From Clostridiales bacterium (lineage in GTDB: Bacteria; Bacillota; Clostridia; Lachnospirales; Lachnospiraceae), in contig JAJQIK010000063.1 in assembly GCA_021199255.1 (NCBI GenBank), forward strand, positions 1 to 64,000: 64,000 bases of DNA, read 5' to 3'. A program made the translations under genes and the position numbers. Positions 1-64,000 of the stretch are shown piece by piece (within the stretch, counting starts at the first letter, position 1; the number at the start of each line of letters is the position of its first letter). Below the pieces are notes generated by a model. That model saw nothing but the letters and a program-made list of their open reading frames with translations, did no database searches and was not told where the DNA came from.

Positions 1-719
1 GCAGGATGCTCTCGAACGAGAAATACAAAGGTGATGCCCTTTTGCAAAAAGAATTTACGGTGGATTTTTTACAGAAAAAGATGAAGAAAAACAAGGGCGA
101 GGTTCCACAGTATTATGTGGAGGGAAACCACGAGGCTATCATTAGCCCACAGGTGTTCGATTTGGTACAGGCGGAACTTGAAAGGCGAAAAAAGAGCGGT
201 TCACGGTACAGCGGAGTGAGCATTTTCTCTAACAAGATAAAATGCGGCGACTACGGTAGCTGGTACGGCTCCAAGGTCTGGCACTCTACGGACAAGTACC
301 GCAAAGTCGTCTATCGCTGCAACCACAAGTACGATAACGGCACAAAATGTGAGACTCCTCATGTGACTGAGGACGAGATTAAGGCGGCATTCGTATCAGC
401 ATACAACAAACTGGTAACCGAGAAAAAAGAAATCATCGCCAATGCGGAACTCATCCGCAAGACACTTTGTGTGACAGATTCTTTGCTGGCTGAGAAAAAA
501 CAACTGGAGGATGAGATGTCGATTGTTGTCGAAATGACGCAGAGCATCGTGGAGGAGAACGCACGGCTTAAAAACTTCATTCAAACGCTTAAAATGCAGA
601 ACGGTGTAATCCGGGAATTTGACAGCGCACTCTGGGGCAGCATGGTGGAATACATCACGGTTGGCAGGAAGAAAGAAATCACGGTCACATTCCGCAATGG
701 GACGGAGATTTTAGTCTAA
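1..719 (+). CDS. Large serine recombinase, C-terminal part (cut by window start)
   Basis: This is the C-terminal part of a site-specific recombinase of the large serine (resolvase/invertase) family, which integrates or excises mobile elements. The frame is open back to the window edge, so the catalytic N-terminus lies outside. Visible parts are the end of the recombinase domain (NEKYKGD near residue 4, the NHEAIISPQVFDLVQ segment near residue 41), a zinc-ribbon region (KIKCGDYGSWYGSKVWH) and a coiled-coil stretch rich in Glu and Lys (about residues 140-200). The first zinc knuckle usually reads CxxC; here it is C-G-D-Y, so one ligand seems lost, while the later Cys pair is kept. It marks the start of a mobile-element scar reaching to about 3.9 kb. 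Confidence 0.85.
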   Translation, partial: RMLSNEKYKGDALLQKEFTVDFLQKKMKKNKGEVPQYYVEGNHEAIISPQVFDLVQAELERRKKSGSRYSGVSIFSNKIKCGDYGSWYGSKVWHSTDKYRKVVYRCNHKYDNGTKCETPHVTEDEIKAAFVSAYNKLVTEKKEIIANAELIRKTLCVTDSLLAEKKQLEDEMSIVVEMTQSIVEENARLKNFIQTLKMQNGVIREFDSALWGSMVEYITVGRKKEITVTFRNGTEILV

Positions 720-733
720 CGAATACCAAATGG

Positions 734-761
734 CATCCGGCTTTTTAGTCGGATGTTTTTT
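734..761 (+). terminator. Rho-independent terminator of the recombinase gene
   Basis: CATCCG (734-739) pairs with CGGATG (750-755) and is followed at once by six T residues. It starts 14 bases after the recombinase stop codon, as expected for its terminator. Confidence 0.7.
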
Positions 762-886
762 GTTGTATGGGTAGAAAAGTTCATAAATTTATGGTATAAT
801 AAAAGGGAATAGGAGTTTGTCTGTATGAAACAGGAATAATTAGTAGTCTTTACGAATTTTACAACAACTGCAGCAGGAGGTAAGAA

Positions 887-1432
887 ATGAAAACAACAAT
901 GATATTTATTACAATATTTACTGCATTTGCTACCATTGCTTGTCTTGTAATATGCGTTATTGCGGAAATTTCCTTGTTTTGGACTCTTGCCATAACGTTC
1001 GCGACCTGTTTTTATCATTTTGCCATTCGACTTGTAGTAGGATATTCGATTGCCGCTATTTTTCACAATGATAAATGGAATTACAACAGCTATTGGTTTC
1101 AGCAAAAAGGATTTGAAACTAAAATATATAAAATCTTGTACGTAAAAAAATGGAAGCAGAATATACCTACATATAATCCTTTGGAGTTTGATATTAGAAA
1201 TCACGGCTTGGATTATGTGACTAGAGCAACTTGTCAGGCGGAGGTCGTACATGAGGTAAACGTTATTGTTAGCTTTATTCCAATTATTTTTTCTCTATGG
1301 GTAGGTGCGCTGCCGGTTTTTGCAATAACATCTTTTTGTGCTGCTTTATATGACCTTATGTTTGTCGTTTTGCAGCGATACAATAGACCAAGATTGATAA
1401 AACTTCTCAAAGTAAAGGATAAAATCGGTTAA
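887..1432 (+). CDS. Small membrane protein resembling CrtO-type glycosyl-carotenoid acyltransferases
   Basis: A 181-residue protein with three to four hydrophobic helices (about residues 4-28, 30-55, 125-145 and 147-165). A strong ribosome binding site (GGAGG at 875-879) precedes the ATG. The central KIYKILYVKKWKQNIP block, the AEVVHE motif and the C-terminal LQRYNRPRL motif match my memory of the family named after staphylococcal CrtO (glycosyl-4,4'-diaponeurosporenoate acyltransferase). No carotenoid genes lie nearby, so the substrate is unknown; many relatives sit as cargo in Firmicutes mobile elements. The base composition is AT-richer than the chromosome beyond 5.5 kb. A plain unknown membrane protein is the alternative. 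Confidence 0.6.
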   Translation: MKTTMIFITIFTAFATIACLVICVIAEISLFWTLAITFATCFYHFAIRLVVGYSIAAIFHNDKWNYNSYWFQQKGFETKIYKILYVKKWKQNIPTYNPLEFDIRNHGLDYVTRATCQAEVVHEVNVIVSFIPIIFSLWVGALPVFAITSFCAALYDLMFVVLQRYNRPRLIKLLKVKDKIG

Positions 1433-1433
1433 T

Positions 1434-1560
1434 CGCCACAAAGGAAAATGCGGAGGCAAGTTTGAAGAAACAAACAAAGCCGCAGTCGCACTGGTCGTGA
1501 TATCGGAATTGACCGAGCAAAGTGAGGGGCAAGAAAATGGTTTCTTCCACAACTCGAGAA
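1434..1560 (+). pseudogene. Possible 3' remnant of an element-encoded gene
   Basis: Between the membrane protein and the RibD-like gene one frame reads without stop from about position 1446 to a TAG at 1565-1567, giving a peptide that begins near CGGKFEETNKAAV. It has no start codon of its own and runs into the next gene's 5' end in another frame. It looks like a leftover C-terminus from an earlier insertion. I do not recognise the family. Confidence 0.25.
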
Positions 1561-2244
1561 GAAATGAATAGACCAATTACAACATTATTTATGCTAATGT
1601 CAGTTGATGGAAAAATAAGCACAGGAGCATCAGATTGTTTGGATGTTGATAAGGATTTTCCTAAAATAGATGGGGTAAAAGAAGGATTGTACCAATATTA
1701 TGAGATTGAACAGACAACAGATTTATGGTCATTAAACTCAGGAAGAGTACAAGAAAAGATGGGTGTAAATACTGCAGAAATGCCAAATAAGACACCGGTA
1801 TCATTTGTAATTATAGATAATAAGCATTTAACAACAAATGGTGTTAAGTATTTTTGTGAAAAATCAAAACAGTTTGTATTGATAACAACAAATGCGAACC
1901 ACCCAGCTTTTGATGTATCTGAAGATAATCTACATGTCATTTTACAAGATGAATTATCGTTAAGTGATGCTTTAAGACTATTGAAACAGGATTATAACTG
2001 TGAGGGATTAACAATTCAAAGTGGTGGTACATTGAATGGATTATTCTTGAGAGAAAAACTAATTGACTTTATTGATATTGTTGTTGCTCCAGTATTGATT
2101 GGAGGAAAGAATACATCAACTTTAATAGATGGAAAATCATTGCAATCAGAAAATGAATTATCTCAGTTAGGAGCATTGAAACTAATAAATTGTTCTGTCC
2201 TGGAAAATTCCTATTTGAGATTACAATATGAGGTTATTCGATGA
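1537..2244 (+). CDS. RibD C-terminal-domain / dihydrofolate-reductase-like reductase
   Basis: A single-domain protein of the RibD_C (DHFR-like) superfamily, the fold that reduces the ribosyl side chain in riboflavin synthesis with NADPH. Visible marks are the N-terminal TLFMLMSVDGKIS strand-loop and the C-terminal block SGGTLNGLFLREKLIDFID followed by APVLIGG. No deaminase domain is attached and no riboflavin genes are nearby, so a role in riboflavin synthesis is unlikely; stand-alone members often have unknown substrates. The start at 1537 has GAGGGG seven bases upstream; an ATG at 1564 begins right at the conserved region and is the main alternative. AT-rich like its neighbours, it is probably mobile-element cargo. 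Confidence 0.75.
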   Translation: MVSSTTREEMNRPITTLFMLMSVDGKISTGASDCLDVDKDFPKIDGVKEGLYQYYEIEQTTDLWSLNSGRVQEKMGVNTAEMPNKTPVSFVIIDNKHLTTNGVKYFCEKSKQFVLITTNANHPAFDVSEDNLHVILQDELSLSDALRLLKQDYNCEGLTIQSGGTLNGLFLREKLIDFIDIVVAPVLIGGKNTSTLIDGKSLQSENELSQLGALKLINCSVLENSYLRLQYEVIR

Positions 2245-2375
2245 CAACCTCAATCTTTCAGTGAGATTGGCTCATAAAGAAAACTTTAAGGTTTTTGATG
2301 TGATATTCTGGCGAAGAGAAAAGAAACAGCTGATGTGGAAGAAGTTAAACGGATGGTATCAGGAGGAGAAAAAAT

Positions 2376-3392
2376 TTGAACGAAATCATGGATGGAAAAG
2401 GTGTTAATAATTCAGATATAATAATATATACAACAGAGGATGGCTTGACTAAAATTGATACGACTTTCGATGGAGATACTGTTTGGCTTTCTATCGACCA
2501 AATGGCTGAGCTTTTTCAAAGAGATAAATCTACGATATCTCGACATATAAAAAATATTTTTTCTGAGGGTGAGCTTCAGCAGTCGGCAACTGTTGCAAAT
2601 TTTGCAACAGTTCAAAATGAAGGGGATAGGCAAGTGAAACGTCAAATTGCATACTATAATCTTGATGTTATTATCTCTGTCGGCTATCGTGTAAAGTCTA
2701 TACGCGGTACACAGTTTAGGATATGGGCAACCGGAATTTTAAAAGAATATATGCGAAAGGGCTTTGCACTTGATGATGCTCGATTAAAAGAATTAGGCGG
2801 TGGGGGCTATTTTAAAGAATTACTTGAACGTATCAGAGACATTCGAGCTACGGAGAAAGTGTTTTATCGACAAATATTGGAGATATATGCCACAAGTATA
2901 GATTATGATCCTAAATCCGAAATATCTGTGAATTTTTTTAAAAAGGTTCAGAATAAAATTCATTATGCTGTACATGGTCAAACAGCGGCGGAGGTTATTT
3001 ATGATAGAGCAGATGCTGAAAAAGAGTTTATGGGTTTGACAACTTTTGAGGGCAGTCAGCCAACTTTAAAAGAAGCTGTGGTCGCAAAGAACTATTTGCA
3101 TGAAAAAGAACTTAGAGCGATGGGACAACTTATTTCCGGATATTTAGATTTTGCTGAACGACAGGCGGAAAGAGAGCAGGTAATGACTATGAAGGATTGG
3201 GCAGAACATTTGGACCGTATTTTGACAATGAATGGAGAACAGCTTTTGTCCGGAAATGGCAGTGTTACACATAAACAGGCAATTGATAAGGTAAACGACG
3301 AATATAAAAAATATAAGATGAAAACTTTAAGTGCAGTTGAACAGGATTATTTGGATTCCATCAAATTATTAGAGAAAACAAAACTAAAATAG
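2376..3392 (+). CDS. RhuM family protein
   Basis: A 338-residue member of the RhuM family, named from a Salmonella pathogenicity-island gene and common next to mobile elements and restriction or toxin loci; its biochemical role is not established. Residues about 35-60 (VWLSIDQMAELF, DKSTISRHIKNIF) look like a helix-turn-helix. The middle holds the family core (YYNLDVIISVGYRVKS, RGTQFRIWATGILKEYM), and later AVHGQTAAEVIYDRADA and the MKDWAEHLDRIL region. The start is a TTG at 2376 with AGGAGGAG eight bases upstream; the ATG at 2388 lacks such a site. The gene is intact and at the usual length. It is the last complete cargo gene of the 5' mobile region. Confidence 0.85.
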   Translation: MNEIMDGKGVNNSDIIIYTTEDGLTKIDTTFDGDTVWLSIDQMAELFQRDKSTISRHIKNIFSEGELQQSATVANFATVQNEGDRQVKRQIAYYNLDVIISVGYRVKSIRGTQFRIWATGILKEYMRKGFALDDARLKELGGGGYFKELLERIRDIRATEKVFYRQILEIYATSIDYDPKSEISVNFFKKVQNKIHYAVHGQTAAEVIYDRADAEKEFMGLTTFEGSQPTLKEAVVAKNYLHEKELRAMGQLISGYLDFAERQAEREQVMTMKDWAEHLDRILTMNGEQLLSGNGSVTHKQAIDKVNDEYKKYKMKTLSAVEQDYLDSIKLLEKTKLK

Positions 3393-3580
3393 GTGTTTAT
3401 GAAATGCGAATGGTATTACTTGTTATGTCAACGCGACAACTTCCAGTTTGTCGAGCAACTTAAATTACATATAGCACCCCTGTCAACTCCGCGCAGATAC
3501 TCCCTAATGATGAACATAGTATCGTTATGAGGGTGGTGCATTTTTGCACACGTGTGCGGGTGCATCGTTAAGGGGTAAAA

Positions 3581-3673
3581 ATGCTATTGTTACGGTGTAT
3601 CAAATTAGACACGGCAGCAGAATGTGCATGTGGAACAGGCGCTATTACAGAGCATATTGCTGGCAAGTGTTAG
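3581..3673 (+). pseudogene. 30-codon remnant carrying a SAM-methyltransferase motif I
   Basis: A tiny frame starts at an ATG preceded by AAGGGG and ends at TAG 3671-3673. Its core LDTAAECACGTGAITEHIAG resembles glycine-rich motif I of class I S-adenosylmethionine methyltransferases (typically D-x-A-C-G-T-G), and nothing of the rest of such an enzyme follows. I read it as debris of a methyltransferase gene that kept or regained a start and stop. Confidence 0.4.
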
Positions 3674-3774
3674 CGCAAGCGCCTCTCTTTACTTATGATA
3701 TACCACTCACCATCATTTAATGCAGGAAATTCTTTATAATCCCAAACGCCAACTTCAAAGTTCTTTTTTGCAAC
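3670..3774 (-). pseudogene. C-terminal gene fragment, family not recognised
   Basis: On the minus strand a 34-codon frame runs from just after a stop near 3775 to TAA at 3670-3672. It has no start codon and encodes a natural-looking C-terminus containing VGVWDYKEFPALNDGEWYI. Its stop overlaps the stop of the methyltransferase remnant on the other strand. It is probably the severed end of a larger gene. Confidence 0.35.
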
Positions 3775-3891
3775 CTATAGTTGCAACCATAAAATTGTAG
3801 AGGGTGGTATCCCTTTGCTCATGCAGGGTTGCCCCTCTATTCAAGTTCTCCTCTATCACCCGCAAAAGGGGGGTCTATAGTAATTGAACGC

Positions 3892-5256
3892 TCACTCAGC
3901 AATAGCGGGGTCGGCTACGTCATATCGCACAGATACTTTTTTGCCGATATATAACTGATCAAAACAGCATAATATACGCTCTACTATACTTTTACTGTTT
4001 TGCGCATGTGCGCCCATCAGGATCACAATAAGCTGCTTGCTTGAGTATCTGGTTGAGATATCCGCACGGCGCAGCGATGTAAACACCGCTTGTTCAAGTA
4101 TATCAACAGCGTCTTCAATTTCGCAAATATCTTCCGGGAAGCCTCTTTTCATGCTAAGCGTAAACAGAACGGTCTGCGCAGTATTTTCATCCCGCTCCAC
4201 AAAACGGCGCACAAAATTATACACATGATGAAAACTGTCAAAATCCACCATATAAGTGCCGTTTTTCGAATCACTTCTCGACATCATTTCACATAGATAT
4301 TTCAGGTCTACAAGGTTATCTGCACGTTTGGCATCCTGGCTTTTCTGGTCACTGAAAAAATGATATCCGTTTTTGCCATTTTGCTTCGTATGGTAAAGAG
4401 CCTTATCCGCCGCATTATACAGCGTTTCAAAATCCATTCCGTCGTTTGGAGACTGCGCAATCCCTATTGAAACGGAAGAGTTCGTTTCAAATTTACATTC
4501 CTTAAGCTTTTTGTTCATGTCATCGATAATATCGGAAGCCCGGCTTGCAATTTTCTGCTTGTCTGTGCCGTTCTTGATAAACACCACAAATTCATCTCCG
4601 CCAATACGGCACAAAATATCTCCTTCGCACGAAAATTCGCGCAATGTCTGCGCAAACATTTTTAAGGTGCGGTCGCCTTCAATATGACCATATTTATCGT
4701 TTATTGCTTTGAAATTGTCCATATCCATCATCATAAGGGCGGCGCCTTTTTCCTTTGCAAGAATAATATTTGCCTGGCCTTCGATATAAGCCCTGTTCCA
4801 AAGCTCCGTCAGGGCATCCTGATAGGATCTGTTTTTTATATCGGCAACTTCCTTTGTTTTCTGTTCCAGCTTATCCGCAAGACTTTTTTTCAATCCCTCT
4901 ATCTCGAAAATTCTGTTTATTCTCGAATACATTACGCATGGCGCAAACGGCTTCGAAATAAAATCAACCGCCCCAATCTCAAGACAGCGGGTTTCAGTCT
5001 CGGCATCATTATCAGCTGTAAGAAATATGATAGGGATATTTCTCTTGGGAGTAAGTTTTATTCTGTTCACTACCTCAAAGCCGTCCATCTGCGGCATATT
5101 AATATCCAATAAAATCAAATCCGCAGTATTTCTCTCCAGAAATTTAAGCGCCTGTTCGCCCGACGTAACAGTCGTTACTTTATATCTCTCAGCAAGCACG
5201 GTGCGTGCAAATGCAAGGTTTATTTTTTCATCGTCTACAATAAGAATATGCTTCAT
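3892..5256 (-). CDS. REC-GGDEF response regulator (diguanylate cyclase) with a C-terminal cyclase-like domain
   Basis: A 454-residue two-component output protein predicted to make cyclic di-GMP. Residues 1-120 are a receiver domain with the acidic pocket D8-D9, phospho-acceptor D51 and K102. A short coiled coil leads to a GGDEF domain (about 140-300) with an intact GGDEF signature at 219-223 and the MDNFKAINDKYGH substrate region near 180-191. The remaining 130 residues end with DISTRYSSKQLIVILMGA, which lines up with the R-x-G-G-D-E-F region of cyclases but with SSKQL instead of GGDEF, so it looks like a second, inactive cyclase-type domain. No kinase is adjacent. It lies downstream of, and in the same direction as, the polysaccharide cluster at 5.5-13 kb, whose synthase carries a PilZ domain. 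Confidence 0.9.
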   Translation of the reverse strand: MKHILIVDDEKINLAFARTVLAERYKVTTVTSGEQALKFLERNTADLILLDINMPQMDGFEVVNRIKLTPKRNIPIIFLTADNDAETETRCLEIGAVDFISKPFAPCVMYSRINRIFEIEGLKKSLADKLEQKTKEVADIKNRSYQDALTELWNRAYIEGQANIILAKEKGAALMMMDMDNFKAINDKYGHIEGDRTLKMFAQTLREFSCEGDILCRIGGDEFVVFIKNGTDKQKIASRASDIIDDMNKKLKECKFETNSSVSIGIAQSPNDGMDFETLYNAADKALYHTKQNGKNGYHFFSDQKSQDAKRADNLVDLKYLCEMMSRSDSKNGTYMVDFDSFHHVYNFVRRFVERDENTAQTVLFTLSMKRGFPEDICEIEDAVDILEQAVFTSLRRADISTRYSSKQLIVILMGAHAQNSKSIVERILCCFDQLYIGKKVSVRYDVADPAIAE

Positions 5257-5550
5257 AAAACCATGATTCCTCCATTATAAATACAATCATAGGGTATCCT
5301 AAATTGCTTTATCTATCATCTTGCAGCCTCAGCTTAAAAATGCACCGACAATTCACAATCTTTGAAGTTCCCCAAACTCATTTGTGCACCAGTACGCCCG
5401 TAAACCGGGGAACCTGAAAGTTTTCGCAAAACATTTTACATTTGCATAAGAAAATAATAATACTTTTTTGCGGGATTTCGCGCAATTGACTTTCTGTCAG
5501 GCATTGGAGACATTCCGACCGCAATAGTGTATTCATATGATCCTCCCCAC
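5257..5550. other. Intergenic region with a hairpin upstream of the diguanylate cyclase
   Basis: About 290 bases between the GH18-like gene and the cyclase gene. The only clear structure is GTTCCCC (5367-5373) pairing with GGGGAAC (5407-5413) around a 33-base loop that contains further GC-rich pairing. It does not match the c-di-GMP-I or -II riboswitch cores that I know. No convincing promoter was found. Confidence 0.4.
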
Positions 5551-6630
5551 CTACTCTCCCAGTCTCCAGATAGAATAATTCCAATGTTCCTCTGACTGCA
5601 GCCAAAGCATCCATGCGTCCAGCGTTTCCTGGTCTCCATACCACACCTCATGCTCGATGCCGTCCTCATCGGTATACTGGAAAACCTTCGCCGCGCTTTC
5701 ATCTCTCTCTGCTTCCGCTCCATACTCGGACAAGAGCGTTTCCGCCTGCTTGACGGTAAGCGATGTGACGGTTCCGTCCCCGCTCCAGTCAAAACCGCCG
5801 TTGGCCAGCGCATAATCCACTTCCCCCGGCACGAAACGCATTTTTTCCATCACTTCTTCCAAAAAGGCTCTGTCCGCCTTGGGTCCCGGCTCGCTGTGGC
5901 TTCCATAGAGATTGTAACACATGACACAGTAAACGGGTCCTTCCACCCATTGAATCTGATCTGCATTGATATTCGTTTCAATCACCACCCGGAGAAGCAG
6001 CTCCTCTTCCACACATTTCTCATAGAGATAACCGATAAAATTCATAAAATATCCCCATAAAACATCATCTTTACGGATATTCTCATAGTCGATCTCCAGA
6101 CCGTCATAGCCGGCCTCCTTCGCCAGTGTGATCAAACTCTCCGCATGAGCCTGATAATTTTCTTCCTCCTCCAGCAGACGGTACAACAGTTCCGTACTTT
6201 TTAAGGAGGAAGAGCCGTCCTCATTCACCTGGTCGTTTACCACCGTCAGATAGCAATTCCAGCCGCGCTCCTGATAGGAAGACCCGTTAGCGGTGTAGAA
6301 GTCTGTAGTTGCCTGGGGAAGAAACACGGTATCATTCTGGTCAAAGTAGGCGGCAAAAAAATTCACGTTTGCCACGTACTCCGCAAGTTCCTCCGTCTGC
6401 TCCTCCACGCCTTCCAGATTCCAGTAAACATTCCAGAGGGTATAGCTGCTCTCCCGGGGCTCCTCCTCTGTCACCGGCACATCTGCAGACTCCTCCTGCC
6501 GCTCTGCCGCTTCTTCCGACTGCTGCTTAGCCTCTGCCTGACCGGCCTCTTTCGTCCCACAGCCTGCCAGGAGGAAAAGCAGCAGTAAGGCCAGTACGGT
6601 TTTTCCTGCTCTTTTTCTGTTCCGTCCCAT
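5551..6630 (-). CDS. GH18-like glycoside hydrolase lipoprotein
   Basis: A 359-residue predicted lipoprotein. A charged N-terminus and hydrophobic helix (about 9-22) end in the lipobox LLAGC, followed by an acidic linker to about residue 60. The rest looks like the catalytic barrel of glycoside hydrolase family 18 (chitinase/spore-cortex type): YDGLEIDYENI holds the family motif DGxxxDxE with its catalytic glutamate, and CVMCYNLYG resembles the strand-6 Met-x-Tyr segment. It should cut or bind a GlcNAc-containing polymer outside the membrane. ATG 6630 has GGAG upstream. It is the last gene of the PilZ-glycosyltransferase cluster, so the polymer made by that synthase is its likely substrate; peptidoglycan is the alternative. 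Confidence 0.75.
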   Translation of the reverse strand: MGRNRKRAGKTVLALLLLFLLAGCGTKEAGQAEAKQQSEEAAERQEESADVPVTEEEPRESSYTLWNVYWNLEGVEEQTEELAEYVANVNFFAAYFDQNDTVFLPQATTDFYTANGSSYQERGWNCYLTVVNDQVNEDGSSSLKSTELLYRLLEEEENYQAHAESLITLAKEAGYDGLEIDYENIRKDDVLWGYFMNFIGYLYEKCVEEELLLRVVIETNINADQIQWVEGPVYCVMCYNLYGSHSEPGPKADRAFLEEVMEKMRFVPGEVDYALANGGFDWSGDGTVTSLTVKQAETLLSEYGAEAERDESAAKVFQYTDEDGIEHEVWYGDQETLDAWMLWLQSEEHWNYSIWRLGE

Positions 6631-6694
6631 TCTCGTCTCCTGTCTTCTTTGCGTCTTGAACCGTTCGCACCGGCCTGACCGGCCATACCTCCGG

Positions 6695-8563
6695 CTAAAA
6701 GGTATTGATGAACCAATTAATCACCGTATTCCAAAGCTTGCGGCTCTTCCAGCCTAACCATTCCAGCCCATGCAGCTTGTTATCATAGAGCACGGCTTCT
6801 TTCTGTGCGCCGGTATTCTCTGTCACCTCAAAGTCTACAAACACCCCGTCGTACACATCGTCCGTCAGATTCCTCTGGCTGTACGCCTCGCCGCCCCAGC
6901 CGGACTGGATATAGATCCAGCCTGCGTCCACAGACTGAATTTCTTCCTCCTGAACTGCGTAATAGCCGTCTACGGATACGGTCAGCAGATTATCCTTTAC
7001 TTTGATGGAAAGTTGTCTGTCCGCCGCATCGTTCAGATTGATTTCTTCCACATATTCTTCAGCGCCCTCCTCCACGGAAAGAGTTTCCGTCTCGTTGAGC
7101 AGCGCCAGTTCTATGGCAGCGTCCTTGCCCTCCTGCACAGTATCCGCATACTGCACTTCCAGTTCTTTCTCGGCGATCTGCGCCGCCATATCGTCTTCTT
7201 CCACGGATACCGGTTCCGCCTGCGTCAGTCGATCTATGTTTTCCTGATAAATCAATTGTTCGCCATCTAAAATGTACAACTCGTTATTCTCAATCTTCAC
7301 GCAGATGCCATTTTCACAGTACGCGTCGGCTCTCACATAAACGCTCTGGATTCCCAGCTTATTGCCGGTCAGGCGGGTGGTAACGGCCACATCTTTATAG
7401 TCCTGGCTGTCCCGCAGCCGCAGAGTTCCCATGCCCTCCGGCTCACAGGTCAGATAGATTTCCTGAGCCTGAAATTCCGCCCTGCCCTCCAGCTCCTCCC
7501 AATTCGATTTGCGTTCCGTATCGCCGTCCGCCCACGCCATATCCTGGCCGGTATCGTCCCAGATACGCATGAGCAGATGGTTGGTATGCCAGTAAGACTG
7601 GGGCTGCATTCTGGTTAAATCATAAAGGGAGGCTTCCTGGGTGTTTAAGGAATATCCTTCCCGGTTAAAATTCATATCAAACAGCTCCATGATTCTCGCC
7701 TGATTCACAGCGCTGACCTTTTCATTTTCACCGAACATACCGGTATTGGAATGCATCAGTACATACAGCCCCGGCACTTCCCCCAGTTCTTCCGTATAAA
7801 TGCGCTCCAGTTCATCATAATCCGCGTCGATACGCGCCGCCATCTGCGCCCGTGATTCCAGGGGAATCCCATACTCGTCTCTGAGATAGTCCATCAGGTA
7901 ATGATTATATTCTCTTCCCAGATAGGGCTGCACATGAGCGTATTCCAACGTATTCAGAGTTCCCAGGAATCTGTCGTAGCGGTCAAATACATTAATATAT
8001 TCCAAGCGGTAACCATTGGTTCCCAGTTCACAGAAGGTACTCTTCTCCAGTTCCTGCAAATCCGCCGGCATCAGGAATTTAGAGTCCTTCGTCTCAAATT
8101 TCTGGGCATAGGTCAGAATTGTGGAAATATAATTATACTCTTCTGTAACCTTCTGGGCAAAAATCGCCGTATCACGGCGGCCGTCTTCAAACATTAAAAA
8201 CAGGGATTTCTTAGGAAGCAGTTTCCCCTCCCGGTAATAATCCAGAATATCCTGCTGGGTAATCGTCACATAGCCGGACGCAGACAACGCGTCGATATGC
8301 TCCCGCAGGCGCTGCGTACTGATCAGCGTCTTAGTCTCGTTGCGATCCACCCCGAAATAGGACAATGCGATAAATCCGGTATCTTCTTCCTCTGAAGCCA
8401 TCTCCGTCCCGGCTTCCTCATAGGGCTCATAGGTATCAAACGTAAAGAGGGCGTGGATCATAAGAAGCAGCAGCGCGATTAGTATCACACCCTCCGCGAT
8501 ACTCCGTACAACCTTTTTCACATTTTTACGCCGTATCGGGTCCTTGGGCTTTCGCCTGCTCAT
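6695..8563 (-). CDS. Membrane-anchored polysaccharide-deacetylase-like protein with degenerate active site
   Basis: A 622-residue protein with one N-terminal transmembrane helix (about 20-40) and a large extracytoplasmic part. Residues about 60-330 resemble a NodB/PgaB-type deacetylase: LREHIDALSASGYVTIT and KKSLFLMFEDGRRD sit where active enzymes have the TFDDG motif, so the first aspartate is a glutamate. The expected His-x-x-x-His zinc motif is not seen; the matching place reads LGTNGYRLEYI. The C-terminal 280 residues are beta-rich and unrecognised, perhaps a carbohydrate-binding domain. ATG 8563 has AGGAGG eight bases upstream and overlaps the glycosyltransferase gene by 38 bases. It may bind rather than hydrolyse the polymer. 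Confidence 0.7.
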   Translation of the reverse strand: MSRRKPKDPIRRKNVKKVVRSIAEGVILIALLLLMIHALFTFDTYEPYEEAGTEMASEEEDTGFIALSYFGVDRNETKTLISTQRLREHIDALSASGYVTITQQDILDYYREGKLLPKKSLFLMFEDGRRDTAIFAQKVTEEYNYISTILTYAQKFETKDSKFLMPADLQELEKSTFCELGTNGYRLEYINVFDRYDRFLGTLNTLEYAHVQPYLGREYNHYLMDYLRDEYGIPLESRAQMAARIDADYDELERIYTEELGEVPGLYVLMHSNTGMFGENEKVSAVNQARIMELFDMNFNREGYSLNTQEASLYDLTRMQPQSYWHTNHLLMRIWDDTGQDMAWADGDTERKSNWEELEGRAEFQAQEIYLTCEPEGMGTLRLRDSQDYKDVAVTTRLTGNKLGIQSVYVRADAYCENGICVKIENNELYILDGEQLIYQENIDRLTQAEPVSVEEDDMAAQIAEKELEVQYADTVQEGKDAAIELALLNETETLSVEEGAEEYVEEINLNDAADRQLSIKVKDNLLTVSVDGYYAVQEEEIQSVDAGWIYIQSGWGGEAYSQRNLTDDVYDGVFVDFEVTENTGAQKEAVLYDNKLHGLEWLGWKSRKLWNTVINWFINTF

Positions 8564-10421
8564 TCTTCCCACCTCCTGTCTTTTTCTTCTTTCTTTCGGC
8601 CTTTTTCTTTTCCTGCTTTTCCTGCGCCTTCAAATCCTCCGGCGTCATACGGGTACCCCAGGTGGACTTCCAGAAAGTAAGCCACGCCACCGGCATCTGC
8701 CACAGCAGCACCGCCTCATAATAGATGCAGAAAAACATTCCATATATCCAAGTGGTGCTTCGTCTGAGCAACAGTTGTACCACGCTCATGATCAAAGACA
8801 TCAAAAGAAGCCCTACTAGAAAGGTAGTTGGGAAAATCCGCTGGGTAATCGGCACATACACCAGATTATAAAGCACCACCACCGGAGCCGCCACCGGCAC
8901 GATCAGCCCAATATAGAAAAAGACTGCCATAAACGGCTCTTTACGCCACATAAATTTTCCCGCCATAATAGATTCCCGCAGCCAGGAGCGTTTCCAGCGC
9001 ATCTGCTGTTTCAGAAAAACCTTATGCCGGTTAGGCACGATGGTGGAACAGATCGCCGTGTCCTGATAGCTGGTTCTGTGGTGGCGTAACACAAAATTGG
9101 TCATGGCGCGGTCGTCGCCAAAGGTGGCTTTCTGTCCCAGGAACCTCTGATTGCGCCAATGATCCATATTGTCCATAATAATCTCTCTGCGATAGCAGGA
9201 CAGCGGGCCTGACAGACAGGTCACTCCGTCAAAATAAGCCTCCGCCGCTTTCATCACCCGGAAAGCAATATAATAACGCACGGACTGCATTTTCGTCAGC
9301 GCGTTGGTATAAGTATTCGCCACATCGGTACGTCCGGCCACCCCTCCCATCTTCGGATCCTTGAAGGGCTGCACCAGATGGCGAATGGCAAACGGATCTA
9401 AAAAGCTGTCGGAATCCACAAATACAACCAGCTCGTGCTGCGCCGCCTTAACTCCCTCGCACAGAGCGTCTCTTTTTCCTCTATTCACAGGCTGTACGAT
9501 ATAGGAAACGCGTTTGGCTATTTCATAGTGCTCATCCTCCGTCTTCAGCCTTTCAATCATTTCCCTGATCTTCTCCACGGACCGGTCGTCAGAGTGGTCG
9601 TCCACCACAATGACCTCAAGCTGGTCGATAGGATAATCCTGATTCACACAACTGAGAATCGTTCGTTGAATCCACTCTTCTTCATTAAAGCAGGGAATCA
9701 CAATGGTGACTCCCGGCGTATAATCCTTGTCCAGAGGAACCGGACGATAAAAAGCGCCGAATAAATATCTGCTCAGGAGAAAAACCGCCGCAATAATACT
9801 ATATAGATAGAGCCATTTGTTAAATTTGAAATAAATAACGCTCTCCGCTCTCATCAGCATGATAAAAACTGAGATGAAGAAAATCAACAGACTGGCGACC
9901 GTGAGCATATAGCCGTCTTTTCTTCTGGCAGCGTATTCCGCCAGCGTTTTTCTAAACTCCATACCGCATAACAGCGCGCCTTCCTGAGTTTTGATTGTCC
10001 TGACAAGGGCGGCATACTGCTTCACCCTCATCTCATAACCCTCAGGCATGGAGCCGGGTATAATTTCAAAGTCCAGATAAATTCTGTCCGCCTCCTGCAT
10101 TTTCTGCTGCTGTTCCCGGTTTTCCATCTGCAGCAGAATACCGGTGGTGGAGATATCGATTCCCTGACAGGTAAATTGCTCTTTGCCGTTCTTTCCCCTG
10201 ACGGTGACCTTGACCCGATAACTGACCCGATAACGGATACCGTACTGAATACTCCTGATGTAATCGTCCGTTTTTCCCTCGAAGTTCTCCAGCGTCTTGC
10301 CGCCGCGCCTGTCTACATTACTACGCACCTGCTGTTTATCCGGCACATAGGATAGCATACGCCGATCCTGCTTCGGCTGTAACAGAATATCCTCTACCGA
10401 CGCCCTGTTCTTTTTCTTCAT
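8526..10421 (-). CDS. PilZ-glycosyltransferase family 2 polysaccharide synthase
   Basis: A 631-residue processive synthase of the cellulose/PNAG/hyaluronan type. The N-terminal 130 residues form a PilZ domain with both c-di-GMP contacts: R65-x-x-x-R69 and DISTTG at 89-94. Two transmembrane helices follow, then the cytosolic GT2 domain: TIVIPCFNEEEW, VIVVDDHSDD, the FVDSDSF metal-binding DxD, FGDDRAM (catalytic acid) and QQMRWKRSW, the QxxRW product-channel motif. Four or more C-terminal helices complete the channel and a Lys-rich tail ends it. ATG 10421 is chosen over TTG 10460 because AAAGGAAAG precedes it. With deacetylase-type neighbours the product may be a poly-N-acetylhexosamine; that is an inference. 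Confidence 0.88.
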   Translation of the reverse strand: MKKKNRASVEDILLQPKQDRRMLSYVPDKQQVRSNVDRRGGKTLENFEGKTDDYIRSIQYGIRYRVSYRVKVTVRGKNGKEQFTCQGIDISTTGILLQMENREQQQKMQEADRIYLDFEIIPGSMPEGYEMRVKQYAALVRTIKTQEGALLCGMEFRKTLAEYAARRKDGYMLTVASLLIFFISVFIMLMRAESVIYFKFNKWLYLYSIIAAVFLLSRYLFGAFYRPVPLDKDYTPGVTIVIPCFNEEEWIQRTILSCVNQDYPIDQLEVIVVDDHSDDRSVEKIREMIERLKTEDEHYEIAKRVSYIVQPVNRGKRDALCEGVKAAQHELVVFVDSDSFLDPFAIRHLVQPFKDPKMGGVAGRTDVANTYTNALTKMQSVRYYIAFRVMKAAEAYFDGVTCLSGPLSCYRREIIMDNMDHWRNQRFLGQKATFGDDRAMTNFVLRHHRTSYQDTAICSTIVPNRHKVFLKQQMRWKRSWLRESIMAGKFMWRKEPFMAVFFYIGLIVPVAAPVVVLYNLVYVPITQRIFPTTFLVGLLLMSLIMSVVQLLLRRSTTWIYGMFFCIYYEAVLLWQMPVAWLTFWKSTWGTRMTPEDLKAQEKQEKKKAERKKKKTGGGKNEQAKAQGPDTA

Positions 10422-10513
10422 TTCTTTCCTTTTACGCAATATAGCTTCCTCTTTTACCAATCATATGACAAGTCTCAATACTCTGTCCGGCTGCAAGCCT
10501 GCCGCTCTGCAGG

Positions 10514-12958
10514 CTAATGCAGATAATCGCTCAGCTTCGCAAAATTGAATTTGCCGGGATCGCCGTCCGGCAGGCTTTCCACATAATTCAGATATCGGTC
10601 AAGCCCCTGCGCCGTATAAACCGAGTTGGTATTAATATGCATGACGACGACGCTGCCGTCCTGTATCTTCATACGTTCGCCGCTGTCCAAGATAGCGCCG
10701 TTTAGCAGAATATCGTACATCTCTTCCACGCTGCTTACATCATAGTCCGCCGTACTGACGTCGGCATTGATGATATAGCCGTAACCGCAGTCAAATACGG
10801 TTTGCGCGCCCGTCCTGTTGACCGCCAGCGTGGGCGGCCTGAAATAGTCCGTAAGAGCCCCCGTATCTCCCGTCACATTTGACAGAACCCGATTGGAGGT
10901 GACCAGATCCTGCTGCAAAGTCGATATCAGATCTTCCGTAATGTCAATGGCCATATGGGTATTGGTATGGGAGCCGATATCATGCCCTTCCTCCGCGATG
11001 GCGCGCAGAAGATTCTCCGTGCCGCTGTCCATCACATATTGAGTTTTAATAAAGAAGGTTGCTTTAATATTATGCTTTCTGAGGACATAAAGGATTCTGC
11101 CGATGGTCTGTTCATTGCCCCAGTCGTCAAAGGTTAAAAAGACTGTATTGGTTCCTCCCGTATCAACCCTGCCCGTTTGGTCGATCACTGCCAGTTCTCC
11201 TTCTGAGAAACCGTCCAGCGCCAGATACGGATTCCCGATATAGTATTCTCCCAGCATCTGTTCAAAGGAAGACTTCATTCTGCCGCTGGCCTGAATCCGC
11301 TGGTAGGTCGCATTGGTTGCCGCCGGATAATTCCAGGTATTGTCAAGAAGCTGCGACACCGTACAGATTTCCAGAATATGCCCCTCTCTGGTGCCGTAAT
11401 CTGTGGGAAGCACCTTCTGTTCATAGACGGCTCTCACCAGTTCGGCCAGAGAATCCGTATCCTGATACACATTCATATTGAAATAAGTAATATCGCCGCG
11501 GCACAATACCAGACGGTCAGCGGAATAATACGCCCCGACTACCTCGTCCGCTGTATACTTTTGCTCCACATATTCCGCCCTGGCAGGGGAGGAATTATAC
11601 AGAACAAGCCGCTTATCCAGAGCCGCCGCCGCCTTCTGAACCGCTTCGGTCACAACGCCGTAGGGCGGCATGAACAGATCGCTCTCAATCCCGATGCCCT
11701 GCAATACCAGATCGGTCTTGTAAATATCCTCACAGATTTCTCCAAAGGACATCTCCTTCATGGATTCCTCCTGATAACCGCCGTTTCCAATTTCACAGCC
11801 AGCCTCCAGAATCTGCCGTATCTGTTCCGGATATTTGTCAATTTCTTCTCCCGTGACGAAGAAAGTCGCGCCAGCCTCGATTTCCTGCAATACCGCCAAC
11901 AGCTTCGTCAGCTCCTCCTGGTCGCCCAGGCCTCGGAAGGTAAATGCCGTCTCCCTGTCCGTAGTATGTACCGCGGTAATGACTTCCGCCGTTTCTTCTC
12001 CATACTGCCCTTCTATTTCCTCAAATGCCAGCGCCAGATCTCCCATATCCCGGCTGGGGAAAGAGCTGACAGGAACCGTCTCATATTCCATCTCATCTAA
12101 AGCGTCCAAAAGCCATTCCACTACCAGCAGAAGTCTCTCGTTCTCCGAGAATTCATCCTCTTCCTCCCGTTCATATAGCTCCAGCCCGGCCTGTTTATCC
12201 TTGGCAGGATCTTCGTCCGTCCTGGCCGCTTCATATTCCAGTTCGTCCAGATAACCGCCCAGCTTAATGGTGATAATACTGCCTTTTCCCACGCTTTCTA
12301 CGTAGCTCCGCGCCACATCAGCATCAGAAAAGCTGGCATAATTCAGATAATGGGAGGGAACCAGCACACTGTCATACCCACAGGCCCATGCTGCCTCCAT
12401 CAGCTCTTCCGTATAATCCGTTGCGTTACATTTCAAAATAGTAGGCACAATGCCAATTTTATCCTCATAAACAAGCTGCGCGCGGCAGAAATCCTCCACC
12501 AGCTCTTCCTGCGTCAGATTCTCCATATGAGATGTGCCGCACAGCGTATAGCTCTCCATCGCATGTCCAGCCTCCAGAATCATATCTGCCGTATCCCGGT
12601 CTTCCCCCGCGTCCACCGCTGAAAGAAAGAAGGTCGCCTGCCTGCCATGCTCCTCCAGGCAGTCCACAATCTGCCGCATGACTGACGACTCCGCTGTTCC
12701 CTCAAAGCAAAGGGCAATCTCCTTCTCTATCGTGTTAATATCCGTGATAACCTGCGCCTTTTCCGGATTTTCCTCCAGCTTCTTTAAGGCGGCTTCTATT
12801 TCTTCCGCCGCCGAGTAATCCGCTTCCTCCGGCGTTTCCTGAACCGCCGCCTTTTCCTTCTCTTTCTGAAGCCAGATATTCCACACGCAGGCAGCGACCC
12901 CAAACATCAGCACGAGCAGCCCTATGAGCACCCATTTTTTCTTCTTCCTTACGGCCAT
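10514..12958 (-). CDS. Triple NodB-domain polysaccharide deacetylase
   Basis: An 814-residue protein with an N-terminal membrane anchor (about 8-28) and three successive NodB-type domains. Domain 3 (about 600-814) has the full active site: LTFDDWGN, GSHTNTHM (zinc histidines), FRPPTLA and a late VVMHINTNS. Domain 1 (about 65-250) reads ALCFEGTAE and domain 2 (about 330-510) AFTFRGLGD with GNGGYQEES in place of the His motif, so both have lost metal-binding residues while keeping the fold marks (QATFFLSAV, GATFFVTGE). It probably removes acetyl groups from the polymer made by the PilZ synthase downstream, with the degenerate copies binding the chain. It starts the cluster; AGGA lies seven bases before ATG. 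Confidence 0.85.
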   Translation of the reverse strand: MAVRKKKKWVLIGLLVLMFGVAACVWNIWLQKEKEKAAVQETPEEADYSAAEEIEAALKKLEENPEKAQVITDINTIEKEIALCFEGTAESSVMRQIVDCLEEHGRQATFFLSAVDAGEDRDTADMILEAGHAMESYTLCGTSHMENLTQEELVEDFCRAQLVYEDKIGIVPTILKCNATDYTEELMEAAWACGYDSVLVPSHYLNYASFSDADVARSYVESVGKGSIITIKLGGYLDELEYEAARTDEDPAKDKQAGLELYEREEEDEFSENERLLLVVEWLLDALDEMEYETVPVSSFPSRDMGDLALAFEEIEGQYGEETAEVITAVHTTDRETAFTFRGLGDQEELTKLLAVLQEIEAGATFFVTGEEIDKYPEQIRQILEAGCEIGNGGYQEESMKEMSFGEICEDIYKTDLVLQGIGIESDLFMPPYGVVTEAVQKAAAALDKRLVLYNSSPARAEYVEQKYTADEVVGAYYSADRLVLCRGDITYFNMNVYQDTDSLAELVRAVYEQKVLPTDYGTREGHILEICTVSQLLDNTWNYPAATNATYQRIQASGRMKSSFEQMLGEYYIGNPYLALDGFSEGELAVIDQTGRVDTGGTNTVFLTFDDWGNEQTIGRILYVLRKHNIKATFFIKTQYVMDSGTENLLRAIAEEGHDIGSHTNTHMAIDITEDLISTLQQDLVTSNRVLSNVTGDTGALTDYFRPPTLAVNRTGAQTVFDCGYGYIINADVSTADYDVSSVEEMYDILLNGAILDSGERMKIQDGSVVVMHINTNSVYTAQGLDRYLNYVESLPDGDPGKFNFAKLSDYLH

Positions 12959-12990
12959 ATGAATCCTATGCCTTTCCCCTTGATAACAGA

Positions 12991-13028
12991 AAAGACTTTT
13001 CAGGGAATTTTATTCTCGAAAAGTCTTT
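12991..13028 (-). terminator. Hairpin between tRNA-Thr and the polysaccharide cluster
   Basis: AAAGACTTTTC (12991-13001) pairs perfectly with GAAAAGTCTTT (13018-13028). On the minus strand it follows tRNA-Thr by 18 bases and ends in TTTTC, fitting a weak terminator or attenuator before the deacetylase gene. Confidence 0.6.
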
Positions 13029-13046
13029 ACTTACTGTCTTATTCAA

Positions 13047-13119
13047 AGCTGCTGACGGGAATCGGACCCGTGACCTCCGCACTACCAATGCGACGCTCTA
13101 CCGACTGAGCCACAGCAGC
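13047..13119 (-). tRNA. tRNA-Thr (anticodon GGT)
   Basis: A complete cloverleaf: acceptor GCTGCTG/CAGCAGC, D-arm GCTCAGTCGGTAGAGC, anticodon stem TCGCA/TGCGG with loop TTGGTAG, and T-arm ACGGG-TCCGATT-CCCGT. The GGT anticodon reads ACC/ACT threonine codons. CCA is not encoded. Confidence 0.95.
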
Positions 13120-13156
13120 TTATCAGCTAAAGGTATACTTTTTTGCCACGAGTTGT

Positions 13157-13186
13157 AGTATAGCATAGTCATTTTAGCTTTGTCAA
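13157..13186 (-). promoter_or_regulatory. Sigma-A promoter of tRNA-Thr
   Basis: On the minus strand TTGACA (13181-13186) and TATACT (13157-13162) are 18 bases apart, about 40 bases upstream of the tRNA 5' end. Confidence 0.8.
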
Positions 13187-13246
13187 GACCAGTCTTTATA
13201 TTTCTGAAATTTACATTTTACAATTCTTTTAAAATCCTGTTTTCCC

Positions 13247-13412
13247 CTAATCCCCGTTTCTGAGCAACTTGTTGCGAAGCGGCGGCGGGAAATCCGCAAA
13301 GGCGGTTTCTCGTCTGCCATCAGGGCTATTTGCTTTCGCTCAGAAACAAATAGCCAAATCCTCTTCCAGAGGATTGTGAAAAATCAGCACATCAGTGTGA
13401 TTTTTCATACTA
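13247..13412. repeat. Interspersed hairpin repeat, copy 1
   Basis: A roughly 165-base unit that recurs at 17.7-18.0 kb and, cut short, at 62.8 kb. It contains in order: the palindrome GCAACTTGTTGC, an imperfect GGGAAATCCG...CGGTTTCTC pair, CTATTTG...CAAATAG, AATCCTCT-tcc-AGAGGATT, and TGAAAAATCA (13377-13386) pairing with TGATTTTTCA (13398-13407). The right end CATACTA contains the TAG stop of the OFA transporter gene on the minus strand. Confidence 0.85.
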
Positions 13413-14780
13413 GACTTCCTGCTTCTTCTTAGCAGCCAGCGCCTTATCGGTAGGCTTAACCATTACCAGGCATACAATCAGCGCAATAATATAAAGGACG
13501 ATTGTCGCATACAACACATATTGATATCCGGTAGGGTTGACGGTGAGCATCTCAATGGTTCCATCTTCCAGCACATGCTCAATTTCAACCGGCGTTCCAA
13601 AAGTGTTCACGATCCATGTTGCCATCTGATTGCCGGTAAGTCCCGCAAATCCCCAGGCGGATAAGGTAAGCCCGTGGATCGCGCTGATATTCCCCATGCC
13701 ATAATGGTCGGAAAGCAGCGTGGGAACATTGGAGAACCCGCCGCCATATCCGGCGTTGACCACAAAGATCAGGCAAAGCACAAGAACCGTCAGCAGGAGG
13801 TTGCCCTCGCCGTTCTTAATTCCGCTGGTCAACAGCACAATTCCTGTAAATACAATGGAAAGAACAAAAATAAGCTTATAAATGGTATTCCTGTCTTTCA
13901 TGGTATCCGCCCATGCGGAAAAACCAAGACGGCCGCCCGCATTGAAAATCGCGGACACGGTGGAAATAATTCCCGCCACGGAAGCCAGTCCAATACACTT
14001 GACAATCATTTTTTCCTGAGAAATCAGAGCCAAACCGCAGGTAATATTAATATAGAACATTAACCAGATTCCGATATAATTGGAAACAGGCTTCGACCTG
14101 ATCACAGCTAAGGCGCTCTGTCCCTTCTCTTTCTTCTGAGGCTCGTGCCAGCCGTCAGGTTTCTTCAGGAGTAAATGTCCTATAAACATCATAACAAAAT
14201 ATACCACTGCCAGAATCAGGAACATCTGGTAAATACCACCGTCGCTCAGATTATCCAGCATCGCCTGCATAATCGGGCTGGCAATAGCCTTTGCAGCGCC
14301 GAAACCGGCTACGGCCAGACCGGTAGCCAGACCCTTCCGATCCTCAAACCAAAGCATCAGCGTCTTAACAGGCGACAAATATCCTGTCCCCAGGCCGATT
14401 CCCATAATAAAGCCATAGCATATGTAGATCCCAACCAGCGCCAGCACGCTTCCCTGATGCAGTCCGCCGTAATAAATAAAGAACCCGGTTCCCGCCATAC
14501 CAAGCGCAAAACAGATCGCGGCGATCAGGGAGGATTTATGGATATCCTTCTCCACAACGTTTCCTAAAAACGCCGCCGACATTCCCAGAAAGAAGATTGC
14601 AAAGCTAAAAGCCCATTCTGTGGCGCTCTTGGAAAAGCCGATATAATCGGCAATCTCCTGACTAAAAATCGACCAGCAATAAACCGTACCAATGCTGCAA
14701 TGCAGCAACAGCGCAGGTATTGCTGCCCGAACCCACTTATTTGTGCGCCAGCCACCTGTTTTTTGTGTCTTTTCTTCCAT
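13410..14780 (-). CDS. OFA (oxalate/formate antiporter) family MFS transporter
   Basis: A 12-helix major facilitator of the oxalate:formate antiporter family, about 456 residues from ATG 14780. Family marks are the N-terminal LHCSIGTVYCWSIFS, the GIGLGTGYLSPVKTLMLWF segment, RKGLATGLAVAGFGAAKAI, and the late helix GYGGGFSNVPTLLSDHYG. Members exchange small organic acids such as oxalate/formate or act as monocarboxylate carriers; the substrate cannot be read from sequence. An ATG 18 bases upstream is possible, but GGGAG sits before 14780. The gene stands alone. Its stop codon is formed by the edge of the downstream hairpin repeat, so the repeat may serve as its transcript end. Confidence 0.88.
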   Translation of the reverse strand: MEEKTQKTGGWRTNKWVRAAIPALLLHCSIGTVYCWSIFSQEIADYIGFSKSATEWAFSFAIFFLGMSAAFLGNVVEKDIHKSSLIAAICFALGMAGTGFFIYYGGLHQGSVLALVGIYICYGFIMGIGLGTGYLSPVKTLMLWFEDRKGLATGLAVAGFGAAKAIASPIMQAMLDNLSDGGIYQMFLILAVVYFVMMFIGHLLLKKPDGWHEPQKKEKGQSALAVIRSKPVSNYIGIWLMFYINITCGLALISQEKMIVKCIGLASVAGIISTVSAIFNAGGRLGFSAWADTMKDRNTIYKLIFVLSIVFTGIVLLTSGIKNGEGNLLLTVLVLCLIFVVNAGYGGGFSNVPTLLSDHYGMGNISAIHGLTLSAWGFAGLTGNQMATWIVNTFGTPVEIEHVLEDGTIEMLTVNPTGYQYVLYATIVLYIIALIVCLVMVKPTDKALAAKKKQEV

Positions 14781-14938
14781 AATCCGTACTTCTCCCATCT
14801 TCCATTTTTCTTATGATAACTGCCAAATACTACTAAATGTCTAAAAATCAAACACACTCATTATATACCTGGCATACTCAGATTTCAAGCCATTTTTAGT
14901 CCGAAAGCAACGGGAATCCGTCTGTCGGCGGGGACGGC

Positions 14939-15568
14939 TCAGACCCGCCGGTATGCCTTACGCAATTTGGCTTTCAGCCTCTGCAGCGCGTTGTCCGTAG
15001 ATTTATCGTCTTTCCCCAATACCTTGGCGATCTGCTGGTATCCCATACCGGTCAGATAAAGATCGAGCACCTGCTTTTCAAAGAGGCTCAGTTCCTTTTC
15101 GATGATTCCCTCCAGACGGGTTACATTTTCCCGGTCTATCACAAGCTCCTCCGGGCTCTGGCCGGCGCGCGCCGCCAATACGTTCACCAGTTCCTCTTCT
15201 TCCCCGTCGCGGTTGGTTCCCGCGCTCCCATATAGAGATATATAAGTATTCAGCGGGATATGCTTCTGTCTTCTGGAGGCCTGCACCGCCGTATACATCT
15301 GTCTGGATACGCACAGATCGGCAAAGGTGGCGAAGCTGGCGTCCCGCCCGCTGTCGTAATCCCTGACTGCCTTAAAAAGACCGATCATGCCCTCCTGAAT
15401 CAGGTCATCGCTGTCCGCGCCCAAAATATACATGGATTTCGCCTTGCTCCTGACAAGATTCTTGTATTTATTCATAATATATTCCGTAACGCCGTCCTCG
15501 CCGTCCCGCAGGCGGATCAGAAGCTCTTCATCACTGTACTGTCCGTAGTCCTCTTTCATACTCTCCAT
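14939..15568 (-). CDS. sigH: RNA polymerase sigma factor SigH (Spo0H) family
   Basis: A 209-residue sigma-70-family factor with region 2 (DLIQEGMIGLFKAVRDYD, core-binding and -10 recognition, about residues 55-100) and region 4 (FEKQVLDLYLTGMGYQQIAKVLG, -35 helix-turn-helix, about 160-190) but no region 1.1 or full region 3, the layout of SigH. In Bacillus SigH drives transition-state and early sporulation genes; whether this organism sporulates cannot be told here. Its place at the end of cysE-cysS-mrnC-rlmB supports the call, since B. subtilis has the same order. ATG 15568 overlaps the stop of the SGNH gene as TGATG, suggesting translational coupling. Confidence 0.88.
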   Translation of the reverse strand: MESMKEDYGQYSDEELLIRLRDGEDGVTEYIMNKYKNLVRSKAKSMYILGADSDDLIQEGMIGLFKAVRDYDSGRDASFATFADLCVSRQMYTAVQASRRQKHIPLNTYISLYGSAGTNRDGEEEELVNVLAARAGQSPEELVIDRENVTRLEGIIEKELSLFEKQVLDLYLTGMGYQQIAKVLGKDDKSTDNALQRLKAKLRKAYRRV

Positions 15569-16929
15569 CAATCGTCCGCCCCGTTTTCCGAAACGCTCTC
15601 CCGCTCCCCGTAAGCCGTTTCCGCTTCATAGTACCTGATAAGCTCTGCCGCGAAATGCTCCGCCAGAATCTGATACCCCTCATGATTGCCGTGCACGCCG
15701 TCCGGCATATACGCCGTCACAATATCGGCGTCATGGGAATCCAGCAGGTTGGCGTTGTACAAATCGATGACCGGATAATCATATTCCTGCGCCAGCGTCA
15801 GTATCACGTCCGCGAAATTTCGCTGCGGCAGTAAATAATCCCGCTCGCTCATCAGATAATCCTGTAGGATATTGGGAAGCGGCGTGGCAAAAAAGATATC
15901 CGCGTCAGGATAATTTTCCCTTAACCCTCTCATCAGTTCGTCCAAATCCCCGCAAAAGGTACGGTAAGAACGCTCATACAGATTCCCAAATTCTTTTTCC
16001 GCCGCGCAGAAACCGTCGTTGGTGCCTCCCATCACGATAATCACATCCACGTCCTCCGGGATTTCCTGATAACGGTCTACGAAAGCGTCCGCCCAGTAAC
16101 GCCCGATGGAAGAGCCGCCGATACCCAGATTGCAGACTTCCTCCGCCCCCAACAGCTCCTGCAGGACGGCGGGATAAGAATACTGCTGGTAATTCTCCTC
16201 CGAATCCAGGTTGGAAGCCGCTGTAATGCTGTCCCCCAAACAGGCAATCTTTTTCCCTGAAAAATCAATCTGGCTCTCTCCAATCCGCATCAGGTCTTCC
16301 TGATTGATCGTCATGGTTTCCTCCCATGAGGTGTGAAGCTGCCTGCGTTCCTCCAACGTGGTTTCCGGCTGCACGTATCCATAGCCTTCCTGCCATGCGC
16401 TCAACAGGCCGCCGGACACTGTGCCGTTGCCCGATATGCTGCCGTTGCCCGATACATTGTGATTCCCCGATACGCTGCCGTTGCCCGATACCGGGAATCC
16501 ATCGCGCAGAAAATCGTTGCCGGATACGGATTCATTGCCGGATACGGACGCATTATCGGATACCGTACTGTTAGCGGATACCGTATTGTCGGACACGCTG
16601 GCAGCCGTAAGCCCCACATTGCCGGACACCGTCCCATTTCCGGACACCCCCGCCGCGGCGCTGCTCCCGGCTTCCTGGACGCCTGCGATAAATTTCTCCA
16701 GTTCCTGACGATCTCTGGTCAGCTCCTGAATCTCCGCTTCCATCTGGGTCACCCGATCCTGAGCCTCCGCATTTCTGGCCAGAACCTCGGCAAATTCCTG
16801 TTCCTCCTGCTCTGCGTTGGTTAAATACACCTCATAGGCCTTTAGGCAGACTGCTCCGGCTAACAGGGCGGTCAGCACAAAGATGCTGATTAATAATATT
16901 TCGTTTAACTTGCGCAATTTCCTTTTCAA
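15568..16929 (-). CDS. Membrane-anchored SGNH/GDSL hydrolase with (V/I)SGN repeat stalk
   Basis: A 453-residue extracytoplasmic esterase-type protein: membrane anchor (about 12-32), coiled coil (about 35-85), a low-complexity stalk of about a dozen VSGN/ISGN/VSDN units (95-173), then an SGNH hydrolase domain. IACLGDSITAASN carries the nucleophile S234, VIIVMGGTNDGF the block III Asn, and MPDGVHGNHEGY the catalytic Asp-x-x-His. Such enzymes deacylate glycans or lipids; the substrate is unknown. It starts at TTG 16929, 15 bases after rlmB with GGGAG upstream, and its TGA overlaps the sigH ATG. In B. subtilis this position holds the RNase gene yacP (rae1), so the SGNH gene looks like an operon replacement. 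Confidence 0.85.
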   Translation of the reverse strand: MKRKLRKLNEILLISIFVLTALLAGAVCLKAYEVYLTNAEQEEQEFAEVLARNAEAQDRVTQMEAEIQELTRDRQELEKFIAGVQEAGSSAAAGVSGNGTVSGNVGLTAASVSDNTVSANSTVSDNASVSGNESVSGNDFLRDGFPVSGNGSVSGNHNVSGNGSISGNGTVSGGLLSAWQEGYGYVQPETTLEERRQLHTSWEETMTINQEDLMRIGESQIDFSGKKIACLGDSITAASNLDSEENYQQYSYPAVLQELLGAEEVCNLGIGGSSIGRYWADAFVDRYQEIPEDVDVIIVMGGTNDGFCAAEKEFGNLYERSYRTFCGDLDELMRGLRENYPDADIFFATPLPNILQDYLMSERDYLLPQRNFADVILTLAQEYDYPVIDLYNANLLDSHDADIVTAYMPDGVHGNHEGYQILAEHFAAELIRYYEAETAYGERESVSENGADD

Positions 16930-16944
16930 CGCCCCTGTTCTCCC

Positions 16945-17685
16945 TTATTGCAGCCTTTGTCTCACAATTTCATAAGCAAGCACGCCCGCCGCCACAGAAG
17001 CGTTCAGGGAATCGATATCTCCCCTCATGGGAATGGCGGCGACAAAATCACACTTTTCCTTGACCAGGCGTCCCACGCCGTCTCCTTCACTACCGATTAC
17101 CAGACCGATAGGCCCCTTTAAATCCAACTGATACATCTGCGTCCCGCCCATATCGGCGCATACAAACCAGAGCCCCTTTTTCTTAAGCTCCTCTATGGTC
17201 TGCCCCAGATTCGTCACCTTCGCCACCGGCGTATAATTCAATGCTCCCGCCGAAGCCTTGGCCACCGTTGCGGTAAGCCCCACGGCGCGGTTTTTAGGAA
17301 TAATGACTCCATGGGCGCCCGCCAGATTGGCGGTACGGATAATAGCACCCAGATTATGGGGATCTTCTATATTATCCAACAGGAAGAGAAAAGGCGCTTC
17401 GCCCTTTTCTTCGGCATTCCGCAGGATATCCTCCACCTCCGCATATTGATAAGCCGCCGCATAAGCGACGACCCCCTGATGCTTTCCCGTCTCTGACATC
17501 TGATCCAGACGTTCTCTGGAAACATATTTAATCAGGCTGCCGTGCTTGAGGGCTTCCCGTTTGATGGTCAGGATAGGGCCGTCCTGACAGCCGTCCAGAA
17601 GAAACAGCTTGTCTATCGTCCGTCCTGCCCGAAAAGCCTCTATCACCGCATTTCTGCCCTCTATTGTAAATTCTGTGTGTTCCAT
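16945..17685 (-). CDS. rlmB: 23S rRNA (guanosine-2'-O-)-methyltransferase RlmB (TrmH/SpoU family)
   Basis: A 246-residue SPOUT-class methyltransferase expected to 2'-O-methylate a conserved guanosine of 23S rRNA (G2251 in E. coli). The N-terminal substrate-binding domain begins IEGRNAVIEAFRAG. The knotted SAM domain shows the three SpoU motifs: LDNIEDPHNLGAIIRTA, GPIGLVIGSEGDGVGRL and AIPMRGDIDSLNASVAAG. ATG 17685 follows AAAGGAA and matches the family start; the longer frame from 17733 lacks a ribosome site. Two tandem hairpin repeats separate it from mrnC upstream, and the SGNH hydrolase gene follows after 15 bases. Confidence 0.92.
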   Translation of the reverse strand: MEHTEFTIEGRNAVIEAFRAGRTIDKLFLLDGCQDGPILTIKREALKHGSLIKYVSRERLDQMSETGKHQGVVAYAAAYQYAEVEDILRNAEEKGEAPFLFLLDNIEDPHNLGAIIRTANLAGAHGVIIPKNRAVGLTATVAKASAGALNYTPVAKVTNLGQTIEELKKKGLWFVCADMGGTQMYQLDLKGPIGLVIGSEGDGVGRLVKEKCDFVAAIPMRGDIDSLNASVAAGVLAYEIVRQRLQ

Positions 17686-17722
17686 ATGGGATTCCTTTCT
17701 ACTACAATATATTACTGCGATT

Positions 17723-18029
17723 CTAATCTCCATTCCGGAGCGTTAGCGACGGGGCGAAGAGAAATCCGTGAAGGCGGTTTCTCGTCTGCCATCAGGGCTA
17801 TTTGCTTTCGTCCAGAAACAAATAGCCAAATCCACTTCCAGAGGATTATGAAAAATCAGCACATCAGTGTGATTTTTCACACTAATCCCCATTTCTGAGC
17901 AACTTGTTGCGAAGCGGCGAAGAGAAATCCGTGAAGACGGTTTCTCTTCTGCCATCAGGGCTATTTGCTTTCGTCCAGAAACAAATAGCTGTATGAAAAA
18001 TCAGCATATCAATGTGATTTTTCATACTA
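17723..18029. repeat. Interspersed hairpin repeat, tandem copies 2 and 3
   Basis: Two units in tandem (17723 to about 17881 and 17882-18029) fill the gap between mrnC and rlmB. Copy 2 begins with the variant TTCCGGAGCGTTAGCGACGG; copy 3 begins like copy 1 with TTTCTGAGCAACTTGTTGC. Copy 3 lacks the AATCC...GGATT hairpin present in copies 1 and 2. Its right end has a 13-base perfect stem, GTATGAAAAATCA (17991-18003) with TGATTTTTCATAC (18015-18027). The CTA at 18027-18029 is the mrnC stop codon on the minus strand. Confidence 0.85.
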
Positions 18030-18467
18030 TAATTCCATATCCAGTTTGGCAAGGGCAGTCTTAATCAACGCCAGCATACGCTCCTGCTCTCCCTGAAGAT
18101 ACAGATAGCCGCAAAGCGCTTCCAGACCGGTTGCCTTGCGGTATTCGATAACAGAAACATTCTTGGCGCTGGTGTAGGATTTGGCATTGCGGCCTCTGTG
18201 ATAAACCGCCCGCTCCTCCTCCGTCAGTTCTGCCTCTAAGGCGTCTATCATCCTGGCCTGTACTCTTGCATTCACATAGGCCACCGTTTTCTGATGCAGA
18301 TTGTGGGCGGAACGGTTGCCCCGCTCCACCACAACGGTTCGGATTACCAGGTCATAAATAGCATCTCCGATATACGCAAGCGTCAGGGGCGAATAGGTTC
18401 TGATATCCGGCTCCTGACAGCCGAAGTCCTTTTTAATTGCTTCTAAAATGGTCATGCCCTCTTCCAT
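18027..18467 (-). CDS. mrnC: Mini-ribonuclease III (MrnC)
   Basis: A 146-residue RNase III-fold nuclease without a double-strand RNA-binding domain. In B. subtilis Mini-III removes the ends of 23S rRNA precursor. The catalytic helix SPLTLAYIGDAIYDLVIR has the acidic Asp of the family, and HRGRNAKSYTSAKN and IEYRKATGLEALCGYLYL complete the core; length is normal. ATG 18467 follows GAGGG with six bases between and overlaps the end of cysS by 16 bases. The gene ends in a TAG that belongs to the hairpin repeat downstream. Confidence 0.92.
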   Translation of the reverse strand: MEEGMTILEAIKKDFGCQEPDIRTYSPLTLAYIGDAIYDLVIRTVVVERGNRSAHNLHQKTVAYVNARVQARMIDALEAELTEEERAVYHRGRNAKSYTSAKNVSVIEYRKATGLEALCGYLYLQGEQERMLALIKTALAKLDMEL

Positions 18468-19861
18468 TTTACACCCTCGCGGGTATCCTCCAGAAGGATC
18501 CCCTGTGCCAACAGCGTGTCGCGAATTTCATCTGCTCTCGCAAAATTCTTAGCCTTTCTGGCTTCCTGTCTCTCCTGAATCAGCGCCTCGATATCCGTAT
18601 CCAGGATTTCTTCCTTTTTCTCTACGATCAGGCCGCAGACATCGGACAGCAGAACGATTTCATCTTTTATAGTCCGGATAAATTCCGCGCTTGCACCCTC
18701 TCCCACATGGGTATTGGCAAATTTCACCAGTTCGAAAATAACGGAAATAGCGTCGGCTGTGTTAAAGTCGTCGTCCATGGCCTCGTCAAATCTGGCAGGA
18801 TATTCCTCCGCCTGCTCCGCCAGCTTCCGCTCCGCCTGAGTAATCTCCTGGCTTTCCGCATGATCCAGCAGGTAATTTAAATTTGCCACGCAGGTAAGGA
18901 TACGCTCTAAACCGTTTCTGGCCGCCTCCATCAGATCTGCGCTGAAATTCAGCGGGCTTCTGTAATGCGCGGAAAGCATGAAGAAACGCAGCACCTGTAA
19001 ATCATATCTCTCGCTGATATCGCGAACCGTGAAGAAATTGCCCGCGGATTTGGACATTTTCTTATTATCAATATTTAAAAAGCCGTTGTGCATCCAATAT
19101 TTGGCAAACTCTTTGCCATTGGCGGCCTCGGACTGCGCAATCTCATTTTCATGGTGGGGAAATATCAGATCCTCACCCCCGGCATGAATATCGATTTCCT
19201 CCCCCAAATACTTCTTGCTCATTACGGAGCACTCAATATGCCACCCCGGCCGTCCCTGGCACCATGGCGACTCCCAATAAGGCTCCCCTTCCTTCTTCGG
19301 TTTCCAAAGCACAAAGTCAAGAGGATCCTGCTTCTGGTCTTCTCCCGATACCAGCAGAGAACGGCCGCCGCTTCTCAGATCATCCAGATTCTTATGGGAC
19401 AGCTTGCCATACTGCTGAAAGCTTCTGGTCTTATAATATACGGTGCCGTCCTGCGCCACATAGGCGTCGCCCTTTTCAATCAGGGTCTCGATCATTTCAA
19501 TCATACCCGCAATCTCTTCGGTCGCCTTGGGATGCGTGGTCGCCGGTTTTACGTTAAGGGCTTCCATATCCTTCTTGCACTCCGCGATATACCGTTCGGA
19601 AATCACGGACGGTTCCACCCCTTCTTCATTCGCCTTTTTAATAATTTTATCATCTACATCCGTAAAATTGGATACGTAATTAACCGCATACCCCTTGTGC
19701 TCCATATAACGCCTGAAGGTATCGAATACGATCATCGGCCTGGCGTTGCCGATATGAATCAGATTATATACCGTAGGCCCGCAGACATACATCCGAACCT
19801 TTCCCGGCTCGATGGGTACAAACTCTTCTTTTTTCCTAGATAACGTGTTGTAAATTTGCAT
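18452..19861 (-). CDS. cysS: Cysteinyl-tRNA synthetase
   Basis: A 469-residue class I aminoacyl-tRNA synthetase that charges tRNA-Cys. The active-site zinc ligands C27, C211 and the H236-H237-E-N-E region are in place, as are the HIGH motif (HIGN, 36-39) and KMSKS (268-272). The C-terminal anticodon-binding helical domain ends about residue 469. ATG 19861 is preferred over 19873 because GGAG lies right before it; it then starts one base after the cysE stop (TAAT-ATG), a coupled pair. Both genes sit under a T-box leader that should sense uncharged tRNA-Cys. Confidence 0.96.
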   Translation of the reverse strand: MQIYNTLSRKKEEFVPIEPGKVRMYVCGPTVYNLIHIGNARPMIVFDTFRRYMEHKGYAVNYVSNFTDVDDKIIKKANEEGVEPSVISERYIAECKKDMEALNVKPATTHPKATEEIAGMIEMIETLIEKGDAYVAQDGTVYYKTRSFQQYGKLSHKNLDDLRSGGRSLLVSGEDQKQDPLDFVLWKPKKEGEPYWESPWCQGRPGWHIECSVMSKKYLGEEIDIHAGGEDLIFPHHENEIAQSEAANGKEFAKYWMHNGFLNIDNKKMSKSAGNFFTVRDISERYDLQVLRFFMLSAHYRSPLNFSADLMEAARNGLERILTCVANLNYLLDHAESQEITQAERKLAEQAEEYPARFDEAMDDDFNTADAISVIFELVKFANTHVGEGASAEFIRTIKDEIVLLSDVCGLIVEKKEEILDTDIEALIQERQEARKAKNFARADEIRDTLLAQGILLEDTREGVKWKRA

Positions 19862-19862
19862 A

Positions 19863-20555
19863 TTAATCTCCATTTCTACATATCATTCCGGCCTCCGCCC
19901 GAAGCCTCTTCATTTCCCGCTCCAGATCCAGCAGGCGATTCGTCAGCTCCGCGTTCGCCCTTTGCAGGCTCATAATATCCTCCCGCACAGGATCCGGCAA
20001 ATCCGTCTGATCCAGCTTCTCCTGAGGCAGCGCCTGATCATTTCGTTTGACCACTCTCCCCGGCACGCCTACCACAGTGGAATTAGGCGGCACCTCCTTC
20101 AACACCACGCTGCCCGCTCCAATCTTGCTGTTATCCCCGATCTTAAAGGAGCCTAATACCTTCGCGCCGGTGCTGATCATCACGTTATTGCCGATGGTGG
20201 GGTGGCGCTTCCCCTGTTCCTTACCGGTACCGCCCAGCGTTACGCCCTGATAGAGCGTTACATTATCCCCGATTACAGAGGTCTCCCCAATAATCACCCC
20301 ATTGCCGTGATCGATGAAAAAGCCCTTGCCAATCTGTGCGCCCGGATGAATCTCGATTCCGGTTTTGCGCACGCCCCTCTGGGAAACCCATCTCGCCAGA
20401 AAGTAGTGACGCTTCCGATACAGCTTATGCGCCAGCCGATAATACATCATCACTTTAAAACTGGGATATAAAAATACCTCCATATTCGAATGAATCGCCG
20501 GATCGCGCTCCCGGATCACCTTGATCTCTTCCCGTATACGGCTGACCAATCCCAT
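19863..20555 (-). CDS. cysE: Serine O-acetyltransferase
   Basis: A 230-residue enzyme making O-acetylserine from serine and acetyl-CoA, the carbon skeleton for cysteine. The N-terminal helices ([15 protein letters not shown]) precede a left-handed beta-helix of hexapeptide repeats (about 85-180): [38 protein letters not shown], and [18 protein letters not shown]. The usual short C-terminal tail follows, then an extra coiled-coil stretch of about 40 residues. ATG 20555 has AGGAGG nine bases upstream; the open frame continues to 20765 only because the T-box leader happens to be open. It leads the cysteine pair with cysS. Confidence 0.94.
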
Positions 20556-20631
20556 ATCCATCCCCCTCCTTCTATGCCCCGCAAAATGAAGCGTATGCCC
20601 TGATCCTGCCGGGACTATGATTTCATCGGAC

Positions 20632-20880
20632 AAAAAAACGGACAATTCTGTCTCTGCTGCATTAGAGACGAAATTATCCGCGGTTCCACTCTGCTTAGAA
20701 GCTGCTGTGAGCCTCTCACTCATGACCTGTAACGGGGTCAGCCGGACAAAGATACCAGGTTCCAAACCGTTCCCTCTGTCAGACTCCGGGGCGCACTTTC
20801 CTTTTCCTCCGTCAGAACCGTTTACAGCCGACGACGGTTCCTCTCTGTCACATCAGTAAAAGGTACTCTTCCCTTTCCTT
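20632..20880 (-). promoter_or_regulatory. T-box riboswitch, probably tRNA-Cys specific
   Basis: The minus strand carries the T-box core AAGCAGAGTGGAACCGCGG (20678-20696) and a terminator: CGGATAATT-CGTCTCT pairs with AGAGAC-AATTGTCCG (within 20639-20680), followed by seven T (20632-20638). Upstream, about 20700-20880, lies a structured Stem I region. A TGC in AAGTGCGCC near 20795 is a candidate Cys specifier. Uncharged tRNA-Cys should bind and stop termination, raising cysE-cysS. Confidence 0.92.
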
Positions 20881-20898
20881 GCCTTGCCTATATGTTAT

Positions 20899-20927
20899 AG
20901 GATATGCAAAACATCAGGTTTTGTCAA
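20899..20927 (-). promoter_or_regulatory. Promoter of the T-box/cysE-cysS transcript
   Basis: TTGACA (20922-20927) and TATCCT (20899-20904) with exactly 17 bases between, on the minus strand. The -35 box overlaps the ispF stop codon. Confidence 0.8.
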
Positions 20928-21481
20928 GCGCGGGTTTGCGTCTGTCTGGGGCAGCCTCCGCAGCCGGCGCAACCGCTGCCGGACGCTACGTCTCTGTCAT
21001 ACAGCTCCGCCGGAGAAGACAGCATACAGATCGCCTGAGAGGCAATCCCTTCTCCCGAACCGGTAAACCCCAGTCCCTCCTCCGTAGTTGCTTTTACATT
21101 GACCTGAGCGGTTTCGATGCCCAGCGCCTTGGCAATATTGTCCCGCATGGCGTCTATATAAGGACGCATTTTGGGCGCCTGTGCTATAATCGTCGCGTCA
21201 ATATTTTCAATCAGAAAGAGATGCTCCTCCAGCAGCTTCCCCACATGCTCCAGAAGCTTTATGGAAGAAATGCCCTTGTATGCCGGATCCGTATCGGGAA
21301 AGTGTTTCCCAATATCTCCCAGCGCCGCGGCGCCAAGCAAAGCGTCCATAACGGCATGCAGAAGCACATCTGCGTCAGAATGTCCCAGGAGCCCCTTTTC
21401 ATAGGGAATTTCCACTCCGCCTATCACCAGCTTCCTGTCCTCTGTCAGACGATGTACGTCATAGCCCATTCCGATTCTCAT
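20924..21481 (-). CDS. ispF: 2-C-methyl-D-erythritol 2,4-cyclodiphosphate synthase
   Basis: The fifth step of the non-mevalonate isoprenoid pathway. The N-terminal [12 protein letters not shown] and [21 protein letters not shown] hold the zinc ligands (Asp and two His), [11 protein letters not shown] follows, and [18 protein letters not shown] closes the active site. The enzyme is usually about 157 residues; here 185, because of a tail ending with a Cys-rich [12 protein letters not shown] stretch (about 167-178) not typical of the family. It precedes the cysE-cysS cluster, as ispDF does in Bacillus, but cysE has its own promoter starting in the ispF stop codon. Confidence 0.94.
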
Positions 21482-21571
21482 AGCAATACCCTTGCCTTCC
21501 TTTCCTCTGCGTACTCAAATGCTTATCATTACCGCTTTTCCTTTCGATTATACTTCCACCGGGATATAACA

Positions 21572-22777
21572 TCAATTCCTTTTTAGAGAAACCTCATCGT
21601 CACACAATCCGCCCAGCCAATTGCAGATCGTATCAAGAGCCAGCTTCCCATTCCCCACATTACAGTGGTTTTCCGCCTCCTCTTTATCGGTAAAGAGCCG
21701 GAAGGTAAGGCTTCTCACATTGGTAAACATATCGATTTCCCTGCCAATCATATGGTAATCAATAAAGTGATCTCCGCCTGCCCCAAGGATAAGGAGATCC
21801 TGCGTAACCTTGTCCGCTATCGGTTTCAGGTCGTAATCCGCCAGCTTTTTTGCGTAACCGTAGGCGCAGTCCGCTTCATAAGCATACATACCGTGCTTTA
21901 AGCCCCAGTCAATCATTGGCTCTTTTTTCGCTTTTACATTGAAAATCAAATTGACCAGTCCCTTTGCGCGAAGTCTCATAAGGAAATAGAAAATCTTCCG
22001 CAAAGCCGGAGGCTGCCCGCCGATAATAACGTCCAAAAATGACGGGAACACCGACCATGCCACCACCTTTGTAATCCGCTGTTCAAACGCCGCAGCCCTC
22101 GGCGCAAGATAGCCGCCTAACGATACGCCGACAATCGTCACATCGGAGAGATTAAAAAAGTCAAGCACCGCTTTCACGGGCTTTTCCCATTCGTGGGTAA
22201 AGTGCATTCCCTGTGTGCGGATCACGCCGCCCTGCCCCGGCCCTTCAAACAAATATACTTCAAACCCTTTTTCCTGCAAATAAAGAAGTGAAAATAAAAA
22301 TTCCTCAAAATAACTGTCGTTTCCGCCATGAAGAAGCAGCGTCCCCCTGCTTTCTCCTTCCGGCTTCACATGCATAACGGGCAGCTTCACGTCCTCGTAT
22401 GGCGCCTCAAGCCTCCTGATGCGGGGATTTTCTCCTTCAAAATAATCCGCATAATATTCATAAAAAAGAGCCGTGGCCTTCTCATAGTATTTCTTCTTGT
22501 CGGGATCGCCGTCGTACATAAAGAACTCGCTCATACGGTAATAAGCGATAGCGTTCTCAATACGCTCCTCCGCCATTGCCTCGTCTCCGAGCGCAATCAG
22601 CTCACGCTTCCAGTCTGCGCTATTTTTTATTTGCCCGCTGATTTTCTCAATATCCTCCAAACGCCCGCCGTCCCAATTAATAACGCGGTTAAGCTGATAA
22701 TTAAAGTTAGCCTCGCCATTCAGCTTATACACGCCTTTTTTCAGTGCGATAGGTTTTGAAACATCATACTTTTCCAT
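21572..22777 (-). CDS. Alpha/beta hydrolase
   Basis: A 401-residue hydrolase with a helical N-terminal part (about 1-120) and an alpha/beta-hydrolase core. RGTLLLHGGNDSYFEEF forms the oxyanion region, VGVSLGGYLAPRAA is the nucleophile elbow with the serine, LILGAGGDHFIDYHM fits the acid position and ENHCNVGN the histidine. This layout resembles the FrsA/2,6-dihydropseudooxynicotine-hydrolase-like group; the substrate is unknown and no signal peptide is present. AGGAGGG precedes ATG. A promoter with an overlapping inverted repeat at 22926-22973 suggests it is controlled by a dedicated repressor. Confidence 0.82.
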   Translation of the reverse strand: MEKYDVSKPIALKKGVYKLNGEANFNYQLNRVINWDGGRLEDIEKISGQIKNSADWKRELIALGDEAMAEERIENAIAYYRMSEFFMYDGDPDKKKYYEKATALFYEYYADYFEGENPRIRRLEAPYEDVKLPVMHVKPEGESRGTLLLHGGNDSYFEEFLFSLLYLQEKGFEVYLFEGPGQGGVIRTQGMHFTHEWEKPVKAVLDFFNLSDVTIVGVSLGGYLAPRAAAFEQRITKVVAWSVFPSFLDVIIGGQPPALRKIFYFLMRLRAKGLVNLIFNVKAKKEPMIDWGLKHGMYAYEADCAYGYAKKLADYDLKPIADKVTQDLLILGAGGDHFIDYHMIGREIDMFTNVRSLTFRLFTDKEEAENHCNVGNGKLALDTICNWLGGLCDDEVSLKRN

Positions 22778-22925
22778 CGATTCCCTCCTCCTGTAAATCC
22801 CAAAATCAAAACGACAGCTTCTTATTTCCTGCCCGCCAGCATACGGGGACTTCCCGGCATCATCAGCTCCGCACGGCGTTTTCAGCCGAACGCAGGCTCC
22901 GTTGGATCAATGCAGGAAAGCGTTA

Positions 22926-22941
22926 GTTAGTCTATACTAAC
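22926..22941 (-). promoter_or_regulatory. Operator-like inverted repeat
   Basis: GTTAGT-ctat-ACTAAC, perfect six-base arms, lies just downstream of the -10 box of the hydrolase promoter, where a bound TetR- or MarR-type repressor would block transcription start. Confidence 0.5.
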
Positions 22942-22944
22942 CAT

Positions 22945-22973
22945 ATTGTACACGATTCCGGGTGATTACGCAA
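22945..22973 (-). promoter_or_regulatory. Promoter of the alpha/beta hydrolase gene
   Basis: TTGCGT (22968-22973) and TACAAT (22945-22950) on the minus strand with 17 bases between. Confidence 0.55.
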
Positions 22974-23011
22974 CCACAGACTACCGCTAAAGTGTATGAA
23001 GGGCTGGGAAA

Positions 23012-24346
23012 TTACGCTCTTTTCCCATACCGCTTCATCACTCTTCCATAAAACACAATCGACATCACGGTAGCCACGCTCCAGCCCACCGGCCAGGACA
23101 TCCAGATTCCCGTCGTTCCCCACCATGCGGAGAAAATAAATGCCAACGCCACGCGCAGAATCAAATCCGTAAAGGTGGCGACCATAAAATATCCCATCGC
23201 TCCGGCTCCGCGCAGCACGCCGTCCGCCACCAGTTTAATAGAGACAACAAAATAAAACGGGGCAACAATGCGCAAAAACATCGTTCCAACCGCCATAGCC
23301 GTTCCTCCCGAATCCTCCACAAACAGTAGCATCATACTTCTGCCAAAGAAAAAATAGGCGGCGAAAAAGGGAACTGCGGCGCAGACCGCCATCTTAGCTC
23401 CTGCAATAAATCCGTCCTTAATCCGTTCCGGTTTCCCCGCGCCAAGATTTTGCGCGGTGAAGCCGGATACGCCGTTGCCAAATGTGGCAAAGGCGGTAAT
23501 GATAAAGGTATTCAGCTTAACCGCCGCGGAATATCCGGCGATAACGCCGGAACCGTAGGAATTGACCAGGCTCTGGATAAAGATATTTCCCACCGATACA
23601 AAGCTCTGCTGCAGGATACTGGGAACCGCTATCAGACTGATCTTTTTCAGAAGCTCCGGGGAAAACAGGCTGACCCTGCCCTCTGTCTTAATCTCGCCGA
23701 CCCTGCGGCGGAAGGTAATAAGCGCCAGAATACAGGCGACTCCCTGGGCAAGAAAGGTAGCCCATGCCACTCCGGCTACGCCCCAATGAAAGACCGCCAC
23801 AAAAATGATATCCAGAATAATATTTCCTACGGAAGAACCGATCAGAAAATACAACGGCGTTTTGGAATCTCCCAGGGAGTTAAACATTCCCGTGGCCACA
23901 TTATATAGGAAGAGAAACACAAATCCGCCAATATAAATGCGCAGATACAAGGCTCCGTCCGCAAAAATATTTTCCGGCGTCCGGATCATACGCATCATTG
24001 CCGGCGTAGTAAAGAGTCCGATTACTGTCAACAGCACCGACAGCAGCAGACCCGCGATTAAAGATGTCGTAATGGCGGTTTTCAGCTTCTCATAGGCCTT
24101 GGCGCCGAACAATTGGGAAAGCACCACCGAGCAGCCTATGTTAGAACCCATCGCCACAGCCATAAAAATCATGGTAATCGGGTAGGACGCCCCTACCGCC
24201 GCCAGCGCGTCCTCTCCGGCAAACTTACCGGCAATCATACTGTCCGCTATATTATAAAGCTGCTGAAACACCACGCTGATAAACATAGGCATCGTATACC
24301 GAATCAGCGTTTTTCTTGAATCTCCCACTGTTAAATCCTGTACCAT
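23012..24346 (-). CDS. MATE family efflux transporter
   Basis: A 12-helix multidrug and toxic-compound extrusion protein, about 444 residues, exporting cationic compounds in exchange for Na+ or H+. The N-terminal VFQQLYNIADSMIAGKF and GASYPITMIFMAVAMG, and the symmetric second half with LQQSFVSVGNIFIQSLVN, are family hallmarks. Two ATGs are possible; the one at 24346 lies eight bases from AGGAGG while that at 24352 is only two bases away. It follows coaBC by about 40 bases, so co-transcription with the CoA genes is possible, without a clear functional link. Confidence 0.9.
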   Translation of the reverse strand: MVQDLTVGDSRKTLIRYTMPMFISVVFQQLYNIADSMIAGKFAGEDALAAVGASYPITMIFMAVAMGSNIGCSVVLSQLFGAKAYEKLKTAITTSLIAGLLLSVLLTVIGLFTTPAMMRMIRTPENIFADGALYLRIYIGGFVFLFLYNVATGMFNSLGDSKTPLYFLIGSSVGNIILDIIFVAVFHWGVAGVAWATFLAQGVACILALITFRRRVGEIKTEGRVSLFSPELLKKISLIAVPSILQQSFVSVGNIFIQSLVNSYGSGVIAGYSAAVKLNTFIITAFATFGNGVSGFTAQNLGAGKPERIKDGFIAGAKMAVCAAVPFFAAYFFFGRSMMLLFVEDSGGTAMAVGTMFLRIVAPFYFVVSIKLVADGVLRGAGAMGYFMVATFTDLILRVALAFIFSAWWGTTGIWMSWPVGWSVATVMSIVFYGRVMKRYGKRA

Positions 24347-24384
24347 TTTCATTTCCTCCTCGTGAGGCGGGGATTTAGGGTCAG

Positions 24385-25578
24385 TCAGATATTCCTGTGC
24401 TCCATAATATAATCGAGCAAGGCGTCCGCTACCGCTTCTTTCGTCATCATGGGAAGCTCCACCGTCTCTTTTTTTGTCAAAAAGGTTACCACATTGGTAT
24501 CCGTTCCGAATCCTGCGCCCTGCTGTTTCAGATTGTTCGCCACAATCATGTCAAGATTCTTCTTTTCCAGCTTGGCGCGGGAATTTTCCAGCATATGCTC
24601 TGTTTCCATGGAAAAGCCGCACAAAAACTGCCCTTCTCTTTTATGGGAACCAAGATAAGCCAGAATATCCTCCGTCCGTTCTAACGCCACCGTCAGGCTG
24701 CCGTCACTCTTTTTCAGTTTTTCCTCCGCCGCGGATGCCGGGCGGTAATCCGCCACAGCGGCCGCCTTGATGATAATGTCCTGGTCGGGCGCCCTTTCCT
24801 TGACCGCCTGTGCCATATCCGCCGCGGATACAACCGGAACGACCTGTACGCCCAGAGGCGGCGCAAGGCTTGTCGGCCCGGATACCAGCGTTACGCTGGC
24901 GCCCCTCCGCATAGCCTGTCCGGCAATGGCATATCCCATTTTCCCGGTGGAATGGTTGCTGATATAGCGTACCGGGTCCATTTTCTCTCTGGTAGGCCCC
25001 GCGGTCACCAGTACCTTCCTGCCCTCCATATCCTTTGGCGTCAGCGCCTTCACCAGATATTGGTACAAGACCTCCGGCTCCGGCATCTTGCCCTCCCCGA
25101 TATCTCCGCAGGCCAGGTAACCGCTGGCGGGACGGATCACCTCTATTCCATACTGCTCCAAACGTCTCAGATTATCCTGCACAATCCGGTTTTGGAACAT
25201 ACGGGTATTCATGGCAGGCGCAAAGAGCTTTGGACAGGTGCATGCCAAAAGCGTAGTGGTCAGCATATCGTCCGCCAGTCCGTTGGCTGCTTTGGCGACG
25301 ACATCGGCGGAAGCCGGCGCCACCAGAAAGGCATCTGCCTGCTTTGCCAGCGACACATGCTCCACACTGTACTGGAAATTGCGGTCAAAGGTATCCACCA
25401 GACACTTATTGCCCGTCAGCGTCTCAAACGTAATCGGGTGAATAAAATGAAGCGCATTCTGCGTCATAATCACCGTCACATCTGCCTGCTCCTTAACCAG
25501 CATACTGGCCAGGGACGCAATCTTATACGCGGCGATACTGCCGGATACGCCCAATACAATATGTTTTCCCTTTAACAT
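24385..25578 (-). CDS. coaBC: Bifunctional phosphopantothenoylcysteine decarboxylase / phosphopantothenate-cysteine ligase
   Basis: Two consecutive steps of coenzyme A synthesis in one 397-residue protein. The N-terminal flavoprotein domain (CoaC, about 1-180) begins IVLGVSGSIAAYKIASL, has the active-site His region (YSVEHVSLA), PAMNTRMF and the Cys lid SGYLACGDIGEGKM. The C-terminal CoaB domain (about 190-397) carries VLVTAGPTREKMDPVRYISNHS, AAAVADYRP and KLKKSDGSLTVALERTEDIL. The family length is about 400. ATG 25578 follows GAGGCGG. It sits downstream of coaX and an ECF S-component, forming a vitamin-to-cofactor group. Confidence 0.95.
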   Translation of the reverse strand: MLKGKHIVLGVSGSIAAYKIASLASMLVKEQADVTVIMTQNALHFIHPITFETLTGNKCLVDTFDRNFQYSVEHVSLAKQADAFLVAPASADVVAKAANGLADDMLTTTLLACTCPKLFAPAMNTRMFQNRIVQDNLRRLEQYGIEVIRPASGYLACGDIGEGKMPEPEVLYQYLVKALTPKDMEGRKVLVTAGPTREKMDPVRYISNHSTGKMGYAIAGQAMRRGASVTLVSGPTSLAPPLGVQVVPVVSAADMAQAVKERAPDQDIIIKAAAVADYRPASAAEEKLKKSDGSLTVALERTEDILAYLGSHKREGQFLCGFSMETEHMLENSRAKLEKKNLDMIVANNLKQQGAGFGTDTNVVTFLTKKETVELPMMTKEAVADALLDYIMEHRNI

Positions 25579-25636
25579 AAACAACCGCCTCTTTTCTTAT
25601 CTGCCATTGCGAAATCCCGTCCGCTTTCCGGTTTCC

Positions 25637-26410
25637 CTAATGAAGTTCTGCATTTTTCTGATAAATAATACCCAGGCCTTTTAAGGTCAGCTCATTATCA
25701 CAGATAATATCATTCCTGCAATGGGGCACGATACAGCCTGCCAGCCCGCCTGTGGCGACAACCGGCGCCCCGACGCCAAGCTCCTCCCGGATTCGCTCGA
25801 CCATACCGTCCATCTGCGCCGCCTGCCCGATAATAATACCGCTCTTCATACATTCAATCGTATTCCTGCCGATAATTTTCTTCGGCGGCTCCAGGCTGAT
25901 TCTTGGAAGCTGGGAAGTACGGTTTACCAGAGATTCCAGGGAAACCCTCACCCCCGGCATAATCATACCTCCCACATAATTTTTTTTCTCATCCACCACA
26001 CTGATTGTCGTGGCGGTTCCCATATCAATGATAATCAGCGGCGCTCCATAATATTGAAGTCCGGCGACCGCATTCACAATCAGATCCGCGCCTACCTGAC
26101 CCGGATTGTCCATCAGGACGTTTAAGCCCGTCTTCAATCCCGGCCCCACCAGCAACGGTTTCCCATGCAGCATTTTCTCCATGGCAGAACGCATAATATT
26201 ATTTAACGGCGGCACCACGGAAGAAATAATACTTCCACTGATGTCCTCAATGCCAATATGGTATAACTCAAAGAGCGTCTTAAACTCTACTACATATTCC
26301 AATTCCGTCTTGGAAAGATCCGTAGACACACGTTCCACGAACTGTACTTTTTCTCCTTCAATACACCCAATGACAATATTTGTATTGCCGATATCCACTG
26401 CCAGAATCAT
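25637..26410 (-). CDS. coaX: Type III pantothenate kinase
   Basis: A 257-residue ASKHA-fold kinase for the first step of CoA synthesis, not inhibited by CoA and usually needing a monovalent cation. MILAVDIGNTNIVIG holds the phosphate-binding Asp, GADLIVNAVAG the substrate aspartate, and IIDMGTATTISVVD plus GGMIMPGV the remaining ATP motifs. Length is normal. GGAGG precedes ATG by six bases. It lies between the ECF S-component (upstream) and coaBC (downstream), with gaps of 97 and 58 bases. Confidence 0.95.
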   Translation of the reverse strand: MILAVDIGNTNIVIGCIEGEKVQFVERVSTDLSKTELEYVVEFKTLFELYHIGIEDISGSIISSVVPPLNNIMRSAMEKMLHGKPLLVGPGLKTGLNVLMDNPGQVGADLIVNAVAGLQYYGAPLIIIDMGTATTISVVDEKKNYVGGMIMPGVRVSLESLVNRTSQLPRISLEPPKKIIGRNTIECMKSGIIIGQAAQMDGMVERIREELGVGAPVVATGGLAGCIVPHCRNDIICDNELTLKGLGIIYQKNAELH

Positions 26411-26507
26411 GTCCTGCCTCCTTCTTCCGCGCGCCGCCTTCGATATGGTTTCTTCGCACCTGGCGTTTCACATTTTGTATTGTTCTCTTATGGATTACTT
26501 TCCGATG

Positions 26508-27338
26508 TTATTTTTGCTTCTCAATCCCATAGATTGGCTTGACTCTGGTCAGCGCGAAGCCCACGCCGGCTACAATAATCGCCGCTACCACGGACTCTAC
26601 CACGCCGTTAAAGGTGACCACGCCCATAATAACGTCTAACACGGCCTCTCCGGCCACGCCCACCGCCTGCGCGTAAGCGTCCTTATATAAAATAAAAATG
26701 CCGCTCATAACGAACAGAGTATTGGTGAACGCGCCAGCCAGCCCAGCATAAGCAAGGGCGATATTGGCGGAGCCTTTCTTTCTTCCGGTCACCGTCAGCA
26801 CCGCCATCAGCGCCACGCCGGCAGCCAGGCCAATCACCGTACATACCCAGGCGCTGAGCGCTTCCGGAAATAAACGAATCAAAAATGCCCTGACGGAAAT
26901 AAACAAAATGAGAGACGCCAGCACGTCAACAACGATTCTTCCCGTTTTCTGTCCGTCCTTTACCACCTTACGGATCAGCAGATAAATAAAATACGGCACC
27001 ACACCGACTAAAATCCTCGGTACGAAGCAAATGTACAGGCTCTTAAAAATACCGGACACACCGACTACATTATAAGCCAATACCGGAGAAAATACAAAAG
27101 CCGATGCGGTGGCCGCCTTAAAGGTGTTGTTGATAAAGCTGGTAAGACCAAATACGAATCCTAAAAATGCACCTTTCTTCGGTCCGAGAAATAGCGCTCC
27201 CAGGATCACCGGGATATGGATAATCGTCGCATTGATTACTACAAGCGGGATATATCCCAGCGGTGTGAATGCCATAATCACAATTATGGCGGTGAACAGT
27301 GCTGTCAGCACAAGCTCATAAGTCTTTTCATTTTTCAT
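26508..27338 (-). CDS. ECF transporter S component, probably for pantothenate
   Basis: A 276-residue integral membrane protein with six or more helices typical of energy-coupling-factor substrate-binding (S) components. The first helix reads LVLTALFTAIIVIMAFTPLG, then IIHIPVILGALFLGPKKGAFLGF, the signature loop region of this superfamily. The A and T subunits are elsewhere. Pantothenate is inferred from the adjacent coaX and coaBC genes, not from residues; other vitamins are possible. ATG 27338 has AGGAGG nine bases upstream, which rules against the longer frame from 27416. The C-terminal half is longer than in many S-components. Confidence 0.82.
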   Translation of the reverse strand: MKNEKTYELVLTALFTAIIVIMAFTPLGYIPLVVINATIIHIPVILGALFLGPKKGAFLGFVFGLTSFINNTFKAATASAFVFSPVLAYNVVGVSGIFKSLYICFVPRILVGVVPYFIYLLIRKVVKDGQKTGRIVVDVLASLILFISVRAFLIRLFPEALSAWVCTVIGLAAGVALMAVLTVTGRKKGSANIALAYAGLAGAFTNTLFVMSGIFILYKDAYAQAVGVAGEAVLDVIMGVVTFNGVVESVVAAIIVAGVGFALTRVKPIYGIEKQK

Positions 27339-27455
27339 GGTACAAATCCTCCTGTTATTATTCTCATTCGAGATACAATACGTTGACATCATACCACATT
27401 GATATTTTTTTGACAATAATCTTTTTCCGCGAATCCTGTCCTCGGAATCCTGTCC

Positions 27456-27995
27456 TTAATAATTCTCAGCCTTGACCTGGAAATAGGACTGGGGGTGGCT
27501 GCAAACCGGGCATACCTCCGGCGCTTTGCTGCCGATCACCACATGGCCGCAGTTGAGACACTGCCAGATACAGTCCCCATCTTTAGAGAATACTACTGCG
27601 TCTTCTATATTCTTTAACAGCTTACGATATCTCTCCTCATGCTCCTTCTCAATCGCAGCCACTCCCTCGAATAACGCCGCGATCTCCTCGAAGCCTTCCT
27701 CTCTCGCTTCCTTCGCAAACTGGTCGTACATATCCGTCCACTCATAGTTTTCGCCTTCCGCGGCGTCCTGTAAATTATCGATCGTAGAAGGCACTGCCCC
27801 GCCGTGCAGCAGCTTAAACCAAATCTTCGCGTGCTCCTTTTCATTTGCCGCCGTCTCCTCAAAAATATTGGCGATCTGCACATAGCCGTCCTTTTTGGCT
27901 TTGGACGCATAATAAGTATACTTGGTATTTGCCTGAGATTCCCCCGCAAATGCCGCCAATAAGTTCGCTTCTGTTTTCGTCCCTTTTAACTCCAT
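27456..27995 (-). CDS. Rubrerythrin
   Basis: A 179-residue non-haem iron peroxidase protecting anaerobes from hydrogen peroxide. The N-terminal four-helix ferritin-like domain has two ExxH-type iron sites ([34 protein letters not shown]), and the C-terminal rubredoxin-like domain two Cys pairs (WQCLNCGHV and [10 protein letters not shown]). ATG 27995 follows GGAGGAG; the frame open to 28091 starts in the leader. It is a single gene, divergent from purC. The minus-strand leader contains TTATAATAGAATAGTAA, only partly like a PerR box. Confidence 0.94.
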
Positions 27996-28139
27996 TGATT
28001 CTCCTCCTTCTTTCTTCTGTATGATAGTATCTATCCGGTACGTCAGGTACAGGATATTTACTATTCTATTATAAATCTTCCCATAAGTCACTAGTGCTTT
28101 TGCACCCGTTCCGGCAGCCGCAGCCTTGAAGATTTCTAC

Positions 28140-28167
28140 TTGTCAAACCCGACCCGCCGTGTATACT
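28140..28167 (+). promoter_or_regulatory. Promoter of purC
   Basis: TTGTCA (28140-28145) and TATACT (28162-28167) with 16 bases between, 80 bases before the purC ATG. No purine riboswitch fold was found in the leader. Confidence 0.7.
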
Positions 28168-28247
28168 AATAAATAGAAGGATAAAGGAATGCGTGCGTGG
28201 AAGGGCTGCAACCCCCTCACGGAAACGCTTCCAATGGAGGTAAGAAT

Positions 28248-29117
28248 ATGACTGAATTAAAACCAATCAAAGAAGGCAAGGTACGTGAGATTTACGACAA
28301 CGGCGACAGCCTCATCATGGTGGCCACCGACCGTATCAGCTGCTTTGATGTAATCCTGAACAATCAGGTGACCGGAAAGGGCGCGGTCTTAACGCAGATG
28401 TCCAAATTCTGGTTCGACATGACCCGGGATATCCTGCCAAATCACATGATTTCTGTGGACGTAAAGGACATGCCCGCCTTTTTCCAGCAGAAAAAATTCG
28501 ACGGCAACAGTATGCTGTGCCGGAAGCTGCAGATGCTCCCCGTGGAATGTATCGTCCGCGGCTACATTACCGGCAGCGGCTGGGCCAGCTACCAGAAAAA
28601 CGGCACGGTATGCGGCATCACCCTGCCGGAAGGCTTACAGGAATCCGACAGGCTGCCTGAACCGATTTACACGCCCTCTACCAAGGCTGAGATCGGCGAT
28701 CACGATGAAAATATCTCTTATGAACAAAGCGTGGAATATTTAGAACAGCGATTCCCCGGCAAAGGCGCAGAATATGCTTCCAAGCTCCGGGACTACACCA
28801 TTGCCTTATACAGAAAGTGCGCGGAATATGCGCTGACCCGCGGTATTATCATTGCGGATACGAAGTTTGAATTTGGCCTGGACGAGGACGGCAATCTTGT
28901 CTTAGGCGATGAGATGCTTACGCCGGACAGCTCCCGTTTCTGGCCCGCCGAGGGGTATGAACCGGGGCACGCCCAGCCTTCCTTTGACAAGCAGTTCGCG
29001 AGGGACTGGCTGAAAAACAACGAAGGACATGGCTGGACTCTGCCGGAAGATATCGTACAAAAGACCATCGATAAGTATCAGCAGGGCTATGAGCTGCTGA
29101 CCGGAAAGAGGCTGTAG
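28248..29117 (+). CDS. purC: SAICAR synthetase (phosphoribosylaminoimidazole-succinocarboxamide synthase)
   Basis: Step eight of purine synthesis: CAIR plus aspartate and ATP to SAICAR. The 289-residue protein has the ATP-grasp-like start IKEGKVREIYDNGDSLIMVATDRISCFD, the VECIVRGYITGSGWASYQ core, then ADTKFEFGLDEDGNLVLGDE and TPDSSRFWP. It is the longer type rather than the short 235-residue Bacillus type. ATG 28248 has GGAGG seven bases upstream. Its stop lies two bases from the stop of the hybrid kinase gene on the other strand. The other pur gene here, purL, is 13 kb away under a separate promoter. Confidence 0.95.
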   Translation: MTELKPIKEGKVREIYDNGDSLIMVATDRISCFDVILNNQVTGKGAVLTQMSKFWFDMTRDILPNHMISVDVKDMPAFFQQKKFDGNSMLCRKLQMLPVECIVRGYITGSGWASYQKNGTVCGITLPEGLQESDRLPEPIYTPSTKAEIGDHDENISYEQSVEYLEQRFPGKGAEYASKLRDYTIALYRKCAEYALTRGIIIADTKFEFGLDEDGNLVLGDEMLTPDSSRFWPAEGYEPGHAQPSFDKQFARDWLKNNEGHGWTLPEDIVQKTIDKYQQGYELLTGKRL

Positions 29118-29119
29118 GC

Positions 29120-32100
29120 TCAGCCTCTCAGCGTCTTTATCATCTCTTCCGCCGTGTTCATGACGTCCTCCATCATGACGTCTGCGACGCCCACCCGCAG
29201 GGAATCCATCATGGCTTCACAGCCTGCGGGAATACGGCGCTGCTCTAACTCCTGCATAGCCTCATCGGCTCCGTCCAGGTCGAAGCTGTCCATGGCGTCC
29301 TTTAACTGCGTAAGCAGCCCGATCAGTTCCTCCGTCGTGGCTTCCCGCTTCTCCTGATTGCTGGCTTCCCCGTAAGGACGCAGAATCTCCTTAAAGCTGC
29401 GGTATTCCTTTAGAAGCTCCGGCGTCTCCTTCACGATCGTATCCTCATCTCCCGCGTTGCCGCACTCCTCCATATGGCGGAACCATTCGGACAACTGGCC
29501 TGCGCCGATCATACGCGCCGTATTTTTCAGCGCGTGCACCTCGATGGTATAATCACGGATCATGTGATCCGCCAGACATTTTTCCAGTTTATTGCTCTTG
29601 GCGTCAATAATCTTATAGAAATCTCCCAACAAGCTCAGCCACAGCTTCTGACTGCCGCAGGCCTGCACGCCCGCCGCCGAATCGATTCCCCGCAGCGTCG
29701 GCAGCTCCTGAGCCGTCTCTTCTGCCTGCGCAGGCGCCGCGCCTCCCTCCTGTAATGAGCCGGACGGCTTCCGCTCCTGCGCGTTTCCGCCGTTTTGCTT
29801 CACAATCAGCTCCCTTGGCAGCCATTTCTTAATACAGTTACAGATTTCTTTCATTTCAATAGGCTTCGCCACGAAATCATCCATGCCCGCCTTGTGAAAC
29901 TGTTCTCTGGCGTCCATCATCGCATTGGCGGACAGGGCGATAATCGGTACGTTGCGGTAATAATCCCCCTCCATGGCGCGGATTTTCTCTGTCGCTTCGA
30001 TACCGTCCATAACCGGCATCATGTGATCCATAAAAATCAGGTGATACTTCTTATTCTGAACCATCTGCAGCGCCCGCTTACCGCTGTCCGCCGTATCGAT
30101 CTTCATCTGCAGGGGCTCCAGCAGGCCGCACGCCACCTTGAGATTCATCCCATTGTCATCTACGATCAGAACCGAAGCCTCCGGCGCCGTAAAGAACCGA
30201 TAATCCTCCGCCGCAGCCGCTCCCGTCTCCGGCTGTTCATGATTGATCACCTGACAGAAATTCAGGCTGTACAGAGGCTTATTCATCATCGTCCCCTGTA
30301 TCTCCACATTCTCCTCCAGCAGAGGATTGCGCAGCACATAGACCTCGCCTATCTGCCCATGGGCCTGCTCTATTTCCCCGCGCAGCAGCAGATAGCCCGG
30401 TATATCGGTGAAGAAATAATCCAACTGCTCCCTGGTCTCAATCCATTCCTCGCAGGGCACATAATTAAGCCCAAACCGCTCCGTCAGCTCCTGCAGCGCT
30501 TCTCTCATACACTCTTTTTCAAAAAAGCCGCTGATGCGGAGCTTTCCGATCAGCTCCTCATGGTGAATCCCGGCCGCCATCTCGCCGCTGCGGATTTTCT
30601 GGTGGATATTAAAGTAAAATTCGCTGCCTTCCCCATAGACGCTTCTTACGCCAATGGCTCCGCCCATCAGCTCTACCAGTTGTTTCGATATGGACAGACC
30701 CAGCCCGGTACCCTCCTTGCCATAATTCTTCCTGTTGTCTACCTGCCCGAAGGAATCAAAAAGCTTCCCCAGCTCCTCCTCCCGAATCCCCTGTCCCGTA
30801 TCCCGCACGGAAACCAGCAGCTCCATATCCTCATTAGCCACGCTGCCCACACGAATCTGCAGCCTGACATATCCCTCTTCCGTAAACTTAATGGCGTTGT
30901 TCACAATATTGATGATAATCTGCCTGATGCGCAGAGGATCGCCATACAACTTCTGGGGCAGCTTCTCATCAATATCAAAAAGCAGCTCTATATTTTTCTC
31001 CCCGATACGGGTTAAAAACATCATTCCCAGATCGCTGAGCATGGACATGGGCTCGTATTCCCCTTCCACCAGCTCCATCTTACCCGATTCAATCTTCGAA
31101 AAGTCCAGAATATCGTTAATAATGGCGAGCAGCGCGTTGCCCGAATTTCGGATATTCATCAGATATCCCCGATCCTGCGCCGGTAAGTCCTCCCGAAGCA
31201 GGATTTCCGTCATGCCTACGATGGCGTTCATGGGCGTCCTGATCTCGTGGGACATATTGGATACAAAGGCCGATTTCGCCTGATTGGCCGTCTCCGCCTG
31301 TTCCTTTAAGGCTTTCATAATTTCAGCCTGCTCCTGGGCATGCTTCGCATAATAATGGCTTTCCGTAATATCGTTCAGCACATACATTTTGCCGCAGTAT
31401 TCGTTTCCATCTGTCAGCAGGCGGCTATAAACCTCATGCACCCTGCGGTTGCGCTCTACAAACTGTTTCTCCAGGATACACCGATCCAGTTCTTCTATCA
31501 CGGCTCCCGCGGCGCCCTCATCCTTCAGATCAAAGAATTTCTCTATCTTTTTATTATAATAAAGCACCTGATTCTCACGGCTTAACACCATCAGGCCGTC
31601 TGACAATTCGTCCACCGCCAGCTCCTTGGCCATGGACAGGGTATTGAGAATCTTACCCTGATACAGGGAACGCGCCAGAATAACAGAGGCGCACAGATAA
31701 GCGAGCATGGTCGTATCATATCCCTGGGTCTTCCCTGTCAGGAAGACGGCGAAGCCGATAAACATAATCACGGGAATCAGAAAGACTCCTCTCTTCATCC
31801 GCTCCTCCTCGTTGCCCCGCACCTGTAAATAGCGGCGGAAGCAGACCACAATCATGACAATCAGATAAGCGCCCACCAGCCCGTTATAGAGCTGATAGAA
31901 AATACCATGGCTTAGCACCAGATGGGGGAAAAAGCCGTCCGTCACATATTGGATATCCTTATAGTAAAGCTGGTGATGTTCGCAGGTCAGCACCAGCACC
32001 CATATCCCCGTATGGATGGCAAAAAGCGCCCCGGGCAGATATTTCGGCAGCCTGATTCTACAATACTCCATGATAAACAGCAGCACAGTCAGGGGAATGA

Positions 32101-32320
32101 AGGCTTTGCCCAGATAGTTGAATTTCACCGCCTGCAGCGCCATATCCGCCGTATCCGCCCGCATTTCCAGAAGATAGCCCACAAAATTGACCAGCATGGT
32201 AATCGTTGTGATCAGCAGACGGTTCTGCTGCTTTGAAGGCTGCTGGTATAAAATATAAAGGGTCTCGCAGAAAAGCATTGCGATACCGATAACCTGAATC
32301 AGTTCCAATAAAACAAACAT
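29120..32320 (-). CDS. Hybrid histidine kinase (7TM, PAS-like, HisKA, HATPase, REC, Hpt)
   Basis: A 1066-residue phosphorelay sensor. Residues 1-215 form seven helices of the 7TM-HK type, 235-325 a PAS-like sensor, 345-415 HisKA with phospho-accepting H358 in SNMSHEIRTPMN, then HATPase_c (NNAIKFT, DTGQGI, GTGLGL). A region at 590-690 may be a degenerate receiver. The REC domain (715-835) has D721-D722 and acceptor D765, and a C-terminal Hpt domain has H929 in EVHALKNTARM. All four phosphorelay sites are thus in one chain. The ATG overlaps the stop of the upstream EAL gene (TAATG), so kinase and phosphodiesterase are coupled; the final target regulator is not adjacent. Confidence 0.92.
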   Translation of the reverse strand: MFVLLELIQVIGIAMLFCETLYILYQQPSKQQNRLLITTITMLVNFVGYLLEMRADTADMALQAVKFNYLGKAFIPLTVLLFIMEYCRIRLPKYLPGALFAIHTGIWVLVLTCEHHQLYYKDIQYVTDGFFPHLVLSHGIFYQLYNGLVGAYLIVMIVVCFRRYLQVRGNEEERMKRGVFLIPVIMFIGFAVFLTGKTQGYDTTMLAYLCASVILARSLYQGKILNTLSMAKELAVDELSDGLMVLSRENQVLYYNKKIEKFFDLKDEGAAGAVIEELDRCILEKQFVERNRRVHEVYSRLLTDGNEYCGKMYVLNDITESHYYAKHAQEQAEIMKALKEQAETANQAKSAFVSNMSHEIRTPMNAIVGMTEILLREDLPAQDRGYLMNIRNSGNALLAIINDILDFSKIESGKMELVEGEYEPMSMLSDLGMMFLTRIGEKNIELLFDIDEKLPQKLYGDPLRIRQIIINIVNNAIKFTEEGYVRLQIRVGSVANEDMELLVSVRDTGQGIREEELGKLFDSFGQVDNRKNYGKEGTGLGLSISKQLVELMGGAIGVRSVYGEGSEFYFNIHQKIRSGEMAAGIHHEELIGKLRISGFFEKECMREALQELTERFGLNYVPCEEWIETREQLDYFFTDIPGYLLLRGEIEQAHGQIGEVYVLRNPLLEENVEIQGTMMNKPLYSLNFCQVINHEQPETGAAAAEDYRFFTAPEASVLIVDDNGMNLKVACGLLEPLQMKIDTADSGKRALQMVQNKKYHLIFMDHMMPVMDGIEATEKIRAMEGDYYRNVPIIALSANAMMDAREQFHKAGMDDFVAKPIEMKEICNCIKKWLPRELIVKQNGGNAQERKPSGSLQEGGAAPAQAEETAQELPTLRGIDSAAGVQACGSQKLWLSLLGDFYKIIDAKSNKLEKCLADHMIRDYTIEVHALKNTARMIGAGQLSEWFRHMEECGNAGDEDTIVKETPELLKEYRSFKEILRPYGEASNQEKREATTEELIGLLTQLKDAMDSFDLDGADEAMQELEQRRIPAGCEAMMDSLRVGVADVMMEDVMNTAEEMIKTLRG

Positions 32321-34425
32321 TACGCATCCTCTTCCATTTTCGCTTCAAATTCGGCAACGGGCATGGGTTTCGCAAAGTAATACCCCTGAATCATATCGCA
32401 GCCCTGGCTTGCCAGAAAGTCTACCTGTTCCTTTTTCTCTACGCCTTCCGCCACCACCCGCATATCCAGGCTTCTGGCCAGTTGAATGGCCTCCCGCACC
32501 ACGATCGCCCCTCGGCCGTCGCCGTCTTCCCCGCGGAAAAACTCGCCGTCCAGCTTCAGCACATCCAGCGGAATATCCTTTAAAGAATTTAAGGAAGAAT
32601 ATCCCGCGCCAAAATCGTCCATGGATACCCGAAAACCATAGGCCTTCAACTGCTTCACCGTTTCCACCAGAATATCCTTGTCGTCAAAGAAAGCGCTCTC
32701 CGTCACTTCCAGCTCGATCAGCTCATGCCTGGGGCCATAGGCGTCCACCAGCCTGCAAATATGCTCCGCCAGCCCCTCCTGGGCAAAGTGGGCTCTGGAA
32801 ATATTGACGGAAACGGGCACCTGTTTCCCGCCCTGAATCGTCCACTGCGCCTGCAGCTTCGCCACACAGGAAATCATGTAATCGTCCAACTGGGTGATAA
32901 AGCCGTTCCGCTCAAAAATAGGAATAAAGCGCCCCGGAGATATGATGCCCTCCTCCGGGTCTACCCAGCGCACAAGCGCCTCCGCGCCCACCATTTTGGC
33001 GTCCGCCGGGCTGTATTTGGGCTGCAGGTATACTTGGAACTCTTCATTGTGAAGCGCCGTTTCCATGGTATCCTCCACCTTCCGCTCCCAGATCTGGTCG
33101 TTTAAAAGCTCCTGATTAAAGAAGCTGATCCGCAGCCCGTCCGTTTCCTTCGCGGAAAGCCGCGCCGCGTTGGCATAATTGTACATCTGGTCGATATCCG
33201 CTTCCTGCCTGACGCAGCAGCGTCTGCGGTCTTCCCGCATTTCAGGATAAATCATATAAATTCCCGCGTGGAAACGAATCTTGCGATCCGGCTTTAACCC
33301 GGTCAGCTCCGCCAACAGCGAGTTGATCCGCTTACGGCAGTATTCCTGCATCTGCACCACGCTCTCTCCCTCGCAGCGCAGCAATAATCCAAAGTCCGCG
33401 CCCTCATGGCGGGCAAAGGCTTCTTCCCTGCCTGTACGCGCTTTCAGGAAGCCGTCCATGCCGCCCAGCAAATCTTCTCCTTCCCTGGTTCCGTAACAGG
33501 CGCAGTAATTCTGATACCGCTCCACATGGAGATTCACCATGGCATAGGTTTTCCTGTTATTTTTGCGCCTGCACAGAATCCGTGCGGCGCGGTTCTGAAA
33601 ATAAAACCAGTTCTTTCCGCCGCTGACCGCGTCCAGATATAATAGCTGCGTTACCCGCCGCTGATTTACGATAGACCGTATGGTATTCACAAACAGGAAG
33701 CAGCAGGGAATCAAGAACAGGACAAAAATACAGGCGGCGAGAATACAGACAAACAGGATATCCTGTCTCTGAATCTGCGCCGAGCATTTGACATACAGCC
33801 GGTATTCCTGATTGTCCAGAGACTCCCGTAACCAGAAACGCTCTTCCAAAATCGTCTCGTTTAACCACTGGGTCGTGGTCTGCTCTTCTGACCCGCGATC
33901 CAAAACGGCGGACAGAATCTCTCCCACAGACAGCGAAAAAACAGCGTCTGAACTTCCCTGCGCCGCTCCGGCGCTTTCACTGTCCGCCAGCACAATCAGT
34001 TCCGCCCCCAGGGCGTTCCCCAGAGAAAAATCTTCGGCTATACTAAAGTCAGGCTGGGAAGCGCCGGTCTGCGCTATTTTGTGGCCGGAGCGGTCCGTCA
34101 CATAAACCTCGCTGCCGTTGGTGAGAAACATTCGTAAATAGTCCACAGCCTCCGCTGCCGTTTTCTGCTCCATGGCCGTATTCATCAATTCGCTTATGTA
34201 GTTGGTCTGCTCCGCCGCCTGGACGACCTTGCCCGCAAACAAGTATAGGGCAAAGATCTGGATAAAAAGTACGATCACCACAAGGCAGCTTACCAGAAAG
34301 CCTGCAAACAGCGCAATGGAAGGCCACATTTTCTTTTTCTGCATCTTGTCAAATTTCCTGGCTTTTTTCCCGTTCATATTTACCCTCATTTCTGCGCTTT
34401 TTCTGCGCATAAAACAATGTTTCAT
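32320..34425 (-). CDS. Membrane EAL-domain c-di-GMP phosphodiesterase with degenerate GGDEF
   Basis: Two transmembrane helices flank a periplasmic-type sensor region (about 25-235). A GGDEF-like domain follows whose signature place reads HEGADFGLLL, so cyclase activity is unlikely. The C-terminal EAL domain keeps the catalytic residues: GAEALVRW, VSVNISRAHF, LELEVTES-type ELEVTESAF, MDDFGAGYSSL, LKLDGEF, VAEGVE and the final QGYYFAKPM. It should hydrolyse cyclic di-GMP. The open frame reaches 34539 but would cross a tRNA gene; ATG 34425 (after AAAGG) or ATG 34377 (after GAGGG) are the real options. It is coupled to the hybrid kinase downstream and is a plausible antagonist of the REC-GGDEF protein at 3.9 kb. 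Confidence 0.88.
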   Translation of the reverse strand: MKHCFMRRKSAEMRVNMNGKKARKFDKMQKKKMWPSIALFAGFLVSCLVVIVLFIQIFALYLFAGKVVQAAEQTNYISELMNTAMEQKTAAEAVDYLRMFLTNGSEVYVTDRSGHKIAQTGASQPDFSIAEDFSLGNALGAELIVLADSESAGAAQGSSDAVFSLSVGEILSAVLDRGSEEQTTTQWLNETILEERFWLRESLDNQEYRLYVKCSAQIQRQDILFVCILAACIFVLFLIPCCFLFVNTIRSIVNQRRVTQLLYLDAVSGGKNWFYFQNRAARILCRRKNNRKTYAMVNLHVERYQNYCACYGTREGEDLLGGMDGFLKARTGREEAFARHEGADFGLLLRCEGESVVQMQEYCRKRINSLLAELTGLKPDRKIRFHAGIYMIYPEMREDRRRCCVRQEADIDQMYNYANAARLSAKETDGLRISFFNQELLNDQIWERKVEDTMETALHNEEFQVYLQPKYSPADAKMVGAEALVRWVDPEEGIISPGRFIPIFERNGFITQLDDYMISCVAKLQAQWTIQGGKQVPVSVNISRAHFAQEGLAEHICRLVDAYGPRHELIELEVTESAFFDDKDILVETVKQLKAYGFRVSMDDFGAGYSSLNSLKDIPLDVLKLDGEFFRGEDGDGRGAIVVREAIQLARSLDMRVVAEGVEKKEQVDFLASQGCDMIQGYYFAKPMPVAEFEAKMEEDA

Positions 34426-34468
34426 CCCGAAGCCTTTACGCTGCTGGGGACTGCCGTTCAAAATGCCA

Positions 34469-34500
34469 AAGCGGAAACGCTGTGGATAACGTTTCCGCTT
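34469..34500 (-). terminator. Hairpin after the tRNA-Val/tRNA-Met transcript
   Basis: AAGCGGAAACG (34469-34479) pairs perfectly with CGTTTCCGCTT (34490-34500), 13 bases past tRNA-Met on the minus strand. The T-run after it is weak, so some read-through into the EAL gene is possible. Confidence 0.6.
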
Positions 34501-34512
34501 ATGAATACAAAA

Positions 34513-34586
34513 TAGCGAGAGAGAGACTTGAACTCTCAACCTCCCGGGTATGAACCGGACGCTCTAGCCAGTTGAGCCATCTCGCC
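34513..34586 (-). tRNA. tRNA-Met (anticodon CAT)
   Basis: Cloverleaf: acceptor GGCGAGA/TCTCGCT (one G-T pair), D-arm GCTC...GAGC, anticodon stem TCCGG/CCGGG with loop TTCATAC, T-arm GAGAG-TTCAAGT-CTCTC. A CAT anticodon may be elongator Met, initiator or lysidine-modified Ile; the paired 1-72 end and the absence of three G-C pairs in the anticodon stem argue against initiator. Confidence 0.9.
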
Positions 34587-34602
34587 ATATTTATGAAACT
34601 GA

Positions 34603-34675
34603 TGGGGCCTATAGGGCTCGAACCTATGACCCTCTGCTTGTAAGGCAGATGCTCTCCCAGCTGAGCTAAGACCCC
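34603..34675 (-). tRNA. tRNA-Val (anticodon TAC)
   Basis: Cloverleaf: acceptor GGGGTCT/AGGCCCC, D-arm GCTCAGCTGGGAGAGC, anticodon stem TCTGC/GCAGA with loop CTTACAA, T-arm ATAGG-TTCGAGC-CCTAT. It is 16 bases upstream of tRNA-Met on the same transcript. CCA is not encoded. Confidence 0.95.
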
Positions 34676-34708
34676 ATATACCGGGTCGCTTTCGCAACCC
34701 GCTTTGCT

Positions 34709-34738
34709 AGTATACAATTTCTTCCTGCTACTTGTCAA
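34709..34738 (-). promoter_or_regulatory. Promoter of the tRNA-Val/tRNA-Met transcript
   Basis: TTGACA (34733-34738) and TATACT (34709-34714) with 18 bases between on the minus strand, ending 33 bases before the tRNA-Val 5' end. Confidence 0.8.
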
Positions 34739-34746
34739 GTCTTTTA

Positions 34747-37170
34747 TTACATTTTTTCAGGGGCGGAGAATCCTAACAAGTCGATGCAGGTCTCCAGAAC
34801 CTCCTTGGTCAGCTTCAGCAGCGCGATCCAGCCCGATTTCCTGTCCTGATCTTCCTCGGACAGAATCTTCGTCTCATGATAGAAGCTGTTAAAGGCATTG
34901 GCAAGATCGTAGATATAGGCGCAGATTTTATGAGGCGCAATCTCCTCAAAGGCTCCCTTCATCATGCCCTGGAAACCGGTCAGCTCCAGCATCAGCGCTT
35001 TTTCCGCTCCATGGGACGCTTCCCGAATGACTATGTCGGTCAATTTGCCGCCCTGCTCCTCATATTTATTCAGAATCGATTTAATCCGCACGATCGTGTA
35101 CAGGATATAGGGGCCGGTATCCCCCTCAAAGGAAGTAAAGCGATCCATATCGAAAATATAATCCTTGGACGCCTGATTGGACAGATCGCCGTACTTGATC
35201 GCGGCCAGACCCACAATCCTCGCCGTTTCTTCCTCTGTAGCCGCGTCCATCTGATAGCCCTTGGTTTTTCCATTCTCATGAATCTTGCAAAGCATCTCCT
35301 CGTTAATCTCACGGATCAGGTTTTCCAGACGCATCACGCCGCCTTCCCTGGTCTTAAAGGGCTTGCCGTCCTTGCCGTTCATGGTGCCGAAGCCGATATG
35401 CACCAGCTCGGTTTCCTCCTTCACCAATCCGGTCTTGCGGGCGCAGCGGAACACCTGCTCGAAATACAGATCCTGGCGCTTGTCGGTCAGATAGATCAGC
35501 TTATCCGGGTGATAGGTTTCCATACGATCCTGAATCGTGGCCAGGTCTGTGGTGTTATACAGGGAAGCGCCGTCGGATTTGAGAATCATACAGGGCGGGA
35601 TTTCCTTCGTGTCCGTCTCTTCCCTGACGTCTACCACCCAGGCTCCTTCGCTCTCATAGGCATAGCCCTCCCGCTTCATCTGCTCCACCATGGCGGGTAT
35701 TCTGTCGTGCACGTCGGACTCGCCCTTCCAGAGATCAAACTCCACGTTCAGGTTTTCGTAATTTTTCTTTAAATCGGATACCGATACCGCAATAATATGA
35801 TTCCAGAGCGCCCGGTATCCTCTGACGCCGTTTTGCAGCTTATAGGTGGCTTCCATGGCAGCCGCCTTATAGGCCTCGTCCTCCTTGGATTTGGCGCTGG
35901 CGGCAGGATAGATTTCTTCCAGCTCTGAAATCGTAAAGGGCGCCTGCGCCGGATAGTCCCCCTGATAGTGATCGTCAAAATAAACCAGCTCCGGCTGCCG
36001 CAGCTTAAGCTCTGTGATAATCAGCCCCATCTGCAGCCCCCAGTCTCCCAGATGAATATCTCCGATCACATCATGCCCCGCGTAACGGCAGATCCTCTTG
36101 ATGCTCTCGCCGATAATAGCGGAACGCAGATGCCCCACATGAAGCGGCTTCGCCACATTAGGGCCGCCATAATCAATTATAATCCTCTGGGGCTTCCCCT
36201 GTACTGTCAGCCCAAACTTATCTGCCGCCGCCATCCGGTTCAGATAGTCGGCGATTACGTCCTCTCTGACCTTGAGATTCAGGAAGCCGGGGGCAGCCGC
36301 AGTCACCTCCGACAACACGGAGCTCTCCTGCAGCCGTTTTGCCACTTCGCCGGCAATCATCATCGGCGCCTTGTGGTACTGCTTCGCCCCAGCCATCGCG
36401 CCATTGCACTGAAATTCGCACAGGTCTGGCCTGTTGGACAGCGTAACCCTGCCCAGCTCCCCGGCATAACCGGCGGCCTCAAACGCCGCTTTCATTTCTT
36501 CTGAGATGATCTCTAAAAATTCCTTCATTTTTCCTCCATTCCGCTCCTGTCTGGAATAGATACAGCCGCAGTAGTCCTGCCTGTACAATCCATATTCTTT
36601 GGATAACTCCACAGACCGCTGATAGCCGCCCTTTTTCTTGAAATCAGAAGGAAGCCACCGCACCTGATATTCCTCCGCCAGCCGCTCCCCTATTTCATTT
36701 AATTTGCCCGCGTTCTTCAAAGGGCTGATGGTCAGAGTCGTGGTAAAAAAGTCAAAGCCCTCCGCCTTAGCAAGCTTAGCCGTCCTGCGAAGCCGCAGGT
36801 CATAGCAGGCAAAGCATCTGACGCCCCCCTCCGGGCACTGTTCCATGCCCTGCGCCATGGCCAGGAACTTCTCCGGTTCATAATCCCCCTCCACGATCTC
36901 AATCGGATAACCCGTCCCGCCGGACAGAATCTCATCGTTATAGGCCGCAATCAGTCTTTTCTGTTCCCCAGCCCGCCTGCGGTATTCCGGCTCCATAGAA
37001 ATATTGGGATTATAATAAAAAACCGTGATTCTGAAAAACCTCCGCAGATATTCCAAAACATAGCTGCTGCAGGGTGCGCAGCAGCTATGCAGGAGAAGGG
37101 TTTTCCCTACGGTTCCCGGTTGCTCCAATAATTTATCCAGTTCCTTCTGATAATTTCTGTTCTGATTCAT
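34747..37170 (-). CDS. argS: QueH epoxyqueuosine reductase fused to arginyl-tRNA synthetase
   Basis: One 807-residue open frame holds two full enzymes. Residues 1-210 are QueH, which makes queuosine from epoxyqueuosine in tRNA: C30-C31 and C34 (HSCCAPC), C119/C122 (RCFAC) and C201/C203 (YCGC) are all present. Residues 215-807 are ArgS: N-terminal Add domain, PNVAKPLHVGHLRS with HVGH at 344-347, FKTREGG in the KMSKS place and the C-terminal anticodon domain. The four linker residues N-G-G-K are the translation of GGAGGA (36532-36537), a Shine-Dalgarno site four bases before the ArgS ATG at 36528. So either a fusion or both a fusion and free ArgS are made. No stop separates the two parts. Confidence 0.92.
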   Translation of the reverse strand: MNQNRNYQKELDKLLEQPGTVGKTLLLHSCCAPCSSYVLEYLRRFFRITVFYYNPNISMEPEYRRRAGEQKRLIAAYNDEILSGGTGYPIEIVEGDYEPEKFLAMAQGMEQCPEGGVRCFACYDLRLRRTAKLAKAEGFDFFTTTLTISPLKNAGKLNEIGERLAEEYQVRWLPSDFKKKGGYQRSVELSKEYGLYRQDYCGCIYSRQERNGGKMKEFLEIISEEMKAAFEAAGYAGELGRVTLSNRPDLCEFQCNGAMAGAKQYHKAPMMIAGEVAKRLQESSVLSEVTAAAPGFLNLKVREDVIADYLNRMAAADKFGLTVQGKPQRIIIDYGGPNVAKPLHVGHLRSAIIGESIKRICRYAGHDVIGDIHLGDWGLQMGLIITELKLRQPELVYFDDHYQGDYPAQAPFTISELEEIYPAASAKSKEDEAYKAAAMEATYKLQNGVRGYRALWNHIIAVSVSDLKKNYENLNVEFDLWKGESDVHDRIPAMVEQMKREGYAYESEGAWVVDVREETDTKEIPPCMILKSDGASLYNTTDLATIQDRMETYHPDKLIYLTDKRQDLYFEQVFRCARKTGLVKEETELVHIGFGTMNGKDGKPFKTREGGVMRLENLIREINEEMLCKIHENGKTKGYQMDAATEEETARIVGLAAIKYGDLSNQASKDYIFDMDRFTSFEGDTGPYILYTIVRIKSILNKYEEQGGKLTDIVIREASHGAEKALMLELTGFQGMMKGAFEEIAPHKICAYIYDLANAFNSFYHETKILSEEDQDRKSGWIALLKLTKEVLETCIDLLGFSAPEKM

Positions 37171-37207
37171 ATGCGTTCCATTGCCGCTTCCCCGGCAGCG
37201 TCAGGCA

Positions 37208-40200
37208 CTATCTGCCCCTCTGGGCGATCGTGGCAATATCCACCAGCGTCAGCTCTCCCTGAGAAGCCGCGTTTTCCAGGCTTGTAACCAGCGCCGCCGC
37301 CGTGTCCATAGCCGTGATACAGTTGACGCCTGTCTCGATGGCGGTTCTCCTGATTAAAAAGCCGTCCCGGCTCTTGTCCCGTCCCTGGGTCGGCGTATCG
37401 ATCACCAGATCGATTTTGTGCCCCAGAATCAAATCCATAACCGTAGGGGATTCCTGCTGTATCTTATTAACCTTCCTTGCCTTCACGCCCGCTTCATTCA
37501 ACGCCGCCGCCGTACTTCTGGTAGCATAAATCGTATAACCCAGCTTCTCGAAACGCCGCGCCACGTCGATGGCCTCTCCCTTATCCGCGTCCTTGACCGT
37601 AATAATCATCTGCTTATGCCTGGGCAGATTTACGCCCGCGCCCAAAAAGGCTTTGTACAACGCCTCGTTGAAGGTTCTGGCAATCCCCAGACATTCGCCG
37701 GTAGACTTCATTTCCGGCCCCAAGCTGATCTCCGCCCCACGGATTTTCTCAAAGGAGAATACCGGCATCTTAATGGCGAAATAATCCGCCGCCGGCTGCA
37801 GCCCCGGCTCATAGCCAAGCTCCCGAATCTTTTTGCCGATAATAACCTGCGTGGCCAGATCGACGATGGGAATCCCCGTCACTTTGCTGATATAAGGCAC
37901 GGTACGGGAGGAACGGGGGTTCACCTCGATTACATACACCTCGTCGCCCACCGCAATAAACTGAATATTAATCAATCCGATGACGTGCAGCGCCTTGGCC
38001 AGTCTTCTGGAATATTCCGCAATGGTTTCCTTGACCTTCTCGCTGACCGTGGGAGCAGGATAGACGGAAATGCTGTCGCCGGAATGGACGCCCGTCCGCT
38101 CAATATGCTCCATAATACCCGGAATCAGAATATCCGTGCCGTCGCATACCGCGTCTACCTCCAGCTCCTTGCCCTGTAAATATTTATCCACCAGAATCGG
38201 ATGTTCCTGCTCATAGCGGTTAATCACCGCCATAAATTCTTCGATTTCCTGATCGGAGATGGCGATCTGCATTCCCTGCCCGCCCAGCACATAAGAGGGA
38301 CGAACCAGCACCGGATAGCCCAGCCTGTTGGCCACCGCCTTGGCCTCCTCAGCCGTATAAACCGTACCGCCCGCCGCTCTGGGGATCTCTGTCTCCTCCA
38401 GAATCTTATCGAACAGCTCCCTGTCCTCCGCGGCGTCTACGTCCTCCGCTTTGGTGCCCAGAATAGGCACGCCCATCTTCATCAGGCTCTCTGTCAGCTT
38501 GATGGCGGTCTGGCCGCCAAACTGCACTACCGCTCCGTCCGGCTTCTCCACATTCACGATATTCTCCACATCTTCCGGCGTCAGAGGCTCGAAATACAGC
38601 TTATCCGCAATATCAAAGTCCGTGCTGACCGTCTCCGGGTTATTATTGACGATAATCGTCTCATAACCCTCCCGCGCAAACGCCCATGTGGCGTGGACGG
38701 AGCAATAATCAAACTCGATTCCCTGTCCGATACGGATAGGGCCGGAACCAAGCACCAACACCTTTTTCCGGGAATGGGCAGGCTCCACTTCTGTCTCGGA
38801 GCCGAACACTGAGTAGTAATATGGCGTGCTTGCCGCAAATTCCGCCGCGCAGGTATCCACCATCTTAAACGCCGCCACAATCCCGTTATCATAACGCATT
38901 TTCCTGATTTCCGCTTCCGTCCTTCCCGTCAGGCCGGCAATCACATGATCCGGGAACTCAAGCCGCTTCGCTTCTTTTAACAGCTCCAGCGTCAGCGGGC
39001 CTTTCTCCAGCGCCGCCTCCATCTCTGTTAAAATAGCGATTTTATCAATAAACCAGCAGTCTACCATGGTGATTTCATGTATGGTGTCATAATCGACGCC
39101 TTTTCGGATCGCCTCCGCAATAATGTAAATCCTCTGGTCGTCTACGATTTTCAGCCTGTCAATCAATTCTTCCTTCGTCATCTGGGAGAAATCATAGCTT
39201 CTCAGGCAGTCCACATGCTGTTCCAGGGAACGGATCGCTTTCATCAGGGCGCCTTCAAAATTATTGCCGATACTCATCACTTCCCCGGTGGCCTTCATCT
39301 GCGTTGTGAGAGTACGTTTCGCCGTAATAAATTTATCAAAAGGCAGTCTGGGAATCTTCACCACGCAATAATCCAGGGCAGGCTCAAAGCTGGCGTAGGT
39401 TTTGCCGGTAATGGCATTTTTAATCTCGTCCAGGGTATATCCCAGCGCGATCTTGGCCGCCACCTTGGCAATCGGATATCCCGTGGCCTTGGAGGCCAGC
39501 GCCGAGGAACGGCTCACACGGGGATTTACCTCGATCACACAGTATTCAAAGCTGGTAGGGTGCAGGGCAAACTGTACGTTACACCCGCCTGTGATGCCCA
39601 GCTCGTTAATAATATTCAAAGCGGAGCTTCTGAGCATCTGGTATTCCTTGTCCCCCAGCGTCTGGGAGGGCGCCACTACGATACTGTCGCCGGTATGAAC
39701 CCCTACCGGATCAATGTTTTCCATATTACATACGGTGATGCAGTTTCCCGCGCTGTCGCGCATGACCTCATATTCGATTTCCTTCCAGCCGGCGATACAG
39801 CGCTCTACCAGAACCTGTCCCACACGGGAAAGGCGCAGGCCGTTTGCCAGTATTTCCTCCAGCTCGATCTGGTTATGGGCGATGCCGCCGCCGGAACCGC
39901 CAAGGGTATACGCGGGACGCAGCACCACCGGATAACCGATCTTATTGGCAAAGGCGATCCCGTCCTCAATATTCTCTACCACAAGAGAGGGCGCGCAGGG
40001 CTCTCCGATCTTCTCCATGGTCTCCTTAAATTCCAGACGGTCCTCCGCCTTTTTAATGGTCTGCGCCGTAGTGCCAAGCAGGGCGACCCCATGGGCTGCG
40101 AGGAAACCGGATTCGTCCAGCTCCATTCCCAGATTCAGCCCTGCCTGTCCGCCCATGTTGGGCAGAAGGCTGTCCGGCTTTTCCTTGATAATAATCTGTT

Positions 40201-40423
40201 CCAGCACCTTCGCTGTCAAAGGCTCAATATATACTTTATCCGCAATATCGCCGTCGGTCATGATCGTTGCGGGATTGGAATTGACCAGAATAACTTCCAT
40301 GCCCTCTTCCTTCAGGGAACGGCATGCCTGCGTACCTGCATAATCAAACTCCGCCGCCTGCCCGATCACAATCGGGCCGGAGCCGATCACCAGCACTCTT
40401 TTTACATTCGGATTCTTAGGCAT
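37208..40423 (-). CDS. carB: Carbamoyl-phosphate synthase large subunit
   Basis: A 1071-residue synthetase that uses ammonia from CarA, bicarbonate and two ATP to make carbamoyl phosphate for pyrimidines and arginine. Both ATP-grasp halves are visible: the first starts KRVLVIGSGPIVIGQAAEFD and has VLRPAYTLGGSGGGIAHN; the second KVLVLGSGPIRIGQGIEFD and VRPSYVLGGQGMQIA. An oligomerisation domain lies between, and the C-terminal MGS-like domain (about 935-1071) holds the regulatory site. Length is that of the family. It starts 39 bases after carA in the same transcript. Confidence 0.97.
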   Translation of the reverse strand: MPKNPNVKRVLVIGSGPIVIGQAAEFDYAGTQACRSLKEEGMEVILVNSNPATIMTDGDIADKVYIEPLTAKVLEQIIIKEKPDSLLPNMGGQAGLNLGMELDESGFLAAHGVALLGTTAQTIKKAEDRLEFKETMEKIGEPCAPSLVVENIEDGIAFANKIGYPVVLRPAYTLGGSGGGIAHNQIELEEILANGLRLSRVGQVLVERCIAGWKEIEYEVMRDSAGNCITVCNMENIDPVGVHTGDSIVVAPSQTLGDKEYQMLRSSALNIINELGITGGCNVQFALHPTSFEYCVIEVNPRVSRSSALASKATGYPIAKVAAKIALGYTLDEIKNAITGKTYASFEPALDYCVVKIPRLPFDKFITAKRTLTTQMKATGEVMSIGNNFEGALMKAIRSLEQHVDCLRSYDFSQMTKEELIDRLKIVDDQRIYIIAEAIRKGVDYDTIHEITMVDCWFIDKIAILTEMEAALEKGPLTLELLKEAKRLEFPDHVIAGLTGRTEAEIRKMRYDNGIVAAFKMVDTCAAEFAASTPYYYSVFGSETEVEPAHSRKKVLVLGSGPIRIGQGIEFDYCSVHATWAFAREGYETIIVNNNPETVSTDFDIADKLYFEPLTPEDVENIVNVEKPDGAVVQFGGQTAIKLTESLMKMGVPILGTKAEDVDAAEDRELFDKILEETEIPRAAGGTVYTAEEAKAVANRLGYPVLVRPSYVLGGQGMQIAISDQEIEEFMAVINRYEQEHPILVDKYLQGKELEVDAVCDGTDILIPGIMEHIERTGVHSGDSISVYPAPTVSEKVKETIAEYSRRLAKALHVIGLINIQFIAVGDEVYVIEVNPRSSRTVPYISKVTGIPIVDLATQVIIGKKIRELGYEPGLQPAADYFAIKMPVFSFEKIRGAEISLGPEMKSTGECLGIARTFNEALYKAFLGAGVNLPRHKQMIITVKDADKGEAIDVARRFEKLGYTIYATRSTAAALNEAGVKARKVNKIQQESPTVMDLILGHKIDLVIDTPTQGRDKSRDGFLIRRTAIETGVNCITAMDTAAALVTSLENAASQGELTLVDIATIAQRGR

Positions 40424-40462
40424 CTTCTCTCCTCCATCTACTGATTCTATGCACTGTCGTTT

Positions 40463-41665
<1,203 letters not shown>

Positions 41666-41711
41666 TCTGTCACCTGTTCCCTCTCAAAATATTCTTTCGC
41701 ACAATCGATTT

Positions 41712-41740
41712 ATTATAGCATAAGACCTTAGCCGGTTCAA
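41712..41740 (-). promoter_or_regulatory. Promoter of carA-carB
   Basis: TTGAAC (41735-41740) and TATAAT (41712-41717) with 17 bases between on the minus strand, just before carA. Confidence 0.75.
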
Positions 41741-41855
41741 TCACTCTTTTTGCCGTCCCCAATAGTCTTTGCGCCTTTTCCCCCGCCTTACGGCCCGGTT
41801 CCCGCACATGATAAACTCCCCAGAAGCCGCCTGCTTTTGAGGAGTTCTCAGAGAC

Positions 41856-44800
41856 TTATCCTTTAAAATAAGCCACACCGGATTCAAAGATCTTCAGATC
41901 CTGTTCGCCGTAAATATTAATCGCAACGGAGTCTCCTCTTCTTTCCGAATGAGCCATCTTGCCAAGGCATCGTCCGTCGGGAGAGGTGATTCCCTCAATC
42001 GCCGCGTAGGAGCCGTTGATATTCCACTCTTCATCCATGGATACGCCGCCGTGGATATCCGCATATTGGGTAGCCACCTGCCCGTTTCCAAACAGCCGCC
42101 TGATCCATTCGTCCGACGCCACAAACCGTCCTTCTCCATGGGACGCTGGGTTTACATAAGTTTCTCCCAGCTTTGCCCCCTGCAGCCAGGGGGACTTATT
42201 GGAAACCACTTTTATATACGCCATTTTGGAGATATGACGGTTCACCGTATTAAAGGTCAGCGTAGGAGAGTCCTCCTTCTGTCCCGTGATTTCCCCGTAA
42301 GGCACCAGACCCAGCTTAATCAGCGCCTGGAAGCCGTTGCAGATCCCCAGCGCCAGGCCGTCCCTCTCCTGAAGCAGCTTCATAACGGCTTCCTTCATCT
42401 TCTCATTTCGGAAAGCCGTGGCGAAGAATTTCGCGGAGCCATCCGGTTCGTCTCCCGCGGAGAATCCGCCCGGGAACATGATAATCTGCGCCTGCCCGAT
42501 GGCTTTCTCGAACAAATCCACGCTCTCCCGGATATCCTCGGCCGTCAGGTTCTTAAAGACTTTGGTGATCACCTCCGCGCCGGCTCTTTCAAAAGCTCTG
42601 GCGCTGTCATACTCACAGTTGGTGCCTGGGAATACCGGAATAAACACCGTGGGCTTCGCCGTCTTATGTCTGCACACATAGACTTCTCCGGCGTTGTAAA
42701 GGCGGGACGCCACAGGACTCTTATCCTTTTCCGCCGTATAAGGGAATACCTTATCCAGCCGGGAAGTCCAGGCCTCCAGCGCCTCTTCCATGGGAATTAC
42801 CACATCTCCCCAGCTAAATGCCGCGTCCCCGGTAATCCGGCCGACGACGGTATAGGACATGCCGGAAGCTCCCAGGGCGTCCGCCGCTTCCACAGGCATT
42901 TCCGCAATTATCTCGCCCAGCCCGTTTGCAAAAAATACTTCCGGAGCCAGATCCTTCTCTATCTCCACGCCTAACTGGTTGCCAAACGCCATCTTGCTGA
43001 CTGCTGCCGCCGCGCCCCTGGCGTCCAATGCGTAGGCCGCCTTAATTTTCCCTTCTGACATCAGTGTCAGAATTTGGTCATATACCTGCATGACCTTCTC
43101 ATAAACCGGCAGATCGTAGGCGTCCTTCGGAATATGGAACAGGATCAGCTTATCGCCCGCCGTCTTCAGCTCCGGGCTGATGATATTCTGCTTCCTGCTG
43201 ATATCTACCGCAAAGGATACCAGTGTGGGCGGCACGTCGATATCGTTAAAGGTGCCGGACATGGAATCCTTGCCGCCGATGGAGGCAAGCCCATAACCGA
43301 TCTGGGCGTCGTAAGCGCCCAGCAGCGCCGCGAAGGGCTGGCTCCAGCGAGCCGCATCCTGCGTCATTCTCCTGAAATATTCCTGGAAGGTGAAACGGAT
43401 CGTCTTATAATCCCCGCCGTTCGCCACAATCTTCGCCATGGATTCCGTCACCGCATAGATCGCGCCATGGTACGGGCTCCAACTGGATAAATAGGGGTCA
43501 AAGCCATAGCTCATCATGGTCACGGTATCCGTTTTTCCCTTCAAGACAGGCAGCTTGGCAACCATCGCCTGCGTTTCCGTCATCTGATATCTGCCGCCAT
43601 AGGGCATATATACGCTGCCCGCGCCGATGGAGGCGTCGAACATTTCCACAAGCCCCTTCTGGGAGCACACGTTCAGGTCGTTTAACAGGGACAGCCAGGC
43701 TTTCTTCACATCGCCCTGCTCCAGCGCCTCCTGCACTCCGGGCGTGGCAATCTTTTTCAGATAATTGTCCTTTTCCTCCGGCATATCCACCGCTACCGAA
43801 GTCTCCTGATGGGCGCCGTTGGTATCCAGAAACGCCCTGGAAATATTCACGATTTCCTGACCGCGCCATTTCAGTACCAGCCTGGGCTCCTCCGTCACTA
43901 CCGCTACCGCTACCGCTTCCAGATTTTCTTCCGCCGCATAGCCCAGAAAAGCCTCCGCGTCCCCAGGCGCGACGACCACTGCCATTCTCTCCTGGGATTC
44001 GGAGATCGCCAGCTCCGTCCCGTCAAGTCCCGCGTATTTCTTGGGCACCTTGTCCAGATCTACCACCAGGCCGTCCGCCAGCTCGCCGATAGCCACGGAG
44101 ACGCCGCCTGCGCCGAAGTCGTTGCATTTCTTAATCAGCCGGCTGACCTCCTCCCGGCGGAACAATCTCTGAATCTTACGCTCCGTGGGAGCGTTGCCCT
44201 TCTGCACCTCAGCGCCGCAGGTTTCGATGGAGCTCTCCGTATGCACCTTGGAAGAACCGGTAGCGCCGCCGCAGCCGTCCCGTCCGGTTCTGCCCCCCAG
44301 CAGGATAATCATATCGCCTGGGTCAGAAGTCTCCCGAATCACATTTTTTCTCGGCGCAGCGCCCATGACCGCGCCGATCTCCATTCTTTTGGCGACATAA
44401 TTCGGATGATAGATTTCCTTGACTAAGCCGGTGGCCAGACCGATCTGGTTCCCGTAGGAGGAATAGCCGCTTGCCGCGCCCCGCACCAGCTTCTTCTGGG
44501 ATAATTTACCCTTGAGGGTATCCGCCACCGGCACGGTGGGGTCCGCCGCGCCGGTTACGCGCATGGCCTGATACACATACCCGCGCCCGGAAAGCGGGTC
44601 GCGGATCGCGCCGCCCAGGCAGGTGGCCGCGCCGCCGAAGGGCTCTATCTCCGTAGGGTGGTTATGGGTCTCATTCTTGAAAAAGACAAGCCATTCCTCT
44701 GTTTCCGGGCCGTTTCCATAATCGATTTCTACCGGAACCACCACCGAGCAGGCGTTGATTTCATCCGACTGCTCCATATCCTCCAGCTTTCCTTCTTTTC

Positions 44801-45659
44801 TCAGCTTGCGCATACCCATAAGGGCTAAATCCATCAGACAGACAAATTTATCCTGTCTGCCCGCATACACTTCCTCTCTGGCGGCCAGATAGTTCTCATA
44901 GGTTCTCTGAATCGGCTGCCGGTAATATCCCTCCGCGAAAACCACGTCCTTTAACTCTGTGGAAAAGGTCGTATGGCGGCAGTGGTCAGACCAATAGGTG
45001 TCCAGCACACGGATTTCCGTCATCGTCGGATCTCTGTGCTCTTCTCCACGATAGTAGTTCTGGATATGCTGAAAGTCCTGAAACGTCATGGCCAGTCCCA
45101 GGGAATCATACAACCCCCTAAGCTCCTCCTCCGTCATCGCCTGAAAGCCCTCGAATACGGCTACGTCTGCGGGTTCGTCATAGACCGTAACAAGGGTATC
45201 CGGCTTCACCATATCGGTTTCCCTGGAATCCACGGGATTGATGCAGTATGCCTTAATTTTCAAAAATTCATCATCAGAAATCGCGCCTGTGATCAGATAA
45301 GTAACCGCCGTTTTGATAATCGGTTCTTCGTCTTCTTTTAAAAACTTCACGCACTGTACGGCGGAATCCGCCCTCTGGTCGAACTGTCCCGGAAGATACT
45401 CCACACTGAATACCCTGCCGTCCGCCGGAAGCTCAATGGATTCCTCATACAGAATATCCACCGGTGGTTCGGAAAACACGGTTTCGCATGCTCTGGCAAA
45501 AACCTCGTCGGACAGATTCTCCACGTCATAGCGGATCAATACCCTGACCTCCTGCACGCCTGTAATGCCCAGATAACTGCCGATTTCCTCCTTCAGTTCC
45601 TTCGCCCTGACCGCGAAGGGCGCTTTCTTTTCCACATAAATACGTTTTACGTTTCCCAT
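41856..45659 (-). CDS. purL: Phosphoribosylformylglycinamidine synthase, single-chain form
   Basis: Fourth step of purine synthesis: FGAR plus glutamine and ATP to FGAM. About 1267 residues in one chain, the clostridial long type that joins PurS-like, PurL and PurQ parts. The N-terminal PurS-like and linker parts are followed by the first AIRS half (YWSDHCRHTTFSTEL, FKNETHNHPTEIEPFGGAATC, GRTGRDGCGG), the second half (GSVYMPYGGRYQMTETQ, SIGGKDSMSGTF) and a glutaminase domain with LGICNGFQALIKLG (Cys nucleophile) and ending His-Glu region NPASHGEGRF. ATG 45659 follows GGGAGG; the frame open to 45725 is leader. It is transcribed alone from the promoter at 45747-45775. Confidence 0.95.
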   Translation of the reverse strand: MGNVKRIYVEKKAPFAVRAKELKEEIGSYLGITGVQEVRVLIRYDVENLSDEVFARACETVFSEPPVDILYEESIELPADGRVFSVEYLPGQFDQRADSAVQCVKFLKEDEEPIIKTAVTYLITGAISDDEFLKIKAYCINPVDSRETDMVKPDTLVTVYDEPADVAVFEGFQAMTEEELRGLYDSLGLAMTFQDFQHIQNYYRGEEHRDPTMTEIRVLDTYWSDHCRHTTFSTELKDVVFAEGYYRQPIQRTYENYLAAREEVYAGRQDKFVCLMDLALMGMRKLRKEGKLEDMEQSDEINACSVVVPVEIDYGNGPETEEWLVFFKNETHNHPTEIEPFGGAATCLGGAIRDPLSGRGYVYQAMRVTGAADPTVPVADTLKGKLSQKKLVRGAASGYSSYGNQIGLATGLVKEIYHPNYVAKRMEIGAVMGAAPRKNVIRETSDPGDMIILLGGRTGRDGCGGATGSSKVHTESSIETCGAEVQKGNAPTERKIQRLFRREEVSRLIKKCNDFGAGGVSVAIGELADGLVVDLDKVPKKYAGLDGTELAISESQERMAVVVAPGDAEAFLGYAAEENLEAVAVAVVTEEPRLVLKWRGQEIVNISRAFLDTNGAHQETSVAVDMPEEKDNYLKKIATPGVQEALEQGDVKKAWLSLLNDLNVCSQKGLVEMFDASIGAGSVYMPYGGRYQMTETQAMVAKLPVLKGKTDTVTMMSYGFDPYLSSWSPYHGAIYAVTESMAKIVANGGDYKTIRFTFQEYFRRMTQDAARWSQPFAALLGAYDAQIGYGLASIGGKDSMSGTFNDIDVPPTLVSFAVDISRKQNIISPELKTAGDKLILFHIPKDAYDLPVYEKVMQVYDQILTLMSEGKIKAAYALDARGAAAAVSKMAFGNQLGVEIEKDLAPEVFFANGLGEIIAEMPVEAADALGASGMSYTVVGRITGDAAFSWGDVVIPMEEALEAWTSRLDKVFPYTAEKDKSPVASRLYNAGEVYVCRHKTAKPTVFIPVFPGTNCEYDSARAFERAGAEVITKVFKNLTAEDIRESVDLFEKAIGQAQIIMFPGGFSAGDEPDGSAKFFATAFRNEKMKEAVMKLLQERDGLALGICNGFQALIKLGLVPYGEITGQKEDSPTLTFNTVNRHISKMAYIKVVSNKSPWLQGAKLGETYVNPASHGEGRFVASDEWIRRLFGNGQVATQYADIHGGVSMDEEWNINGSYAAIEGITSPDGRCLGKMAHSERRGDSVAINIYGEQDLKIFESGVAYFKG

Positions 45660-45746
45660 GATGCATTTCCTCCCTGTGTTCCTCTGTCCGGCCTTTTCCT
45701 GTGCGTTCCATGCCCCGCCCGACAAAAAGGTATGATACCAAATACT

Positions 45747-45775
45747 ATTATGCCAAATTGCAGGGCATATTTCAA
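45747..45775 (-). promoter_or_regulatory. Promoter of purL
   Basis: TTGAAA (45770-45775) and CATAAT (45747-45752) with 17 bases between on the minus strand. The leader is short and shows no purine riboswitch. Confidence 0.7.
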
Positions 45776-45809
45776 TCGGTGTTTTCTGTTTCTATCCCCG
45801 CTTCCCTCT

Positions 45810-46745
45810 TTACGCGTGGAGACGGTGTATCAGCCTGTAGGCCATATCGTTCTCCGTAATCAGATCCTCTGTATGGGCAAAGAATACGATTCCGTCCGTA
45901 GGCGCCACAAGCGTTTCCTTCACATTTCCCTCATAGGGATCGATAATCTCCGCCAGCTTGTACCCATAGCGCACATCTGTCCCGGCTCTGGCGAAGCCCC
46001 TGAAAATGCCGCCGCTGGCGGCGTGGATATCAGACAAATCCTCCTCCACGATCACATGGCTGATATAACCGCTGTGGCTCTCGTACCGAATGATCCCCAT
46101 ACGCGTCAGGAATCTCAGAACCGCCGCCACCGCCTGCTCTGCGCTGGCTTCATCTACCCTTGTATTCTGGTTCGTATACAGGGAAAAGGCCGCCGTCATT
46201 TCGTCCTGCCAGTTATAATTCAGCGTCTTGGTATCAATCGGCCGGGGTTTTCGGACTACCACATATGGAAGTCCGAACAGATTCGCCAGCGAGGTATTCT
46301 GGTATCCCGTCTCCATCATTCTCACATGGGGCACAAACTCTCCCGCCATGTAGAAGCTTGCCAGTTGGATTCCATAGCTGTAATCCTTAATCCGTCCAAA
46401 GACGCCTGCTGCGATCCTGGCCGCAGTCTCACCGCCGGAAGCGCCCGGAAAGCTGCGGTTGATATCCATGTTTTCCACTCCCCAGAACCGTTTTCCCACA
46501 TTCATGGCGTAACTGTTGACCACCGGAACCACCAGGATTTCCTTGCCGGAGCTGATGCAGCCGTTGCCCTCCAGCTCCTTGAGGACGCGTACCAGTTGGG
46601 AACAGATATAGAGCTGCTGTATTTCGTTGCCCCGCATAGGCCCCAGAATACACGCCGCTTTTTCTCCCTTGCCGAAACGATATCCTTTCACCGTCATCGG
46701 CTCCCGATAGGGCGCCTGCGCCCGATAAATCTCATCGATGAACAT
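45810..46745 (-). CDS. Aspartoacylase/succinylglutamate-desuccinylase-like protein lacking zinc ligands
   Basis: A 311-residue member of the AstE/AspA deacylase family (zinc carboxypeptidase fold), adjacent to a paralogue. The family zinc site is H-x-x-E plus a later His. Here the first motif reads MRGNEIQQ, with Arg in place of His, and the place of the second His reads YGIQLASFY. NMDINRSFPGASGG (substrate-binding Asn-Arg motif) is kept, and the C-terminal barrel-like domain is normal. It is probably a pseudo-enzyme, perhaps a binding or regulatory partner of the product of the gene at 46757. ATG 46745 starts 11 bases after that gene ends, so they form one operon. Confidence 0.8.
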   Translation of the reverse strand: MFIDEIYRAQAPYREPMTVKGYRFGKGEKAACILGPMRGNEIQQLYICSQLVRVLKELEGNGCISSGKEILVVPVVNSYAMNVGKRFWGVENMDINRSFPGASGGETAARIAAGVFGRIKDYSYGIQLASFYMAGEFVPHVRMMETGYQNTSLANLFGLPYVVVRKPRPIDTKTLNYNWQDEMTAAFSLYTNQNTRVDEASAEQAVAAVLRFLTRMGIIRYESHSGYISHVIVEEDLSDIHAASGGIFRGFARAGTDVRYGYKLAEIIDPYEGNVKETLVAPTDGIVFFAHTEDLITENDMAYRLIHRLHA

Positions 46746-46756
46746 ATTCCTCTCCT

Positions 46757-47689
46757 TTATACCTCCGCCAATATCCGGGCAAGCAGCGCGCCTTCATATA
46801 CAAAGGGATACTCCCGCAGCGTAAATACCATTCCCGCCCTTCCGGCTCTGATTTCTTGTTTGACTGTTCCAGTCAATACATCTACGATCTCCCCGATCTT
46901 TTCCTGCCGCTTTACATAGTGCTGATGCACGATATCCGGGAGAAAGATTCCGGCATGCTCCGCCCGTAGAAATTCCACCTCGCCGTCCGTGGATATCACC
47001 GGCTCCCTTACCGGAATGACCGGACCGGTCCACAGCCCCATCTCGTGCATCAGATAAAAAATACCGTCCACCACCTGATTGCCATACTCCCTGTTAATGC
47101 GCATACCCAGTCCCATTTCCACAACCAGAGTGGGGACGCCCAGCATATTCAGGGAATGAGCCAGCGTAGCCTCATGCACCGTGGCGGACGCGTTGAGCCA
47201 GACCATATCGGTATTCAGAAGCTTCGCAAAAGGCAGCAGCCGCTGGCCGAACTCAGAGCTGATGCGCACCTGCGGTATTTCTCTGACCTGCATATCAGAG
47301 GCATGCACGTCCAGACAGACGTCCGCGCCCGCAATATCATCGATCACCGCGGCCGCGGCTCTCTCCATCACGGTGCCGGAGGGCGAACCGGGGAAAATCC
47401 GGTTCATATCCATTTCCGGCCTGGGAATATACCGGCTGGCCACATCAATCCCCAGAGGATTAAGCTGCGGATAGATATCCACAATTCCCCGCAGATACTC
47501 CGGATTCGCCTTCAGCCTCCTCATGATTTCACAGCAGACATACTGCCCCTCCAGCTCATCTCCGTGAATCCCCGACACCAGGGCGATTCTTCCCTCCCTG
47601 CCGGAAACATTCTCACAGGCGATCCTGTTTTTATAAATTACCAGATGCTCTCCCACCGGAAGCTCTGCCGAATATACCTTACTGACCAT
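46757..47689 (-). CDS. Succinylglutamate desuccinylase/aspartoacylase family zinc hydrolase
   Basis: A 310-residue deacylase-type enzyme that should cleave an amide bond of an N-acylated amino acid or similar compound. The zinc site is intact: SGIHGDELEGQYV gives His and Glu, VCLDVHASDMQVR the second His. DMNRIFPGSPSG carries the substrate Asn-Arg. ATG 47689 is preferred to the longer frame from 47740 because GGAGAG lies upstream and the homology begins here. The substrate is not known. It is the first gene of a pair with the ligand-less paralogue; a TetR gene lies upstream on the same strand. Confidence 0.85.
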   Translation of the reverse strand: MVSKVYSAELPVGEHLVIYKNRIACENVSGREGRIALVSGIHGDELEGQYVCCEIMRRLKANPEYLRGIVDIYPQLNPLGIDVASRYIPRPEMDMNRIFPGSPSGTVMERAAAAVIDDIAGADVCLDVHASDMQVREIPQVRISSEFGQRLLPFAKLLNTDMVWLNASATVHEATLAHSLNMLGVPTLVVEMGLGMRINREYGNQVVDGIFYLMHEMGLWTGPVIPVREPVISTDGEVEFLRAEHAGIFLPDIVHQHYVKRQEKIGEIVDVLTGTVKQEIRAGRAGMVFTLREYPFVYEGALLARILAEV

Positions 47690-47865
47690 AGTTTTCTCTC
47701 TCCATTCCGAAGCCTTTACGCCAGGGATTGCGAACGGCATTTCAGATTCCGCCCTATCCCTTTCCCCCGCCGGGCAGACTCCTGCGGCCGGGCAACAGAA
47801 AAGGCGCCTCGTTATCCCGAAAGCGCCCTCGCTTATGCAGCCCCCGCCAGCCCCTATATGGGATC

Positions 47866-48447
47866 CTACTCAATAATCAGCCCCTGCATAATATAAAGCA
47901 GTTGCTCATCAACCATCTTTTCCGTAATGCCAAAGGTCTGCGCGTCAATCTTCATTCCCTCCAGCACATACATAATATTGCTGGCCGCGCCCTTAGGGTT
48001 CTCGCAATAAAATTCTCCGCTGGCAATTCCCGCCTCGATCAGCTTTTCCAGCACTCTGACGCCCGCGTCAAACTGCCTGCGCAGCATATTATTCTTATCG
48101 TCCGTCTTCCGGGCAAAAAAATACTCGTAGACCGCTACGGTCAAGCTGTTCTTTTTCCGCAGCAGCTCCTTCTTCTGCTCCTTGAGAAACAGGGTGAGAA
48201 TATCCGCCGCCGTATCGTCCTGCGTAATATTCCCCGCAAACACATCGTCCGTCTCGGCCGCATCCATCTGCAACACCTCCAGCAGAATCTGCTCCGTGCT
48301 GTCAAAATACAGATACAGGCCGCCCCGGCTGATTCCGCATGCGTCCACAATATCCTTCATGGTCACATTCTTATAGCCCTTCTCCACGAATACCTGTCTG
48401 GCTGTTTCCAAGATATATTTCTTCTTCTGTACTGATTTTTCTCCCAT
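47866..48447 (-). CDS. TetR/AcrR family transcriptional regulator
   Basis: A 193-residue one-component repressor. The N-terminal helix-turn-helix (about 8-55) reads KKYILETARQVFVEKGYKNVTMKDIVDACGISRGGLYLYF, split here as ILETARQVFVEKGY and GISRGGLYLYF, typical of TetR. The C-terminal all-helical ligand domain (60-193) is not informative as to ligand. It lies between the unknown 171-residue gene upstream and the deacylase pair downstream, all on the minus strand, and may control either. No clear operator was found next to it. Confidence 0.9.
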   Translation of the reverse strand: MGEKSVQKKKYILETARQVFVEKGYKNVTMKDIVDACGISRGGLYLYFDSTEQILLEVLQMDAAETDDVFAGNITQDDTAADILTLFLKEQKKELLRKKNSLTVAVYEYFFARKTDDKNNMLRRQFDAGVRVLEKLIEAGIASGEFYCENPKGAASNIMYVLEGMKIDAQTFGITEKMVDEQLLYIMQGLIIE

Positions 48448-48468
48448 CTTTCCGCTTTCCCCGTTATC

Positions 48469-48984
48469 CTATAGCATAGGTTTATCCCAGAACTCAATAT
48501 TCTCCTTCATTTTTTTGATGATATTGAGAAAAATATTGTTCTGCACCGCTTCCGTCCACAGCCTGCCCTTGGTCATACCGCCCATGACATATTTGGACAG
48601 GATTCCCTTGAGCACATCCATGTCCCTGATACCGGATCGGTCAATCATTCTCAGTTCGTCCTTCACCGTGCGGATTCTGTTTCTGGAATACACATACGCG
48701 TAGTTCCGATCCAGCAGCTTCGTCCGCTGTACTTCCTTGATAAAGCTCATCAGCGTACTGTCATAAACGGGGAAGGTAATGGAATTTTCTTTGATTCCCG
48801 AACCCTCGAAGGTTTCCGCCACATTCTTTCCCGCTTTATCCTCCAGCCAGGGCAGATAACGGATCAGCTTCTCCACATCCGGCTTATATTCGTTTACAAT
48901 CTGCTGTCTGTACGCAATATCTTCCTTTTCCATTCCGGTCGCTGCCCTTCTTCCTGTGGTTTCTATTCGTGACATCTCTGTCAT
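48469..48984 (-). CDS. Conserved-looking protein of unknown function
   Basis: A 171-residue soluble, mostly helical protein that I do not recognise. Clear segments are EYKPDVEKLIRYLPWLEDKAG, ENSITFPVYDSTLMSFIKEV (split by me only for description) and a basic YSRNRIRTVKDELRMI part. No signal, membrane helix or metal motif is seen. A possible -10 box (TAGAAT) lies only four bases before ATG 48984, so translation may really start at ATG 48933. It is 21 bases upstream of the TetR gene and divergent from the Crp-domain gene at 49.2 kb, so a regulatory link is possible. Confidence 0.6.
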   Translation of the reverse strand: MTEMSRIETTGRRAATGMEKEDIAYRQQIVNEYKPDVEKLIRYLPWLEDKAGKNVAETFEGSGIKENSITFPVYDSTLMSFIKEVQRTKLLDRNYAYVYSRNRIRTVKDELRMIDRSGIRDMDVLKGILSKYVMGGMTKGRLWTEAVQNNIFLNIIKKMKENIEFWDKPML

Positions 48985-49080
48985 TTTATTCTAGCATACT
49001 TTTTTTAAAAGTACAGTACAAAATAATTCAAAACTTCTTGTGCACATTGACAAAATATCCCCCCTGCCGACTTCTGTTCC

Positions 49081-49109
49081 TTGTAATTATTTGCCATTGG
49101 CCTTATAAT
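49081..49109 (+). promoter_or_regulatory. Promoter of the Crp-domain gene
   Basis: TTGTAA (49081-49086) and TATAAT (49104-49109) with 17 bases between. Transcription would start near 49117, ahead of both possible start codons. Confidence 0.65.
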
Positions 49110-49219
49110 GTAAATGATATAAGGGTCAACTATTTATGAACCTCCTGTCAGAAAACGGCAGGAAGCTACTACTAAACAGAAGGGGCGTCTGCGCAGGGTG
49201 CAGACGAAGGGGACAAGAC

Positions 49220-51484
49220 ATGGCGGTAAAAGAATATCCGGCTGGAACGCTGTTGGTTCAGAGCGAGCAGAGCATCACGGCGCTGCACGTCATCGCGAAG
49301 GGAACTGTTCGCGCCACCTATCCGGGTGGTGTTTTCTACTTACACAAGGGGGATGTAATCGGAGTCTGCGAGCTTTTTTTCGACTCCTATTTTATCTCCT
49401 ATCAGGCGGAGGAAGCCACGTCGCTTGCCTCCTATCCCTATTCGATCTCACAATTATCCAACATTCTGCACCGCAACGGGGACATGACGAATCTGATCAT
49501 TATTTCCCTGTTCCGGCAGTTTCAGGAGATTTTTGACCAATACGAGCTGGGGCGCTTTGAATGTGATAACTTCTACCATTATCTGATGGACAGCTATGAG
49601 GGCTATTTATCCTTCTGCGCGAAGCATGGTATTTCCCCCAGAGCCCTGCCGGGGCTGGAATCCCTGTCCGAACTGGTTCTGGAGGAGGATATCGACAGTT
49701 GGCTGGGGGGCTATTACACCCAGCTTCACCAGATGGTAACCGGAAAGCAGCTCAGGCAGCAGAACCCTGATTTTCTGTTGGGGCTGATCCTGAAAGCCAG
49801 CCAGGATGTCTATCAGGTGGTATCTGTCTGCCGTGTACTCAACGACTACACCTCAGAGATTGCCAATCTGCTGATGAATGAAAACCGTCTGGATTTCTTT
49901 GACCTGTATGCCAGCCTGCTGTATCGGATCGGAGCCAATGACGACGACTCTACTTCCCTGATCGCGGCGCTGAGCACCATGATGATCCAGTTGGAAAGCC
50001 AGCCCTCCATAGATCAGGATATGTACCGTACGCGCGTGGACGAATACCGGGAGCGTCTCAATCATCTGAGCGAATCCGAGGAAGCTCCTGCCGACGGGGA
50101 AGCCCAGGCGGAGGAAGTGGCCGATATCACCGATTCCCTGAATACCATACTGACTTATTCCGGCGTGGACGAAGAGACTGCCTCCGCCTTCAGGAACGCG
50201 GTTGGCCAATACAGTAAAATGACGGACAAGAACAGCTCCGACGACGCTGCCAGAAGGACTCGCCTGAATCTTTCCAAGCTGTTCTATCAGATCTATGAAA
50301 AGGCATTTTTAAAGAGCCTGCACGACTTTTCCGTACCCAAAACAGTGCAGATGTTCTTTCAGTTTGGATATGTGGATGAGAATCTGGCGGGACTGCAAAA
50401 TGCGGCTTATCTGTATTCCATTGTCGATAAGCTCCCCACAGATCCCGACAAAAAGGTCTACAGCATCTATGAATGGCTGCGCGCCATTTACGATGGGCGG
50501 AAAATGCCCAGCCGCAACGAATTTGACACAGACTACCTGGCCTATGTGCACGAATTGAAAATGACCGGCAAAATCAGCCCCGCCGAGGAAACCACCATGC
50601 AGAACGACAGGGAAAAGCGGGTTCTTTTCGAACTCCACAATATGTTCCCCTCCGTTAATAAGATTTCCTTCGGCCGGATCAGCAGCTTCTGCCCGGTATT
50701 CTCGGAGCACAATGTTTTAAAGGATTTGAGTACCTCTCTGGTATCCGCAGAGAAGGTGGAAAGCGCTTTTATGCAGATTCGTTCCATTGATTTTAGCGCT
50801 TACTACCGCGATATGATCTATACCAACCCCGACTTAGGGATCGGCAAGGAATATGTCAGCGTGGAGATCCTGCCGGATATTATCCTCATGCCCAACGTGG
50901 GAATCCGCGGCGTTATGTGGCAGGAAATCGAAGGCCGGAAACGTACCACTCCGTCCCGTATGATGGTCTCCATCTTCCAGATGGAGGATCTGACCAATAT
51001 TCTGGTTCGGCTGACCGGCGATTTCCGATGGGAAATGTGCAAGCGCGTCCAGGGCGCCCGCTGGAACGACGTTTCCGACGCCTCTCTCACCAGCGAATAC
51101 TTTGATTACATACAGTTTTATAAGAAAAACAGAGATTTGTCCGCAGACGCCAAGGATAAAATCAAACTCGGCATGCAGAAAGCCAAGAACAGCTTCAAGG
51201 AAATGTTTATCCGGGACTATGAAGCCTGGATTCTCTATGAGGGTACCGGCTCTCCCAGACTGAACAAGGTATCCCGCAACATTCTCTTTACCTACTGCCC
51301 GTTTGCCAAAGAAGTGCGGGAGAAGCTCAAAGCCAATCCCCTTTATAAGGACATGATGGATCGTTATGACATCAAACTCAGCCAGAAAATCCATCACTAC
51401 AATAATCTGTTCCAAAAGCTCAAAAATATGAACGCGCAGATTCCGAAGGAAATTCAGGATCAGCGGAACTATCTGGACAAGTAA
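49220..51484 (+). CDS. Crp-type cyclic-nucleotide-domain protein with a large unknown C-terminal part
   Basis: A 754-residue soluble protein. Residues about 1-110 have the jelly-roll of cyclic-nucleotide-binding domains (EYPAGTLLVQSEQSITALHVIAKGTVRA, described here in parts: YPAGTLLVQSEQS and HVIAKGTVRATYPGG). The phosphate-binding cassette reads GDVIGVCELFF without the usual Arg, so it may not bind cAMP. No helix-turn-helix follows; instead about 640 mainly helical residues with acidic low-complexity at about 275-300 and a conserved-looking GIRGVMWQEIEGRKR region. I do not recognise that part. ATG 49220 has AAGGGG seven bases upstream; ATG 49136 would add 28 unlikely residues. It is one transcript with its own promoter and terminator. 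Confidence 0.8.
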   Translation: MAVKEYPAGTLLVQSEQSITALHVIAKGTVRATYPGGVFYLHKGDVIGVCELFFDSYFISYQAEEATSLASYPYSISQLSNILHRNGDMTNLIIISLFRQFQEIFDQYELGRFECDNFYHYLMDSYEGYLSFCAKHGISPRALPGLESLSELVLEEDIDSWLGGYYTQLHQMVTGKQLRQQNPDFLLGLILKASQDVYQVVSVCRVLNDYTSEIANLLMNENRLDFFDLYASLLYRIGANDDDSTSLIAALSTMMIQLESQPSIDQDMYRTRVDEYRERLNHLSESEEAPADGEAQAEEVADITDSLNTILTYSGVDEETASAFRNAVGQYSKMTDKNSSDDAARRTRLNLSKLFYQIYEKAFLKSLHDFSVPKTVQMFFQFGYVDENLAGLQNAAYLYSIVDKLPTDPDKKVYSIYEWLRAIYDGRKMPSRNEFDTDYLAYVHELKMTGKISPAEETTMQNDREKRVLFELHNMFPSVNKISFGRISSFCPVFSEHNVLKDLSTSLVSAEKVESAFMQIRSIDFSAYYRDMIYTNPDLGIGKEYVSVEILPDIILMPNVGIRGVMWQEIEGRKRTTPSRMMVSIFQMEDLTNILVRLTGDFRWEMCKRVQGARWNDVSDASLTSEYFDYIQFYKKNRDLSADAKDKIKLGMQKAKNSFKEMFIRDYEAWILYEGTGSPRLNKVSRNILFTYCPFAKEVREKLKANPLYKDMMDRYDIKLSQKIHHYNNLFQKLKNMNAQIPKEIQDQRNYLDK

Positions 51485-51651
51485 GGGGAACCGGGTTTTC
51501 CAATTTTCCCCTTCTTCGCTAATATATTGTTATTTTTCTACAATATATTTATAGATTATTCGTAGAAAAGCATTATAATAATTATAGACTTGATTACGGA
51601 AGTCAAGTCGGTAATAGCAATTCCGGAAGAATTCCCCTTTTACACAAACAG

Positions 51652-51687
51652 AACCACCGATGATGCAGTCATCGGTGGTTTTGTTTT
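51652..51687 (+). terminator. Strong terminator between convergent genes
   Basis: AACCACCGATGA (51652-51663) pairs perfectly with TCATCGGTGGTT (51669-51680), followed by TTGTTTT on the plus strand; on the minus strand the far side is weaker. It ends the Crp-domain transcript and may also serve the amylase gene. Confidence 0.85.
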
Positions 51688-51698
51688 ATGCCGCTAAT

Positions 51699-53426
51699 TT
51701 ATTTTAATATCAGAATAGAAAATCCGGGCATTTGGGCTATTCCGTCCGCATAAGAGATCGGCTCCTGCCCCGTAGTCAGCGCAGCCCTGATATCGGCGCT
51801 TTCCCCGACGGCTGTCCCATTCAGCGTAATCCCGCTTAAGTCAAGCCTTACCGGCTCCGCCCCAGTCACAAAGACCAGCAGAAGCTCCGAGCCCTCATAG
51901 TTTTTCCTGATCACGCACACACAATCGCCGTTTCCCTCTTCCAGCGTATAGCCCTGCGCGCTGTTTTCCGCCAGGCTTTCCACGGTTCCCCTGGCGATTT
52001 CCGGGTTTTGATTGCGAATCTGAATGGCCTTTTTATAATAACGGTAAATGGAGTCTTCATCCGCCGTCTGCTCCTCCAGGCTCTCAAACTTCATCTTCAC
52101 CTCGTCCATATCCGGCGGTCCGTCGCACATTCCCTCCTGCTCTGAGTCCATGCTCCAATACATGGGCGCGCGCTTATTCTCATCCTTGCCGGAGCCCTTC
52201 ATTCCCAGTTCCTCTCCATAATAGAGAAAAGCGGAACCGCTCATAAAGAGATTCATAGCGCCCGCCATCTTGGTCTGGCAGGCCGAATCATCTCCGGCGT
52301 AATACCCGGCGCTTCTGCCCATATCATGATTGGTATAAAAGGGCGCGTCAATATAATCCTCCTGATAGGCGCCGAAGATTTCCGTCAGTTCCGCCATCGT
52401 ATCTCCATATTTGGAGGCTGGCGAACCGTTCAGCACCTTAGCTATGATACCGTCCTTATCCGCAAAGGCAAAATTAAACAGGCTGTCAATCCCGCTGCTG
52501 TAATACTGGGCGTAATCTGTCAGGGAAAGCCAGGCCTCGCCCACCAGATAGGCGTCTTCCTTCTGCGCCTTCACAGTTTCGTTCAGCCATGACAGAAAGG
52601 CAATATTGCTCTGGGGCGCGCCGGAATAATACTCCTTCACCGCATCCAGCCGGAAGCCGCCCACGCCCATATCCAGCCAATACCGGGTAATCTCCTCAAA
52701 CTCAGCCCTCAGCGCCTCGCTGTCCAGATTGAAATCCGGCATTTCAGACCAGAACTGCGCCTCATAATACCAGTCTGTTCCTTCCACGGCGTAATAACCG
52801 CCGGACTGCTCTTTGGTAAAATGGTAATAATCCAGATAGGGACATTCCTCTTGGTCCGGCTCGGCGTCGCCCAGCTCCTGTAAATAGGTACAGGCTTCCT
52901 GAAACCATGGATTCTGGGAAGAGCTGTGATTCAATACCAGATCCATAATCACCTTAATGCCCCGCTTATCACATTCCTCCAGCAGCTCCTGAAAATCCTC
53001 CAGGGTTCCGTACTGCTCGTCGATGCCGTAATAATCCGCCACATCGTATTTATGATAGGTAGGCGAAGGATTGACCGGCATCAGCCAGATGCCGTTGCAC
53101 CCCAGATCAGAATCCGTGGCATCGTCCCCGTCGTTGATATAGTCCAGCCTGGAAATCAACCCCTGCAAATCGCCGATTCCATCTCCGTCGCTGTCGCAGA
53201 AGGAATAAACGAACACCTCATAATAGGTTCTGTAATTATCATCTGGGACATTGAGGGGAATCTCTGTTGTTCCTGCCCCTTCCTCCGTCCTTTCGTCCGC
53301 CCCTTCCTCTGTCCCCTCCTTCGTCCCATCGTTCGTCCTTTCCTCTGTCCCTTCGTCCGTCCCGCAGGCGACAAGCGTGATTGCCGCCGCCAAGACCGCG
53401 GCTGCCATTCTGATCCTCTTCCTCAT
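51699..53426 (-). CDS. Secreted alpha-amylase lipoprotein (GH13)
   Basis: A 575-residue extracellular alpha-glucan hydrolase. The signal peptide ends with the lipobox TLVAC, then a repetitive Gly-Thr-Glu linker (about 22-52). The GH13 barrel shows VFVYSFCDSDGDGIGDLQG, the conserved region I IMDLVLNHSS, region II GFRLDAVKEYY (nucleophile Asp), region III LVGEAWLS (acid/base Glu) and region IV FYTNHDMGRS (stabilising Asp), followed by a beta C-terminal domain. ATG 53426 is chosen as the start of the signal peptide; the longer frame from 53576 is leader. It likely supplies maltodextrins to the ABC importer upstream. Confidence 0.93.
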   Translation of the reverse strand: MRKRIRMAAAVLAAAITLVACGTDEGTEERTNDGTKEGTEEGADERTEEGAGTTEIPLNVPDDNYRTYYEVFVYSFCDSDGDGIGDLQGLISRLDYINDGDDATDSDLGCNGIWLMPVNPSPTYHKYDVADYYGIDEQYGTLEDFQELLEECDKRGIKVIMDLVLNHSSSQNPWFQEACTYLQELGDAEPDQEECPYLDYYHFTKEQSGGYYAVEGTDWYYEAQFWSEMPDFNLDSEALRAEFEEITRYWLDMGVGGFRLDAVKEYYSGAPQSNIAFLSWLNETVKAQKEDAYLVGEAWLSLTDYAQYYSSGIDSLFNFAFADKDGIIAKVLNGSPASKYGDTMAELTEIFGAYQEDYIDAPFYTNHDMGRSAGYYAGDDSACQTKMAGAMNLFMSGSAFLYYGEELGMKGSGKDENKRAPMYWSMDSEQEGMCDGPPDMDEVKMKFESLEEQTADEDSIYRYYKKAIQIRNQNPEIARGTVESLAENSAQGYTLEEGNGDCVCVIRKNYEGSELLLVFVTGAEPVRLDLSGITLNGTAVGESADIRAALTTGQEPISYADGIAQMPGFSILILK

Positions 53427-53738
53427 TTCCAACGCTCCCTTCCTTCTCCCGTTCCTGTATTCCCTTCCCTCTCCGGACATGTATCCGGCCATTGCACAAC
53501 CTGTTTCCCTGCTCTTGGCTGAGGGGCTTGTGCAACTGATATCGCCAGCGCAGACACGCTTGCGCGACGTTTCCAAAGGGTCTGCTTATGGTGATGCCAG
53601 CTGCGCAGGCAGCATAAGCCATCAATATACAATATAGATATCACATAAAGCTGTAGATATAGTGAAACCGGTTATACATATTCCATGTATAACCGGCTTC
53701 TTTCATTGTCATAACCCGATATCAGCCATAGGAACCGC
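53427..53738 (-). other. malG-amylase intergenic region with a perfect hairpin
   Basis: About 310 bases. CCGGTTATACAT (53668-53679) pairs perfectly with ATGTATAACCGG (53685-53696), a likely terminator or processing point after the permease gene. The remainder is the amylase leader; I see no clear promoter in it. Confidence 0.6.
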
Positions 53739-54599
53739 TTATCCTTTTACGGAACCGCCCGTGATACCTTCTACATAGAACTTCTGCATAATCACGAACA
53801 GGATAGAAATCGGAATGGAAATAATAACGCCTCCCGCGCAGAACACGGAGAAGTACTTGTTAATCATAGATTTCCCAAGCATATTAAACAGTCCGATAGC
53901 GACCGTCCAGTCCGTAGCGACGCCGGAATTTAACATCAGCTTCGCAAATACGAAATCGCCCCAGGGCATCAGGAAAGCGTTGATTACCGTATAGACTATG
54001 ATCGGCTTGGACAGCGGAATAATAATCTTCCAGAAAATCTTAGCCTCGGAAGCGCCCTCCAGTCTGGCAGCCTCGCTTAAGGATACGGAAATCGTATCCA
54101 TGAAGCCCTTACAGATCAGGAATCCCAGACCCGCGCCCGCGGAGTACACAATAATCATCCCCACATGGCTATTGGTCAGCCCGAAGGTTTTCAGGGTAAA
54201 GTACACGGCGATCATGGACAGCACGCCGGGAAACATATTCAGGATAATACTGAAGCTCATCAACTGCTTTCTGCCCGGGAACCGAAGCTTACTCATGGTA
54301 AAGCTCACCATCAGCACCAGAATCGTGGAAATAATACAGGTAAAAATAGCGATAACCAGCGTATTCATGAACCATCTGTTATACTGCACAATAGAGTCCG
54401 AACGGAAAAACAACTGCGCGTAATTATCCAACGTCCATGTCTCCGGGAAAAAGTGCGAGGTGTTGATTCCCTTATACCCGCTAAACGAAGTAACAAACAG
54501 CCAGAGAATCGGCACCAGCCAGATCACTACCAGGAGAAGCAGAAAAACATGTCTTAAAACTGAATTTACTTTCTTTTTCACTCGCGAAAAATTGTTCAT
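53739..54599 (-). CDS. Maltodextrin-type ABC transporter permease (MalG-like)
   Basis: A 286-residue inner permease with six helices. The cytoplasmic EAA loop, which docks on the ATPase, reads EAARLEGASEAKIFWKIIIPLSKP (EAA---G---------I-LP pattern). The first helix is VFLLLLVVIWLVPILWLFV and the C-terminal KFYVEGITGGSVKG is typical of MalG. Its ATG overlaps the stop of the MalF-like gene (TAATG). The ATPase gene is not in this window, so a shared MsmX-like ATPase is probable. Neighbours (amylase, binding protein) point to maltodextrin. Confidence 0.92.
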   Translation of the reverse strand: MNNFSRVKKKVNSVLRHVFLLLLVVIWLVPILWLFVTSFSGYKGINTSHFFPETWTLDNYAQLFFRSDSIVQYNRWFMNTLVIAIFTCIISTILVLMVSFTMSKLRFPGRKQLMSFSIILNMFPGVLSMIAVYFTLKTFGLTNSHVGMIIVYSAGAGLGFLICKGFMDTISVSLSEAARLEGASEAKIFWKIIIPLSKPIIVYTVINAFLMPWGDFVFAKLMLNSGVATDWTVAIGLFNMLGKSMINKYFSVFCAGGVIISIPISILFVIMQKFYVEGITGGSVKG

Positions 54600-56026
54600 T
54601 ATTGAAACTCCTCCTCCTTATCTCCTTTGATTGTTCTCGTAAAGGTTATCAGTGTAAACGCCGCACAGATAATAAATACGATAATACCGATTACGGAAGC
54701 CATCTTGTAGTTGTAGTACTCGTTAGTCAGACGGAACAGCCAGGTAACCAGCAGGTCGATTTCCTTCGCGTTGGAATTGGCCAGAAGCTGATCCGACGTT
54801 ACGTACACGTCCTGCGTCAGCAGATAGATGACGTTAAAGTTATTAATATTCTTGACAAAATCCGTAATCAGGCTGGGGCCGGTCACGAATAGCATATAGG
54901 GCATGGTAATCTTAACAAAAATCTGCAGAGGGCTTGCGCCGTCGATTCTCGCGCTTTCAATCTGATCCTCCGGGATATTCATCAGCACGCCGGTTGCAAT
55001 CAGCATCTGATAAGGGATACCCACCCAGATATTAATAATGACGATCATCACCTTAGCCCAGCCGGGACTGGTCAGGAAGGGGATATAGCTTAAATTGCTG
55101 CTCACCAGCCCCACGCTCTTCAGAAAATCCGTCAGCCCGATGCTGGTACAAAAGGTATTGACGATACCGTTATCCGCGAAGAAGTTCCGAACCAGCAGTA
55201 AGGTTACGAACTGCGGTACCGCAATGGCGATAATAAAAAGGGTTCTCCACATCTTCGGCAGCTTAGTCTTCTTATCGTTAATGAATTTGGCAAGTAAAAT
55301 GCCGCCGATATAAGTCGTAAAGGTAGCAAGCACCGCCCATTCTAATGTCCAAACTAATACTTTCTTAAAAGAATATCCAAAGGTTACCGTCACGGAATTG
55401 GTAAACAAATTCTTAAAGTTCGTCCAGCCAACCCACGTAAACAAAGAATTGGGCGGCATATGCTGCTGGTCATAGTTGGTAAACGCAACCGCCACCAGCA
55501 CCAAAATCGGCAGGATATTCATCAAAATAACGCCGATAACCGGCAAAGTTAATAAAGTAATATGAAATTTTTCATTAAACATCGACCGCACATCTTCACG
55601 GAAGTTGTTGATATGCTGTCCATTTTCCTTCTTAAGCTGAAGGCGATATACCGTCTTCATATTTGCAATCCAGAACAGGATAAATACCAGAATCAAAAAC
55701 AATGAAATCATGGAATTCAAAAGGATCAGAAAAGAATTGTCATAATCATTCACCGTGCTGGTCATGGTAAGGGGATCAAAGACCTGTTCAAACTGTACGG
55801 TGCCCAGCGTTCCGAACTTCGCAAGGTTGGGGGCCGCGTAGCCGATACACATAACAATAAACAAGATTTCCACCAGCAGCATAATCACACCGTTCACAAT
55901 CTGCTTTCTGGCAAAATAACCCGCGCCCATCACGACAGATGAAAGCTTAACCCATACATCTCCTTTAGCAAAGGCAATCCCAAGATTTTTAAAATAATTC
56001 CCTATAGCGTTTAATGCCTTCTTCAT
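54599..56026 (-). CDS. Maltodextrin-type ABC transporter permease (MalF-like)
   Basis: A 475-residue permease, longer than ordinary sugar permeases because of an N-terminal membrane extension: extra helices at about 35-60 and 95-120, then the core (about 155-475). The EAA loop reads ESARIDGASPLQIFVKITMP. GVIGVILMNILPILVLVAVAF begins the core domain. This long form is common for Firmicutes maltose/maltodextrin systems. It lies between the binding-protein gene and malG, with a hairpin and T-run in the 110-base gap after malE likely to lower its expression relative to the binding protein. Confidence 0.92.
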   Translation of the reverse strand: MKKALNAIGNYFKNLGIAFAKGDVWVKLSSVVMGAGYFARKQIVNGVIMLLVEILFIVMCIGYAAPNLAKFGTLGTVQFEQVFDPLTMTSTVNDYDNSFLILLNSMISLFLILVFILFWIANMKTVYRLQLKKENGQHINNFREDVRSMFNEKFHITLLTLPVIGVILMNILPILVLVAVAFTNYDQQHMPPNSLFTWVGWTNFKNLFTNSVTVTFGYSFKKVLVWTLEWAVLATFTTYIGGILLAKFINDKKTKLPKMWRTLFIIAIAVPQFVTLLLVRNFFADNGIVNTFCTSIGLTDFLKSVGLVSSNLSYIPFLTSPGWAKVMIVIINIWVGIPYQMLIATGVLMNIPEDQIESARIDGASPLQIFVKITMPYMLFVTGPSLITDFVKNINNFNVIYLLTQDVYVTSDQLLANSNAKEIDLLVTWLFRLTNEYYNYKMASVIGIIVFIICAAFTLITFTRTIKGDKEEEFQ

Positions 56027-56072
56027 ACGAAACTCCTCTCAGAAGTAACTGCTGTGTCAAATACTTTCTCTT

Positions 56073-56107
56073 GAAAAAATAAGGAGTGGGTGAAACACCC
56101 ACCCCTT
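56073..56107 (-). terminator. Attenuating terminator between binding-protein and permease genes
   Basis: On the minus strand AAGGGGTGGGTG (56107-56096) pairs with CACCCACTCCTT (56092-56081) and is followed by ATTTTTTC. A terminator inside an operon of this kind typically gives more binding protein than permease. Confidence 0.8.
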
Positions 56108-56135
56108 GTTCTCTTTATTACCCGTTTTCTTTTCT

Positions 56136-57479
56136 TTATTCTACAGGCGCTGTAATACCTTCTACTGTGGTATCCAGTAAGGTCTGTAAATCAGTTCCGT
56201 CCGGGTTGCCGGATGCAAGAATCTGTCCTAACGTCTCGGCAGGGGACCAGAAGTTACCGCCTACACGCTGAGGAGTTGCGTAAGCTGCCTGGGCTGCAAG
56301 GGCTGAGATAGCCGGATTAGCCTGAACTGCTTCGGAAGCTGCTGCTGCGGTGTTAGCGGGGCCAAGGCCTCTTGCTTCAAATCTTACAGTCTGGGAAGCT
56401 TCGTTTGTTAAGTACTCTGCCAGAAGCATAGCCCAGCCGATATTAGCGGAATGAGGATTTACACCGATTAACTTATATCCTGAGTAAGAAGACATCTGGT
56501 AATCTGTACCGCCTGCATTGAAGGTAGGAAGCTTGGTAGCCGCATAATTCTCGCCCCATGCCGTCTCTGCCGTCTCTGCTCTCCATGTACCGTTTACGCA
56601 GGCAACAACCGTGCCCTCTGCGATCTGGGTAGCCATATCCTCGTCGCTCATATCAACTAATACGCCGGAAGCTGTCAGGTCAATAATTGCCTGTGCCACG
56701 TCTGTAGCGCCTGCTGCGTTCCAGGTACAGGTATTGGTAACGCCGTCGTCATTTAAGGACAGCCCATAGCCTGCGCCCTGGAAGAATGCGTAGAGATACC
56801 AGCCGTTGGAGATATCCATTGCAATCTTCTTGCCTGCTGCCTCTGCTACTTCAATCATCTTCTCTAAGGACTGTACGTCATCTTCAGTAAATACGGAAGA
56901 ATCATAGAACATAAAGTAACCGTTATCGGCTGTCATCGGATAAGCGTATAACTTACCGTCAACGGAGGCTGCTTCTACAGAGCCTGCCGCATTCTCTGTT
57001 GCCACGTCATAGGTATAGGTAGCCGCTACTTCCTGTAACGCGCCGGCCTGTACCAGTTCATTGATCTGGTCGTCAGCGAAAGCGTAAACGTCGGCTGCCG
57101 CCTCAACGTCTGTCAGAATCGTATCCTTTGCTGTGGACTCGGACTCAGCGCCAAGGGTGATATCAAAGGTTACGTCAGGATAAGCTGCCTTAAACTCTTC
57201 CAAAAGCTGTGTGGTAAGATCCTGATCTTCCTCGGAAGCCCACACCGTTAATGTTACGGTATCTGTGGTAGCCGCAATCAGATTTGCTACCGGATCAGCC
57301 GCGTCTGCGCTCTCCTCTGTGGAAGCTTCTGCCTCCTCTGCGGGAGCCGCTTCTTCGGTTGTTTCCTCTGTAGCAGCCGTGTCTTCCGTGGCGGTTGTGT
57401 CACTGGAGCTGCCACAGCCTGCGAGACTGCCGGCTACCATTGCTGTCGCCAGTAATGTTGCCAATACTTTCTTCTTCAT
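56136..57479 (-). CDS. Maltodextrin-type ABC transporter substrate-binding lipoprotein (MalE-like)
   Basis: A 447-residue solute-binding lipoprotein. The signal peptide MKKKVLATLLATAMVAGS ends in the lipobox SLAGC, followed by a Thr/Glu/Ala-rich linker (about 25-65). The mature part has the cluster of maltose-type binders: VTLTVWASEEDQDLT, FKAAYPDVTFDI, VYAFADDQINELVQAGAL, YAYPMTADNGYFMFY. Length is normal. ATG 57479 begins the signal peptide. It is first in the operon with malF and malG and divergent from a LacI regulator, whose operators probably lie in the 460 bases between. Confidence 0.92.
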   Translation of the reverse strand: MKKKVLATLLATAMVAGSLAGCGSSSDTTATEDTAATEETTEEAAPAEEAEASTEESADAADPVANLIAATTDTVTLTVWASEEDQDLTTQLLEEFKAAYPDVTFDITLGAESESTAKDTILTDVEAAADVYAFADDQINELVQAGALQEVAATYTYDVATENAAGSVEAASVDGKLYAYPMTADNGYFMFYDSSVFTEDDVQSLEKMIEVAEAAGKKIAMDISNGWYLYAFFQGAGYGLSLNDDGVTNTCTWNAAGATDVAQAIIDLTASGVLVDMSDEDMATQIAEGTVVACVNGTWRAETAETAWGENYAATKLPTFNAGGTDYQMSSYSGYKLIGVNPHSANIGWAMLLAEYLTNEASQTVRFEARGLGPANTAAAASEAVQANPAISALAAQAAYATPQRVGGNFWSPAETLGQILASGNPDGTDLQTLLDTTVEGITAPVE

Positions 57480-57937
57480 AACTTTTTCCTCTCTCTTTCC
57501 TTTCTTTGTTGCTTTGTGCGATTCCCAACGCCCAGGCGAAGGAAATCCCAACTACTATACATCTTTCTCTATATAAAATATGGAAAACCATATCTTATAC
57601 CGCTTCTATGATCCGGCATTTCCCAAATGTTCTTTCCTGAACCGGTTCCTGCCGAAGCTTTGTCCCGCCTCAATATTTTCGTAAACTTTCGTATTTATTT
57701 TACTATCAATTTACCACTATGTCATATGGATTGTCAATACGGAAATCGTTTTTCCGAAAAAATACGAAATTTTTCTTGCATTGCATTCCGTTTTCTTATA
57801 TATTATTTACATATATGTTTACATAATTTTACATAATATTTTGCTTATTTATATTTTTGATACATTTTATCTGTTTTTACGCCGCTGTCGTTACCGCCGC
57901 GCCGGTGCTGCGGACAACACTTCACAGGGAGGAAATC
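57480..57937. promoter_or_regulatory. Divergent malE/LacI control region
   Basis: About 460 AT-rich bases. Features seen: ATATGG-AAAA-CCATAT (57578-57593), CGGAAA-tcgtt-TTTCCG (57740-57756), and repeated TTTCGTA near 57677-57692 with its inverse TACGAAA near 57763. A TTGACA (57732-57737, minus) abuts the second palindrome but its -10 (GTAAAT) is poor. The palindromes are candidate LacI-family operators. Confidence 0.5.
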
Positions 57938-58951
57938 ATGGCTACCATCAAAGACATCGCCAACAGGCTCGGCATATCGGTCAGTACGGTATCCAAGGGC
58001 TTAAACGGCGCCAGCGATATCAGCGAACATATGCGCCAGGCCGTGCTGGATACTGCCGTAGAGATGGGCTACACCACCAAACAAATGCGGGGCAGAGACC
58101 GCAAAAAGCTCTGCATTTTCGTAGAAAACATGGACTACGAGACTTCGGAACAATTCGGCTACGATATTATTCTGGGCTTCCGTCAGGCCGCTGCACGGGA
58201 AAATTACGATACGACGGTTTTCCCCGTTACGCCTTCCTTCCAGGCCGCGGAAAGATACGACACCTATATGTTAAAAAACGGATACGCAGGCGCTTTCATG
58301 GTTGGCTTCGCCCTTCAGGACGATTGGATGGGGCAGTTCGCCGCCACCGCCATTCCCACGGTCTTATTCGATAATTATATTAAGAAAAATCCCTGCGTCG
58401 GCTCCATCGGCACCGACAGCTTTGAGGGCATCGACGATGCCATCGCGCATCTGATCAGTCTGGGACACCGCCGTATTGCCCTGCTCAACGGTTCGCCCCA
58501 CTCCATGATTTCCGAGCAGCGCCGTCAGGCTTATATGGACAGCATGACCGCCCGCGGCCTGCCCTTCAGCGAGGCCTCCATGCCCTACGGCTATTACGCT
58601 GCGGACGCCGCCAAGGATTACGCAGGCGGCCTGCTGGCTCTGGGCGTGACCGCTATTCTATGCGGCAACGACCTGATCGCTTCCGGCGTGATGGAGGAAT
58701 GTAACCGGAACGGTTATCAGGTCCCCGACGAGATCAGCGTCATCGGTTTTGACGATATTCCCCTCTCCGCCCAGCTCCAGCCGCCGCTGACCACGATCCG
58801 GCAGGATCGGATTGAACTGGGGAAATCGGGCTTCTATACGCTCCACTCCCTGATCAATCATGTATCCATCAGCAGGACGATGCTTCGTCCCCAACTGATT
58901 CTGCGCAAGTCAACCGCCCCGGCCAAGCCGGTAAAGGCTCTTACGCCCTAA
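57938..58951 (+). CDS. LacI family transcriptional regulator
   Basis: A 337-residue sugar-responsive repressor. The N-terminal HTH is classic: ATIKDIANRLGISVSTVSKGLNG, shown here as TIKDIANRLGISVSTVSKGL. The ligand domain resembles periplasmic sugar-binding proteins, with SIGTDSFEGIDDAIAHLISL, GHRRIALLNG and the late VIGFDDIPLSAQLQPPLTTI motif. ATG 57938 follows AGGGAGG. It is divergent from the malE operon, which it very likely controls. Its stop overlaps the stop of the galactanase gene on the other strand by four bases. Confidence 0.93.
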   Translation: MATIKDIANRLGISVSTVSKGLNGASDISEHMRQAVLDTAVEMGYTTKQMRGRDRKKLCIFVENMDYETSEQFGYDIILGFRQAAARENYDTTVFPVTPSFQAAERYDTYMLKNGYAGAFMVGFALQDDWMGQFAATAIPTVLFDNYIKKNPCVGSIGTDSFEGIDDAIAHLISLGHRRIALLNGSPHSMISEQRRQAYMDSMTARGLPFSEASMPYGYYAADAAKDYAGGLLALGVTAILCGNDLIASGVMEECNRNGYQVPDEISVIGFDDIPLSAQLQPPLTTIRQDRIELGKSGFYTLHSLINHVSISRTMLRPQLILRKSTAPAKPVKALTP

Positions 58952-60054
58952 GGCCGGTAATCCCGCACGATTTCCAGGGCGGGAAGCGCATTTCCCTCAT
59001 AGTCAAACAAAGCCTGATTGGCCCATTCATTGCCGCAGGGACCCGCTTCCTCAATATAGGCCAGAGCGCCCTCCGTCGCCCAGCCGGAACCGGGTACCGG
59101 AATCCAGGCAGGCTCCCAGTAGAAGTAACCCTTGCCCTTCCCCTCCGGCACCTGATGAATCACATCGAACAGGGCGCGCAGGAAATCCTTCTGTCCTTCC
59201 TTCGTCATTGGGAACGGCACCTTCTCCACCAGCTCCGGCTTCGTCGCATATCCCTTGCGCCGGTCAGGCTCCAGCTTCTCATAGCTTCCATAATCCTCCA
59301 TGGTAAAGCCCATGGATACCTCCGCGATCATCAGCTCCTTGCCGTAGCGGACTGCCAGATCGTTCATATTATTCTGCAAATCCTCCAGGGAACCATGCCA
59401 GAACGGATAGTAGGATAATCCGATGATGTCAAAATCCTCGCCCCGCTCCCGGTAATGATCGAACCAATCCAGATACATTTCATGGTTGCCGCCGTTGTCT
59501 AAGTGAATCATAACGGGCAGCGTTTCATCCACCGCCCTGACCCCGCGGATACCGGCGCTGACAAACCGCGCCAGATTATCATATTCCGGTTTTTTCCCTA
59601 AAGGCCAAAGCAGGCCGTTGGTCAGTTCATTGCCCACCTGAACCAGCGTAGGGAACGCGCCGGCCTCCTTCATGGCTTTCAAGGTGTCCACCGTAAAATC
59701 GTAAACCGCCTGTTCTAACTGCGAAACGTTCATTCCCCGCCATGCCTTGGGCACCCGCTGTTTGCCCGGATCAGCCCAGAAATCGCTGTAATGGAAATCC
59801 AGCAGCACCTCCATTCCGTGATCCAGAGCGCGTCTGGCAAGTTCGATCGTCGTCGGCAGGTCGTTGGTTCCCGCTCCGTAGGGAACGCCCTCTTCCGTAT
59901 ACGGGTCATTCCACAGACGGAGCCGAATCCCATTCACATCATAGCTTTTCAGGATATCAAACACATCCTTCCGCACGCCATGGTCATAGAATTTACCGCC
60001 CAGGCTTTCTACCTCTTTCAGGGTAGATAAGTCCATACCTTTGATATATTTCAT
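58948..60054 (-). CDS. Endo-beta-1,4-galactanase (GH53), cytoplasmic
   Basis: A 368-residue family 53 glycoside hydrolase that cleaves beta-1,4-galactan. YIKGMDLSTLKEVESLGGKF is the family start; NGIRLRLWNDP, LLDFHYSDFWADPGKQ, VQVGNELTNGLLWP (acid/base Glu) and MIAEVSMGF (nucleophile Glu) are all present, with FYWEPAW late. There is no signal peptide, so it should act inside the cell on imported oligosaccharides, unlike most secreted family members. ATG 60054 follows GAGG. It ends an operon with a small zinc-ribbon gene and the 613-residue unrecognised gene upstream. Confidence 0.93.
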   Translation of the reverse strand: MKYIKGMDLSTLKEVESLGGKFYDHGVRKDVFDILKSYDVNGIRLRLWNDPYTEEGVPYGAGTNDLPTTIELARRALDHGMEVLLDFHYSDFWADPGKQRVPKAWRGMNVSQLEQAVYDFTVDTLKAMKEAGAFPTLVQVGNELTNGLLWPLGKKPEYDNLARFVSAGIRGVRAVDETLPVMIHLDNGGNHEMYLDWFDHYRERGEDFDIIGLSYYPFWHGSLEDLQNNMNDLAVRYGKELMIAEVSMGFTMEDYGSYEKLEPDRRKGYATKPELVEKVPFPMTKEGQKDFLRALFDVIHQVPEGKGKGYFYWEPAWIPVPGSGWATEGALAYIEEAGPCGNEWANQALFDYEGNALPALEIVRDYRP

Positions 60055-60067
60055 GAAAATCCTCGCT

Positions 60068-60286
60068 TTAATCAAAATCAAATTTGGTATAACGCTTCAT
60101 TGCCGCCTTATAACGGAAGCGCACCAGTTCGTTTTTCTCCAGCACGTCTTCCTCTGTGCCTACATACTGACAGCGGATACAGTGGTATTCCTTCTTATCC
60201 TTGTCATAAAACATATCGATATCTAAGTCTCTCATAAAGCAGGAGGGACATCTGTAATTTAATTTGCCTTTGCCAGATTGAGCCAT
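60068..60286 (-). CDS. Small zinc-ribbon protein
   Basis: A 72-residue protein with two Cys pairs, RCPSCFMRDLD and HCIRCQYVG, spaced as in a rubredoxin-like zinc ribbon, followed by a charged helix rich in Lys and Arg. I do not know its function; nucleic-acid binding or partner binding are both possible. It starts inside the end of the upstream gene (28-base overlap) with AGGAGG ten bases before ATG, so its translation is tied to that gene. The galactanase gene begins 14 bases after its stop, making a tight three-gene unit. Confidence 0.75.
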   Translation of the reverse strand: MAQSGKGKLNYRCPSCFMRDLDIDMFYDKDKKEYHCIRCQYVGTEEDVLEKNELVRFRYKAAMKRYTKFDFD

Positions 60287-62097
60287 GTCGCAAATACCTC
60301 CTTATCCTTTAACTTGGTTGTATAGCCTAAGGTAAACATCGGGGAGAACGCATATCCCTCCTTGATATAGCCTACCGCGTCTTTCTTGTCGCAGCTTAGG
60401 GATACTCTCGTCTCGATTTCGGGAACCACCGCCACAGCCTCCGTAGCGCCTGCAAGCTGTGCCTCGCGGCACTTATAAGCATAGTCGATCTTTTCGGTAT
60501 TGACGCCGTCCGTTACCCATAATTTTACATTCGTCATATCCTCAGAGTACTCGGTGGTGCCATAGCAGGCTACCATGTACTCGTTCATCTCTACCTCCGC
60601 CTCAGGATCGCTCATCTCCAAAACGGTTCTCTCGATCTTGATATTGGAACTGCCCTCCTCGAAGTACATCTTCGTCTGCAGCTTCACCGTCAGATCATAA
60701 AACTCAATGTCTACAGGGTCCAGCGTCAGGATTCTTGTGTTGCCCTCCTGGGAGAAGTGGGCTTTCGTCCTGCACAGGCAAAGGTCTACCTCCTCGCCGT
60801 TGTGTACCAGCTTAGCGCTTCTGACCGTACCCTCGCCGGCATAATGGGTAAAGTACCCCGCCCTGTATTTTTCCTGAATCAAAAACGGATAGGAAGCGTC
60901 CGTTACGTGCTTGGTTCCAATCCCTACCGGCCACTCCAGCTTCGCCGCATAGGGACGCAGGTCTACGATAGCGCCGCCCTGATCCATGTTCGCGCATACT
61001 CTCATATAAGGGTCGCAGTACCAGAACAGCTGCTTGTCAGATCCGTATAAAATATCCCTCCAAAGCGCACATTCCGGCTCTGTCAGTCTCCGGTTGGCAC
61101 GGAAATAATCCGCGAACTCAGACATTGTCATGTCGTCCAGCTTGCCTTCCTTCTTTAACTGGCCATAGTAAGCCATGCCGTCCTCGTAAGACTTTAAGAG
61201 CAGCTCATAGGGAGCCTCCCAGCGTCCCATCTTATTCATCCAGCCGGGTCCTACGAACATCATGTTGTAGGCGTATCCGTTATTATACTTGGCCAGAGAA
61301 CGGAACTGATCGATCAGGTTGTACAGGTAAGGATATTCCCAAGTCTTAGAGTCATAGCACATACTGCGCAGCACGTTCTGCGGGTGGGTGCCGAAATTGG
61401 AGCCGTTACCGTCATAGCACGCGATCAGGTCGCGGGACAAGTGGGGAATCGCTACAATACCGGAATCCTCCGCCTCGTTTGCCGCCGGCGCGTGTACATT
61501 CTGCTTACTGGGTATCCAGGGAGCCCATGGGCCGCCGTCCATAAAGGTGTACCAGGAATTGTTGCAGGTGTGGTACGCCTTAGGGCCTTCCTCCCAGCAC
61601 GTAGCGACAGCGCATTTTATCATCGGATACTTTTCCTTGATGTAATTCACCAGATCGGCGTCCATATAATAAGAACCGGTAGATTCCGGATAAAAACCAA
61701 ATCTGTCCTTAAATTTGCCGAACACATCGTCTACGATGGATTTCTTATCTTCCATGGAAAACATCCAGATACAGAAATCCTTCGTCTTGTATTTTTCACG
61801 GAACTCCTCACAGGGAAGACCCAGTAAGGACAAAGCGATCTCGTCGCCATATTTCTCATGATCCGCCTTGGCAAGCTCTACCGCTTCATCATTGAAAAGA
61901 GAAGCGTAAGTCATCTGAATGGTGGTCTTAAGACCGTTCTTATGTGCGATAGACTGCTGCGTCTTAAAAATATCCAGAGACTCCGTGAGCAGCTCCTTTC
62001 TTCCGATATCCTCTTCTTTGCCGTGTCCGGTTACCTTCTCCGCGTATTCAGGCACCATCTCCGGACGATGGATGATGTTAACGATAAACTTATCCAT
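60259..62097 (-). CDS. Large carbohydrate-type protein of unrecognised family
   Basis: A 612-residue cytoplasmic protein. The N-terminal 380 residues look like a deacetylase/GH57-like barrel: HRPEMVPEYAEKV, TTIQMTYASLFNDEAV, FGFYPESTGSYYMDADLV, KCAVATCWEEGPKAYH, GGPWAPWIPSKQNVHAP and DGNGSNFGTHPQNVLR. The C-terminal 220 residues are beta-rich, like the accessory domains of glycosidases. I think it belongs to the DUF3863/DUF3864 type but cannot confirm it. ATG 62097 follows GGAGG by eight bases. A good promoter (62224-62252) drives it, and the operon continues to the zinc ribbon and GH53 galactanase, so galactan-derived glycans are a reasonable guess for the substrate. Confidence 0.7.
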   Translation of the reverse strand: MDKFIVNIIHRPEMVPEYAEKVTGHGKEEDIGRKELLTESLDIFKTQQSIAHKNGLKTTIQMTYASLFNDEAVELAKADHEKYGDEIALSLLGLPCEEFREKYKTKDFCIWMFSMEDKKSIVDDVFGKFKDRFGFYPESTGSYYMDADLVNYIKEKYPMIKCAVATCWEEGPKAYHTCNNSWYTFMDGGPWAPWIPSKQNVHAPAANEAEDSGIVAIPHLSRDLIACYDGNGSNFGTHPQNVLRSMCYDSKTWEYPYLYNLIDQFRSLAKYNNGYAYNMMFVGPGWMNKMGRWEAPYELLLKSYEDGMAYYGQLKKEGKLDDMTMSEFADYFRANRRLTEPECALWRDILYGSDKQLFWYCDPYMRVCANMDQGGAIVDLRPYAAKLEWPVGIGTKHVTDASYPFLIQEKYRAGYFTHYAGEGTVRSAKLVHNGEEVDLCLCRTKAHFSQEGNTRILTLDPVDIEFYDLTVKLQTKMYFEEGSSNIKIERTVLEMSDPEAEVEMNEYMVACYGTTEYSEDMTNVKLWVTDGVNTEKIDYAYKCREAQLAGATEAVAVVPEIETRVSLSCDKKDAVGYIKEGYAFSPMFTLGYTTKLKDKEVFATWLNLAKAN

Positions 62098-62223
62098 TCC
62101 CGTGACCTCCATTGTTCAAAATGATTATAAAATAAGTAAGTAAAATTACGATTCCCCGCCGCGCATACGCTTCTGTTTCACATTCGTCATTTTTACTTTG
62201 CGCAATCGGTTGTTCATATGGTA

Positions 62224-62252
62224 AGGATAACAAACTGCACAGAAATTGTCAA
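62224..62252 (-). promoter_or_regulatory. Promoter of the unknown-zinc ribbon-galactanase operon
   Basis: TTGACA (62247-62252) and TATCCT (62224-62229) with 17 bases between on the minus strand; leader of about 120 bases. Confidence 0.8.
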
Positions 62253-62341
62253 TGTTGTTTTTCACAAAATGCGGTTTTCATACTTATCTATTTTGCACAA
62301 AAAAGAGGTGGTATGAGCCGGAGACGCAAACGGGATTCTGC

Positions 62342-62370
62342 TTGCGCCAATAAACGCAATATGCTTTAAT
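62342..62370 (+). promoter_or_regulatory. Promoter of the DUF3842-type gene
   Basis: TTGCGC (62342-62347) and TTTAAT (62365-62370) with 17 bases between, 41 bases before the ATG. Confidence 0.55.
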
Positions 62371-62411
62371 AGTGTGAGGACAAAAGACCTTAGCGAAAGG
62401 AGACGCACAAC

Positions 62412-62828
62412 ATGAAAATTACCATTATCGACGGCCAGGGCGGCCGCATCGGCCGGACGGTCATAGAACAGTTAAAAGAACGGCGCCCGAATCTGGAATT
62501 ATACGCCGTGGGCACCAACAGCATCGCTACCTCCGCCATGCTGAAAGCCGGCGCTGAATACGGCGCCACCGGAGAGAACGCCGCCATCGTCAATGCCGCT
62601 GATTCCGATATCATCATCGGCCCTATCGGCATCGTTTTCGCCAACGCGCTGTTAGGAGAAATCACTCCGGCCATTGCCGCGGCAGTGGGCGCCAGCAAAG
62701 CGTTTAAAATACTGATTCCCACTAACCGCTGCAATCACTTTGTCGCCGGATGCGCGGAAGCCTCCATGAGCGAATACATCAGGCTTGCCATAGAAAAAGC
62801 AGAATCTATCATCTTTCCGGAGCGTTAG
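62412..62828 (+). CDS. DUF3842 family protein
   Basis: A 138-residue Rossmann-like protein of the DUF3842 group, found in Clostridia and of unknown function. The dinucleotide-type loop IDGQGGRIGRTVIEQL opens it; AVGTNSIATSAMLKAGA, ADSDIIIGPIGIVFANALLGE and IPTNRCNHFVAG with a Cys-x-x-His follow. AAGGAG sits eight bases before ATG. The last codons, FPER-stop, are written in the first bases of a truncated copy of the interspersed hairpin repeat, so the natural C-terminus may have been altered. It converges on the fucO-like gene. Confidence 0.85.
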   Translation: MKITIIDGQGGRIGRTVIEQLKERRPNLELYAVGTNSIATSAMLKAGAEYGATGENAAIVNAADSDIIIGPIGIVFANALLGEITPAIAAAVGASKAFKILIPTNRCNHFVAGCAEASMSEYIRLAIEKAESIIFPER

Positions 62829-62860
62829 CGACGGGGCGAAGAGAAATCCACGAAAGGGGG
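62816..62860. repeat. Interspersed hairpin repeat, truncated copy 4
   Basis: TTTCCGGAGCGTTAGCGACGGGGCGAAGAGAAATCC matches the start of copy 2 at 17732 base for base over about 35 bases, split here by the stop codon TAG at 62826-62828. The unit then breaks off at the 3' end of the fucO-like gene, without the later hairpins. Confidence 0.8.
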
Positions 62861-62861
62861 G

Positions 62862-64000
62862 TTAGATTAAGGATTCATACAGCTTCGTAATATCTTCTAC
62901 GCTGGTCTCCTTCGGATTACCCGGCCTGCAGGCGTCGTCATAAGCGGACTGGGCGAGGAAAGGAATATCCTCCTTCTTAACAATCTCTTTTAAGTCGGCG
63001 GGGATTCCCACATCCTGGGATAACTTCTTCACCGCGTCAACGGCCGCTTTCCTGTACTCTTCCTGGCTCATGCCGTCTACGCCCTCCACGCCCATGGCTC
63101 TGGCGATCTCGCGGTACTTCTCGCCGGTGGCCTCTGCGTTATATTCCATAACGGTAGGCAGAATAATGGCGTTGGCAATCCCGTGAGGCGTGTCATATAA
63201 AGCGCCCAGCGGATGCGCCATGGAATGTACGATGCCAAGACCCACGTTGGAAAAGCCCATGCCTGCCACATACTGTCCCAGCGCCATGTCTTCTCTTCCC
63301 TCCGGCGTATTGTCCACTGCGCCCCGCAAAGAACGGGAAATGATTTCGATTGCCTTCAGGTGGAACATATCGGATAATTCCCAGGCTCCAGCGGTAATAT
63401 AGCCCTCAATCGCATGGGTCAGGGCGTCCATACCGGTTGCCGCCGTTAATCCCTTCGGCATAGAGGCCATCATCTCAGGGTCAACAAAAGCCACTACCGG
63501 AATATCCTTGGGATCTACACATACCATCTTACGGTTCTTCTCCGCGTCCGTAATCACATAATTAATCGTTACCTCCGCTGCCGTTCCTGCGGTGGTCGGC
63601 ACGGCAAAAATCGGCACGGATTTATTCTTAGTGGGGGCGACGCCCTCCAGGCTTACCACATCCTCAAAGTCAGGATTATTGATAATAATGCCGATCGCCT
63701 TAGCGGTATCCATAGAAGAGCCGCCGCCGATGGCGATCAGATAGTCCGCCCCTGATTTCTTAAACGCTTCCACGCCGGTCTGTACGTTTTCAATGGTCGG
63801 ATTGGGCTTGATATTGGAATATAACTCATAGGGAAGCCCTGCCTCGTCCAAAACCGTCAACACCTTGCCTGTCACGCCGAACTTAACCAGATCCGGATCG
63901 GAACAGACAAAAGCCTTGCCAAAGCCTCTTCCCTTTGCCTCGCCCGCGATTTCGCGGACAGCCCCCGCTCCGTGATAGGATGTCTCGTTTAATACAAATC
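62862..64000 (-). CDS. fucO: Iron-containing alcohol dehydrogenase, lactaldehyde reductase type (5' end outside window)
   Basis: A group III Fe-dependent dehydrogenase, probably reducing lactaldehyde to 1,2-propanediol with NADH, as FucO does in fucose or rhamnose breakdown. The frame is open to the window edge and reads FVLNETSYHGAGAV, the family N-terminus, so only about four residues are missing from a 383-residue protein. The nucleotide loop AIGGGSSMDTAKAIG, and the metal ligands in ATGMDALTHAIEGY (Asp, His) and GIVHSMAHPLGALYDTPHG (two His) are present. General alcohol or butanol dehydrogenase is the alternative. Its stop lies just beside the truncated hairpin repeat. Confidence 0.9.
   Translation of the reverse strand, partial: FVLNETSYHGAGAVREIAGEAKGRGFGKAFVCSDPDLVKFGVTGKVLTVLDEAGLPYELYSNIKPNPTIENVQTGVEAFKKSGADYLIAIGGGSSMDTAKAIGIIINNPDFEDVVSLEGVAPTKNKSVPIFAVPTTAGTAAEVTINYVITDAEKNRKMVCVDPKDIPVVAFVDPEMMASMPKGLTAATGMDALTHAIEGYITAGAWELSDMFHLKAIEIISRSLRGAVDNTPEGREDMALGQYVAGMGFSNVGLGIVHSMAHPLGALYDTPHGIANAIILPTVMEYNAEATGEKYREIARAMGVEGVDGMSQEEYRKAAVDAVKKLSQDVGIPADLKEIVKKEDIPFLAQSAYDDACRPGNPKETSVEDITKLYESLI

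Follow-up and report, generated by a model that had tools for sequence, protein, structure and literature searches.

Within the window, the whole stretch of 64,000 nucleotides that we analyzed, a single reading frame of 807 codons on the reverse strand (34747..37170) joins a complete queH to a complete argS. Two complete genes sharing one frame is not a matter of chance; the frame is a join of genes that are same-strand neighbors across most of the genus. We consider it likely that this is a lineage-private, end-to-end fusion which arose by spacer loss, and that the sole ArgS is made as QueH-ArgS, with both halves at their usual jobs and a near-neutral link between them.

The fused frame and its two halves

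The list of open reading frames showed no internal stop codon over the 807 codons of 34747-37170, and the product has a computed mass of 91.5 kDa, versus 66.8 kDa for the 593-residue ArgS that would begin at an internal ATG. Pfam placed QueH at residues 25-209 of the 807-residue product, Arg_tRNA_synt_N at 220-300, the class I (R) catalytic domain at 324-674 and DALR at 689-807. The sequence-only reading of this DNA had described one frame uniting a complete QueH with a complete ArgS, and the frame list, Pfam and NCBIfam confirm that description for both halves.

The QueH half (residues 1-210; 36541..37170, reverse strand) was delimited by its match to PF02677, by alignment to a solved QueH and by cysteine conservation. 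It scored 236.8 bits against PF02677, where the cut-off is 23.5, and matched profile positions 1-175 of 175. Alignment to the solved QueH 7lc5 (E 2.5e-30) lined up the CCAP, RCxxC and CGC motifs, and cysteines 30, 31, 34, 112, 119, 122, 201 and 203 were invariant in 71 usable genus sequences, 2 of the 73 having been dropped for gaps or stops. We take the conserved cysteines to be the metal and cluster ligands. The upstream enzymes of the queuosine pathway, TGT and QueA, were present in the assembly, and the DUF1730 domain of QueG was not found there by a search that was positive in 7 of 14 control genomes. By its sequence this half is a member of the QueH family, with predicted epoxyqueuosine reductase activity. 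Among the other QueH sequences that we encountered, that of a Lachnospiraceae MAG (L105:3989-4708) carries an insertion of about 30 residues ahead of the WLPSDF motif.

The ArgS half, 593 residues and 66.8 kDa when counted from the internal ATG (34747..36528, reverse strand), was delimited by TIGR00456 and by aligned starts. The NCBIfam argS model TIGR00456 gave 437.9 bits against a cut-off of 261.65 and matched at positions 4-569 of 569, over residues 221-807. The HVGH motif, a HIGH-type signature, was invariant in 72 usable genus sequences (1 of 73 dropped), and in 72 of 72 relatives an argS ATG stood at, or adjoining, the aligned start. This half is an ArgS family member with all domains, and a predicted arginyl-tRNA synthetase.

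The source assembly is 99.28% complete in 93 contigs and holds one ArgS and one QueH, so the fused frame encodes the only copies found of two enzymes, one of them essential and the other a last-step enzyme of queuosine synthesis. In trees, our genome formed a clade with G023 and G024 (local support 0.95 for QueH, 0.96 for ArgS and 1.0 for the joined proteins). Compared with these two closest species, queH gave dN of 0.116-0.129 and dS of 1.24-1.43, and argS gave dN of 0.076-0.080 and dS of 1.57-1.82; for both halves dN/dS also takes in the period that preceded the fusion, and dS approaches saturation. Judged by the invariant motifs and the low dN, both halves look functional.

queH and argS in related genomes

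We searched the genus and obtained matches in 75 of 77 genomes, our own included, and retrieved the loci of the 74 other matching genomes. In 72 of the 76 other genus genomes queH and argS lay on one strand of one contig, no more than about 5.5 kb apart; G028 and G053 had no queH at the retrieved argS locus. Junctions were read where the gap between the genes was below 300 nt, and wider gaps were judged by stop distance. In all 72 relatives queH ended at its own stop; 70 had this stop before argS, and in G064 (8 nt) and G068 (an ATGA start/stop overlap) queH overlapped the argS start out of frame. Of the 73 genus genomes that have the two genes on a single contig, our own was the only one to show the fusion.

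These same stops led us to reject a widespread fusion with long linkers, a candidate raised by open frames of about 850-1100 residues in many relatives. The sequence-only reading had counted separate queH and argS genes with stop codons in close relatives against a fusion. Such genes are indeed what the 72 relatives carry, but they show the fusion to be private, not false.

Several individual loci deserve mention. In G067 (L095) and G073 (L101), queH and argS share one frame with a single stop between them, TGA in the former and TAA in the latter, and a single TGA likewise separates them in G451 (L111), according to its family-sample match. At three other loci (L060 of G029, L039 of G008 and L038 of G007) the genes are on the same strand and 2.5-5.4 kb apart. 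A contig scan for further loci, which may omit records of this genome or of very close ones, gave three loci, all from other species; one (L105) has queH and argS as separate frames, and near argS in the other two (L106 and L107) no queH frame of at least 190 residues was listed.

Wider samples gave a similar picture. No other fusion appeared among the matches listed for a family sample of 396 genomes, our own included (down to about 865 bits), and the four other query-spanning matches among those listed contain stops. In a class sample of 243 genomes, again with our own, ours was the one full-span match among those listed; a divergent fusion could be hidden in both of these samples, where the evidence is that of the matches listed. 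A phylum sample of 149 genomes including our own, 65 of them with a QueH match, showed no other fusion among the rows shown, and its next longest QueH open frame was 340 residues, versus 817 residues from stop to stop here. A conserved multi-domain fusion family would extend to more than one species, and what we found was one fused genome in the genus with no other among the family, class and phylum matches listed. On these sequence comparisons the QueH-ArgS fusion looks like a private accident of one lineage.

Spacer, junction and operon setting

In the two closest species a spacer separates queH from argS, of 213 nt in G023 and 99 nt in G024 (up to the codon preceding the ATG). Some 50 bases ahead of argS these spacers carry TTGAGT-17-TATAAT, a promoter-like site matched by 0.005 of 200 single-base shuffles; promoter sites here and below are consensus matches, and the matrix used for the spacers was entered by hand. 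Neither the spacer nor a comparable site is present in the fused gene, where the best promoter-like site in the 250 nt before argS was matched by 0.27 of 300 shuffles. An internal promoter in queH was rejected as well, the best site in its last 250 nt being no better than shuffles. A 10-of-12 promoter-like site lies at 37037-37009, in the 5' part of queH, and such sites in the region are within shuffle counts. Across the genus, 24 of 46 spacers of 40-700 nt had a site that no more than 0.02 of shuffles matched and 22 had none, at a threshold picked after seeing the table and among relatives that share ancestry, so that the 24 are not independent cases. The remaining 26 relatives were unscored, 12 of them with spacers above 700 nt and 14 with spacers below 40 nt; short spacers are thus recurrent in the genus (14 of 72 relatives, two overlaps included).

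Measured between the last conserved stretch of queH and the argS ATG, the fused gene is 117 bases shorter than its counterpart in G024. When the stretch was fitted to G024 with a single breakpoint, the top solution set the deletion's right edge at the ATG itself, with 31 of 37 bases matching as queH tail; taking the last 14 bases as argS leader instead gave 30 of 37 matches by hand count. Those 14 bases matched the argS leader of G023 at 10 positions and that of G024 at 8; against the G024 queH tail, a hand count gave 9 matches. Because these fits are nearly equal, the right edge cannot be placed. We likewise dropped the idea that the linker is an intact argS leader carried over, since the same bases fit a queH tail about equally, and what we claim for the linker is its present Shine-Dalgarno character, as read from the bases. 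In the 72 relatives the QueH alignment ends at query residue 206-209 and the queH stop follows 0 to 24 codons later, which places the join in a tail that varies among them. The queH frame reaches the argS start in 3 of 73 genomes, our own included, and one of the three being in frame equals the chance expectation; the in-frame state of the join is about what chance gives.

A run of five A's at the junction sets the frame. Four A's would give a 214-residue QueH with an ATGA overlap, and six a 230-residue frame. As sequenced, no queH stop overlaps the argS start; one A fewer would create such an overlap. The fusion could accordingly be the product of a base-level error, or of a within-strain variant, with a true A4 version in which queH ends NGGK-TGA and two separate proteins are translationally coupled through ATGA. 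Five-A runs are rarely miscounted in short-read assemblies, which would count against an error if this is one of them, and the frame list of the window, inspected by eye and not against homologues, contains no obvious frameshifted gene. Nor is an error needed to account for one in-frame case among three queH frames that reach argS. On the other side, the A4 version would yield a QueH ending in NGGK with a tail length within the range of the relatives, G068 has just such an ATGA overlap, and four-base gene overlaps are described as frequent in bacteria (PMC6728339, PMC10666635). We give the A4 version a small though real chance. That the junction sequence is right to the base is very probable, in our judgement, which is not a computation.

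Upstream of queH, on the same strand, lie a carB-like gene (37208..40423), 37 nt away, and a carA-like gene (40463..41665), 39 nt upstream of carB; both were placed by frame and spacing, and we take them to be carB and carA from their sequence. A relative of the last 300 residues of carB was found within 600 nt upstream of queH at 53 of 73 genus loci, our own included, 69 of the 73 having room to show it. Upstream of carA, a consensus scan identified TTGAAC-17-TATAAT with a TG before the second hexamer (41712..41740, reverse strand). As the main operon promoter this site is a candidate and a guess, the region having 10 promoter-like sites where shuffles had 7.2 (sd 2.6), which is no excess over chance. 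We infer that carAB-queH-argS forms one transcript. An Rfam search of the window found no leader RNA at the queH-argS gene; elsewhere it placed a T-box leader (RF00230, 101.7 bits) at 20661-20888 on the reverse strand, adjoining a frame at 19863-20765.

Downstream of argS, ARAGORN and Rfam identified tRNA-Met and tRNA-Val (34512..34676, reverse strand). A promoter-like TTGACA-18-TATACT with 11 of 12 matches lies between argS and tRNA-Val (34709-34738, reverse strand) and perhaps serves both tRNAs. The next frame on that strand (32320-34539), presumably encoding a diguanylate-cyclase/phosphodiesterase-like protein, opens at a TTG inside tRNA-Met (34512-34587), and its true start is probably further in.

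The account that we favor would begin with an ancestor in which queH and argS were neighbors, separated by a spacer that held the stop of queH and a promoter belonging to argS. The loss of both by deletion, presumably a single step in that direction, would have left the two frames in phase with no stop between them, joined a few codons past the last conserved QueH cysteine pair, and the gene would now be transcribed within the carAB-queH-argS transcript. Presence of the fusion in 1 of 73 genus genomes is as spacer loss would leave it.

Translation of ArgS and comparison with known systems

The linker is made of the codons AAT GGA GGA AAA (36529..36540, reverse strand), which encode N-G-G-K at residues 211-214. 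Within it, GGAGG at 36537-36533 stands four bases from the argS ATG at 36528-36526, and the sequence-only reading was correct that the linker is spelt by the Shine-Dalgarno site of that internal ATG. Predicted pairing with 16S rRNA at the internal argS start was -9.3 kcal/mol, versus a median of -4.9 in the 72 relatives, 11 of which had pairing as strong. Across the window's long frames, predicted pairing at least this strong was found at 19 of 507 internal in-frame ATGs, the argS ATG included, and at 9 of 36 frame starts. As ribosome sites go, the internal one is good without being out of the ordinary. The opening cost at this start was 8.9 kcal/mol, versus a median of 4.1 in the relatives, and was equal or lower than here in 70 of 72 of them, so the internal site is more folded than that of nearly all relatives.

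Under the spacer-loss account, ribosomes that start at queH would make a bifunctional QueH-ArgS containing the only ArgS and the only epoxyqueuosine reductase found in the assembly, and some ribosomes probably start at the internal ATG and would release free ArgS. It is plausible that one gene yields both the fusion and free ArgS, and some free ArgS from the internal start is likely. The QueH and ArgS halves would each keep their usual job, joined by a link that is structural and close to neutral.

The gene might also be fused on paper only, with internal initiation making nearly all of the ArgS and the fusion being minor or degraded. The closeness of GGAGG to an ATG that has its aligned counterpart in the argS of all 72 relatives is in keeping with this, but with no stop in the way, ribosomes finishing QueH should continue into ArgS, and the high opening cost of the internal site also argues against dominant initiation there. 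We regard it as improbable.

A further possibility is that the join has been selected, that is, kept because it ties the dose or location of QueH to ArgS, while the internal start provides the free form of ArgS. The strong pairing at the internal start, the intact state of both halves and the presence of queH and argS close together on one strand in 72 of 76 other genus members are all consistent with a selected two-product gene. Against it, the fusion occurs in one genome only, no second fused species displays a conserved linker, and ribosome sites as strong stand at 19 of 507 internal ATGs. Queuosine occurs in the tRNAs of Asn, Asp, His and Tyr; the substrate of ArgS is tRNA-Arg. Since QueH and ArgS act on different tRNAs, and the queuosine tRNAs are not ArgS substrates, there is no common substrate that would argue for coupling. 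The sequence-only reading proposed that queuosine maturation and arginine charging are functionally tied; this is not supported, given a fusion confined to a single genus genome, and we find selection for two products very improbable.

The regulatory version of the same idea can be extended to the whole operon. The products of carAB make carbamoyl phosphate, a precursor for arginine and pyrimidine, and a bifunctional QueH-ArgS fixed in this one lineage under the carAB promoter, made as a 91-kDa fusion and a free 67-kDa ArgS, might allow one transcript and an internal start to set queuosine maturation, arginine charging and arginine supply together. The good internal ribosome site is the one positive point in favor of regulated production of two proteins, and we give this extension very little credence.

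If the base calls are right, an essential synthetase found once in its assembly has survived the loss of both the promoter in the spacer and a free N-terminus, and the gene displays a step from operon neighbors to one gene, with unfused sister species available for comparison. The QueH-ArgS fusion opens no new kind of biology. At the level of sequence it combines two well-known families, and among the papers listed by our literature searches no title or opening of an abstract concerned such a fusion.

The QueH half resembles the QueH family (PF02677, 7lc5) in its full-length match and its CCAP, RCxxC and CGC cysteine motifs, and differs in having ArgS attached at the C-terminus. Similarly, the ArgS half has all of the domains, the HVGH motif and the complete N-terminus of ArgS (TIGR00456; solved structures 6ao8, 5yym and 4oby), whereas here it starts inside a longer frame and no promoter-like site was seen just upstream. 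With ATGA-overlapping coupled pairs, of which G068 is an example, the gene shares a tight junction and a downstream Shine-Dalgarno sequence inside the upstream gene; unlike them, it has no stop as sequenced, and the downstream gene is in the same frame. Fusions of operon neighbors are known, for example in histidine biosynthesis operons, and the present fusion is like them in that adjacent genes are joined head to tail, but its partners act on different tRNAs and not in one pathway, and it occurs in one genome.
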